DNA from: a virus | Virus record (IMG/VR): IMGVR_UViG_3300033142_001157 | Span: 1-40,386 of that record | Length of the DNA stretch: 40,386 nt | Reading direction: 5' to 3' (one strand) | Translations under genes and position numbers: made by a program | In this document: positions 1 through 40,386 of the stretch, one piece after another | Numbering within the stretch: the stretch's first letter is position 1 | Layout: every line of letters starts with the position of its first letter | Notes under the pieces: generated by a model | What the model was told of the DNA's origin: nothing | What the model saw: only the letters and a program-made list of their open reading frames with translations | The model's database searches: none

Positions 1-23
1 AGGGAAATAAGAAGTCAAAGTAC

Positions 24-1856
24 ATGACAGATAGTTGTAATACTCTCGCTAATAATGAACACAAGCGATTGAATGTTATCGTTGATACGAAAACTGGAGA
101 GCTATTGAGTAAGCCTACCTGCTCGTACAGATATTACACACAGCTCATGGAAAATTACCGCAGTGGTATCAAAGCACTTGGTTTTAAGCATCATGCAATA
201 GAGCGCCATATAAAAGGGTTCCTGCGTAAATATGGTGCTAAAAATAAAGAGTTGGCCAAAAAATTAGACCCTTCTTTACCGATTGAACAGCTCAGAGATA
301 ATGTGATTTTATTACGAGCAGATACTGTCACAGGTTCAGAATTCCGCAGTGATTTGTTATCCCTAAAAATTGAGCATCATGCGTTTTATATGTTTGAACC
401 CAAAGGTGCTGTAAAAGATTGGATACGCGATGATGACAAAAAACAACTCAACAAAAAATTACACAGTCAAATTCTGGTTAATCCTGACTGGGTAAAAAGT
501 CTCGCTAACGAACTTTTAACGAAGAAATCACCATCGACCAGTGATCTATGTATTGGCATAGCAATAGCCACTGGACGACGACTAACAGAAATAATGAAAA
601 CAGCAAAGTTAAAGGTTGTTGATGATGAAACGCTATTATTTAGTGGTCAACTGAAAACTAAGAACAGACATCTGTTTGAAGATATTTCATCTTATAAGAT
701 CCCTTCGATGATAAAAGCCGATATAGTTGTTAAAGCATTGAATCAATTGAGAAAGGAGACAGGTAAGGACTTGCTAAAATACAATGATGTGCTTGGTGAG
801 CCTGTTGAATGTACTGTTGCCGATGGCGATGTAAAAGACTATGACCACAATAGAGCTGTACAGAAAAAATATGAAAGTACAATTAACCGAGCCGTTCGTT
901 CATTATTGCAAAATGGTAATTTCAGCCTGAAAGCCTGCCGTGCTTTATATACAGAGGTCACTTACGAGGATCACGCTAAAGATGGTGAGGCTCGTTCAGC
1001 ATATCGACACCGAGTGCTGGGGCACTCATTAATAGAAACACAATTGCACTACGAGTCTTTTAAAATAGATAGAACGATTAAAAGCATTAAACTGGTTGAG
1101 AAAGAAAACACTGAAAAAAACTCAGACCAACAGCAAGCGCTGGTGGATTACCTTACGTTAGCTGACTCAATTGTAAATGGCTACGCTCGAGCGCCTAAAA
1201 TTGCCATCATGCATTCATGGCTTAAAAACGAGGTGAGTAATGGCTTGTTGCTGGAACAAATAACTCCGTCGTATATTCGTCGACATTGCCTGATTGACGG
1301 AAAACAACTAAACCTTAATACAATTAAAAAATATGTTGAGGAGTTTATAAAATTAAGCCAATACACTCCACCAAAACCTAAAGCTAAAAAACCTGAAAGC
1401 AAAAAAGCGCGTGAAATTTTAGAGCTTGAAGAAAAAATCGAAGAAATGCAGTGCAGAGTTACCGATATTTATGACGAACGCGAGGAGCTGGACGACGAAC
1501 TCATGCAACTCAAAGAACGCATAGAAGAAATTGAGGAGGAAAGCGAAGAGCTAGAACTTGAACAGGACTCTATCAATGAAGAACTTGAAGAAATGCAATT
1601 CAAACTTGCTGAACTTGAAACGGAGTTAGAGGAAGAACAGGCCGAAGCTGAAAAAGATAAAACTAAAGAGCCTGAGCTACAATGGCCAGATGCCGATGAG
1701 ATTGAAGTCCAGGCTAAAAAAGATGGAAAAATGTGGCATGTTTGGTCTCATGTGAATGGGCAAACATTTGAACAATGGTGTGGTGGTCGCAAAGCATTAG
1801 CGATTAAAGAGTTACGCAACTACTACCAAAAGTCCATTGAAAAGTCAGTCGACTAA
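24..1856 (+). CDS. telN: Protelomerase (telomere resolvase), TelN-like
   Basis: A 610-residue tyrosine-recombinase-like enzyme that cuts a palindromic telomere site and rejoins the strands as covalently closed hairpins, keeping the prophage linear. The catalytic set is visible: ATGRRLTE gives R185/R186, QLKTKN gives K211, CRALYT gives R306, VLGH gives H334, and QLHYESF gives the nucleophile Y343. From memory, TelK has R275, K300, H416 and Y425; the R-K spacing of 25 and H-Y spacing of 9 match exactly. Residues about 455-560 are a very acidic, Glu-rich coiled coil, followed by a Trp-rich C-terminal part. The length fits TelN/TelK (about 630-640). Only 23 bases precede the ATG in the window, so the promoter is not visible. 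The location at the left edge, next to where a telomere should lie, fits N15 gene order. Very likely correct; ordinary integrase is excluded by size and context. Confidence 0.95.
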   Translation: MTDSCNTLANNEHKRLNVIVDTKTGELLSKPTCSYRYYTQLMENYRSGIKALGFKHHAIERHIKGFLRKYGAKNKELAKKLDPSLPIEQLRDNVILLRADTVTGSEFRSDLLSLKIEHHAFYMFEPKGAVKDWIRDDDKKQLNKKLHSQILVNPDWVKSLANELLTKKSPSTSDLCIGIAIATGRRLTEIMKTAKLKVVDDETLLFSGQLKTKNRHLFEDISSYKIPSMIKADIVVKALNQLRKETGKDLLKYNDVLGEPVECTVADGDVKDYDHNRAVQKKYESTINRAVRSLLQNGNFSLKACRALYTEVTYEDHAKDGEARSAYRHRVLGHSLIETQLHYESFKIDRTIKSIKLVEKENTEKNSDQQQALVDYLTLADSIVNGYARAPKIAIMHSWLKNEVSNGLLLEQITPSYIRRHCLIDGKQLNLNTIKKYVEEFIKLSQYTPPKPKAKKPESKKAREILELEEKIEEMQCRVTDIYDEREELDDELMQLKERIEEIEEESEELELEQDSINEELEEMQFKLAELETELEEEQAEAEKDKTKEPELQWPDADEIEVQAKKDGKMWHVWSHVNGQTFEQWCGGRKALAIKELRNYYQKSIEKSVD

Positions 1857-2081
1857 CCTCAGCTTATCATGATGATCACAGCCGCATAGGCTGTGATTTA
1901 TTTTTACTGCCTCCCTTAAATGTTGTAATGCCACTGAGAGTGAATTTCCTAAAGTTCCACTGGAAACATCAACGCCTGCATTATGTGTTAGTTCTAGCAA
2001 TTCAATGATTGCCACACCCCTTTCTATCGAGAAATTCAACTGATCTAATGAGTCTATGTGTTTATTGCAAAAGTTACACAT
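1845..2081 (-). CDS. Small Cys-rich protein, candidate Qtip-like antirepressor
   Basis: A 78-residue protein with an excellent ribosome site (AAGGAG seven bases before ATG), so it is probably real. It has CNFC at the N-terminus, two predicted amphipathic helices (about residues 16-32 and 45-62), and CGCDHH near the C-terminus, so metal binding is possible. It shares no family that I recognise. The last codons overlap the end of telN and include the telN terminator. It is divergent from the VqmA-like gene, and a GGG/CCC palindrome lies at about -43 relative to its likely start of transcription. In phage VP882 the VqmA homologue activates an adjacent small gene, qtip (about 79 residues from memory), whose product sequesters CI. 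Size, position and operator fit that role. The functional call is inference from context, not sequence similarity. Confidence 0.6.
   Translation of the reverse strand: MCNFCNKHIDSLDQLNFSIERGVAIIELLELTHNAGVDVSSGTLGNSLSVALQHLREAVKINHSLCGCDHHDKLRLVD
1875..1905 (+). terminator. Terminator after telN
   Basis: Perfect 9-bp stem ATCACAGCC/GGCTGTGAT with loop GCATA, followed by TTATTTTT. It lies 19 bases after the telN stop. On the other strand the same bases code for the last part of the 78-residue small protein. Confidence 0.7.
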
Positions 2082-2117
2082 GAATACACTCCTTGTAAGT
2101 TATTGTTTAAAGCGAGG

Positions 2118-2165
2118 TTATTATCATGGATACATCAAAGATATAGTAGGGGGAAAAATACCCTA
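2118..2165 (-). promoter_or_regulatory. Divergent control region with VqmA-like operator
   Basis: TAGGG (2147-2151) and CCCTA (2161-2165) form an inverted repeat within the 17-bp core AGGGGGAAAAATACCCT (2148-2164). The V. cholerae VqmA site at vqmR is, from memory, AGGGGGGATTTCCCCCCT, of the same form. On the minus strand, a TAATAA -10 (2118-2123) with only a poor -35 (CTATAT, 2141-2146) abuts the palindrome, placing its centre at about -43. That is a class II activator position for the small gene. The promoter call is inference; the palindrome is seen directly. Confidence 0.6.
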
Positions 2166-2187
2166 AAAAGTTTGTTAAAATGCGCGA

Positions 2188-2880
2188 ATGTCGCAGTACG
2201 ATGGGGATGAAGGTTACATCCACGCGTTGACAAACTTCTTTAAGTATCAACCAGACCCGTGTGGTATCAAAAACACTCAGTCGGTGTTTATTTATGCAAA
2301 CGATCCATTTTGCAATTTAGTAGGTATGCGTAAAATTGAGGGATTACAAGATTCAGATATGGAGTGCGGAGCATCCAACTTTGCAAAGCACTTTCAAGAG
2401 CAAGATCGGCTTGTAGAATGTAGCCGGGATAAGCATGTTATCCTGGACGTTCACCCCTACGCGAAAGGTTGGCAAGCCTACATCACCACAAAAACACCTC
2501 TTATACTGCCATCTGGTAAAATTGCTGGCACTATATTTCAACAACAAAACTTAGAAAACAGGGCTGGGCGTGTTGACCAAGCGTTAGTCAATTTATTAAC
2601 ACCGACCAAAAACTTAGACTTTGACGACTACATGAATGTACAGTTAACTGAACGAGAAGAACTAATATTGTTCTTTTTACTGCGTGGCAGAACGGCTAAA
2701 AATATAGCTGTAACACTAAACAGATCATACCGAACAATAGAGCATACACTGGACAGAATTCGTAATAAGTTTGATGCTATCAGTAAAAGCGACCTGATCA
2801 GCTTGGCTGTATCAAAAGGTTACTACAAAATGATACCGCAAGCCCTGTTTCATACTCAAGCATCAATATTGCTTACTTAA
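2188..2880 (+). CDS. VqmA-like PAS/LuxR-type transcription regulator
   Basis: 230 residues. Residues about 12-130 form a PAS-like sensor ([20 protein letters not shown], then DVHPYAKGW and SGKIAGTIF). Residues about 150-213 are a LuxR/GerE helix-turn-helix ([20 protein letters not shown], then [18 protein letters not shown]). There is no acyl-homoserine-lactone domain, so it is not a LuxR/TraR AHL receptor. The domain order, length and the F..F.EQD pattern after the first PAS strands resemble VqmA, the DPO-responsive quorum receptor of Vibrio, also carried by phage VP882. The gene is divergent from a small protein gene across a VqmA-like palindrome. ATG 2188 is the first start after an in-frame stop and has no clear Shine-Dalgarno, so translation may be weak. 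The 3' end overlaps the convergent small gene by 8 bases. DPO as ligand is inference. Confidence 0.75.
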
Positions 2881-3091
2881 TCAATTTCCACGTTGCTTGC
2901 CAGTCCGTCGGTAAACCAATAACAGTATGGTCACCATTCAATATTAACTGCCTATTGCACCACATAGCCCGAACAGTGCCGTCTTCAGAGAACCTAGCCA
3001 AAACAATTAAATCATCAATATGTTTAGCCGTAGTTGTTATTACAACCTTTTTCCCTAGTAACAGCGCTATTATCCTCCATATAACCCTCAT
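2873..3091 (-). CDS. Hypothetical protein downstream of repA
   Basis: 72 residues, starting two bases after the repA stop and so probably co-transcribed with it. The N-terminus ([15 protein letters not shown]) is a short hydrophobic, positively charged helix that could anchor the protein to the membrane or act as a signal. The rest resembles a compact beta-rich domain with one Cys (AMWCNRQL). Its 3' end overlaps the VqmA-like gene. No family recognised. The tight coupling argues that it is real. Confidence 0.55.
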
Positions 3092-3093
3092 AG

Positions 3094-6000
3094 CTAGCCT
3101 ATTCTCTTCACAGCAATCTTAAAATACCCACGCAACTGGTCAGGTGTTAGCTCACCTCGCTGTATTTCTTCTAAATCTTCTCGGCTTAACCACCCCATCG
3201 CTTGTGACAATGTAATACTGGTGTTGGCTATTGCCTCAGATATAGCCTGTTCGATCCGTTCTTTGTTCAACTCCAGATCATGGGGATACTTCTCAACTGT
3301 ATATATAACACTACTTGCGAAAGTGTCCCCATGCTGTGAGGCTAGTGCTGGCGTGGCTTCAATGGGTGGAACTGATATTGAAGCGGCTACAGCTTCAGGT
3401 GTGTTAACAGACTGCTCTGCTGGCGTGTCTTTTTCTTGGAAGTGCAAACTGCTAACGCCTTTGCTTTTTCTCAACTCAACATAGCTCATTACTGTTTGCC
3501 AGCTGTCTGGTTTAATAAACAGCTTGTTTTTACCGCCTGTCTTACGTTTGTTAATCACCAACCCAAAACGGCTAAGAATACCTTTAACAAAGGTTGTGGG
3601 GTCTTTTGGTAAAGCTCTCGGGTTAACATAAGAGCCAATTTTAAGAGAGTTGTATAGTTCTATACTTGTTTTGTCTTTGAGTAATTCAGACATAACCGCG
3701 CGGCACTCTTTATGAGTAAACTCACCTACGCCAGTCATTCTATCCAGCCCCAATATTTCAAAAACTTTAACTTGCAGGTGTCTGGTGGCCAGTTTGTAAT
3801 TGTGTCTAGTGATCACAACTTTATTTTTAATTTGTGCTTTATCGTAAGCAGCCGCTTCGGCCTCAGTTGATTGTAATAATTCCAGCGCGGCTACTTTTTT
3901 AATGCCACGGTCATCATAAAAACCGATAACATCGGGATCTATATCATCAACGCAGAGTTGATTTTCCATGTGATAACGGTCAATTTGTGCCGACTCTTCT
4001 ACAGAACGCACCTCACTACGGCTTAATTTTTGGTAGGTATCTTCATCTGGTGTTATTTGGCTCATCACCATATCATTGCGCTTTTGCTCTACCATTGTTT
4101 TACCGAACTCTTTCATCGCCTTTGCTGATTTGATGTCGTCTTCATCTTTAGCCATGAGACCCACTCGATAACCGTCTGCTATTAAAATTAATAACAGATT
4201 ATTTGCAAAGTCATTTCGTGCCATGTTTTCGCTGGCGATCGTGCTTAACCTTACTTCATCAAAAATCGTTTTTCGTCGGCGCAAAATAATTTCATCGTCC
4301 GTTTCTTCAAAATCAACGGTAAACTCATCTGCTGCAACTAATCCTCGGTAAATAGCTTCTCTGTCAGTATCGCGTTGGGTATTATTAATACCAATACCTA
4401 ATACATAGTCGCAGGCCGTGCGGTCTCTTCGCATCATTTGCACCGCATCAGTTGGAGGTACGACACAATGAAAAATAGAAACATGTTTATCAAAATGCTT
4501 AGTGGTAATTGAAACACCAGAGCTAATGGCTGGCGAGTAAATAATAACGTCATAGTTTACACATTCAGTGTTTGGCGAGTTCAGGAACGCCTCAACTGCC
4601 GCATCAGATTTACTGTCTTTATGTACGTGCAAAACTTTTAATTTAGGAAATTTAGCGAGCAGAACTTCAACCATTTTCATGCCGTCTTTTGCTGAGTCAT
4701 TTGCAACCAGCACTTTTTTTCCTTGCTCAGCCGATTTGATCACTTCAGAAAACGCACTATCTACATCAGTGTGTAAAATATTAATATGGTTGCAACCGCC
4801 TTCAACTTCGATGATATAAATCGGTTCACCTGGTCTTGCCATTTCGCATAGTTCAACAAGTTCATCATTTGCATCAGCATCACACAGCAATACTCGGTTT
4901 GATGCCTGCATTGCGGCAATTAGCCCGTCCATTACTTTTACTGGATTATCCACAGTTCCGTTCGCCACATGGCGCATCACTTGGCTAGCTTCATCAATAC
5001 ATAACGTATTAACCGTTTCAAACCAGCTAAGACCGTCATTATTTTTAAATTTTGGTTTGATAATTGAATTTACGCAACAGGCCAAATGTGAAATATATGG
5101 CATTTCTACGGCCATCACCTCTTGGTAATTGCTAATATCTAGCCTTGTTGATGCGTCACCAATTAACGAAATTCGGTGAGCAACATACGCTGACTTACTT
5201 TCGCCATGCATGAGTGGCCTGATGAGTTTTTCCGTTTTACCAGAACCCATCGGTGCGCGTACAATTACACTACCTTGCAAGCTATTTACTAAATCTAAAA
5301 TACTATCAGGCAATAGTACATTGTTATGCTCTGGCACATATTTGCCCTCGAGCTTAATATAGTTAACATGAGATTTTGATAATGTATGATTAGAGAATGA
5401 GCGTAAACTTTTTGCTTTATGTAATTTTCCTTTTGCCAGCCATATAATCCTACTTCTTACTTTAAAGTGATTAATAGAGCAGTTGGCAGGGAGATTATTC
5501 ATTACATAATTAAAAACATCTTCTGAACTATGCACGATTGGTGAAAGCATCATGCCTGCACCTACCGCCTTTAATGCTTCATCGGTTGCATTATTTTGTC
5601 CTGAATATCTCAATCGTTGTAAGCAATAATCAAAATAATGAGATTCCGCTTTGAGCTTGCAGGCTCTTGATTTTATTTGTTTAGCGAGTTCCTTTAAACC
5701 AATAAGACAATGTATGTCATTCCAATCGGTAGGTTTTGTTTGTAATTGTTCTTCGTCCAGTTCAGAAAATTGTGGTAATACAGCTCGTACATTTAATTCT
5801 TTATGTATCTCAAGTGCAGTTAATACACCTTTGTTGCCGACGTGTGGTTTCCATGCGTCGTTATCTGCCGCATTAATTAATCCAAGGTCTGGCATAACGC
5901 GCTTGTATTCACGCACAACCTTCTTTAAATTGTCGGCGTTCATGGCAACAACAACAGGTACACCCGTTGCTAAATAAATACTCGCGCCCGTTGCAAAGCC

Positions 6001-6822
6001 CTCGCAAACATAAACCCACTCAGCATCATGCAAATCACCAATAATACAATGTGCCCCATCAAATTGATGGTCATCAACTGCCACAGTGTATTTTTTGAAT
6101 TGATCATATAAACGCTGAAGTCCGATATATTCGCCATGCACGTCATGCAAGCGAACTGCTACAAACTCACCATGCTGGTCGTGTAGACGTTTAAGTTCGA
6201 TGGCTTCGGTAATTTCACTGATGTTTTTCCGTTGTAGATAAGGAAAAGAGCCATCTTCTTGGGATAAAAATCGGACAGCCCCGTGAGGTTGCGGGGTGGT
6301 AATCTGTCCGATGAAAACTGATTGATATTCTAAGTGGTCACGCTGGCGTTTTTCTCTGGCCAGCTTTTCTTTTGCTGCTAACTCAGCAAGACGAGTTTCG
6401 CGTTCAGTACGCTTGATTTTTTGTGCTTGTTGCCACTGTTGTAATTTTGCTGGTTCTAACTGTACACCTTTTTCAAGTTCGTACATTTCGAGCAACGCTT
6501 TATAACCGTCAAATGTTGCAGTATAGCCACTATCTTTTTTAGTTGTAAAGTTGACATGCGGGTATTCAATACCACCTGCTGTGCGCTTGATTGAGCCATA
6601 AATGGTTACTTTACCATTATAGCTTTTCTTTAAAGTGCCAACTTTGCCACGAAATTTTGTATCGTTGAGAACGATATGATTAGAAACACTGTTCCAGTCA
6701 ATCTGAACATCTGCTGCGATGTCTGAGAGATTGTGATGACAGTAATCAAGGAGGGAATAGGGATCAGAGTTAAATCGCTCTTGATAGAAATTTTGTAATG
6801 TAGTTCTTTTTTTATTAAACAT
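3094..6822 (-). CDS. repA: RepA-like replication protein (primase-helicase)
   Basis: About 1242 residues. A TOPRIM-like primase region is near residues 260-390 ([30 protein letters not shown]). It is followed by a superfamily 2 helicase resembling the herpesvirus-type origin-binding helicase family. That part has Walker A APMGSGKT at about residue 521, the box CIDEAS at about 605, and a motif VI-like QMMRRDRTA at about 795. This fusion and length match RepA of N15 (about 1320 residues), which initiates replication from an origin inside its own gene; whether the origin is internal here cannot be seen. A start at 6822 is preferred over the longer frame to 6864 because GAGG lies six bases upstream and the extra 14 residues are hydrophobic and unlike a primase N-terminus. 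The C-terminal 100 residues are Pro/Ala-rich linker plus a helical domain. Confidence 0.88.
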
Positions 6823-6852
6823 TAAAACCTCATAAAACACAAAGATACAAAT

Positions 6853-6870
6853 GCACAAAAGCACATTTAA
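6853..6870 (+). repeat. Dispersed CACAAAARCACA motif, copy 1
   Basis: Sequence GCACAAAAGCACATTTAA in the repA leader, identical over 18 bases to the copy upstream of parA (39986-40003, other strand). ACAAATGC just before it adds a partial unit. It may be a partition or regulatory site. Confidence 0.7.
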
Positions 6871-6885
6871 TCAAATGATTGCAAT

Positions 6886-6975
6886 CTTGAGGTGGGTGTT
6901 CTACACTACGTAATGTCAATTGTTTTTGCGTAGTGTTGACTCGGGTGCCAGCCCGTTATAAAACCAAACCTCAAG
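6886..6975 (+). ncRNA. Structured leader or antisense RNA candidate upstream of repA
   Basis: Nested inverted repeats: CTTGAGGT (6886-6893) with ACCTCAAG (6968-6975) enclose ACACTACG (6903-6910) with CGTAGTGT (6929-6936) and CGGG (6942-6945) with CCCG (6952-6955). A strong terminator follows at 6991-7020. Read on the plus strand this would be a folded, terminated RNA antisense to the repA leader, as plasmid copy-number RNAs are. No convincing promoter was found, and the strand is uncertain. It could instead be a DNA-level operator or origin structure. Confidence 0.35.
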
Positions 6976-6990
6976 CTAAATAATTCTTAA

Positions 6991-7020
6991 AAAACCTAAG
7001 TTACCAGCTTAGGTTTTTTT
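6991..7020. terminator. Bidirectional terminator between repA and cI
   Basis: Stem ACCTAAG (6994-7000) and CTTAGGT (7008-7014), loop TTACCAG, with an A-run on the left and seven Ts on the right. It can end cI transcripts from the right or an antisense RNA from the left. The following stretch 7021-7157 is AT-rich with a small hairpin (CATAG/CTATG near 7087-7100) and no gene that I can see. Confidence 0.75.
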
Positions 7021-7157
7021 CGTTTTAGGGTATAAACCCTTGAAAACTTATTTCATTTTCTAATACACCTACAAAAAAATAGTAGACATAGGTAACTATG
7101 GCTACGTTAGTTTACTTTATAAATTCAACTATTAGCAAATAAAAATATTACCGATAG

Positions 7158-7808
7158 TCAAAAACCTTGATCCACATGACACACCATATCAAAAACCACC
7201 CCACAAATGATTATTTCTTGCTCTATTTTTATTAGAGGATATTGAGGGTTAAGTGGTTTTAGGTACTTCTCTGCACCATCTGTTACTAGCTGCTTAAATG
7301 TGGCTTGTTCTGTGTCTGCTGTCATAGCAACTACATACGACATGTTATCAGCTTGTTTGTTCGGATCTACTAATATAAAACACCCTTCTGGGAAACTAGC
7401 TTTGTACGGAGACTGCATGCTGTCGCCTCTAACTTCTAGTGCATAACATCTGGGAGGGAGGTTTGCTCTCGGTGCTACTATCCATTTGTCACACATCTCT
7501 GGTAGTACGGCCTTTTCTGCATCAGTCCAGTTGCCCGCTTGCACCCAAGATAAAACAGGCACGCGCTGAATAGGGTCATCTTGAATTTTAGCCAAGTGCC
7601 CACCTTCTGACTCAGACAATATCAGATCGATAGTGGTGCCCAATGCGCGAGCTATATTTCTTGCTATTAGCACATTCGGGAGAAGTTCATTTCTCTCAAT
7701 ACGCGAAAGATGACCTGGCTGTATTCCACCATGTATCTCTTCGCACATTTTGTGCAAAGTCCAGCCTTTGGCTTTTCTTAATCGTCTTATGACGTTACCT
7801 AGATTCAT
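7158..7808 (-). CDS. cI: CI-like repressor with LexA/S24 autoprotease domain
   Basis: 216 residues. Residues 1-65 are an HTH (Cro/CI type; the PGHLSRIERNE recognition helix is clear). Residues 85-215 form a LexA/UmuD-type S24 domain. The cleavage dipeptide A91-G92 (SWVQAGNW), catalytic Ser130 (VRGDSM) and Lys172 (ATFKQL) are all present, so RecA-stimulated self-cleavage after DNA damage is expected. It represses the divergent early operon at 7934 and probably its own promoter through the palindromes at 7844-7890. In VP882-type phages CI is also the target of a quorum-triggered small antirepressor, which makes the 78-residue protein at 1845-2081 its candidate partner. High confidence in class and function. 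Confidence 0.93.
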   Translation of the reverse strand: MNLGNVIRRLRKAKGWTLHKMCEEIHGGIQPGHLSRIERNELLPNVLIARNIARALGTTIDLILSESEGGHLAKIQDDPIQRVPVLSWVQAGNWTDAEKAVLPEMCDKWIVAPRANLPPRCYALEVRGDSMQSPYKASFPEGCFILVDPNKQADNMSYVVAMTADTEQATFKQLVTDGAEKYLKPLNPQYPLIKIEQEIIICGVVFDMVCHVDQGF

Positions 7809-7843
7809 ATTGTGATGATCACCTATATTTTTGTAACTTTCAA

Positions 7844-7890
7844 TTGCATATATGCAAAAAGTAATTGCATCATTATTTGTTTATATGCAA
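7844..7890. promoter_or_regulatory. CI/Cro-type operator cluster
   Basis: Perfect 14-bp palindrome TTGCATATATGCAA at 7844-7857, a half-site TTGCATC at 7865, and a degenerate palindrome TTGTTTATATGCAA at 7877-7890. Left edges are 21 and 33 bases from the first, two and three helical turns. They lie between the divergent cI and early operon, the place for cooperative repressor binding. Exact promoter hexamers are not clear. Confidence 0.7.
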
Positions 7891-7933
7891 AAATGACGAG
7901 TACCCAACACTTAGTCGTATAGGACGCTAAAAA

Positions 7934-8521
7934 ATGACGGAAGATAAAATAATTATAGCACACACAAATCGCTTACTTCAGGAGACTCCGTGGAGTATCG
8001 AGCGGTTTGCGACCGAGTTGCTAGCACCCAATCTGGAAGCATTAGAGCTAAGCAATGAAACAAAAATAACTCAGGCCGACGAGTATCTTCGCTGGAAAAC
8101 AGCAAAAGGTGTTCAAGTCGGTCGAATTTTACGTGCAACAATGAATTTCCCAATGTCTTGGAAATGGGCATGGGTTAATGCCTTACCTGAGCCTTATCAC
8201 TCACAATGCAGAAAAGAATTACTTGCGTTAGCAGGTGTACTTGATGTGCCAGTTCCTCAAATTAAAAGCACTAAATGTGGTTGCGCTACTAAAGCTAACT
8301 TGGCAGACATGATGCGAGAGTTTGCTGATGTTGTTGCCAGTTCCTCTCCAGCGCAAGATGGTATTTATGATGACAATGACAATAAAGCTGATACTCAAAA
8401 ATATACCGATGAAATTATAGATGTAATTGAAGTTCTGCATCGAGAGCTATTGGCTGTTTTTCAGGGAACAGGCTGTATTAGCAAGCGCTCTCATTTAATA
8501 GTAGTAAAGGCAGTCAGTTAA
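7934..8521 (+). CDS. Phage regulatory protein, CII-like (first early gene)
   Basis: 195 residues, first gene rightward of the CI operators, with AGGA about ten bases before the ATG. The middle (KWAWVNALPEPYHSQCRKEL) and the following LADMMREFADVV segment resemble a family common in gammaproteobacterial prophages, usually annotated as regulatory CII-like or hypothetical. By position it would be the gene first released when CI is inactivated. It may act in the lysis-lysogeny decision or in early replication control. There is no clear HTH by eye. The stop abuts the start of the next gene, so this is an operon. The family assignment is moderate and the function uncertain. Confidence 0.5.
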   Translation: MTEDKIIIAHTNRLLQETPWSIERFATELLAPNLEALELSNETKITQADEYLRWKTAKGVQVGRILRATMNFPMSWKWAWVNALPEPYHSQCRKELLALAGVLDVPVPQIKSTKCGCATKANLADMMREFADVVASSSPAQDGIYDDNDNKADTQKYTDEIIDVIEVLHRELLAVFQGTGCISKRSHLIVVKAVS

Positions 8522-8742
8522 TGGGTGATATCGCAGACCAAGCTCAAAGTCTTATAGAGCAACAATTAGCAGTAAGTTTATCGAATATAAAACCAAGCAT
8601 TAATACCACTTTACCCAGTGCCATGTGTTGCGATGAGTGTGATGAGGATATTCCTCAAGAGCGTCGCGCCATGTTGCCAGGTGTTCGTTTATGCGTTGGT
8701 TGTGCATCTGAAAAAGAGTTGCATCAACGACAATATAGATAG
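8521..8742 (+). CDS. TraR/DksA-type zinc-finger protein
   Basis: 73 residues. C-terminal zinc finger with CCDEC, then DIPQERRAMLPGVRLCVGC, the signature of short DksA/TraR proteins encoded by phages and plasmids. These bind the secondary channel of RNA polymerase and alter promoter output without ppGpp. The N-terminal 30 residues are helical (IADQAQSLIEQQLAVSLSNI), as in TraR. The start overlaps the stop of the preceding gene. It probably adjusts host transcription in favour of the phage. Family confident; effect inferred. Confidence 0.85.
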   Translation: MGDIADQAQSLIEQQLAVSLSNIKPSINTTLPSAMCCDECDEDIPQERRAMLPGVRLCVGCASEKELHQRQYR

Positions 8743-8750
8743 AGGTGGTA

Positions 8751-9395
8751 ATGAGACAGGGACACACTGAACAACAACTCGACTGGATGCGCGTGAGAAT
8801 ATTTCAGGCGCATTCGTTACATTTACAGGGGCAGTCTTTATTTGATGGTACTCAGTATTGTATTCCTGCATCTCATATTAAGCGTGCTAAAAGCAAAGAA
8901 GAAAGAATGGAAAAATCAGTGCGAGGTGAGTCGTTCGTGAGAGGCCGTGAAGTACGCAAAGGTAAAAGCTCAATGCCGTTACCGCCTTGGGCATTTGAGG
9001 ATAGTCGTGTTGTGCGTTTTGTTAATGCTTTACCTGACGCACAACGAAATTGGGTAATGTATGCATATAGTGATTGTTACAGTTGGGATCATGAATCTGG
9101 TGCTGTATGTGCTTTATGGTCTGAGTTTGATTCTGTAGTCGGTAATGTGCGCGAAGAAACGAAACAAAAACTCAAAGGCATGGCGTATCTTTGTGTGCAA
9201 GATTACAAGGCAATTAAAAATCGTGGCAAACCTGCTCACCTCCCCTCTCGTATTCGCACTTTAATTGATGTGCCCGATGGTAACTGGCGTCGAGATTGGT
9301 TGCCAAGATGGCGCAAAATGCAAAAAATATTAGGTGATTTTGATAGTCATGCACTCGCTAAAGTATTGGAGGTGATGCGTGACAAAGCCGCTTGA
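8751..9395 (+). CDS. Antiterminator Q-like protein (tentative)
   Basis: 214 residues. ATG 8751 is chosen over GTG 8745 because AGAGG lies five bases upstream. The C-terminal two thirds (FVNALPDAQRNWVMYAYSD, then MAYLCVQDYKAIKNRG and WRRDWLPRWRKMQ) resemble the phage antitermination Q family, which lets RNA polymerase read through terminators just after the late promoter. Context supports this: a strong promoter at 11683 is followed within 30-60 bases by two terminators and then the lysis, head and tail genes. The basic, Arg/Lys-rich N-terminal linker (about residues 40-75) could contact DNA. Alternative: another early DNA-binding protein. The assignment is moderate. Confidence 0.5.
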   Translation: MRQGHTEQQLDWMRVRIFQAHSLHLQGQSLFDGTQYCIPASHIKRAKSKEERMEKSVRGESFVRGREVRKGKSSMPLPPWAFEDSRVVRFVNALPDAQRNWVMYAYSDCYSWDHESGAVCALWSEFDSVVGNVREETKQKLKGMAYLCVQDYKAIKNRGKPAHLPSRIRTLIDVPDGNWRRDWLPRWRKMQKILGDFDSHALAKVLEVMRDKAA

Positions 9396-9792
9396 AATAG
9401 TTAATTGTTCCCAGTGTGGAACAAAACCAGAAATGCGCCACGATGAAAAACGTGGTCTTTTTATGCCTGCCTGTCCTAAATGCAAATATCATGCAGACCC
9501 GTTTTATACAGAGAATGGTGCAATTTATAGGTGGAATAAAATTAATGAAGCACATCGAGAGTGTCTAGGTTGCTCTGGCCAGCCTAAGTTACGTCATAGC
9601 AAATTGCGTGATATGTGGTTATTGCAATGCAGGGGCTGTGGCTGGAGAGGTCATTTAAGCCACACCGTGCAAGGCTCCCTCGTTGGCTGGCATAGAGCTA
9701 ATGAAAAAGGCAATAGCCATACAGCAATGCTTTGGCATGCTCGTTATGCTGAATTGCAGGAACAGCAACAAACATCAGGAATGGGTAGATGA
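9379..9792 (+). CDS. Tandem zinc-ribbon protein, Lar-like
   Basis: 137 residues from GTG 9379, overlapping the previous gene by 17 bases. Two copies of the same zinc-ribbon unit are visible. The first runs CSQCG...CPKC...YRWNKIN (about residues 10-57), the second CLGCS...CRGCGWRG...GWHRAN (about 63-110). The spacing and the closing W(N/H) motif match the Lar restriction-alleviation family, whose founder in the Rac prophage modulates type I restriction. A tandem pair is less usual. It lies directly before a Dam methylase, fitting an anti-restriction cassette. Function inferred. Confidence 0.6.
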   Translation: MTKPLEIVNCSQCGTKPEMRHDEKRGLFMPACPKCKYHADPFYTENGAIYRWNKINEAHRECLGCSGQPKLRHSKLRDMWLLQCRGCGWRGHLSHTVQGSLVGWHRANEKGNSHTAMLWHARYAELQEQQQTSGMGR

Positions 9793-10292
9793 ATTTTAAC
9801 ACTAACACTGAAAACAAAGAGGAATATTTAACTCCTCCTGAAATTATTGAGTCACTTGGTAGGTTTGACTTAGATCCTTGCTCACCAGAGGAAGATATTC
9901 GTCCTTGGGATACGGCTAAAAAACATTTTTCAAAAAGCCAAGATGGTTTAACTCAAAACTGGGTCGGTCGCGTTTGGTGTAACCCTCCTTATGGTCGAGA
10001 TACTTTTGTTTGGTTGGAAAAGTTAACCGAACACGGCAATGGTATGGCTTTGATTTTCGCTAGAACAGAAACAATAGGTTTTCATAAGCATATTTGGAAC
10101 AAGGCTGATGCGGTATTTTTCTTTAAAGGTCGAATTAAATTTTATCATGTTGATGGTACGCAGGCTGGAGCTGCTAACGCACCTAGCTGTCTTGTTGCGT
10201 ATGGCAAAAACAATGTAGAAGCATTACAAGCAAGTGGGTTAAAAGGCCGACTTGTTATTTTGAACGAAAGCCATTTGGCAATGGCAATTTAA
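9789..10292 (+). CDS. Phage N6-adenine methyltransferase, Dam type
   Basis: 167 residues, start overlapping the previous stop. It has the compact phage Dam fold: FDLDPCSP near residue 22, the catalytic NPPYG motif at about residue 59 (CNPPYGRDTF), then LIFARTET, and a C-terminal KGRIKF/ANAPSCLVAYG block typical of the family. The enzyme methylates adenine in phage DNA (target often GATC in this family, not provable here), protecting it from restriction or marking replication state. It pairs with the Lar-like protein just upstream. Confidence 0.9.
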   Translation: MNFNTNTENKEEYLTPPEIIESLGRFDLDPCSPEEDIRPWDTAKKHFSKSQDGLTQNWVGRVWCNPPYGRDTFVWLEKLTEHGNGMALIFARTETIGFHKHIWNKADAVFFFKGRIKFYHVDGTQAGAANAPSCLVAYGKNNVEALQASGLKGRLVILNESHLAMAI

Positions 10293-10314
10293 AACCAGAG
10301 ACTAGGAGTAATAC

Positions 10315-10659
10315 ATGAGCAGACAACCATTAGATAAAGGGCGTGTTGCGTACATAGCTGAAAAGTATCAGAGCAATCAACGTGATCCGCAATCAGGGCA
10401 ACCCGTTAATAAAAATCGTTATGCGACGGTAGGTCGTGCAACCAAGTGGGCAAACCAACAGGGTGAAAGTGTTGAGCTTGAATTAGATACAATGCCCATT
10501 GGCCACAGCGGATCGTTGAAATTGTTTATTTTTTGGGATAGCAATAACAACAACGCGCAACAAGTGGCACCACAGCAATATTCAGCTAATCAGGCTCAAG
10601 GCGGCTATCAACCAGCACCACCACAACAGGCTGGGCAACCCGCTCCGCAATATCGTTAA
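10315..10659 (+). CDS. SSB-like small protein with Gln/Pro-rich tail
   Basis: 114 residues with a good AGGAG ribosome site. The first 75 residues (KGRVAYIAEKY, NRYATVGRATKWANQ, ELELDTMPIGHSGSLKLFIFWD) suggest a small beta-rich domain. The last 35 are disordered and rich in Gln, Pro, Ala and Gly, as in single-stranded DNA-binding proteins. The usual acidic tip is missing (ends in QYR). Position among replication and early genes fits a DNA-binding role. I do not recognise the family with certainty. Confidence 0.4.
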   Translation: MSRQPLDKGRVAYIAEKYQSNQRDPQSGQPVNKNRYATVGRATKWANQQGESVELELDTMPIGHSGSLKLFIFWDSNNNNAQQVAPQQYSANQAQGGYQPAPPQQAGQPAPQYR

Positions 10660-10671
10660 AGGTTGGCTGGT

Positions 10672-10923
10672 ATGAGTGATTTACATTTAGATGCTATTAA
10701 AAACCCTAGTCATTATCACATTTTAGATGGTGTCGAATCTATTACAGTTATTGCCAGTGCAATGACGGTGGAAGAGTGGAGAGGTTTTTGTTTAGGTAAT
10801 ATTTTAAAATATCGAATTCGAGCTGGGAAAAAGGATAAATTAGAACAAGATATCGGTAAAGCTGATTTTTACAATGAGCTTTTTGTGCAGCATAAACATT
10901 TATGTAGAACTTCTGTGAAATGA
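10672..10923 (+). CDS. DUF3310 family protein
   Basis: 83 residues. The pattern NPSHYH...GVESITVI...FCLGNILKYRIRAGKK...DIGKADFY is the signature of DUF3310, a small protein common in phage early regions, sometimes called nucleotide kinase-like without proof. ATG 10672 is preferred over an upstream TTG. The last codons overlap the next gene (ATGA), so the two are likely translated together. Biochemical role unknown. Confidence 0.8.
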   Translation: MSDLHLDAIKNPSHYHILDGVESITVIASAMTVEEWRGFCLGNILKYRIRAGKKDKLEQDIGKADFYNELFVQHKHLCRTSVK

Positions 10924-11213
10924 TCCCTTTACATAAATATTGCTGTGATCGTTGTGGTAAAGATTGTAAACATCCTCAATATGATTTTGTCTGTTGTGGT
11001 GATTTGGTAGATTTAAAAAAATCTTATCAGGTGTATGGCGTTCAAAAATTATGTAAACATTGTGGGGACAAGGCAAATAAATTTGTTGATTATTACGGAA
11101 AAAAGCACTCCCAAGACTTACGTAATTTAAGAGCTTATTTATTATCTGGTACGCGTAGCATGGTGTTGTCACAACAACTGTATAATAGCTTGCATAACGC
11201 AGGCTATTATTAA
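10920..11213 (+). CDS. Small zinc-ribbon protein
   Basis: 97 residues, start coupled to the preceding stop by ATGA. CCDRCGKDC near residue 8 and CKHCGDK near residue 44 would bind one zinc. Between them lies a short insert (FVCCGDLVDL) with two more Cys. The C-terminal half is helical and basic. It resembles other phage zinc-ribbon proteins of unknown function. It is the last gene of the tight early operon. Confidence 0.6.
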   Translation: MIPLHKYCCDRCGKDCKHPQYDFVCCGDLVDLKKSYQVYGVQKLCKHCGDKANKFVDYYGKKHSQDLRNLRAYLLSGTRSMVLSQQLYNSLHNAGYY

Positions 11214-11278
11214 CTTAACTAGACACCAGCCACTAAGTCTTTAAAATAACGTGCTTATTTTGTATCAAGGATAAACAC

Positions 11279-11638
11279 ATGAATAAAAACATCTTAGTTG
11301 TTGGTGCAGTGGTTTTTGCTGTTGTGCTTTTTTTGGGATTTGGTAATAGTTATCAAAAAGCGGTTGATCATGTTGAGCTGGCTTATATAAATACATACTC
11401 CAGTGTTAAAGGGTATGCGGTTAAGTGTCAGCACAAAGAGATTAATGAGCGCCAATGGCTACGCTGCGCAAGTTCACCAGTTAAGAATATTGGGCTATGG
11501 GAAATTGTTGGAGTTGAAGGGCAGTATGAATACTTGGCGAGCAATGGAAAAGCGTTATCTGCTATGAATAAGTTTAATCAGCCAGAGTTTAAGCGTAACC
11601 CATCATCAACGAATGTGTTGAGTACATTTGATGATTAG
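11279..11638 (+). CDS. Single-pass membrane or secreted hypothetical protein
   Basis: 119 residues with AAGGA seven bases before ATG. Residues 6-22 (ILVVGAVVFAVVLFLGF) form one transmembrane helix or uncleaved signal, with the remainder outside the cytoplasm and containing two Cys (VKCQHKE, LRCASS) that could form a disulfide. Set apart by 65 bases from the early operon and just upstream of the late promoter. Possible superinfection-exclusion or moron protein by position; no family recognised. Confidence 0.5.
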   Translation: MNKNILVVGAVVFAVVLFLGFGNSYQKAVDHVELAYINTYSSVKGYAVKCQHKEINERQWLRCASSPVKNIGLWEIVGVEGQYEYLASNGKALSAMNKFNQPEFKRNPSSTNVLSTFDD

Positions 11639-11639
11639 A

Positions 11640-11655
11640 ACAAATACACAAATGA
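11640..11655 (+). repeat. Dispersed CACAAAARCACA motif, copy 2
   Basis: ACAAATACACAAATGA, matching 14 of 16 bases of the copy at 36454. It lies between the membrane-protein gene and the late promoter. Confidence 0.5.
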
Positions 11656-11682
11656 TTAAATGATGAAATGTTTAAAAACTTG

Positions 11683-11712
11683 TTGACACAATGACACGCC
11701 TAGAGCTATCAT
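11683..11712 (+). promoter_or_regulatory. Late promoter, pR'-like
   Basis: Consensus -35 TTGACA (11683-11688), 18-base spacer, -10 TATCAT (11707-11712). A start near 11719 would meet a terminator about 25 bases later and a second one about 90 bases later. That is the lambda pR' arrangement in which Q is needed for late transcription. Promoter strength and Q dependence are inferred. Confidence 0.7.
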
Positions 11713-11740
11713 TTTGCTAAATTACGAGAAGTATATAAAA

Positions 11741-11766
11741 AAGCCTGCCACCGAGCAGGTTTTTTT
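11741..11766 (+). terminator. First terminator after late promoter
   Basis: Stem CCTGC (11744-11748) with GCAGG (11755-11759), extended by A-T pairs, followed by seven Ts. It would stop late transcription unless antitermination occurs. Confidence 0.85.
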
Positions 11767-11780
11767 GTGCCCGTAAAACA

Positions 11781-11802
11781 ACAAAAGCACAAATAAACAT
11801 TT
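11781..11802 (+). repeat. Dispersed CACAAAARCACA motif, copy 3
   Basis: ACAAAAGCACAAATAAAC followed by ATTT. CACAAATAAACATTT is identical over 15 bases to part of the copy upstream of parA. It sits between the two late terminators. Confidence 0.65.
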
Positions 11803-11806
11803 ATAC

Positions 11807-11832
11807 AAACCCACCTTTGAGTGGGTTTTTTT
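11807..11832 (+). terminator. Second terminator before the lysis genes
   Basis: Stem AAACCCAC (11807-11814) with GTGGGTTT (11821-11828), loop CTTTGA, followed by a T-run to 11832. It lies 14 bases before the first lysis gene. Confidence 0.85.
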
Positions 11833-11846
11833 ATTGGAGTTGAGAT

Positions 11847-12116
11847 ATGGATGCGACCAATCTTATAGCGTTACTAACTCTGATTGTGTTGGCCGTAGGC
11901 GGATTATTGTCTTTGCTATGGAGCAAGGTTAATGCGATGTCTCAACAAATTGCCGATGAACGAGTTAAATCTGCTGAAAAGTATATTACGACCCATGACA
12001 TGGAGCGTCGCTTAGAGCAGGCCATTGCCCCGTTGGAGAAGATGATGGAGCGCATGGAAACTCAAAACAATCAAATTGTTCAACTATTACAAAAACATTA
12101 TGCGGAGGTTAGTTAA
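11847..12116 (+). CDS. Small membrane protein of the lysis cassette
   Basis: 89 residues. Residues 5-26 (NLIALLTLIVLAVGGLLSLL) are one transmembrane segment with the N-terminus short. The rest is a charged coiled coil (EQAIAPLEKMMERMETQNNQ). It has the shape of an i-spanin or an accessory holin and sits directly before the endolysin with a TAATG overlap. No separate Rz/Rz1 pair was found elsewhere, so a spanin role is attractive but unproven. Confidence 0.6.
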   Translation: MDATNLIALLTLIVLAVGGLLSLLWSKVNAMSQQIADERVKSAEKYITTHDMERRLEQAIAPLEKMMERMETQNNQIVQLLQKHYAEVS

Positions 12117-12670
12117 TGTCTAACAGCACAATTAAACGCTCTGCTATTGCAGAGGTGATAGAGCGAGAGGGCGGTTATGTTAACCATCCAGATGATCGTG
12201 GAGGCGCAACTTGCTGGGGTGTCACTGAGCGAGTTGCTCGACAGCATGGCTATCACGGTGATATGCAACATTACCCAGTCGAGTTGGCTATCGATGTTTA
12301 TGATGCAGAGTATTGGCAACGGCTAAAACTGGATGATGTTGCTAATTACAGTATTGATTTAGCCTGCAAAATTTTTGATTTCGGTGTTAATAGCGGAATA
12401 AAGAGAGCAGGTATTCATTTTCAGCGGTTACTAAATTCATTAAATAATCGTGGTACATATTACCCTGATTTAACAGTGGATGGTTTAGTTGGCCAGCAAA
12501 CTATTTCAGCATTGGATGGTTTTGCTCGTAAGCGTGGTAAGCATGGCTTATCTGTTTTAGCTGAATCATTAAACGGCCTACGCATTGCTTTTTGTGTTGG
12601 CATTACAGAAAACAATGAATCACAAGAGGCGTTCTCTTTTGGTTGGTTGTCTCGCATTGTTAAACTTTAG
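12116..12670 (+). CDS. Endolysin, GH108-type N-acetylmuramidase
   Basis: 184 residues. The N-terminal catalytic signature is EREGGYVNHPDDRGGATCWG, with the catalytic Glu at about residue 15, as in glycoside hydrolase family 108 (ZliS-like) enzymes. The C-terminal part (VDGLVGQQTISAL) matches the small peptidoglycan-binding domain that usually follows. It cuts the glycan strands of the cell wall at the end of infection. There is no signal peptide, so release depends on a holin, which lies next in the operon. Confidence 0.92.
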   Translation: MSNSTIKRSAIAEVIEREGGYVNHPDDRGGATCWGVTERVARQHGYHGDMQHYPVELAIDVYDAEYWQRLKLDDVANYSIDLACKIFDFGVNSGIKRAGIHFQRLLNSLNNRGTYYPDLTVDGLVGQQTISALDGFARKRGKHGLSVLAESLNGLRIAFCVGITENNESQEAFSFGWLSRIVKL

Positions 12671-12678
12671 GAGTAGTT

Positions 12679-13224
12679 ATGGGTTTTATTAGTATTGCGC
12701 TTGGCCTTGCCAAACTTACAGGCTTGGATAAGAAAATAGGTCGCTGGATTGGTGGTGATAATGGTGAAGCTGTTGCTGAGAAAGTGGTTAGCATTGCCCA
12801 GCAAGTTACAGGTTCTAATTCACCAGAACATGCACTATCTCAATTAGAAGCAGATCCAAACAAACTGATTGAGTTTGAACAAGCGATGCATGAGCGTGAG
12901 TTTGATCTTGAAGAGCTTGCGTACAAAGACCGCGAAAATGCTCGAGCTATGCAGGTTGCTGCTTTGCAAAGCAATGATAAGTTTTCTAAGCGTTTTGTTT
13001 ATTATTTCGCTATCGGTTGGAGTTTGTTTGCGTGTGCATATTTAGCATTCATTACATTCGCTGAAATTCCTGAAGCGAATATCCGTTTTGCTGACACAGT
13101 GCTGGGCTTTTTATTGGGCACAGTATTGGCAGGTATGTTTGGGTTTTTCTATGGCTCAAGCGCAGGCAGTGAACGACGCTCTGAGCAACAAGATTTACAG
13201 GCAGCTATCAAAGCTAACGCCTGA
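12679..13224 (+). CDS. Holin of the 3TM/GTA type
   Basis: 181 residues with AGGAG before ATG. The long amphipathic N-terminal half includes FDLEELAYKDRENARAMQVA. It is followed by two clear membrane helices (YYFAIGWSLFACAYLAFITF and ADTVLGFLLGTVLAGMFGFFYG) and a polar tail. This matches the 3TM holin family found in gene transfer agents and many phages. It would open the inner membrane for the endolysin. Family call confident. Confidence 0.85.
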   Translation: MGFISIALGLAKLTGLDKKIGRWIGGDNGEAVAEKVVSIAQQVTGSNSPEHALSQLEADPNKLIEFEQAMHEREFDLEELAYKDRENARAMQVAALQSNDKFSKRFVYYFAIGWSLFACAYLAFITFAEIPEANIRFADTVLGFLLGTVLAGMFGFFYGSSAGSERRSEQQDLQAAIKANA

Positions 13225-13266
13225 CGTCAGTAACACCTCTGCAAGTTGTGCCCTAATTAAAAACTA

Positions 13267-13380
13267 GGAGCGCAGGCTGTACGATTTGCAGTTGTAATAG
13301 GCCAGAGACCTACCCGTGACCTACACATGGATCGGGTAGAGAGGCAAGCCGAAGCTCCGAACGACTAAGTGATGCTAGTC
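13267..13380 (+). ncRNA. Structured intergenic segment after holin
   Basis: GGAGC (13267-13271) pairs with GCTCC (13354-13358), enclosing CTACCCG (13310-13316) with CGGGTAG (13333-13339). A separate hairpin GACTA (13363-13367) with TAGTC (13376-13380) follows. No credible coding frame fills 13225-13460; a 38-codon frame at 13151-13267 overlaps the holin and has no strong ribosome site. It may be a folded RNA on the late transcript or part of the packaging region. Type uncertain. Confidence 0.4.
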
Positions 13381-13462
13381 ACCTGTTATGTGTAATGGGT
13401 AAACGCTGACGGTGGGGAATAGACCCACAAATTAAAAGGTACTCCCGGGCAAATAGCAACAG

Positions 13463-13679
13463 ACGGGGGGCTAACCCGCGCGGTGTGCGTCGGTTTGAAC
13501 TTTTTTTCTCAGTCCTTTCTCCTTTTTGGGTGAGAAAGGAATTAATTGAGGCACTACCCCACCAAGCGAGAGCTGACGGGGCTTGTGTTTTTCCTGATGT
13601 GCTTGTTATCGAGCAAATCAGAAAGGACACATTCACACAAAAACACATTTAAACAAAAATACATTAGTCCTTTCTCACC
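13463..13679. other. Candidate cos region with repeated terminase-binding sites
   Basis: A GC-rich block (ACGGGGGGCTAACCCGCGCG, 13463-13482) in otherwise AT-rich DNA is a candidate cosN. After it come four copies of a GTCCTTTCTCACC-like element: 13511-13522 (+), 13529-13540 (-), 13619-13630 (-) and 13666-13679 (+). The second and fourth share 12 identical bases. This is the lambda layout cosN-cosB-terS, with R sites bound by the small terminase. The exact nick site cannot be read. The dispersed-motif copy 4 lies inside. Confidence 0.6.
13636..13655 (+). repeat. Dispersed CACAAAARCACA motif, copy 4
   Basis: CACAAAAACACATTTAAACA, one mismatch from the repA-leader copy over the CACAAAARCACATTTAA core. 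It lies inside the cos-like region. Confidence 0.6.
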
Positions 13680-13689
13680 GAGGTGCATT

Positions 13690-14250
13690 GTGGGCATTTT
13701 AGTTTCTAAAAAAGGCTTGGCTGACTTACTCGGCAAATCACCAAAACACATCAGTAATTTAATTGATGATGGTTTGCCAGTTGAAGGTGGTGGAGGTCGC
13801 GGTAAAGCTGTTGAGATAGATTCTGAATCAGCAATCAATTTTTTAATCCGCAGAGAAATAGCCAAACGCTTAGGTGACGAAGAGGACGACGGTAGTAATC
13901 AAGCTGATGCCGATCTTGAGTTAAAGCGAGTCAGAAAGGAAAAAATTGAGCTGGAAATTGACATCAAAAAACGGGGCTTATTACCGTTTGATGCAGTTGA
14001 GAGTATTTTATTTTTAATTGCGAACGTGTATGCGACGCAGCTGGATTCGCTTGCAAGCCGAGTCGCCAGTGATATGGCGGTGTTAGATGACCCAGCAGAA
14101 ATTAGACAATTATTATTCAAGGAATGTCGAGGAATACGGGAGGCAACTGCCGACCGCCTCGGTACTGAAATTCAAAAACTCACTCAAGAGATTGATGAAA
14201 TCACTATCAGTGATGCAATCTATGGTGACAGCTCCACCGCTGAGGAATAG
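13690..14250 (+). CDS. terS: Terminase small subunit, Nu1-like
   Basis: 186 residues from GTG 13690, chosen because GAGG is six bases upstream and the protein then begins with the Nu1 winged-helix DNA-binding domain (VSKKGLADLLGKSPKHISNL, then DDGLPVEGGGGRGK). The long open frame further upstream covers the cos-like repeats and is not protein-like. The helical middle (ELKRVRKEKIELEIDIKKRG) and the C-terminal part would bind the large subunit. It recognises cos DNA, most likely the four repeats immediately upstream. Its 3' end overlaps terL. Confidence 0.88.
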   Translation: MGILVSKKGLADLLGKSPKHISNLIDDGLPVEGGGGRGKAVEIDSESAINFLIRREIAKRLGDEEDDGSNQADADLELKRVRKEKIELEIDIKKRGLLPFDAVESILFLIANVYATQLDSLASRVASDMAVLDDPAEIRQLLFKECRGIREATADRLGTEIQKLTQEIDEITISDAIYGDSSTAEE

Positions 14251-16153
14251 TGCAGAGTGGGCGAGTGCTGAACGGGTTATGCCGTCGTCCTCCCCCATTC
14301 CTGGCAAATTCGACGCCTCACGAAATCCATACATTATCCCGATTGCTGAGGCTGTTGCTGATTTTCGTTTTAACAAAATCACTGCGGTTATGGGCACGCA
14401 GATGGGTAAATCGGTTGGGCTAGAAAATATCGTCGGGTGGCGATTAGATGACGACCCAACACCTATTTTATATGTGGCTCCAACTACATCAATGATTGAT
14501 AACACCATAGAGCCACGCTTTATGGATATGTTTCGCCAGTGCGAGTCATTAAATCGAAAATTCAACTGGACAGGTTCCACTAAGTACACCAAGTGGTTAT
14601 CAGGTGTAAAGTTTCGTTTTGCATGGGCTGGCTCTCCGACTGAGCTAGCAGGTGACTCCGCAGGTTTTATTTTGGTTGATGAAGTCGACCGAATTGTTAA
14701 TACAAGCGAGGGTGATACCACAGCAATTATTGAAGCGCGTGGCGATGCTTATGTTGACTCTAAAGTGCTTTATACGGCAACACCAACCTCTGGCAAGGTT
14801 GAACGAGTCGAACACCCCAACACTGGTCTTATGGTTTGGGGTGTTCAAAAAGAGAGTAAGTTACTTGGCTCTAAAGTTTGGCAATTATGGCAAGCGGGCA
14901 CTCGACACGAATGGCAGGTGCCATGCCCTGATTGTAACGACTACTTTTCTCCATCCAGTCATCTTATTTGGTGGCACGGTAAAAGAGGGGAGGATTTAGT
15001 TGAGCCAACAGTTGCTGCTAAAACGGCTAGATTGAATTGTCCGCATTGTGGCAGTCAAATAAAAGATAAATTCAGACAGGGCATGAACAAGCTCGGTCGA
15101 GCTGTTGCACCTGGAGAAGTATGCAAGAACGGCATAGTGACAGGAACAGCAGATACAGATGGAAACAACCACTATTCATTATGGGTGTCAGGGCTATTTA
15201 GTTTTTCAGCTAAAAAAAGCCTTGGTTATTGTGCCCAGCGTTTATGTGCAGCCGAAAACAGCGGTGACCCTGCCACATTGCAGGGCGTATTAAATACCGT
15301 TTTCGGTGAATGTTATGCAGGCTCAGGTGAAGTACCAGAGTGGCAAGCTGTTCGTGCAATGGCGCATAAATATCATTTAGGTGAATTACTCAACCCCCCT
15401 GCGTTATTGCTTGGCACAGTTGATGTGCAAAAAAATCGACTCGTTTGGGTTGTTCGGGCGTGGTATGAGGGCATGGGTAGCGCATTAGTTGATTGCGGTG
15501 AATTGTGGGGTGACACATTACAAGATGATGTTTGGGATCAGTTGAGTGAGCTGCTCGAGCAAACATTTGATGGTGTGGCCATTGATGATTTTGGCATTGA
15601 CTGTGGTTATCGAGACGACAAAGTTTTTGATTTTGTCCGTGATCATAAAGGCAAGGCTCGTGCTTTACGTGGCGGTAGTTTAGATAAACCGTTTCGCGCT
15701 GTTCGTGTTGATGTAAATGAGCGCGGTAAAACACGTAAACGTGGTGATACGCGTTGGGATTTTGATTCATCACGCGCAAAAGCATGGGTACATAGCCGTA
15801 TTGGTTGGGATAAAAAACGCCCTGCGTGGTGGGTTTTGCCTGCCGATATTAGTGAGTCATATTGTAAAGAGATCACAGGTGAAGAGTTCGACGAGGCCAC
15901 TCAAGAGTGGAACCGTCTTGGTGAAAACCACTTTTTAGACTGTGAGGCTATGCAATACATGCTAGCCAAAATGAAAGGACTACATCGTAAAAAGAAAATC
16001 ATCATGCTTGATGGTTTTACTGAAAAAGTTACTGCGCCAGTTGCTACGGAAAAAGAGGCTCCTCCAGTGCCGATGAAACCTGTAGCGGCTGCGCCAGTAT
16101 CACAACAACAACCAGATAGCTGGCTAGGCCAGTATGCAGATGATTGGATTTAA
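14195..16153 (+). CDS. terL: Terminase large subunit, lambda GpA family
   Basis: About 652 residues. Packaging motor and cos-cleaving nuclease. Walker A-like VMGTQMGKSVG is near residue 66, Walker B plus catalytic Glu ILVDEVDR near 159, and coupling motif YTATPTSGK near 188. A Cys pair set (CPDC...CPHC) typical of GpA lies near 245-285, and the nuclease segment begins TVDVQKNRLVW near 408. The start is uncertain: ATG 14195 has a weak AAGAG, while 14213 or 14222 would also give the conserved region. The upstream frame to 14087 overlaps terS too far. The GpA family implies cos packaging, matching the repeats before terS. Confidence 0.92.
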   Translation: MKSLSVMQSMVTAPPLRNSAEWASAERVMPSSSPIPGKFDASRNPYIIPIAEAVADFRFNKITAVMGTQMGKSVGLENIVGWRLDDDPTPILYVAPTTSMIDNTIEPRFMDMFRQCESLNRKFNWTGSTKYTKWLSGVKFRFAWAGSPTELAGDSAGFILVDEVDRIVNTSEGDTTAIIEARGDAYVDSKVLYTATPTSGKVERVEHPNTGLMVWGVQKESKLLGSKVWQLWQAGTRHEWQVPCPDCNDYFSPSSHLIWWHGKRGEDLVEPTVAAKTARLNCPHCGSQIKDKFRQGMNKLGRAVAPGEVCKNGIVTGTADTDGNNHYSLWVSGLFSFSAKKSLGYCAQRLCAAENSGDPATLQGVLNTVFGECYAGSGEVPEWQAVRAMAHKYHLGELLNPPALLLGTVDVQKNRLVWVVRAWYEGMGSALVDCGELWGDTLQDDVWDQLSELLEQTFDGVAIDDFGIDCGYRDDKVFDFVRDHKGKARALRGGSLDKPFRAVRVDVNERGKTRKRGDTRWDFDSSRAKAWVHSRIGWDKKRPAWWVLPADISESYCKEITGEEFDEATQEWNRLGENHFLDCEAMQYMLAKMKGLHRKKKIIMLDGFTEKVTAPVATEKEAPPVPMKPVAAAPVSQQQPDSWLGQYADDWI

Positions 16154-16155
16154 AT

Positions 16156-16365
16156 ATGTATTCACGAGCGCAAGCTAAACAGATGCTGGATTTTTACATC
16201 GAGGCTGAGACTCGGGTGCTATCTGGCAAAAGCATTACTAAAGACGGTAGAACGTGGACACGGGAGAACTTAGTCGATATTCGCAAAGGTCGCCAAGAGT
16301 GGGAAACAATTTACCGTAACTTATCACCCAGTCGCTCATCAGGTATGCGATTAGCAGAGTTTTAG
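16156..16365 (+). CDS. Head-tail joining protein, GpW/DUF6148-like
   Basis: 69 residues from ATG 16156, preferred over TTG 16144. The sequence MYSRAQAKQMLDFYIEAE with the following TWTRENLVDIRKGRQEWE matches the small helical gpW-like joining family found between TerL and portal in lambda-type modules. It helps connect the filled head to the tail. Position and length agree. Confidence 0.82.
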   Translation: MYSRAQAKQMLDFYIEAETRVLSGKSITKDGRTWTRENLVDIRKGRQEWETIYRNLSPSRSSGMRLAEF

Positions 16366-16373
16366 GCGGCTAA

Positions 16374-17894
16374 ATGAATAAAGTTGAAAAGATAATCAGG
16401 GCTATCAGCCCAAGCTGGGCGTTAAATAGAGCGTATAAGCGTTATTCAATCAACGCTTATGAGGCCGCTAAACCCAGCCGAACGAACAAAAAAAATGGTA
16501 AAGGCGAAAGCGGTGAGTTTCAAGTTGGCCGTTACGGTAAAACATTAAGAGATCAGGCTCGTTGGCTTGAAGAGAATAATGATTTAGTTGATGGCTTACT
16601 GAGTACGCTTGTTAACAACATAGTCGGTAAAGATGGCATTAGTGTTGAGCCGATGCCACTCGATTATGAAGGCAATATCCATCAAGGTTTTGCTAAACAG
16701 CTTTTACAAGTTTGGTCAGATTGGTCGGTAAAACCAGAGTCAACAGGCAACTGGACTCGACCAGAGCTTGAGCGTCTGGTTTGTCGTACTTGGCTTAGGG
16801 ACGGTGAATGTTTTGGTGAGTTACTGCAGGGGCATATAGCAGGGTTTAAACACCCTAATAAAGATGTGCCGTTTTCATTGCAAGTGATGGAGCCTGATTT
16901 TTTCCCGTATTCACTAAATCAGCCTAAAAATTTAATTACGCAGGCTATTCAGCGTAATCAATGGGGGCAGGCAACGCATTATCATGCACTGCTTAATCAC
17001 CCAGGTCATTTTGATAATTATAGTTATCGAGAGCAAACGCGAGCTATTAGTGCGGATAGTATTTTGCACATCAGGCAGGTTAAGCGTTTGCACCAAGGCC
17101 GAGGCGTTAGCATCTTGGCTAGCACAATGCAGCGCATATCAGGGCTACAAAATTATGAAGAATCTGAGCTAGTTGCTGCACGAATTGCAGCGGCTATGGC
17201 GTTCTATATTCGCAAAGGCGTAGCTGAAGATTACGACTCAAATGATCAAGCTGAGTCGCGCAAAAATATGCCTATTTCTCCTGGTACCATTTTTGATGAT
17301 CTGCGCCCAGGTGAAGATGTTGGCACTATTGAGAGCAAGCGGCCTAACGCGTTGCTACAGAAATTTAGAGACACAATGGTCAGGGCTATTTGTTCTGCCA
17401 CGGGTGCAAACTTTTCTACCGTAGCAAAACAGTATGACGGCACTTATTCAGCGCAACGACAAGAGTTAGTCGAGTCGTATTTAAGCTATGGCGTGATGAG
17501 TAATTCATTCATTGCCCAGTGGTCTCGCCCTGTTTACCGCGAGTGCATAAAAATGGCGTTGCTCAGTGGCAAAATCACAGTGCCGCCAGATGTTGACCCG
17601 AACACCGTGTTATTAGCGTATTACCAAGCTCCAGTCATGCCGTGGATAGACCCAGCAAAAGAAGCTAAAGCCAACAATGAGATAGTTGCAGGTGGTTTTG
17701 GTACTGAAGCTGAAGTATTGCGAGCAAGGGGTAAAAACCCTGCTGAAATGAAGCGGCAACGTGCTGCGGAAATTGCAGAAAATCGCAAACAAAAACTGGT
17801 GTTTAAGTCTGATCCTTTCCACGAATATTACGGAGCAAAACGTGAAGAAAACAAAAATACTTCAAGCAATGGCGGCAATCACAGTAACAAGTGA
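16374..17894 (+). CDS. Portal protein, lambda GpB family
   Basis: 506 residues. The dodecameric ring through which DNA enters and leaves the head. Recognisable features are the N-terminal region with GRYGKTLRDQARWLEENNDL, the central ILHIRQVKRLHQGRGVS block (about residues 228-244), and the stem/crown region RDTMVRAICSATGANFSTVA. The last 53 bases overlap the start of the protease-capsid gene in another frame. The length is usual for the family. Confidence 0.93.
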   Translation: MNKVEKIIRAISPSWALNRAYKRYSINAYEAAKPSRTNKKNGKGESGEFQVGRYGKTLRDQARWLEENNDLVDGLLSTLVNNIVGKDGISVEPMPLDYEGNIHQGFAKQLLQVWSDWSVKPESTGNWTRPELERLVCRTWLRDGECFGELLQGHIAGFKHPNKDVPFSLQVMEPDFFPYSLNQPKNLITQAIQRNQWGQATHYHALLNHPGHFDNYSYREQTRAISADSILHIRQVKRLHQGRGVSILASTMQRISGLQNYEESELVAARIAAAMAFYIRKGVAEDYDSNDQAESRKNMPISPGTIFDDLRPGEDVGTIESKRPNALLQKFRDTMVRAICSATGANFSTVAKQYDGTYSAQRQELVESYLSYGVMSNSFIAQWSRPVYRECIKMALLSGKITVPPDVDPNTVLLAYYQAPVMPWIDPAKEAKANNEIVAGGFGTEAEVLRARGKNPAEMKRQRAAEIAENRKQKLVFKSDPFHEYYGAKREENKNTSSNGGNHSNK

Positions 17895-19860
17895 CCTTGC
17901 CGATACATGGTACAAAGTTCAAGCATCAGCCAGTAATGACAACGCTGTTGATGTGATGATTTATGGTGACATTGGTGCATGGGGCATTAGCTCCCAGCAA
18001 TTTGCGAAAGAGTTCGCCCCTGCGGCAAGCGGTAAAAAACAAATCAATGTGCATCTGCATAGTTTAGGTGGCGATATCCTTGAGGGGTTAGCTATTTACA
18101 ACATGATAAAAAATCACCCTGCGACAGTTGATGTGTTTATTGGTGGTATTGCCGCCAGTATGGGCAGTGTGATTGCAATGGCAGGCGACACTATTCATAT
18201 CCCAGAAAATGCGTGGATGATGGTGCATAAACCGTGGGGCATTCAGGGCGGAAACGCTGATGATATGCGCGAATACGCCGACCTGTTAGACCAATTTGAG
18301 AGCAGTTTAATGCTCGCATATACCAGTAAAACTGGAAAAACCGAAGATGAATTGTCTGAACTATTAGCTGCAGATACATGGCTAATGGGGCAAGACGCAA
18401 TTGACCAAGGCTTTGCCGACAAACTCACCGATGCAGTTGATATTTCTGCGTCAATATCAACGAACAGAATTAAGGATTACGCAACCATGCCTAAGCAAGC
18501 GAAAAACTTACTGGTGAAGCCAGCGGCAAGCACCAATGTACCAAAACCTAAACCAAACGATAACAATGATCCAAATGGTGCTGACGCACTAGCGCAATTT
18601 AAAGCGCAAGATAAAGAGCGTCGCACAGGTATTCAAGCCGCATTTAAAGGTTTTGAAGACCAGCACGGTGAATTACTCAACTCTTGCTTGATTGATGTTG
18701 ATGTTGATGTTGCTCAAGCAAAAGATCAGCTATTAGCAGCACTGGGCAAAGGTAAAAAGCCAGCTCAGGGTGGCGCGCACATTCATGTCGGTAACGGCTC
18801 TGTTGTTCGTGAACACATGGGCAACGCACTAGCTGCTCGCGCAGGTTTAGAAACCATCGAAACGGACAACGGCTTCCGTGGCATGACTTTACAAGAAATG
18901 GCGCGTGCGTCATTAAGTGAAGCAGGCATTAGCCCTTACGGCATGGATCGTCAAGAAATGATCGGCATGGCATTTACTCACACATCAAGTGATTTCGGTG
19001 AAATTCTCTCTGATGTAGCGCGTAAATCAATGTTAAAAGGTGCTAAAGAAGCCAATGAAACTTTCCAAGATTGGACGACTAAGGGTCAATTATCCGACTT
19101 TAAACCGACCAAACGTGTTGGTTTAGACTCGTTCCCGACTTTAGATAAAGTGCCAGACGGTGGTGAGTACAAATATGCCACTATTAACGATACTGGTGAA
19201 ACCATTCAGCTGGCCACTTACGGTAAATTGTTCTCAATTACTCGTCAAACCATCATTAATGATGATTTAGGTGTGTTTTCAACTGTCCCGTCAAAAATGG
19301 GTCGTGCGGCTATCCGTACCGTGGGTAACTTGGTTTATGCCGTGTTATTGGCTAATCCTAAAATGGCAGATGGTAAAGCCTTGTTCCATGCAGACCATAA
19401 AAACCTGTTAGCGGCATCAGGATTAACAGCGGCTGATTTAGACAAAGCGGCTCAGATGATGGCATTACATCAAGACTCGGCTGGTAGCGTTTTAAATATT
19501 GAGCCAGAGTTTTTAATTGTGCCTCGAGCATTAAAAGCGCGAGCATCACAATTAGTTAACTCAATGTTTGATCCCGATGGCAAACACAGCAACGTGCATA
19601 ACATTGCTCACGGTATTGCCAAAGTTGTCGCAGACGCGCGTATTGATGCAGCAATTAAATCAGGGCAACCATTGCCGTGGTTTATGGCAGCAGGCAACGG
19701 ATTTGACACTATTGAAGTGGGGTATTTGGACGGCAACGACACACCTTATCTTGAACAGCAAAATGGCTGGTCAGTTGACGGCACCGAGTTCAAGGTTCGC
19801 CTCGATGCAGGTGTGAGCGCATTGAGCCATCGCACCTTGGTTAAAAACCCGGGTCAATAA
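17842..19860 (+). CDS. ClpP-like prohead protease fused to major capsid protein
   Basis: 672 residues from GTG 17842, chosen for GGAG seven bases upstream. Residues about 12-205 are a ClpP/SppA-like serine protease: oxyanion region LHSLGGDILEG, Ser in IAASMGSVIAMAG, His in MMVHKPWG. A charged, flexible scaffold-like stretch (about 215-320; KPKPNDNNDPNG, then FKAQDKERRTGIQAAFKGFE) leads to a Mu-type major capsid domain (about 345-672; LGVFSTVPSKMGRAA, KALFHADHKNLL). Such fusions are known in Mu/P2-like phages. The protease probably cuts scaffold and itself away from the capsid during maturation. Both parts look intact. Confidence 0.92.
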   Translation: MKKTKILQAMAAITVTSDLADTWYKVQASASNDNAVDVMIYGDIGAWGISSQQFAKEFAPAASGKKQINVHLHSLGGDILEGLAIYNMIKNHPATVDVFIGGIAASMGSVIAMAGDTIHIPENAWMMVHKPWGIQGGNADDMREYADLLDQFESSLMLAYTSKTGKTEDELSELLAADTWLMGQDAIDQGFADKLTDAVDISASISTNRIKDYATMPKQAKNLLVKPAASTNVPKPKPNDNNDPNGADALAQFKAQDKERRTGIQAAFKGFEDQHGELLNSCLIDVDVDVAQAKDQLLAALGKGKKPAQGGAHIHVGNGSVVREHMGNALAARAGLETIETDNGFRGMTLQEMARASLSEAGISPYGMDRQEMIGMAFTHTSSDFGEILSDVARKSMLKGAKEANETFQDWTTKGQLSDFKPTKRVGLDSFPTLDKVPDGGEYKYATINDTGETIQLATYGKLFSITRQTIINDDLGVFSTVPSKMGRAAIRTVGNLVYAVLLANPKMADGKALFHADHKNLLAASGLTAADLDKAAQMMALHQDSAGSVLNIEPEFLIVPRALKARASQLVNSMFDPDGKHSNVHNIAHGIAKVVADARIDAAIKSGQPLPWFMAAGNGFDTIEVGYLDGNDTPYLEQQNGWSVDGTEFKVRLDAGVSALSHRTLVKNPGQ

Positions 19861-19923
19861 TTAATAAAGCGTCACGAGATAATCATGGCGCTTTTATTTT
19901 GTCTTATTTTTGGAGAGTTTCTA

Positions 19924-20256
19924 ATGAAAAACTTTATCGCACACGGTCATACTTTGACCTTAACTGCGCCAAGTGGTGGTGTAACGGCAGGTGTTCCCGT
20001 GGTAATCGGTGCATTGCTGGTTATTCCTAAGCAGTCTGTTGATCAAGGCGAACAATTTACTGCTGAGTACCGTGGTATTTTTAAAATTGCTAAAGCAGCG
20101 GCTGATACACCAGCGCAACTTGCTAAGGCTTACTGGAATAGCTCAAACAGCGAATTAACAACCACTGCCACTGGCAATAAATTAGTTGGTTTATTTGCTG
20201 AAGTTGGTATTGCCACTGTAGCTGAAGTCGAAGTATTGCTAACAGGTGAATTCTAA
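19924..20256 (+). CDS. Capsid decoration protein, DUF2190-like
   Basis: 110 residues from ATG 19924, with GGAG nine bases upstream. MKNFIAHGHTLTLTAPSGGV followed by GVPVVIGALLVIPKQSVDQG is the typical beginning of the DUF2190 capsid cement/fibre family, which sits right after the major capsid gene in many phages. It probably binds the outer capsid surface and stabilises it. The longer frame from 19885 is a read-through of the intergenic region and was not used. Confidence 0.8.
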   Translation: MKNFIAHGHTLTLTAPSGGVTAGVPVVIGALLVIPKQSVDQGEQFTAEYRGIFKIAKAAADTPAQLAKAYWNSSNSELTTTATGNKLVGLFAEVGIATVAEVEVLLTGEF

Positions 20257-20642
20257 TGCTAGGTGGCTTTGATGATTTAGTGGCTGATATGGATATGGGA
20301 TTGCTCGATGCCTCGACAGGTTTTGGTAAAACTATCCGCATTATTGGTGACACTATCGTTAAGGCCGACGCATTAATTCTTGATGATGAAACAACGGACA
20401 GGTTGATTTCGAGCGGTGAAAAGCCTCGAGGTATGCGTGTTCGTCCTGGCATTAAAATTCAAATGCGTACTGCTGATGTGCCAGACCCGTATCAAAACCA
20501 CCTTGTGCGGCTAGATATGGGTGGCATTGATTATCATATTGCAGATGTCGAGCCAGTGGATAACAACCTATCTGTATTAAGTCTTGTGCCGTACAAAGCG
20601 AAGCAAGCAGGAACTGATGGCTGGCTGAAAGATGAGGTTTGA
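20256..20642 (+). CDS. Head-tail connector protein
   Basis: 128 residues, TAATG overlap with the preceding gene. The sequence resembles the FII/attachment-type connectors that follow the capsid genes (TFGKTIRII-like start, IQMRTADVPDPYQNHLVRL and GGIDYHIADVEPVDNNL core). It probably joins the portal ring to the tail. The family call rests mostly on position, size and these beta-strand patterns. Confidence 0.6.
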   Translation: MLGGFDDLVADMDMGLLDASTGFGKTIRIIGDTIVKADALILDDETTDRLISSGEKPRGMRVRPGIKIQMRTADVPDPYQNHLVRLDMGGIDYHIADVEPVDNNLSVLSLVPYKAKQAGTDGWLKDEV

Positions 20643-20644
20643 TC

Positions 20645-21301
20645 ATGTCTGGCGTAACATCTTCATCAAATTGGCGTTGGCATAGACGACGAGAGTTAAC
20701 TGGGTATCTGAATATTGATTTAGGTGCAGATACCCATGCTATTACCAGTGGCCTACCCAATATTAATGGCAAAATTACCAAGGCGGTTAATCGTGCCACT
20801 AAAAAAGCCGCACAATGGTTAATTACTCATTCCGTGCGAGAAATGGCAAAAGAGCTAGGTATAAAGCAAGCCCCATTAAAGCAGCGTTTTAGAGTCGACT
20901 TTAACGGTGGAAATGTTCATATATGGGTCGGTTTATTAGAAATTGGTGCCCAGCATATTGCTAACCCACAACAAAATGCTGCAGGTGTAAAAGTCGGTAA
21001 AGAGCAGTACGACGGTGCTTTTTACAAAACCATTTATGGCTCTGAAGGGCGAGTTTATATTCGAGCTAAGCGCAACAGAGTATTTAAGCACTCGGTTGTT
21101 CGTCAGCGCAGGCGATTATCTCCGCATTATGATCACGGATTTATGGGAGATAACGATGGTCGTTTTCCTGTGCAAACTATTGGTGTTGCTATAGAAGAGG
21201 TCGGCGAAGAAGTATTAGGTCGTTATGAGCGCAGGCTTAATAAGCGTTATCAAGAAATATTAGAGCAAGAGCTTAATTACGCACTCAAGGTTGAAACATG
21301 A
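20645..21301 (+). CDS. Minor tail protein Z-like
   Basis: 218 residues from ATG 20645. The N-terminal region (INGKITKAVNRATKKAAQWL) and the central KQAPLKQRFRV / VHIWVGLLEIG pattern match the GpZ/prophage minor tail protein family, which acts in head-tail completion. The C-terminal half is rich in Arg and Tyr, ending in a long helix (RYERRLNKRYQEILEQEL). It overlaps the next gene by four bases. Confidence 0.7.
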   Translation: MSGVTSSSNWRWHRRRELTGYLNIDLGADTHAITSGLPNINGKITKAVNRATKKAAQWLITHSVREMAKELGIKQAPLKQRFRVDFNGGNVHIWVGLLEIGAQHIANPQQNAAGVKVGKEQYDGAFYKTIYGSEGRVYIRAKRNRVFKHSVVRQRRRLSPHYDHGFMGDNDGRFPVQTIGVAIEEVGEEVLGRYERRLNKRYQEILEQELNYALKVET

Positions 21302-21810
21302 AACAACCCTCAGATTTATATGATGCTATTTTAGCAACCTTGCAACAGCGGCTTGCAGACGGTGTAACCGTAGTGAGTTATGCCGATTTTGGTGAGGTTG
21401 AACTTTTTGATGCAATGGTACTGATTGAGTTTGAACAAAGCTCCAGTGCAACGCGCGGCCATGACGGTCGTTATTGTCATCAATACGATATTACATTACA
21501 TGCTGTTGTCGGTCGTCACCGAAAAAGAGCAGAGCTAGAAGCGATTAACTTATCTGCTGCTATTGAGCGTGTAATAGATGAAAATTTATGGGGCTTACCC
21601 AGTCTGCAAATTGATTTACCTGAAAATATAAAATCTGCACCCAGTATTTTTAAAGCAGGCTCAGATGGTTATGAAGCGTGGGGTGTGAGTTTTAATCAGC
21701 GCATTTATTTGGGTGCATCGTTGTTAGATGATGATCCCATTGTTCGAGAAGTTTGGGTCGCAACATTACCTGAAAATGTTGATGACATTAATCAGTACGA
21801 CAAACAATAA
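21298..21810 (+). CDS. Tail terminator/completion protein
   Basis: 170 residues. SDLYDAILATLQQRL at the start, the strand pattern EVELFDAMVLIEFEQSS, and YDITLHAVVGRHRKRAELEA resemble the Gp37/DUF1834-type tail terminator found between connector and baseplate genes in Mu/P2-like phages. It caps the tail tube for head joining. The length fits. Call by position and pattern. Confidence 0.65.
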   Translation: MKQPSDLYDAILATLQQRLADGVTVVSYADFGEVELFDAMVLIEFEQSSSATRGHDGRYCHQYDITLHAVVGRHRKRAELEAINLSAAIERVIDENLWGLPSLQIDLPENIKSAPSIFKAGSDGYEAWGVSFNQRIYLGASLLDDDPIVREVWVATLPENVDDINQYDKQ

Positions 21811-21819
21811 GAGATAGCT

Positions 21820-22482
21820 ATGCGAGAACTTATCCGCTCACTCATTCGTGCTGAGTTGCAAGAATACGGTGACACTATCACCGAACTCACCGAAGAAATT
21901 GACGAGTTGCATCGCAGGCTGAGAAACATGATCCGCGTGGGTGTTTGCAGTGAAGCAAGCAAAACCACCGTTAAAGTAAAGCATGGTGATAACGAGACAC
22001 CACAAATTAAATGGTTTGCTGCTAATGCGGGTGAGGTGCGTGAATATCGACGGCCATCGGTCGGTGAGCAGTGTTTACTATTAAATTATGCGGCTGGTGA
22101 TAACAGTAGTCAGACGTTTGCCCTGTTCGGTGTCTTCAGTAATCAGTTTTCAGCCCCGAGCGAAACGGCTAGCGAACATAAACGAATTTACCCTGATGGC
22201 ACTGATATTACCTATGACCATGAAGCGCATAAGCTAACCGTTATCATGCAATCGGGTACTGCTGATTTTGTGGTACCAGAAAAAGTCACTTTTGATACAG
22301 CTGAGTTGTATTGCACGGGTAGAGTCGTTGTTGATAAAGATATGCTGGTTAAAGACAGCATTAAGTCGAATAAAGAAATCACCGATAAAACGCGCTCAAT
22401 GAGTGACGACAGAGATATTTATAATGGTCATGATCATAATCATGGCACTCCTAAAACTAGCCCAGCGAATCAACAACAATGA
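21820..22482 (+). CDS. Baseplate spike protein, P2 gpV-like
   Basis: 220 residues. N-terminal coiled coil ([16 protein letters not shown]), then an OB-like domain ([29 protein letters not shown]) and a beta-helical needle. The C-terminal YNGHDHNHG carries the His-x-His metal site that, in P2 gpV and phi92, binds iron at the spike tip. It punctures the outer membrane on sheath contraction. First gene of the P2-order block V-W-J-I-H. Confidence 0.92.
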
Positions 22483-22811
22483 TCGGAATTGACAGAAACA
22501 CTGGCCGAACTCTAACAGGTTGGGAGCAGTTCATTTCGCGTGTTCAGCAGGTGATGAGTACGCGCATTGGCAGTCGTGAAAAGCGTCGGGCATTTGGTAG
22601 TCGAGTGCCTGAAACATTGGCTAAAAACATGAGCGAACAGCAATTAATGCTGGCTCAGTCTTATGCTATTGATGCGTTTTATTCTGCCATGAACGGCATT
22701 AGTGACTATCAGCCCACGCGCTGTATTGCTAGCCGTCATGCAAGCGGTATTGTCTTGCAATTTGAGGGAAACTGGCATGGGCAACCGAGAGAATTTAAGG
22801 TGAGTGTTTAA
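22479..22811 (+). CDS. Baseplate wedge protein, gpW/gp25-like
   Basis: 110 residues, overlapping the spike gene by four bases. [20 protein letters not shown] and the conserved [20 protein letters not shown] are the hallmark of the gp25/gpW lysozyme-like wedge family (non-catalytic in P2). It starts sheath polymerisation at the baseplate. Confidence 0.93.
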
Positions 22812-23803
22812 TGTTTATTCCAGGACAAAATAATTTAGCGAAACCCGAAGTGGTTGCAGTGCCAACTTTTGAGCAGCAACTTATCAAATTTAAGCAGGCT
22901 GTTATTGATCATGTTGCAAAGAGCGACCCATCAATGGCGACTAGCGTTGAACAAACATTAAGTAATGAAGCAGAGATGGCCACAAAGATGGTTGAAGCTT
23001 GCACTGTAGTTTTACAAACTCGTATTCGTGAGTTGAATGAAGATGCGCTGCAGATGTTTGCGTATTGGGCTAACGGCACAAACCTTGATGCAAAAGTGGC
23101 TGATTTAGGTTTAGAGCGACAAAAATTAACCGAGGGAGATGCTAATGCCTTTCCTCCAGTCTTACCTGATTATGAATCTGATGAACATTTAAAGCTGCGT
23201 TATTTTTTAGCTCCGTATAGTTTCAGTAATGCTGGTCCGAAAATGGGGTATAAATATCACGCCATGACATTAGACGAACGGCCAACCATTACTGTTGACT
23301 CACCAGAGCCAGATAAAGTGATTGTCACTTATCAGTTTGAGCAAGGCTCAATGGTTGGCAAAGTGAAAGATGCGACGGGTGTGAGAACAGCGGCAGGCAA
23401 GGTTGATGTCATATTGCTTGCGCGTGATGGAGATGGCACACCGAGTGATGCGTTAAAGCTAGCAGTTGAAAATTATTTTAAGCGTGATGATGTAGCACCG
23501 ACCACTGATGATATTACCGTCTCTAAAGCGGTGGTATTGCCCTATAAAATGCGTGCAATTGCGTACATTAGTAAAGCACCCGATACCTCGGTCACCAAAA
23601 TAGAAGCGGAAAAATTATTAAATATTTATGCTGAAGAACAGCACCGCTTGGGCGCAACGATAGAGCCTAGTATGGTCACGCATTTATTGCATCAAGCAGG
23701 TGCTAAAAAAATAGATTTACTCGAGCCGTTAAGTGCAATTGATGCTACCGAACAACAAGCCCCCTATTGCCAGTTAATTGATATTGAGATCAGAACCCTA
23801 TGA
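22811..23803 (+). CDS. Baseplate assembly protein, gpJ-like
   Basis: 330 residues. N-terminal helical part (FEQQLIKFKQAVIDHV), the ANGTNLDAKVADLGLERQ patch and the region HLKLRYFLAPYSFSNAGP match the gpJ/Mu gp47 family, a wedge protein that links the sheath and tail fibres. TAATG-like overlap with the gene before and four-base overlap with gpI show tight translational coupling. Confidence 0.92.
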   Translation: MFIPGQNNLAKPEVVAVPTFEQQLIKFKQAVIDHVAKSDPSMATSVEQTLSNEAEMATKMVEACTVVLQTRIRELNEDALQMFAYWANGTNLDAKVADLGLERQKLTEGDANAFPPVLPDYESDEHLKLRYFLAPYSFSNAGPKMGYKYHAMTLDERPTITVDSPEPDKVIVTYQFEQGSMVGKVKDATGVRTAAGKVDVILLARDGDGTPSDALKLAVENYFKRDDVAPTTDDITVSKAVVLPYKMRAIAYISKAPDTSVTKIEAEKLLNIYAEEQHRLGATIEPSMVTHLLHQAGAKKIDLLEPLSAIDATEQQAPYCQLIDIEIRTL

Positions 23804-24540
23804 GCGAGCTAGAAAACGGTAGTGTGCTGCCTGATAACCGCAGCTTATTTGAGCGTGGTTTAGAGATAGCATTTACCCAGCTGCTCTATGAGATAGACAA
23901 TCCTTATCCGCAACTATTAAATCCCAAACAAACCAATCAACCTGCCTTGCCATATTTAGCGCAAGACAAAGGTGTGACGGAATGGGACGCGAACGCACCC
24001 GAGAGCGAGCAACGGCAAACCGTGGCGAACGCTTGGCAGGTTCGCAGGCTGGCAGGTACAAACAAGGGGTTAACCCTTGCAATGGACTCACTTGAATACG
24101 ATGCAGAGGTTACACCTTGGTATCAAATGACACCGCAAGGCCAACCCTATCATTTTGAAATAGTGGCATGGAAACGGCACAACGCACCGATTAATCAAGA
24201 TGTTGTGCATCGCATGATCACTAATATTGAAGATTCAAAAAGTGAGCGAGACACGTACGAGTTAATTTTAGCCTTTGGTGTTGAAACGGGCTTAGGTGTA
24301 TCGGCAGCCTATGATAGAGGCATCACTATTTTTGATGAGTCGTATCAGGGTGACATTGTGAGTGCGCCCATTGTGAGTGCAAATTTTCAGGCAGCAGGGG
24401 CTATTTATCATGCCACTGTTACCGACGACAACGCAGATAGCATTTTGCCCGACCTAACCGCCACTGGTGGCACCATTTGCATGGCAGGGGCACAGCGCAT
24501 CTATTTATTTACTGATTTTTCTCCAGGAGCAACAACATGA
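23800..24540 (+). CDS. Tail protein gpI-like
   Basis: 246 residues. LLPYLAQDKGV-like segment (ALPYLAQDKGVTEWD), then RQTVANAWQVRRLAGTNKGL, are typical of P2 gpI, the baseplate protein that connects to the fibre gene H. The N-terminal half is best conserved; the C-terminal part (SAPIVSANFQAAGAIYHATV) is a less certain beta-rich extension. The stop overlaps the start of the next gene (ATGA). Confidence 0.9.
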   Translation: MSELENGSVLPDNRSLFERGLEIAFTQLLYEIDNPYPQLLNPKQTNQPALPYLAQDKGVTEWDANAPESEQRQTVANAWQVRRLAGTNKGLTLAMDSLEYDAEVTPWYQMTPQGQPYHFEIVAWKRHNAPINQDVVHRMITNIEDSKSERDTYELILAFGVETGLGVSAAYDRGITIFDESYQGDIVSAPIVSANFQAAGAIYHATVTDDNADSILPDLTATGGTICMAGAQRIYLFTDFSPGATT

Positions 24541-25076
24541 GTGAGCCTCGTGTTCAGTTTACCAATGCTGGTTTAGCTGAATTAATTAGCGCAAAGAATA
24601 TCGGGATCAAGGCTGCTATTACTCATATTGCAGCAGGTGATAAAAGTTACACACCTCTAGTTACACAAACCGCTTTAGTGAATGAAAAGCAACGAGCGGC
24701 TATTGTCGACTATGAAGAGATGAGTCAAACCTCGCTCCGCATGGGGGCTAAATTCACAGGCACATTAGAATATGAAGTGCGTGAAATTGGCTTTTATTTA
24801 GAGTCGGGTACGTTGTTAGCAGTGTATTCAGTACCGAATACTTTGCTGACATATAAATCGGCTAATAGTAGCTGGATTCAAAAATTCACCTTAGATATTT
24901 CTCCATTACCTACGGATAGCGTCACCGTTGTCGTCGGTACCGAAAATATTAATTTAATGATCTCAGAGGAGATCGCCACGTCATCTGCTGCGTTTATCGG
25001 AGCGCAAGCTGTTTGTGTGCGGCAGATTAAACAACAACTTATTATTGGCGAAAAATTACGAAAATTAGGAGTGTGA
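24537..25076 (+). CDS. Tail-fibre N-terminal (DUF3751-type) protein
   Basis: 179 residues. VQFTNAGLAELISAKNIGIK and AAITHIAAGDKSYTP are the standard beginning of P2-like fibres (gpH, DUF3751), the part that docks to the baseplate. Here it is a separate protein that stops just before the retroelement target, rather than running into a long fibre shaft. The C-terminal 35 residues are helical. It probably forms the adaptor on which the variable receptor-binding protein at 25078 is mounted. This is inferred from adjacency. Confidence 0.8.
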   Translation: MSEPRVQFTNAGLAELISAKNIGIKAAITHIAAGDKSYTPLVTQTALVNEKQRAAIVDYEEMSQTSLRMGAKFTGTLEYEVREIGFYLESGTLLAVYSVPNTLLTYKSANSSWIQKFTLDISPLPTDSVTVVVGTENINLMISEEIATSSAAFIGAQAVCVRQIKQQLIIGEKLRKLGV

Positions 25077-25077
25077 T

Positions 25078-26331
25078 ATGGGCTTAGAGCAAAGAATTAC
25101 AGATATGGAAACGGCGTCATTACAGCAAACGAAGGCGTCACAGGATTTAGCAGCAGAAGTCTCAGGAATGATCGGAGCTATCGACAAAAAAGCAGATGAT
25201 GCAATCTCCCGCGCTGAAGCAGACTTTAACAGCAAGACTGTTGAGTTAACAGCGCACTCAATAGAAGGCCATAAAAAAGCAATTGAAGATGCGTCTGGTG
25301 GCAGATGCACAATCCTTATTGACAGCCAGGGCAACCCCAACATAATGGTGAGAATTCCTCGCTTCAATTATGAAGATATTAACGCTCAAATACTCGCCAA
25401 GACGGGTGTTGATTTGCAGTTGGGCACAGGTGTACCGACAATGTTCTCATCAAACGGCGTAATTCGCGGAGAGGTTTACATCGCCAAGTACCTCGCTAGC
25501 TCTGGCCAAAATGGCGGGTGCGCAGTGGTCGGAGGCGTGCAGCCGCGAACCTCTGTAAATTACGATATGGCAAAGGCACTTTGCACGAACAAAGGCGCTG
25601 GGTGGCACATGATGTCAATTCATGAATGGTCAGCTATTGCACTCTGGTCACTTGCAAACGAAACTGTTCCGCGCGGAAACACAAATTACGGTCGTTCGCA
25701 CGAAAACAAAATAGAAACCGCACGACGCTATGACAACGGCATGCCTGGCGACACCAGTGGCACAGGGCGCACAGACACAGGAAAAGGGCCATTAACCTGG
25801 GCGCATGACTATTCAGCGTGGGGCATAAGTGATTTAGTAGGCAACGTGTGGGAATGGATAGATCAGATGACGCTAGATAACGGGCAGGTGATCACAACGC
25901 TAGATAATGACCCAGGCATTGCAGAGTCGAACTGGCACAAACATCCTGCTTATTTTGACTCTGCGTCTGACAGTCAAAGCGGCACGGGTAATATTGGCTC
26001 GCCAATCTTGCACAACGCAGTCACTAAGCGCAACGGACCAATAAACGAAGACGGCTATGACTATCCGTACATGCATAATCCACACTTCGCTGCCGTCGGA
26101 AAATCTCTGCAGTATTCGCCGTCCGAGCTGCTTCGACGCCTGCTAATTGAATCAGCGTCAGCGACAACAGTAGGCGGTGGCGTGTGGGCGAGAAACTACG
26201 GCTACCGTATGCCGATCCGTGGTGGCGGCTGGAGCAATGGGTCTCACGCAGGCTTGGGCGCTCTCAACCTCAGCTACGCCCGTAGCAATGCGCACAGTAG
26301 CATCGGTTTTCGTCCCGCTTTCTTTGGGTAG
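25078..26331 (+). CDS. DGR target protein: variable tail-fibre tip
   Basis: 417 residues with AGGAG before ATG. Residues 1-60 are a coiled coil (LQQTKASQDLAAEVSGMIG). From about 75 a beta-rich linker leads to an FGE-sulfatase/C-type-lectin fold (residues about 150-417) with the family motif GNVWEW at 255-260 and the terminal block MPIRGGG...IGFRPAFFG. The last 40 residues (375-414) are the variable repeat. By comparison with the template, the diversified positions are Y376, G384, S386, H390, S399, Y400, H406 and S408. It is expected to be the receptor-binding tip, as Mtd is in Bordetella phage BPP-1. It takes the place of the usual P2 fibre tip and chaperone. Confidence 0.92.
   Translation: MGLEQRITDMETASLQQTKASQDLAAEVSGMIGAIDKKADDAISRAEADFNSKTVELTAHSIEGHKKAIEDASGGRCTILIDSQGNPNIMVRIPRFNYEDINAQILAKTGVDLQLGTGVPTMFSSNGVIRGEVYIAKYLASSGQNGGCAVVGGVQPRTSVNYDMAKALCTNKGAGWHMMSIHEWSAIALWSLANETVPRGNTNYGRSHENKIETARRYDNGMPGDTSGTGRTDTGKGPLTWAHDYSAWGISDLVGNVWEWIDQMTLDNGQVITTLDNDPGIAESNWHKHPAYFDSASDSQSGTGNIGSPILHNAVTKRNGPINEDGYDYPYMHNPHFAAVGKSLQYSPSELLRRLLIESASATTVGGGVWARNYGYRMPIRGGGWSNGSHAGLGALNLSYARSNAHSSIGFRPAFFG
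26201..26319 (+). repeat. DGR variable repeat (VR)
   Basis: 119 bases at the 3' end of the target gene, aligned without gaps to TR at +555. Ten mismatches, all where TR has A: changes to C, T or G in codons that are mainly AAC in TR. The last 17 bases (TCGGTTTTCGTCCCGCT) lack A and are identical in both copies, as expected for the initiation-of-homing segment. Confidence 0.97.
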
Positions 26332-26351
26332 TGGCCACTGCGTCTTGCTTG

Positions 26352-26367
26352 CCGCGCGGTAGCGCGG
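26352..26367 (+). other. DGR hairpin downstream of VR
   Basis: Perfect stem CCGCGC/GCGCGG with tetraloop GGTA, 32 bases after VR. Target-site hairpins of this size with a four-base loop (often GRNA) mark DGR recipient genes and raise retrohoming efficiency. The loop here fits G-R-N-A. Confidence 0.8.
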
Positions 26368-26392
26368 ACATATCAACAAAGGAGTAAAGCAA

Positions 26393-26749
26393 TTGACAGC
26401 CCTTGTAATTGAAGAAAAATGCAGGGGCATGCTCCTGTACGGTTATCAAGCCATAACGCATTTCCCAAAAAGCGAGCGCCATGTGCTTGGCGCAGAAATC
26501 AGGATTTCAATGCTGTCGCTTCAGCGACTTATCGTTACAGCATTTAAACGTTATCACAAAAAGACCACGCTGACCGATCTGGACATAGAGCTTGCGGTTC
26601 TCAAACGACAAGTTAGGTTGGCAAAAGACCTGCGCTACCTCAATATTAAAAAATATCAAATATGGATAGAGCAGCTTGTAGAGCTTGGCAGGATGATCGG
26701 TGGCTGGATAAAATCAGTAAAAACAAAAAACAAGGCTGGCGCATTATGA
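26393..26749 (+). CDS. avd: Accessory variability determinant (Avd)
   Basis: 118 residues from TTG 26393, supported by AAGGAG eight bases upstream and no later good start. Highly helical and basic: EKCRGMLLYGYQAITHFPKS, LQRLIVTAFKRYHKK, DIELAVLKRQVRLAKDL and QIWIEQLVELGRMIGGW. This is the four-helix-bundle Avd pattern (related to the 23S rRNA intervening-sequence protein family). Avd forms a barrel that binds the RT and template RNA and is needed for adenine mutagenesis. Its stop (TGA 26747-26749) overlaps an in-frame ATG of the RT frame, and the template repeat begins seven bases later. Confidence 0.88.
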   Translation: MTALVIEEKCRGMLLYGYQAITHFPKSERHVLGAEIRISMLSLQRLIVTAFKRYHKKTTLTDLDIELAVLKRQVRLAKDLRYLNIKKYQIWIEQLVELGRMIGGWIKSVKTKNKAGAL

Positions 26750-28029
26750 ATGTGCGAAACCGTATGCCGATCCGTGGTGGCAACTGGAACAATGGGTCTA
26801 ACGCAGGCTTGGGCGCTCTCAACCTCAACAACGCCCGTAGCAATGCGAACAGTAACATCGGTTTTCGTCCCGCTCTTGAAAATGCGAGAAACAACCACCC
26901 CAAGGGGTGCTGTCGGTGCAGTCTTGAAAAGGATGTGCCAGCCTCAGCAATCGCTGAAACACAAGCAAAAATACAGCCCATTGATGCGTCAACGGGCTGC
27001 ACATTTGAAAAAATATACGACTTTGAAAATATACTCTCAGCCGCGTATTCGTGCAGAAAAGGGAAAACAACAGCGACAACCACTTTGGATTTTTTTGATA
27101 ATCTCGAAGAAAATATAGTGCAAATTCAAAATGAATTAATGTGGGACATGTATCAAGCGTCAGACTATACCCATTTTTATGTCTTTGAGCCAAAGCGCCG
27201 CTTAATCTCAGCTCCTGCATTTAAGGATAGGGTAGTTCACCGCGCAATTTACAATGCGCTAGAACCACTTTTTGACGCTCGCTACATATACGATTCTTAT
27301 GCATGCAGGAGAAACAAAGGGGCGCACAAAGGCGCTAACAGAGCGCAAGGTTTTATCAGGAAGGTAGACAAGTCACACGGCAAGGCGTTTGCGCTGAAAG
27401 CCGATATTAGCCGTTATTTCAGCAGTATTGACCACTACATTTTGACGTCGATTATTGACAGCAAGATAGCATGCAGTAGAACTAAGTCACTACTGGGCTA
27501 TATAATCAACAGCAGTCCGACTGAGATATTTGGCGTTGGCATACCGCTTGGAAATTTGACTAGCCAGTTGTTTGCAAACATATATTTGCATGAGCTAGAT
27601 TTTTTTGTAAAACACACCCTAAAAGTACGCAATTACGTGCGCTACATGGATGATTTTGTGATTATTCATCACGATAAGCGACAATTGCAGCAATGGCGTA
27701 TTGATATAGAGGGATTTTTAAACAAAACCTTGAGACTAAAAACTAACAGCAAAACGCAAGTATTTCCTGTTGCTAGGAAAAATGGCAGGGCACTGGACTT
27801 CCTTGGCTACAGGATTTATTCAACGCACAGACTGCTAAGAAAAAGCAGCGTCAAGCGAATAAAGTCAAAGATAAAAAAATACAGAGCGCTGTACGCAAGA
27901 GGCGAGATCAACAGGGAAGATATACATCAAAAAATACAATCTTGGTGTGGGCACGCCAGTCATGCCAACACCTACAACTTAAAACATTTCTTATTCGCAG
28001 AGCCGTTCAGGAGGCAGGATGACATTTAG
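26746..28029 (+). CDS. DGR reverse transcriptase
   Basis: 427 residues if ATG 26746 is used; about 364 if GTG 26935 is used. The conserved RT starts at about base 27004 (FEKIYDFENILSAAY). Motifs: EPKRRLISAPAFKDRVVHRA, ALKADISRYFSSID, the DGR-specific motif 4 IPLGNLTSQLFAN (SQ rather than SP), catalytic RYMDDF (27640-27657) and the DFLGYRI / THRLLRKSSVKR end closely resembling Bordetella Brt. It copies TR RNA with errors at adenine, and the cDNA replaces VR. ATG 26746 overlaps the avd stop and would translate TR into the protein N-terminus, which is unusual. GTG 26935 has a ribosome site only one or two bases away. The start therefore remains open. Confidence 0.95.
   Translation: MNVRNRMPIRGGNWNNGSNAGLGALNLNNARSNANSNIGFRPALENARNNHPKGCCRCSLEKDVPASAIAETQAKIQPIDASTGCTFEKIYDFENILSAAYSCRKGKTTATTTLDFFDNLEENIVQIQNELMWDMYQASDYTHFYVFEPKRRLISAPAFKDRVVHRAIYNALEPLFDARYIYDSYACRRNKGAHKGANRAQGFIRKVDKSHGKAFALKADISRYFSSIDHYILTSIIDSKIACSRTKSLLGYIINSSPTEIFGVGIPLGNLTSQLFANIYLHELDFFVKHTLKVRNYVRYMDDFVIIHHDKRQLQQWRIDIEGFLNKTLRLKTNSKTQVFPVARKNGRALDFLGYRIYSTHRLLRKSSVKRIKSKIKKYRALYARGEINREDIHQKIQSWCGHASHANTYNLKHFLFAEPFRRQDDI
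26756..26874 (+). repeat. DGR template repeat (TR)
   Basis: 119 bases matching VR. It carries nine AAC and two AAT codons in the reading frame used by VR, the codon choice that gives maximum diversity (up to 15 residues and no stop for AAC). Eight of nine AAC codons differ in VR. It lies between avd and the conserved RT domain, and it is open in the RT frame. Confidence 0.97.
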
Positions 28030-28291
28030 CTACATACACAAAACAAAACACCACACAGATACATCACCCGCATACATGCAGTCAATAGGTATGTCAGCAG
28101 AAGAGATTGAATCAGTGCTGGCGCAGAAAGCGTTTGAACTCGGGCAAAACGTAGACCTACGAAAAATAACATACGCACGAGAGTCAGACCCACTTTACAT
28201 GGAATGGCAATTCGACAAAACACCAGAATCAGAGCAAGCCTGGCGTGATAAAGTTGCGGAAATTAAAGCACGCTATCCGTTGTCAGTATAA
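28019..28291 (+). CDS. Small tail-associated hypothetical protein
   Basis: 90 residues, AGGAGG ahead of the ATG, overlapping the RT by 11 bases. The C-terminal part (RESDPLYMEWQFDKTPESEQ, then WRDKVAEIKARYP) resembles the short conserved end found in small proteins encoded after phage tail fibres. It might assist fibre folding or assembly, replacing gpG, whose slot it fills in the P2 gene order. Function inferred from position. Confidence 0.55.
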   Translation: MTFSYIHKTKHHTDTSPAYMQSIGMSAEEIESVLAQKAFELGQNVDLRKITYARESDPLYMEWQFDKTPESEQAWRDKVAEIKARYPLSV

Positions 28292-28294
28292 CCA

Positions 28295-28317
28295 ACCGCC
28301 CACTAGGCGGTTTTTTT
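28295..28317 (+). terminator. Terminator after DGR
   Basis: ACCGCC/GGCGGT stem with loop CACTA, followed by seven Ts. Confidence 0.85.
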
Positions 28318-28331
28318 ACACCTAAATTTTA

Positions 28332-28356
28332 GCCTCGAATTGCTCGGGGCTTTTTT
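28332..28356 (+). terminator. Second terminator before sheath operon
   Basis: GCCTCG/CGGGGC stem (one T-G pair) with loop AATTGCT and six Ts, only 15 bases after the previous terminator. Two in a row separate the DGR block from the sheath genes. Confidence 0.7.
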
Positions 28357-28371
28357 GTCTTGGAGACAACC

Positions 28372-28542
28372 GTGGAAAAACAAAACTACAAAGTGTTAGT
28401 CGCTTTTAAGTGGCGTGGCCATTGGCGCGAACCTGACGAGCAATTGCAGTTATTAGACTGTGAAGCTGAAGCTCTCAAACGCGCTGGTAAAATTAAGCTG
28501 GCTACCGTTGCCAGTAAAACAACAGCGAAGAAAGGGGAGTAG
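28372..28542 (+). CDS. Small tail protein before sheath, DUF2635-like
   Basis: 56 residues from GTG 28372, with GGAG seven bases upstream (TTG 28360 is poorer). The sequence VLVAFKWRGHWREPDEQLQL and the Lys-rich C-terminal tail (KIKLATVASKTTAKKGE) resemble small proteins placed immediately before the sheath gene in Mu-like phages. Role unknown. Confidence 0.6.
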   Translation: MEKQNYKVLVAFKWRGHWREPDEQLQLLDCEAEALKRAGKIKLATVASKTTAKKGE

Positions 28543-28544
28543 CT

Positions 28545-29711
28545 ATGCCTGAGATTTCTCAGTTTGAACATAATGGCATCACGATTGAAGCCAATGAGCC
28601 ACCACCACCAATGGGCGCACCAGGTGGCAATATTGTCGCTTGGGTAGTTACCGCACCTGACAAAGATGCCAGCGTGCCAATGAATGTGCCTTTTCGTGTT
28701 GCTAATCAATCCGACGCTCAAAAACTTGATGCAACGGGTGACGAGCGTGGCACTGGCTGGCATGCAGCAAGTGAAACGCAGAAAAAAACCTCTGTTACCC
28801 AGTATTTTGTGGTAGTGCCAGAGGGCGTTGATGATGCCGCAACAATGGCGAATATTATCGGTGGTATTGATGTCGCAACGGGTCGACGCACGGGTATTGC
28901 TGCATTAGCAGAATGTGCCGAGCGACCTACGCTAATTGGTGCGCCTTTATTCAGTAAAAACAAAGCGGTGATTGATGCACTAGCTGTGATGGGTAAAAAA
29001 TTAAAATGTCGTGTTGTTGCTGATGCGCCAAGCTCGAATACACAAGCGGCTATTGATTTATCTGCGTCGTTAGGTGGAGCTGGAACAGGTCACGAGCGCG
29101 TGTACTTAGTTGACCCTATGCCGTCTATTTACAGTCGCAAAGCGCAGGGTGATATTTATGTTGCGCCAAGTGTTATTGCAATGGGTGCAGTGGCAGCGGT
29201 TAAGCCGTGGGAGTCACCTGGCAACCAAGGCGTATTGATTCAAGATGTGGCGCGTAGCATTGACTACAACATTTTAGATAAAACCACTGAAGGTGATCTG
29301 CTGAATAAAAATGGCGTGAGCTATTTTGCGCGTACTAGCATGGGCGGCTTTAGCTTAATTGGTAATCGCACAGTAACGGGTAAGTTTATCTCGTTTGTTG
29401 GGCTTGAAGATGCTATCGCGCTCAAGCTAGAAGCGGCCAGTCAACGAGCTATGTCTAAGCAGTTAACCAAGTCATTTATGGAGCAAGAAGTTAAGAAAAT
29501 TAACTTGTTCATGCAGGACTTAGTAGCCGCTGAAATCATTCCAGGCGGTGAGGTTTATCTGCACCCAACCTTGAACTCGGTCGAGCGTTACAAAAATGGC
29601 TCTTGGTACATTGTGATCGACTATGGCCGTTATAGCCCGAACGAACACATGATTTTCCATCTTAATGCAGTAGATCGCATTGTCGAAGAATTTATTGAGG
29701 AGGTGTTGTAA
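28545..29711 (+). CDS. Contractile tail sheath protein, P2 FI-like
   Basis: 388 residues with a GGGGAG ribosome site. N-terminal FEHNGITIEANEPPPPMGAP, then NIIGGIDVATGRRTGIAAL, and the conserved C-terminal region (ISFVGLEDAIALKLEAASQR, GEVYLHPTLNSVERYKNGSW) match the P2 FI sheath family. The sheath contracts to drive the tube through the envelope, so the virion is a myovirus. TAATG overlap with the tube gene. Confidence 0.94.
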   Translation: MPEISQFEHNGITIEANEPPPPMGAPGGNIVAWVVTAPDKDASVPMNVPFRVANQSDAQKLDATGDERGTGWHAASETQKKTSVTQYFVVVPEGVDDAATMANIIGGIDVATGRRTGIAALAECAERPTLIGAPLFSKNKAVIDALAVMGKKLKCRVVADAPSSNTQAAIDLSASLGGAGTGHERVYLVDPMPSIYSRKAQGDIYVAPSVIAMGAVAAVKPWESPGNQGVLIQDVARSIDYNILDKTTEGDLLNKNGVSYFARTSMGGFSLIGNRTVTGKFISFVGLEDAIALKLEAASQRAMSKQLTKSFMEQEVKKINLFMQDLVAAEIIPGGEVYLHPTLNSVERYKNGSWYIVIDYGRYSPNEHMIFHLNAVDRIVEEFIEEVL

Positions 29712-30217
29712 TGGCAGGTCAACGCAGTCGCAAGCTATTAGCAGCAACCGTCAATGGTCATCCTTTACTGGCTGAGATTGACGAGTTCACACCACCCGAA
29801 GTTAAAAAAGTAATGGAAGAAGCCCGTGGCGGTAAATTCATTGCTGATGAAATTATGGTGGGCGTTGAAAAGCTCGGCTATGAAATCAAACTTTTGGGTG
29901 CCACCGCTGATTTATTGTCAGCATACGGTTTACAGCAAGGCGAAGTTTGTCAGGTTGATGTGAAAGCATCTGAGCAAGACAAGGACGGCAACAAGTTTGC
30001 TATCCATTACAGCTTGTCTGGTGAAATTGTTAGCGTGAAAGACGAAACAGTGAAAATGGGCAGTAAGCCAGGTGCGAATATTTCTGCCTCATTAACCGCT
30101 TACAAGAAAACTGAAAACGGTAAAACGGTGTATGACATTAACACCAAGACGCAGGTTATCAACTTGGGTCAAGGTGACATTATGGCAGAGCATCGTCGCA
30201 ATGTTGGTTTGCCATAA
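29711..30217 (+). CDS. Tail tube protein, P2 FII-like
   Basis: 168 residues. The core PPEVKKVMEEARGGKFIADE and ITVSLSG-like strands, with SLTAYKKTENGKTVYDINTK and the closing INLGQGDIMAEHRRNVGLP, match the P2 FII tube family. It stacks as hexamers inside the sheath. A terminator follows, so the chaperone and tape-measure block may have its own promoter. Confidence 0.93.
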   Translation: MAGQRSRKLLAATVNGHPLLAEIDEFTPPEVKKVMEEARGGKFIADEIMVGVEKLGYEIKLLGATADLLSAYGLQQGEVCQVDVKASEQDKDGNKFAIHYSLSGEIVSVKDETVKMGSKPGANISASLTAYKKTENGKTVYDINTKTQVINLGQGDIMAEHRRNVGLP

Positions 30218-30248
30218 ACCACGCGTTTAAATTTCTCCCTTGTGCTTT

Positions 30249-30283
30249 GGCCGTTCTAGTTAATTTCTGAACGGCCTTTTTTT
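30249..30283 (+). terminator. Terminator after tail tube gene
   Basis: GGCCGTTC/GAACGGCC stem with a 12-base loop and seven Ts. Confidence 0.85.
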
Positions 30284-30319
30284 ATTCCGTAAAACTTATT
30301 TTAAATACTGGAGACAACC

Positions 30320-30898
30320 ATGTCTAAAACCGCAATTTTCAAACCTGCCTCATTAACTTTACGCTGGCCGATTCAAGATGAAAAAAATAATGAAATTACC
30401 ACGTTAAATCTGGCGGCTATTTTTCATTGTGATCATGCCAAGGTGTTAGCCGATGACCCCGATGAGCGCACTGCGTTTGCTGAGTTCGCCCGATTGTCTT
30501 GTGGTTTGTCTGCAGTTGAAGTTAAACGCCTGAAAATGCCAGACTGGAATGCGCTTAAATTAAAGCTATCTGATTTAGTGTCAAAGGGTAGTGACTTCTT
30601 TTTTGCTCAGTCGGACATCAAAATTAATCCCGAAAAACCACAATTGTTAATCCCAATTCAAGGCGACGATGGCGGCACTATTGAGTGCATAGAGTTGCAG
30701 GTTCCCTCCGTTGAAACTACCGATTTAATGCAAAAACAAGCAGACGGTGAAGCGCGTAGTCGTTTTATTACTATGAGCTGTACTGGGTTAAGTGCTAACG
30801 AATTAGATCGTTTATCTTCCCCCGATTGGAATTACCTGCAGGGGCGCATTAACGATTTTTTGAACGAAACGGCGGACTACTTTCTCGCAGAGATGTAG
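30320..30898 (+). CDS. Tail assembly chaperone, gpE-like, with duplicated domain
   Basis: 192 residues with GGAG before ATG. Two tandem copies of one domain are visible. LSCGLSAVEVKRLKMPDWNA...SDFF (about residues 56-93) is repeated as MSCTGLSANELDRLSSPDWN...ADYF (about 154-189), each preceded by a (L/I)PIQ strand segment. P2 gpE is about 91 residues, so this is a double-length version. It lies between the tube and tape-measure genes and has a frameshift product. It helps assemble the tube around the tape measure. Confidence 0.88.
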   Translation: MSKTAIFKPASLTLRWPIQDEKNNEITTLNLAAIFHCDHAKVLADDPDERTAFAEFARLSCGLSAVEVKRLKMPDWNALKLKLSDLVSKGSDFFFAQSDIKINPEKPQLLIPIQGDDGGTIECIELQVPSVETTDLMQKQADGEARSRFITMSCTGLSANELDRLSSPDWNYLQGRINDFLNETADYFLAEM

Positions 30899-31020
30899 AC
30901 GTCATCACCGATATTATTCCGTTAGTTTATAACAGCAGTGAGCGTGAAATATTGTCGTGGCCTATCGACAAAGCACTGCGTCGTTATGAGCTAACTATTA
31001 AAAGACTTCAGCAGGGGTAA
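30320..31020 (+). CDS. gpE+E' frameshift product
   Basis: The heptamer T TTT TTG at 30856-30862 sits in the chaperone frame. A -1 slip there bypasses TAG 30896 and continues to TAA 31018, giving about 233 residues with a C-terminal extension including VDVITDIIPLVYNSSEREIL. P2 and relatives use the same heptamer to make E+E'. The -1 frame is open from 30853 and has no start of its own. Slipping efficiency cannot be known from sequence. Confidence 0.88.
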
Positions 31021-31022
31021 GC

Positions 31023-33917
31023 ATGGCAGAGGCAAAATATAGCATTGCCATTGCGGCACTTGACCAATTTAGTGCACCATTTAAATCATTCAGTGCAAGC
31101 AGTGATAAATTTACTGAGCAAATTAAAGGCCAGCAGGCTGAATTACGCAAGTTGAAAAAAGTGCAGGCTGATTTGTCGTCGTTAGATAGACAAAAATATA
31201 AGCTGGAGCAAGTAACGGCCTCATTAAATGAGGCTAAATTATCTGAGAAAGCGTTAGGTCTTGAGCAACAGCAATTAACTAGCCAGTTGAATAACACGGC
31301 TACGGCATTAACTGCGGCTCAATACAAACAGCAACAGCTTGCTGCTGAAGTTGCGCGCACAGAAAAGCCCACCAAAGCATTAACAACGGCTTACCGTGAG
31401 GCGCGTAAAGAGGTAAAAAGCCTCGAGCGTGAACATCATCAGCAAACCGTTCAGCTTGAGCGTTTGGCTCAGTCTGAAGATAAAGTAAAAAATAAAACTC
31501 GGCAGTTAAATGCCGAGCATCAAGTTCAAACCAACAAATTAAAAAGCCTTGATCAAAGTTTAAAAAAAGCTAGGGTTGATGCTAATAAGTTCGCCAGCGA
31601 ACAGCAACGCATAGAGCGAGCCACTGAAAAAGCAAATAACGCCCTAAAAACGCAACAAGCAAGATTAAAATCCGTTGCTGTTGCTCAGTCTAAAGTTGAT
31701 GCCAACAAAGCGGCTCGTGCTGATTTGCGCGGTCAGGTTTTAGAAACTGCGGCTATTGGCTATGTTGCTGCCCAACCGATTAAAGCGGCTATCAATTATG
31801 AATCATCAATGGCCGATGTTAAGAAGGTCGTTAATTTTAAAGATGATGCTGAAGCGGCAAAAATGGGGCGCGACATTCTTAAAATGTCGACTAGCATTCC
31901 AATTGCTGCAGAGGGCATTGCTAAAATTGTGTCGGCTGCTGGTCAGTCGGGCGTGGCTAAAGCAGAGCTATTAGACTTTGCAACGTCTGCTGCCAAAATG
32001 GCAACTGCATTTGATGTATCCGCCGAGCAGGCAGGTAGTACGATGGCTGGTTGGCGTGCTTCGATGGGGTTAACGCAACAGCAAGCGGTTAAATTAGCTG
32101 ATGCGACCAACTACTTGTCGAACAACATGAATGCTCAAGCAAAAGATATTGCTGGAGTTTTAAAACGGCAAGGCGCGGTGGCCATGAGCGCAGGTCTAAA
32201 TGAAGTGCAAGCAGCTTCACTATCAGCGGCTTTATTGTCGGGTGGTGCGAGCGAAGAGATAGCAGCCACTGCATTAAAAAATATTACTGGCTCAATGATG
32301 AAAGGCAGTAATGCAACAAAAGCACAGCAATCTGCGTGGTCAGAATTGGGTTTTGATCCCAATCAATTATCAGCAGATATGATTTCAAATGCCCCCGAAA
32401 CAATGATCAGGGTTTTTGAAGCGATGCAAGATGTGCCTGATGAACAGATAAGTGCATTAGTCTCCACTCTGTTTGGAGAAGAGGCTAAAGGCTCAGTAAT
32501 GCCAATGTTGAAAAACATGGATAATCTGAAAAAAGCATTTTTATTGACAGGTGAAGAGTCTCGATTATTGGGTTCAGAGCAAGATCAATTAAGAATTCTT
32601 GAGGTTAAAAGTCGTAAAGAGCTAGAGAAAAAACGAAAGTTCGCTGGTTCAATGGAGGAAGAGTATAAAGCTCGTTCGGCAACAACCGCAAATGGCTTAC
32701 TATTATTTAAGCATAGTGTAGAACGGTTGATGATTACTGTCGGCACTCAGTTATTGCCCGCGTTAAATGCAATAGCTAAACCAGCTGGTGAGTTTATTAA
32801 CTCTTTAGCTGATGCCGCTGAAAAATACCCGATGGTTGCCAAGGGGATCGCAATGGCCGGCATGGGGTTAGTCGGTCTCAAAGTGGGCGCATTAGCCCTT
32901 AAAATGGTTGGGTTAACGCTCGGCCAAGGCATGAATAAAATCAAGCTTGGTCGCGCTAAATTATCGGCAACCACTGGCAGTACAGCACGCAACGCCACAT
33001 TAGCTAACCGCGCTTTGCAACGCATGAATGCCACAATGGCACGCATGGGTCGTCGTAGGGGCGCAGGCATGGGTGGCGGTTATGATGCTGGCTATGGCGG
33101 TGATTATGACTCTGGCCGTGATAGTAAAAAACGTGGCAAAAAAGGTCGTCGTTTTAGAATGCGTGGCGGTGGTAAATGGGGGCGTATTGCTGGTTTGATT
33201 GGCGGAGGTACGGCTTTATCAATGATGTCGGCCAGTGCTAATGCAGGTGATATGGCAATGGCAGGGGCTGATGTTGCAGGTATCGGAGCGAGCATGATGG
33301 GCGGTTTGCCCGTTGGCGGTATGCTCAAAGGTGCAGGTAAATTATTTCGACCTCTTGATATTGCGCTTTCTGGAGCCGCATTAACCTCGGCAATTTCCAA
33401 TGGTGATAATAAAGCGATTGGTGGCACAGCAGGTGATTTAGTTGGCGGTATGGGTGGTGCGGCTGCGGGTGCAATGGCAGGTGCAGCTATTGGTTCGGTT
33501 GTGCCTATTATTGGTACGGCAATTGGCGGATTAGTTGGCTCTATTATCGGTGGTATCGGTGGCGGTGCGCTGGGGCAATGGGGCGGTGAAACAATCGGAG
33601 GCTGGTTTGGTGGCGATAAAGAGCCACCCAAGCCTGGGCAAGTTTCCCAGTTAATTGCTAAAAATGATCGAGTAAACGGCACTACGGATAAATTACCTAC
33701 GCCAGCGCAAGTACAGAAACAAGTTGCAAAGAGCGACAATCGTCAAATGGTATTCAGTCCAACCATCACTATTCCACCGTCTTCTGGTAACCCCGAGGCA
33801 GATGAACGCTTAATCAGCACGCTACTTGAGCGAATGAAAAGCGAACTTATGCCCATGATGGGTGGCGGTGATTTAGCGGTTCGACTGGATGCCTCCCTTT
33901 CAGATAGGAACAGTTAA
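31023..33917 (+). CDS. Tape measure protein, P2 gpT-like
   Basis: 964 residues. Residues 15-215 are coiled coil (QQAELRKLKKVQADLSSLDR onward). About 235-460 is the PhageMin tail domain (TAAIGYVAAQPIKAAINYES, MAGWRASMGLTQQQAVKLAD, GEEAKGSVMPML). Then comes a helical segment, a Gly/Arg-rich stretch (MARMGRRRGAGMGGGYDAGY) and hydrophobic Gly/Ala-rich segments (about 730-860) that may cross the membrane on injection. Its length sets tail length: 964 residues would predict a tail near 145 nm at about 1.5 angstrom per residue. Very likely correct. Confidence 0.94.
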   Translation: MAEAKYSIAIAALDQFSAPFKSFSASSDKFTEQIKGQQAELRKLKKVQADLSSLDRQKYKLEQVTASLNEAKLSEKALGLEQQQLTSQLNNTATALTAAQYKQQQLAAEVARTEKPTKALTTAYREARKEVKSLEREHHQQTVQLERLAQSEDKVKNKTRQLNAEHQVQTNKLKSLDQSLKKARVDANKFASEQQRIERATEKANNALKTQQARLKSVAVAQSKVDANKAARADLRGQVLETAAIGYVAAQPIKAAINYESSMADVKKVVNFKDDAEAAKMGRDILKMSTSIPIAAEGIAKIVSAAGQSGVAKAELLDFATSAAKMATAFDVSAEQAGSTMAGWRASMGLTQQQAVKLADATNYLSNNMNAQAKDIAGVLKRQGAVAMSAGLNEVQAASLSAALLSGGASEEIAATALKNITGSMMKGSNATKAQQSAWSELGFDPNQLSADMISNAPETMIRVFEAMQDVPDEQISALVSTLFGEEAKGSVMPMLKNMDNLKKAFLLTGEESRLLGSEQDQLRILEVKSRKELEKKRKFAGSMEEEYKARSATTANGLLLFKHSVERLMITVGTQLLPALNAIAKPAGEFINSLADAAEKYPMVAKGIAMAGMGLVGLKVGALALKMVGLTLGQGMNKIKLGRAKLSATTGSTARNATLANRALQRMNATMARMGRRRGAGMGGGYDAGYGGDYDSGRDSKKRGKKGRRFRMRGGGKWGRIAGLIGGGTALSMMSASANAGDMAMAGADVAGIGASMMGGLPVGGMLKGAGKLFRPLDIALSGAALTSAISNGDNKAIGGTAGDLVGGMGGAAAGAMAGAAIGSVVPIIGTAIGGLVGSIIGGIGGGALGQWGGETIGGWFGGDKEPPKPGQVSQLIAKNDRVNGTTDKLPTPAQVQKQVAKSDNRQMVFSPTITIPPSSGNPEADERLISTLLERMKSELMPMMGGGDLAVRLDASLSDRNS

Positions 33918-34306
33918 TGAAACAACAATTAGCACTGGGTGATTTTGTTTTTAGTCTGAGTAACAAAACAGCCTATGAGCAGATGGTTAGGCGTTCCTCT
34001 GGCGGTTGGGTAAATATTGATATTAATAATGCTAAACCTCGCAGTCACAACACAGGGCAAGGGTTAGAAACCATTAGTATTAACGGTAAAGTTTTTGGCG
34101 CAGTTGGCATGGATGCCCTCGACAAATTACGCGCGTTACAAGCGAGCCGTAAACCACAAACTGTGGTTGATGGTCATGGCCGTAACCTTGGTCGTTGGAA
34201 AATTATGGATATTACCGAAACACAAAAGCGGATCATTGATGACGGTACGGCAATGGTGATTGATTTTAATTTGTCTCTGGAGGAGTTTGTCGGTGAAATT
34301 AGTTAG
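33917..34306 (+). CDS. Tail terminator protein, P2 gpU-like
   Basis: 129 residues. LALGDFVFSLSNKTAYEQMV, WVNIDINN and KPQTVVDGHGRNLGRWKIMD are the typical gpU pattern (phage P2 GpU family). It overlaps the tape-measure stop and gpX. It completes the tail tube. Confidence 0.93.
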   Translation: MKQQLALGDFVFSLSNKTAYEQMVRRSSGGWVNIDINNAKPRSHNTGQGLETISINGKVFGAVGMDALDKLRALQASRKPQTVVDGHGRNLGRWKIMDITETQKRIIDDGTAMVIDFNLSLEEFVGEIS

Positions 34307-34502
34307 AACACGGGCAGGTGATACGGTGGGGTTATTGCTTTATAAACAACTTGGCCGTGACGATGATGAAGCCGAGCAGGCTTTGTTTGATATTAATCCA
34401 GGACTCGCAAAACATGGGGCGGTTTTACCAGCGGGGCTTGAAGTTAAAATCCCTGAATTGGCTCCGCCTCCAGTTCGCAAGGTGGTGCGCTCATGGGATT
34501 AG
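34293..34502 (+). CDS. Tail protein gpX-like (LysM-type)
   Basis: 69 residues from GTG 34293, supported by GGAGG about ten bases upstream; the frame open from 34260 is inside gpU. VRTRAGDTVGLLLYKQLGRD plus VLPAGLEVKIPEL is the short LysM-like gpX family, which may bind peptidoglycan during assembly or injection. It overlaps gpD by ten bases. Confidence 0.9.
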   Translation: MKLVRTRAGDTVGLLLYKQLGRDDDEAEQALFDINPGLAKHGAVLPAGLEVKIPELAPPPVRKVVRSWD

Positions 34503-35503
34503 GTTATACCCCTGTTGTTCGTGTGAAAGGTGCCCATGCTGATTTAATTAATTCTCGTTTATTAACGTGGGAGTTAATTGATGCGGCAGGCAGGCAATCA
34601 GATCAACTAACAATGCGCGTGGACACGCAAGGCATTAATGGTTTGCCCAAAGAGGGCAGAGTGATAGAGCTTGAGGTTGGTTATGTTGAGACCGATGCAC
34701 TGACAAGCAAAGGTAAATATAAAATTACTCGAGTAACGCCGCGGCTTTACCCTGACAGTGTAACTATTGTGGCTACGGCCGCACCGTTTCAGGTAAAAGA
34801 TGAAACGGAGTTTAAAAAGCGTCGCTCGCGTAGTTTTGAGCAGATTAGTTTGGGTGATCTCTTTCGACAGGTAATATCGGCGCATGGTTATTCGCCTCGC
34901 GTCGCCCCTGATTTAGATAGCATTATGCTGGCTCATGTTGACCAGAGCGACGAAACGGATATGAGTTTTATTACTCGTTTAGCGCGTAAGCATGATGCTG
35001 TTACCAAGCCCGTTGATGAGCTGTATGTGTTGGCTCGTCGTGGACAAATTAAAAGCATTTCAGGTAAAAATATTGAGTCGGTGCGTTTTAGTGTACCGAG
35101 CAAAAACCTACCGAACGAGGGCTGCTTTGTAAATGCAGAGGCTGATTTTCCCAGTCGAAGTCGTTACAAAGGCGTAATCGCTACTTATACAGACACCGAC
35201 CAAGCCACTGAGCTGGAGGTGAAAGTGGGTGAAGCACCCTTTAAAAAAATTCGTAATCAGCATGATAGCCAAGGCAGTGCAACTGAGTCGGCTAATGGTG
35301 AAATGCGAAAACTATTGCGCTCAGGCGTAAAAATAAAACTGGATGTGCCAGGTGATCCTAATTTAGTTGCTGAGGGCTTAATTGAACTCGACGACAGTTT
35401 CCCTGAATATATGCGTGGCCGTTGGTCACTTGACCGTGTGATTTCGCGCGGTGATAGAGGCTCAGGTTATCGATGTGCTATTGAAGCATCTGAGCCAGTG
35501 TAA
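34493..35503 (+). CDS. Late control/tail hub protein, gpD-like
   Basis: 336 residues. YTPVVRVKGAHADLINSRLL, QSDQLTMRVDTQGINGLPKE and the middle DRSDETDMSF-like segment (DQSDETDMSFITRLARKHDA) match the P2 gpD/T4 gp27-type hub that holds the spike. The closing block (SFPEYMRGRWSLDRVISRGD) is typical. Last gene of the tail operon. Confidence 0.93.
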   Translation: MGLGYTPVVRVKGAHADLINSRLLTWELIDAAGRQSDQLTMRVDTQGINGLPKEGRVIELEVGYVETDALTSKGKYKITRVTPRLYPDSVTIVATAAPFQVKDETEFKKRRSRSFEQISLGDLFRQVISAHGYSPRVAPDLDSIMLAHVDQSDETDMSFITRLARKHDAVTKPVDELYVLARRGQIKSISGKNIESVRFSVPSKNLPNEGCFVNAEADFPSRSRYKGVIATYTDTDQATELEVKVGEAPFKKIRNQHDSQGSATESANGEMRKLLRSGVKIKLDVPGDPNLVAEGLIELDDSFPEYMRGRWSLDRVISRGDRGSGYRCAIEASEPV

Positions 35504-35529
35504 ATTGAAGTAAACAGAGAAGAAGGCGA

Positions 35530-35623
35530 CAGGCTTGTGCTGTAACACAAGCCTGCCGTCAACCCACATGAATACCCCATGTGAGCCAACCTAAGACCTT
35601 CCTGCCTCGCGAGGCGCGGGAAG
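35530..35623 (+). ncRNA. Three-hairpin intergenic element after gpD
   Basis: CAGGCTTGTG (35530-35539) pairs with CACAAGCCTG (35546-35555). CACATG (35565-35570) pairs with CATGTG (35578-35583). CTTCC/GGAAG (35598-35623) encloses the palindrome GCCTCGCGAGGC. No coding frame fits. It carries CTGCCGTC after the first stem, and CTGCCGCC occurs in the rha leader. It could be a C4-like antisense RNA or other phage RNA; I cannot assign it. Confidence 0.45.
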
Positions 35624-35665
35624 CCTACCTGATTTTTATATAAATATAAAGGAAAAGGCTCACCT

Positions 35666-36428
35666 ATGAGTAGTAAACCATTTTTTTCGTGGATGGGCGG
35701 CAAACGCCGTCTTGCAAAACATATTCTGCCAGAGTTCCCAGAGCATGAGTGCTATGTAGAACCATTTTGCGGTGCTGCCGCCATGTTTTTTTATGAAAGA
35801 ACCGACGAAAATTGAAGTGATAAACGATGTAAATAGTGATGTAATTAACTTGTATCGAGTTGTTCAGCATCACTTAGAAGAGTTTGTGCGCCAGTTTAAG
35901 TGGGCGTTAATTAGCCGTGAAATGTTTAAGTGGCTTGATGATACCCCCGTGGAAACATTAACGGATATTCAACGAGCAGCACGCTTTTATTATCTACAAC
36001 AGATGTGCTTTGGTTCTAAAATTAGTGGCCGTACTTTTGGTACAGCAACCACCACTCCACCTAAGTTCAATTTACTCAGGCTTGAAGAAACATTAAGCCA
36101 AGCGCACATGCGTTTGAGTCGCGTTTATGTTGAGCATTTAGATTGGCAGGCTTGCATTAAAAAATATGACCGACCGCATACTTTGTTTTACCTTGATCCT
36201 CCCTACTGGGAAACAGCGGGCTATGGTGTTGATTTTCCTTTTAAGGAATATGAGCGCATGCTGGATTTAGCCAGAACAATAAAAGGTAAAATGGTTATTA
36301 GTATTAATGATCACCCTGATATTAGAAAACTGTTTGCAGGTTTTCGCATGAAAGAAGTTACCCTGCGCCATACTGTGGGCGGTGCAGGTGGTAAAAAGGC
36401 AGGGGAGTTGATTATATTCAACTGGTAA
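35666..36428 (+). pseudogene. D12-class DNA adenine methylase, broken by a +1 frame change
   Basis: Frame 1 from ATG 35666 ([20 protein letters not shown] ... [18 protein letters not shown], stop 35813) carries the N-terminal motif and SAM motif I. Frame 2 from about 35793 continues ([20 protein letters not shown]) with catalytic FYLDPPYW and the rest to 36428. The break is at a run of seven Ts (35786-35792); six would restore one gene of about 253 residues. It may be a real disruption, a sequencing error, or slippage-based phase variation. If read as separate proteins, neither half is active. Position after the tail operon, convergent with a minus-strand gene. Confidence 0.85.
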
Positions 36429-36453
36429 CTTATCCACCGATTTTGTGGATAAA

Positions 36454-36480
36454 ACAAAAGCACAAATGAACTTTTGTGCT
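36454..36480. repeat. Dispersed CACAAAARCACA motif, copy 5, overlapping a terminator
   Basis: ACAAAAGCACAAATGAAC differs in one base of 18 from copy 3. It is followed by TTTTGTGCTTTTA, so AAAGCACAA and TTGTGCTTT form a bidirectional terminator hairpin between convergent genes. A further hairpin TTATCCAC/GTGGATAA lies just upstream. Confidence 0.65.
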
Positions 36481-36492
36481 TTTATATAATAT

Positions 36493-36900
36493 TCAATAAA
36501 ACATATCTTCAAAACTTCCTATCTCACCAGTATCTTTATTGATTACATCTCCGATAATGCCACTAACTTTAAAAGTTCTTTCTTTTCTACGCAGGTGACA
36601 CCTTCCCTTGAAATAAGCATTGCCATCACTATTATTAATATTGAAAACTGTTACAGTCCGCTCGGTGATAACGCCATTTCTGTCTTGATATGTAATTTCA
36701 ATGGTGGCTGGAAACTCTGCTGAAAATGAAATGTTTTTTTGTTCATCATTGAGGCCAATGCACAAACGGTAAATTTTGATGAAAAAAGAGATGACGTTAA
36801 AAATTACTGGAGCAATAACTGAAAAAGCGTAGCTAATTACTATCAGAATAATTCCCCCTATAAGAGCATAAGCTATTGCTGTCCCAAACCAATCATTCAT
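36493..36900 (-). CDS. Membrane-anchored WYL-like domain protein
   Basis: 135 residues. Residues about 9-40 form one or two membrane helices (IAYALIGGIILIVISYAFSV, IAPVIFNVISFFIKI). The soluble part (IEITYQDRNGVITERTVTVF, then AYFKGRCHLRRKERTFKVSG) has the pattern of a WYL-type ligand-sensing domain, whose usual context is HTH regulators. A membrane-bound WYL-like domain in a phage-plasmid is unusual. Monocistronic, between two terminators. No known function; may sense nucleic acid or metabolites if the resemblance is real. Confidence 0.5.
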   Translation of the reverse strand: MNDWFGTAIAYALIGGIILIVISYAFSVIAPVIFNVISFFIKIYRLCIGLNDEQKNISFSAEFPATIEITYQDRNGVITERTVTVFNINNSDGNAYFKGRCHLRRKERTFKVSGIIGDVINKDTGEIGSFEDMFY

Positions 36901-36955
36901 TTACAACCTCTACATAACAAAAAAAATAAAAGGTTATCATTTTTAACACCAAAAA

Positions 36956-36982
36956 AAAGCCCGTTATTGACGAGCTTTAATA
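36956..36982 (-). terminator. Terminator after the rha-type gene
   Basis: On the minus strand AGCTCG and CGGGCT (one U-G pair) around TCAATAA, followed by eight Us. Confidence 0.65.
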
Positions 36983-36996
36983 GAAGCGATTTGCTT

Positions 36997-37851
36997 TTAT
37001 TGTTTGGTAATAATGGAGACAATTCCTATTGATGAATGAGCATTGCACACTGCTTGGTTGAGTTGGTTAGCTGCATCAGCTATTTGTTTGTATTGTATTT
37101 CAGTGTTTTTGGCGTGATGCTGTAACTGTTCCCAGTCTTTTTTTTGTATTAAAACAGTATCACTATGGTACACAAGTGCCGCTTTGATCACTTCATCTTT
37201 AAATGAGCATCGAGATAGCGATGCAATTTTTATCCATGACTCTGATGACAGCATGAATATATTTTTTTCTTTGCCGTCGATTGCAATTTTTAGCCAACCA
37301 TAAGTATCGGAAGGAAATTTATCACCATGCTTACCGAATAAAACCTCGCAAATATCTCGTCTCTTATACCCAAGCAGTTTACCCAACGTATTAGTTGTTA
37401 TCCATGCTTTACCATCTTGAGTTAGCAAAGGTGTTCCTTGAATACCATTTATTAAAAATGGTTTGGCAATGTCGGTAAAATCTTCTAGTGTGAAATATTT
37501 TTTTTGAGGGGGGAACTGCTGTTTTTGAATCTGTTCTGTCATTGCATTAAAAGCGTTGATGTAGGCTTCTTTTATTTGAGCGGCTGCTTTTCCAGTGAAC
37601 CCCATAACAAGGAACATAAAGCCATCTTTTGTCATTCGGTAGGCTTTGCGTGCTTCACCTTTTTTGTCTAAATATTCAACGGGCGCAAAATTGCGCTGGT
37701 TAAAATTGCTAGAGCATTCTAGATTAGTTATCTTTTTTAAAATATCTTTATGCAGCTTATTAAAAGCCTCTGCGACTTTTAATGAGGTCGTTGTGATTTG
37801 GTTGTTTTCAGTTGATATGGCGGATTGGTCGATATTAATAGTGTTTGGCAT
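36997..37851 (-). CDS. Rha-family phage regulatory protein
   Basis: 284 residues with AGGAGG before ATG. Residues 20-110 match the pRha family (TTSLKVAEAFNKLHKDILKK, AYRMTKDGFMFLVMGFTGKA, AAQIKEAYINAFN). The C-terminal half (about 120-235) carries a second domain, possibly BRO-like (TTNTLGKLLGYKRRDICEVL), and ends in a helical tail. Rha proteins act as antirepressors or interfere with growth of IHF-deficient hosts. The long folded leader (37870-37985) suggests RNA control, as for antirepressors under C4 RNA. Family confident, role inferred. Confidence 0.82.
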   Translation of the reverse strand: MPNTINIDQSAISTENNQITTTSLKVAEAFNKLHKDILKKITNLECSSNFNQRNFAPVEYLDKKGEARKAYRMTKDGFMFLVMGFTGKAAAQIKEAYINAFNAMTEQIQKQQFPPQKKYFTLEDFTDIAKPFLINGIQGTPLLTQDGKAWITTNTLGKLLGYKRRDICEVLFGKHGDKFPSDTYGWLKIAIDGKEKNIFMLSSESWIKIASLSRCSFKDEVIKAALVYHSDTVLIQKKDWEQLQHHAKNTEIQYKQIADAANQLNQAVCNAHSSIGIVSIITKQ

Positions 37852-37869
37852 AATAGCCTCCTGTTAGTT

Positions 37870-37985
37870 TTATTAATCACCAACAGAGGTCTCAAACTCT
37901 GGTGGTGAACTGAGCGGGGTTGAGACTGCCGCCTAACAGGTACACGGCCTAACCGAAGTTAGCCCTGCCCAGCTCACCATAATAG
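37870..37985 (-). ncRNA. Structured leader of the rha-type gene
   Basis: Minus strand: CTAAC-TTCG-GTTAG (37949-37962, a UUCG tetraloop hairpin), TCACCA/TGGTGA with nested CAGAG/CTCTG (37877-37908), and pairing CTCAA/TTGAG across the middle. About 115 bases with no coding frame, ending at the AGGAGG of rha. It fits a regulatory leader or C4-like antisense RNA. Assignment to a known RNA family is not possible by eye. Confidence 0.5.
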
Positions 37986-38003
37986 ATATGCTTTTGTACG
38001 CAT

Positions 38004-38026
38004 AAAAAAACCAGCAGTAAGCTGGC
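38004..38026 (-). terminator. Minus-strand terminator
   Basis: CCAGC/GCTGG stem with loop TTACT read on the minus strand, followed by seven Us. It follows directly on the folded element at 38027-38117. Confidence 0.8.
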
Positions 38027-38117
38027 GACAATGCGCCTGTTAAGTTTCGGTGTCTCAATCCCGACACTGGATTTTGCCAGTGCAGTTGCAGATTACCCCC
38101 TAACAAGGCACATTGTC
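38027..38117 (-). ncRNA. Folded small RNA candidate with own terminator
   Basis: Outer stem GACAATG (38027-38033) with CATTGTC (38111-38117), continued by GCCT/AGGC and GTTA/TAAC. Inside are two hairpins that share bases and so exclude each other: GTGTC/GACAC (38050-38067) and CACTGG/CCAGTG (38065-38082). A terminator follows immediately on the minus strand. It could be a terminated sRNA from the exonuclease operon or a switch. It is too long and wrongly arranged for a tRNA. Confidence 0.5.
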
Positions 38118-38128
38118 AAAAGGTTTGC

Positions 38129-38710
38129 TTATATTTCCTCCTGGGCCATGCTTTGAATAATACCTAGTGTCATTTTCACATCGGCTAATGCTCTATGAGC
38201 TTTACCTTCCACAATTACGCCTTGTTGTTTGGCCGCATTACCCAGTCGTTGCCATTTATATTGATCTCTATAATCATCCCACTGACCATAATATTGTGCA
38301 TACGCCAGCATGGCGCACTGTGCATCACTATCCCATTTTGTATAGTTTGCTTGTTCGATTCCGTGCATTTTTGCTGTTTGCTCTATAATGCGAATATCGT
38401 AATTGGCGTTATAAATCACCATTGTTTTATGAGCAATTATTGCAAAGAATTCGTCGGCAATATCAGCAAAACTGGGCGCGTTGGCAACCATATCGTCAGT
38501 AATGCCGTGTATTTTACTGGCATCAGCAGGGATCGGTTTGGTCGGTTTGATTAAGGTATCAAGTACAATTGCGCCATTGTGATCAATAATGCTAATTTCG
38601 ACTATCTCCGCGCTACTATCTAACCCCGTTGTTTCTGTATCTAAAATTAAACACCCTTCACTAAGCCATGCCTTGGCTAACTCTTGCATTTCTAATTGTT
38701 CTCTATTCAT
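38129..38710 (-). CDS. DnaQ-like 3'-5' exonuclease
   Basis: 193 residues. DEDDh exonuclease: ILDTETTGLDSSAEIVEISI (motif I, residues about 20-40), KIHGITDDMVANAPSF, YNANYDIRII (motif II) and HRALADVKMT (motif III with His and Asp). This is the proofreading-exonuclease family, here as a stand-alone phage protein. Possible roles are DNA turnover, repair or RecBCD/CRISPR avoidance; none is shown. AAGGAA before ATG. Second to last in a leftward operon with two very small genes upstream. Confidence 0.9.
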   Translation of the reverse strand: MNREQLEMQELAKAWLSEGCLILDTETTGLDSSAEIVEISIIDHNGAIVLDTLIKPTKPIPADASKIHGITDDMVANAPSFADIADEFFAIIAHKTMVIYNANYDIRIIEQTAKMHGIEQANYTKWDSDAQCAMLAYAQYYGQWDDYRDQYKWQRLGNAAKQQGVIVEGKAHRALADVKMTLGIIQSMAQEEI

Positions 38711-38727
38711 TTTGATTATTCCTTTTA

Positions 38728-38817
38728 TTAAATTTTAATTAACCACATCATTAAACTACTAGCGCAAACGATGGCAATAATGCCGATAATATCTTGAGCG
38801 TTCTCTTTCCAGTTCAT
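38728..38817 (-). CDS. 29-residue single-pass membrane peptide
   Basis: Begins with MNWKENAQDIIGIIAIVCAS and ends at residue 29, a single membrane helix from residue 9 onward. Its ATG overlaps the stop of the preceding 50-residue gene (ATGA), arguing for coupled translation. Too short for family assignment; may be a toxin-like or membrane-signalling peptide. Confidence 0.45.
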   Translation of the reverse strand: MNWKENAQDIIGIIAIVCASSLMMWLIKI

Positions 38818-38966
38818 GCGTCACCCACCAGCTGATGTAAAAAATTACGCATGAATTTATCGTGATGCTCTCTGGCATATTGACGAACCAACTCTTTGTT
38901 GCGTTCATTGCCTATGATTTCGTGGAGCTTTAACGCTCGCAGGGTGTTATAATCTTGTTTAGACAT
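38814..38966 (-). CDS. 50-residue hypothetical protein
   Basis: Starts MSKQDYNTLRALKLHEIIGN and ends LHQLVGDA. Strong AGGAGAT ribosome site seven bases before ATG. Basic and helical. First of three leftward genes (this one, the 29-residue membrane peptide and the exonuclease). No family recognised. Confidence 0.5.
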   Translation of the reverse strand: MSKQDYNTLRALKLHEIIGNERNKELVRQYAREHHDKFMRNFLHQLVGDA

Positions 38967-39008
38967 AATAATCTCCTAGTCCATATTAGGTTGTTGTGTT
39001 GCTAGAAC

Positions 39009-39032
39009 GCCTCGAGGTTGCCGCCTCGGGGC
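39009..39032. other. Hairpin after partition operon
   Basis: GCCTCGAGG and CCTCGGGGC pair in eight of nine positions around TTGCCG, ten bases after the stop of the ParB-like gene. There is no U-run in the minus direction, so it may be a weak terminator or an mRNA-stability hairpin. Confidence 0.4.
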
Positions 39033-39041
39033 TTCACTTTT

Positions 39042-39305
39042 TTAGTCTTCTAAATGGTACTTACCTTTACCACTGTCGTACTTATCAAATAAATCAGTTA
39101 GCGCCTCAATAACAAATTGCTTTACAGGCACATTGTCTAATGAATTTGCGCGCATGTTATGTAAACGACGATGGTAACTTGCTGGTATTTCAACAGGTAA
39201 GCGTTTCATTACTTCATCTAAGTCATCACGAACGACAGCAGCCAAAGCTTTTGCTTTGTCATCCCGTTGCCCTGACTTTTTAGCTGATAGTTTCACATCA
39301 CGCAT
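39042..39305 (-). CDS. parB: Partition DNA-binding protein, ribbon-helix-helix type
   Basis: 87 residues overlapping parA by eight bases. Basic flexible N-terminus (MRDVKLSAKKSGQRDDKAKA), then a strand plus two helices (PVEIPASYHRRLHNMRANSL, VKQFVIEALTDLFDKY) of the ribbon-helix-helix fold. This is the ParG/Omega-like partner used with short ParA proteins. It would bind centromere sites and repress the parA promoter. The dispersed CACAAAARCACA motif or the AACTGTACC iterons are candidate binding sites. Function from context. Confidence 0.72.
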   Translation of the reverse strand: MRDVKLSAKKSGQRDDKAKALAAVVRDDLDEVMKRLPVEIPASYHRRLHNMRANSLDNVPVKQFVIEALTDLFDKYDSGKGKYHLED

Positions 39306-39936
39306 TGATAAACCCCTTTAACTCTTTGACTAACATTTTAATTTCAAATCTTGCTTTATGCTCGGCTGGCAATTCTACTACTGAGCCACCCCATTTGGCC
39401 GTGTTGGCATAATCCACCTTTTGCGTAGTGCCATTGGCAAAAATAGGCAATTCATATCCTTCTAATGCGCTCATCACTTCACCGCTCAGTCGAGTGTTTT
39501 TAATTGCTCGAGACACAATAAAAGCACCCTGTGGATAGCCGTCAGTTACCTCTTGTCGAGCTTTAAGAAGCTCAACTAAGTCACTACATGCCCAAATGTC
39601 ATAAGGGCTTGGTTGCACAGGAATAAGCACAAGGTCTGCGGCTCTCACTGCTGCGGCTGCTAATTCGCTGACCTGTGGTGCGCCATCTATCACCACCCAG
39701 TCATATTCCCGTGCAATTTTGGGCAAGTCTCTTGAGATTGATTTTCCCATACGTACAACTGGGCATAAGTCATCACCTTCGCGAGCGTCAGCCCAGTCAG
39801 ATGCAGAGCCTTGTGGGTCGAGGTCAACCAACAATGTAGTTTCACCTTGGCTATGTAAGAAACTGGCTAAGTTTGTGCTGATGGTTGTTTTGCCAGATCC
39901 CCCTTTTTGATTGAGTACCGCTATTACTTTCGGCAT
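39298..39936 (-). CDS. parA: ParA-type partition ATPase
   Basis: 212 residues from ATG 39934-39936 (AGGAG upstream); the frame extended to 40041 runs through the promoter and is not used. Deviant Walker A KGGSGKTT near residue 10, DLDPQGSASDW, Walker B WVVIDGAP and the PVQPSPYDIWACSDL block are typical of small ParA proteins lacking an N-terminal HTH. It moves plasmid copies apart using a partner bound to centromeres. With no HTH, repression of its promoter falls to the small partner protein. Confidence 0.94.
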   Translation of the reverse strand: MPKVIAVLNQKGGSGKTTISTNLASFLHSQGETTLLVDLDPQGSASDWADAREGDDLCPVVRMGKSISRDLPKIAREYDWVVIDGAPQVSELAAAAVRAADLVLIPVQPSPYDIWACSDLVELLKARQEVTDGYPQGAFIVSRAIKNTRLSGEVMSALEGYELPIFANGTTQKVDYANTAKWGGSVVELPAEHKARFEIKMLVKELKGFINA

Positions 39937-39985
39937 TGTTTTGTCTCCTAGTCTGTTGTGCCACATTGGCCTATTTAATATATCT

Positions 39986-40018
39986 TTAAATGTGCTTTTG
40001 TGCAAATGTTTATTTGTG
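39986..40018 (-). repeat. Dispersed CACAAAARCACA motif, copy 6 (parA promoter)
   Basis: Minus strand ACAAATAAACATTTGCACA followed by AAAGCACATTTAA. It contains both the 18-base identity with the repA-leader copy and the 15-base identity with copy 3. It lies 50-80 bases before parA, so it may be both operator and centromere. Confidence 0.75.
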
Positions 40019-40130
40019 TGTTTTGTGTTAATCGCAAGCAAAAGAGCTAATCCTTACCGTTATTTACTTTTACTTCCTATAAAACAATGGTTTATGTGAT
40101 GTTGTAGTGTTTACAATAAAGAAAGGATAT

Positions 40131-40386
40131 AAGTGTACCCATGGCTTTTTATATGCGCTTCATGCGTTTTGTATGCACCTTATTGTTCGTAGGTATCATT
40201 TAGGTGTGTTGATCAATAGCGATGTTTAAAAGGCCTGTTTAACTACTTATATTGCCATTATGAAGAATAGCTATGTGTAATACATTTATAAATAGAAAAC
40301 ACAAGTTAACTGTACCCACCACCAAACAACAAACAAACAAAAAGGTATAGATAACTGTACCCGACACAATAAAGCACAACTGTACC
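40131..40386 (+). repeat. Right-end AACTGTACC iterons
   Basis: AAGTGTACCC (40131), TTAACTGTACCC (40306), TAACTGTACCC (40352) and CAACTGTACC (40377-40386, cut by the window end). The last three are spaced 45 and 26 bases apart and lie in AT-rich, gene-free DNA (40040-40386). They may be telomere-proximal sites for RepA, TelN or the partition protein. The array may continue past the window. Confidence 0.55.

Follow-up and report, generated by a model that had tools for sequence, protein, structure and literature searches.

The DGR (diversity-generating retroelement) of the Vibrio harveyi phage VHML (NC_004456) is present in the DGR literature (PMC3240598; PMC6199706), and the hairpin of its target gene is included in Guo et al., 2011 (PMC3240598), where DGR hairpins have a stem of 7-10 bp and a loop with the consensus GRNA. 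The deposited record of a second Vibrio phage, VP58.5 (NC_027981), carries the annotations 'Avd protein of DGR' and 'Reverse transcriptase'. In the Pseudoalteromonas phages ACA1 and ACA2, TR is reported to be translated as an N-terminal extension of the reverse transcriptase (RT), the target is termed the antireceptor, and a 90-aa ORF is mentioned as well (PMC10612066). DiGReF structural group 3 is defined by a TR that overlaps either end, 5' or 3', of the RT ORF (PMC3521204). In the Bordetella phage BPP-1, the DGR prototype, the folded spacer brings in the RT-Avd complex and provides the adenine from which priming takes place (PMC12875486).

The DNA analysed here (the window) is a single virus record from IMG/VR, 40,386 bases long, and it contains a complete DGR at 25078-28029, as the first-pass annotation had proposed: an FGE/C-type-lectin target with VR, a hairpin with a GRNA loop, Avd, TR, and a DGR-type RT are all found. 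The explanation that is almost certainly correct is a VHML-type DGR diversifying the receptor-binding tail-fibre tip of a temperate, contractile-tailed phage, most likely a linear plasmid. The features on which this reading draws are as follows.

24-1856, plus strand: protelomerase (linear phage-plasmid context); PF16684, E 7e-30, above cut-off
24537-25076, plus strand: P2 gpH-like tail-fibre N-terminal domain (baseplate attachment); PF12571, E 2e-8; phrog_3737, E 1e-76
25078-26331, plus strand: DGR target, variable protein of 417 aa; PF03781, PHROG 2889; AlphaFold2 model matching TaqVP (5vf4)
26204-26319, plus strand: VR, firm extent (with 26201 as a possible start); each of its 8 substitutions falls at a TR adenine
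26352-26367, plus strand: hairpin/cruciform CCGCGC-GGTA-GCGCGG, 32 nt after VR; the loop fits the GRNA consensus (PMC3240598)
26393-26749, plus strand: avd, accessory variability determinant, 118 aa, TTG start; PF22296, E 1e-31; NF033474
26746-28029, plus strand: DGR RT of 427 aa, including an N-terminal leader encoded by TR; phrog_1423, E 1e-163; start conserved in relatives
26759-26874, plus strand: TR, in frame with RT and read in the frame that VR has in the target
26875-27003, plus strand: 3' spacer of the template RNA, inside the RT coding sequence; its covarying RNA structure is conserved
28019-28291, plus strand: 90-aa ORF accompanying the DGR; phrog_5714
39298-40041, minus strand: ParA-like partition ATPase (plasmid prophage context); phrog_164, PF13614

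The genes are ordered baseplate J-like, gpI homologue, gpH-like fibre N-terminus, target, avd, TR/RT, 90-aa ORF, and sheath, and the N-terminal domain of the fibre and its variable tip are separate genes. In P2, the slot where the target sits here holds the fibre C-terminus and its chaperone, and the earlier placement of the element in the P2 fibre-tip slot is borne out by its position after the gpI homologue and the gpH-like N-terminus and before the sheath. A hairpin with a GRNA loop is found here and in most close relatives; the perfect stem in the window has 6 bp, one below the published range, and an Rfam search of the spacer and the hairpin returned nothing relevant. Avd is recognised by the NCBIfam equivalog NF033474 (DivGenRetAVD) with 106 bits against a cut-off of 80, and phmmer gave no match for it in the PDB. 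The RT carries the motifs LGNLTSQ (at 27547) and YMDD (at 27643), groups with the RTs of known DGR phages, and has 8ub7 as its best PDB match. Homologues of the 90-aa ORF lie 3' of RT in most close relatives, and the ORF itself, which has no match in Pfam or NCBIfam, may belong to the cassette or may serve as a fibre chaperone.

VR and TR lie at an offset of 555 and form a firm ungapped repeat of 116 nt, the bounds of which are also returned by neutral scoring. The eight mismatches in this repeat all fall at TR adenines (A>G in five cases, A>C in two, and A>T in one), against none at the 89 other positions, and when the repeat is lengthened to the 119 nt of the first-pass annotation (from 26201 in VR and 26756 in TR) the count becomes 10/10, the two added sites lying at its fuzzy edge. 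Random placement of the mismatches would give such a result with P = 3.5e-6 (8/8, 116 nt) or 1.9e-7 (10/10, 119 nt), and the claim that the repeat is direct evidence of past adenine mutagenesis can be upheld on these adenine-only differences. Nine of the 10 changes affect AAC codons of TR and replace Asn with Gly, Ser, His, or Tyr. Within the window there is neither a further copy of TR nor a second target, the next best alignment reaching 50-51 of 116 positions. TR and VR are identical over at least their last 15 nt, where the boundary is seen with no visible IMH/IMH* difference, whereas in BPP-1 a difference between IMH and IMH* marks the recipient.

Variation of VR among related genomes, to which the first-pass annotation had pointed as a test, is of the same kind. 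The first scoring of VR against TR in the relatives penalised non-adenine mismatches, and the pairwise comparison of VRs is therefore the fair test. The VRs of ACA1 and ACA2 differ at 18/26 TR adenines and at 2/91 other bases, with 0/600 differences in the upstream part of the target and 0/900 in RT. Similarly, those of the plasmids pAMBAS45 and p0908 (L097 and L098) differ at 18/26 TR adenines and 2/91 other bases, with 1/900 in RT, and those of another pair (L042 and L044) at 18/22 TR adenines and 3/88 other bases; more diverged pairs of relatives display the same TR-adenine bias in VR. Cassettes that are otherwise nearly identical are, on this comparison of sequences, evidence of DGR activity in the family and not in the window phage itself. 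The occurrence of the pAMBAS45 cassette in Alteromonas and of the p0908 cassette in Vibrio amounts to a natural experiment across host genera.

The AlphaFold2 model of the target, built with 30 aligned relatives, has a mean pLDDT of 89.9 and consists of an N-terminal helix (residues 3-72), read as a coiled coil, followed by one domain of the FGE/C-type-lectin type. The predicted fold is that of a DGR variable protein. The top PDB match of the model, with 35% identity, is TaqVP of Thermus aquaticus (5vf4; Z 49.7 and rmsd 1.7 for 347 residues), after which come FGE-fold enzymes, with PvdO as the next match, a Treponema variable protein (2y3c), and Mtd, at Z 12-14. The match to TaqVP begins at model residue 57, and the target of the window differs from TaqVP in that its lectin domain is preceded by a coiled coil, about 70 residues long, at the N-terminus. 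VR codes for the C-terminal strands of the target, a placement read from the sequence, as in known DGR targets.

Three other explanations were weighed against a functional tip-diversifying element. That the repeat arose by chance or as a mis-assembled duplication, a concern for any single IMG/VR record, can be given practically no weight, since the same architecture is present in more than 15 independent relatives, sequenced isolates included, and the placement of the mismatches argues against it in addition. A relic DGR, with parts intact in sequence but no longer homing and with a VR that records one old event, is unlikely. It would agree with the small share of changed adenines (8-10 of the 27-29 in TR), which is compatible with a single old homing event, and with the broken RT frames that occur in the group, as in the deposited RT and Avd frames of VHML and in the RT frameshift of proACA1-A (PMC10612066); however, the frames of RT, Avd, and the target are intact in the window, as are TR and the hairpin, and an old relic would be expected to show some non-adenine differences between VR and TR, of which there are none over 116 nt. 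Slightly less probable again is a target that serves as another surface protein or as a decoy and not as the receptor-binding tip. PF03781 is also a family of enzymes, and the enzyme PvdO ranks next after TaqVP in the PDB, but the match to TaqVP stands far above the enzymes (Z 49.7 vs 13.7), the gene lies directly 3' of the gpH-like fibre N-terminus in the tail operon, and the homologue in the ACA phages is annotated as an antireceptor, whose VR divergence accompanies a lack of cross-infection (PMC10612066). The role in host range that had been suggested for the element is supported by these related phages, and diversification of the fibre tip is retained as the preferred reading.

TR and RT had been described as contiguous, which is correct as to their presence; the two are not merely adjacent, for TR lies inside the RT frame. 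The open frame that holds RT runs from 26662 and takes in the whole of TR. The open frame by itself was rejected as evidence, because the brt frame of BPP-1 is also open far upstream, and reliance was placed instead on the codon pattern, on conservation of the start, and on the absence of other starts. In those close relatives that were checked, an ATG equivalent to that at 26746, which overlaps the avd stop as ATGA just upstream of TR, is conserved, and in VP58.5 and four other relatives (L008, L010, L011, and L012) there is no other ATG, GTG, or TTG ahead of the conserved RT domain. Translation of RT most likely starts at 26746, judging from this conservation. In a quick tree of RTs, the clade of the window comprises 22 rows (SH-aLRT 99), of which 21 are open through TR, the exception being VHML with the broken frames of its record. 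The resulting layout falls under the definition of DiGReF group 3.

The spacer shows two kinds of constraint. In the RT frame, the spacer at 26877-27003 has a pS of 0.47 against a pN of 0.21, while in the two remaining frames pS and pN are roughly the same, which indicates coding selection in the RT frame only. Synonymous divergence is 0.51 in TR and 0.47 in the spacer, well under the 0.82 of the RT core, as would follow from an additional constraint on the RNA itself. The predicted fold of the spacer RNA has 32 pairs, of which 10 show two-sided changes, and its 53 two-sided cells compare with 18.9 in shuffled alignments (0/500 reach the observed value) and with 3-11 when the pairing is slid, the slid control being lenient since the fold was derived from the same alignment and the shuffling taking no account of relatedness. 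An invariant TGAAAAGGATG lies within the spacer at 26925-26935. A covariance model of the spacer (R1) matches directly 3' of TR in about 20 more distant DGRs, many of them with non-coding spacers, with scores that are raised by model positions 1-15, which are the end of TR itself. R1 has no match in BPP-1, and identity of the clade's spacer structure with that of BPP-1 is accordingly unsupported, the A at position 56 in both being a lead only. The leader of the RT (residues 1-83) has a pLDDT below 50 in the AlphaFold2 model, with no fold predicted. By analogy, we infer that the spacer element known from BPP-1 is embedded here in coding sequence. A tentative extension is that the whole template RNA of this clade (TR and the structured spacer) codes for a disordered RT leader and so could carry lectin code, RT code, and RNA fold at once, and that translation through the template might compete with its reverse transcription, so that a built-in switch would set whether RT or cDNA is made.

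With BPP-1 as the model for the priming, copying, and homing steps, the avd-TR-RT transcript would serve as the mRNA for Avd and RT and also as the template, and a complex of RT and Avd would bind the structured spacer after TR. TR would then be copied into cDNA with errors at adenines, and this cDNA would take the place of VR in the target gene, with the 3' end common to both repeats and the hairpin downstream as guides. The changed residues would, as in BPP-1, alter the choice of receptor.

The phage was held by the first-pass annotation to be a linear phage-plasmid of the telN type, and the gene content agrees with this: the genes that characterise telomere phages, namely those for the protelomerase, a RepA-like large primase-helicase (phrog_4913), and the ParA-like ATPase, are all present and support a linear phage-plasmid, and the window also codes for a CI-like repressor and a Rha-like regulator. 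From its genes, the phage is temperate and contractile-tailed, with P2-like tail genes, and most likely replicates as a linear plasmid. The record, which may be incomplete, shows neither a telRL palindrome nor a paired telomere sequence at its ends, and linearity is read from the genes; the first and last 200 nt have a complementarity score of 14, which is at chance level (mean 10.9 and maximum 17 in shuffled sequences). The record begins 23 nt before the protelomerase gene. Four other protelomerase contigs (L089, L090, L091, and L092) likewise start just upstream of this gene, the distance in all five being about 20-250 nt, and these start points suggest that assemblies break at the telomere palindrome. 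All four contigs, some of which are fragments, lack both this RT and this target. Adjoining the protelomerase gene, at 2188-2880, is a regulator of the PAS-LuxR type (PF08448 and PF00196), which is reminiscent of VqmA, the quorum-sensing receptor of phage VP882. At the right end (40304-40386), upstream of the ParA-like gene, the motif AACTGTACC(C) occurs three times, and the copies are possible operator or partition sites.

Among known systems, VP58.5 is a linear plasmid prophage with a protelomerase, and its order of gpJ, gpI, fibre N-terminus, FGE-type target, avd, TR in the RT frame, RT, 90-aa ORF, and sheath is that of the window. In tblastn, VP58.5 has the RT at 72% identity and VHML at 66%, with 66-67% for the target; the RT core of VP58.5 is 74% identical and its target 66%, and the elements of VP58.5 and the window both have the ATGA start and a hairpin with a GGTA loop, which in VP58.5 lies about 33 nt after VR. 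Outside the cassette, VP58.5 is a distant relative, with amino acid identities of 30% for the sheath, 27% for gpI, and 47% for the protelomerase. VHML has the same cassette in the same slot, with a target that is 67% identical, and a protelomerase; its deposited avd and RT frames (L052, 5700-7400) are broken in several places and include one ambiguous base, whereas those of the window are intact, and sequencing error and decay cannot be told apart as the source of the breaks. Megablast of the 22-kb tail half found no match to VHML or VP58.5, nucleotide similarity falls below that required for the genus Vhmlvirus, and gpI and sheath are 27-30% identical; by these sequence measures, the window phage is not a close relative of VHML. 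The first-pass annotation had considered a DGR in a telN-type phage-plasmid perhaps undescribed, and this was rejected because VHML and VP58.5 each have a protelomerase and this same DGR. A DGR in a telomere phage is thus not new, the same cassette having been published in such relatives, and a further record of 44.8 kb (L003) has the protelomerase and this DGR together; the window adds one more telomere phage to a short list with a tail-fibre DGR.

The cassette is also found in other genetic settings. ACA1 and ACA2 (PMC10612066) have it as in the window, but they are integrating P2-like phages with an integrase and no protelomerase match. The plasmids pAMBAS45 and p0908 carry it beside phage tail genes with 73% RT identity, and they are circular records; an IMG/VR record equal in length to pAMBAS45 (G004) has no match to PF16684. 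The cassette thus moves between phages and plasmids of differing kinds, most of them from marine Gammaproteobacteria. BPP-1 shares the order of target, VR, avd, TR, spacer, and RT and has a homologous RT; the fold of its target Mtd matches only distantly (Z about 12.5), and its brt starts after the spacer, with TR not read in the frame of VR, unlike in the window. A layout with TR within RT is already published, both as DiGReF group 3 (PMC3521204) and for the ACA phages (PMC10612066). What the comparison of sequences adds is evidence for a 3' spacer that appears to be doubly constrained, by selection on the encoded protein and by a covarying RNA structure that is shared with DGRs in which the spacer is non-coding. 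In a clade with the template RNA and its spacer inside the RT gene, RT expression and template supply would not easily be uncoupled, and the embedded template under both constraints provides, as a by-product, a testable point on the mechanism of DGRs.
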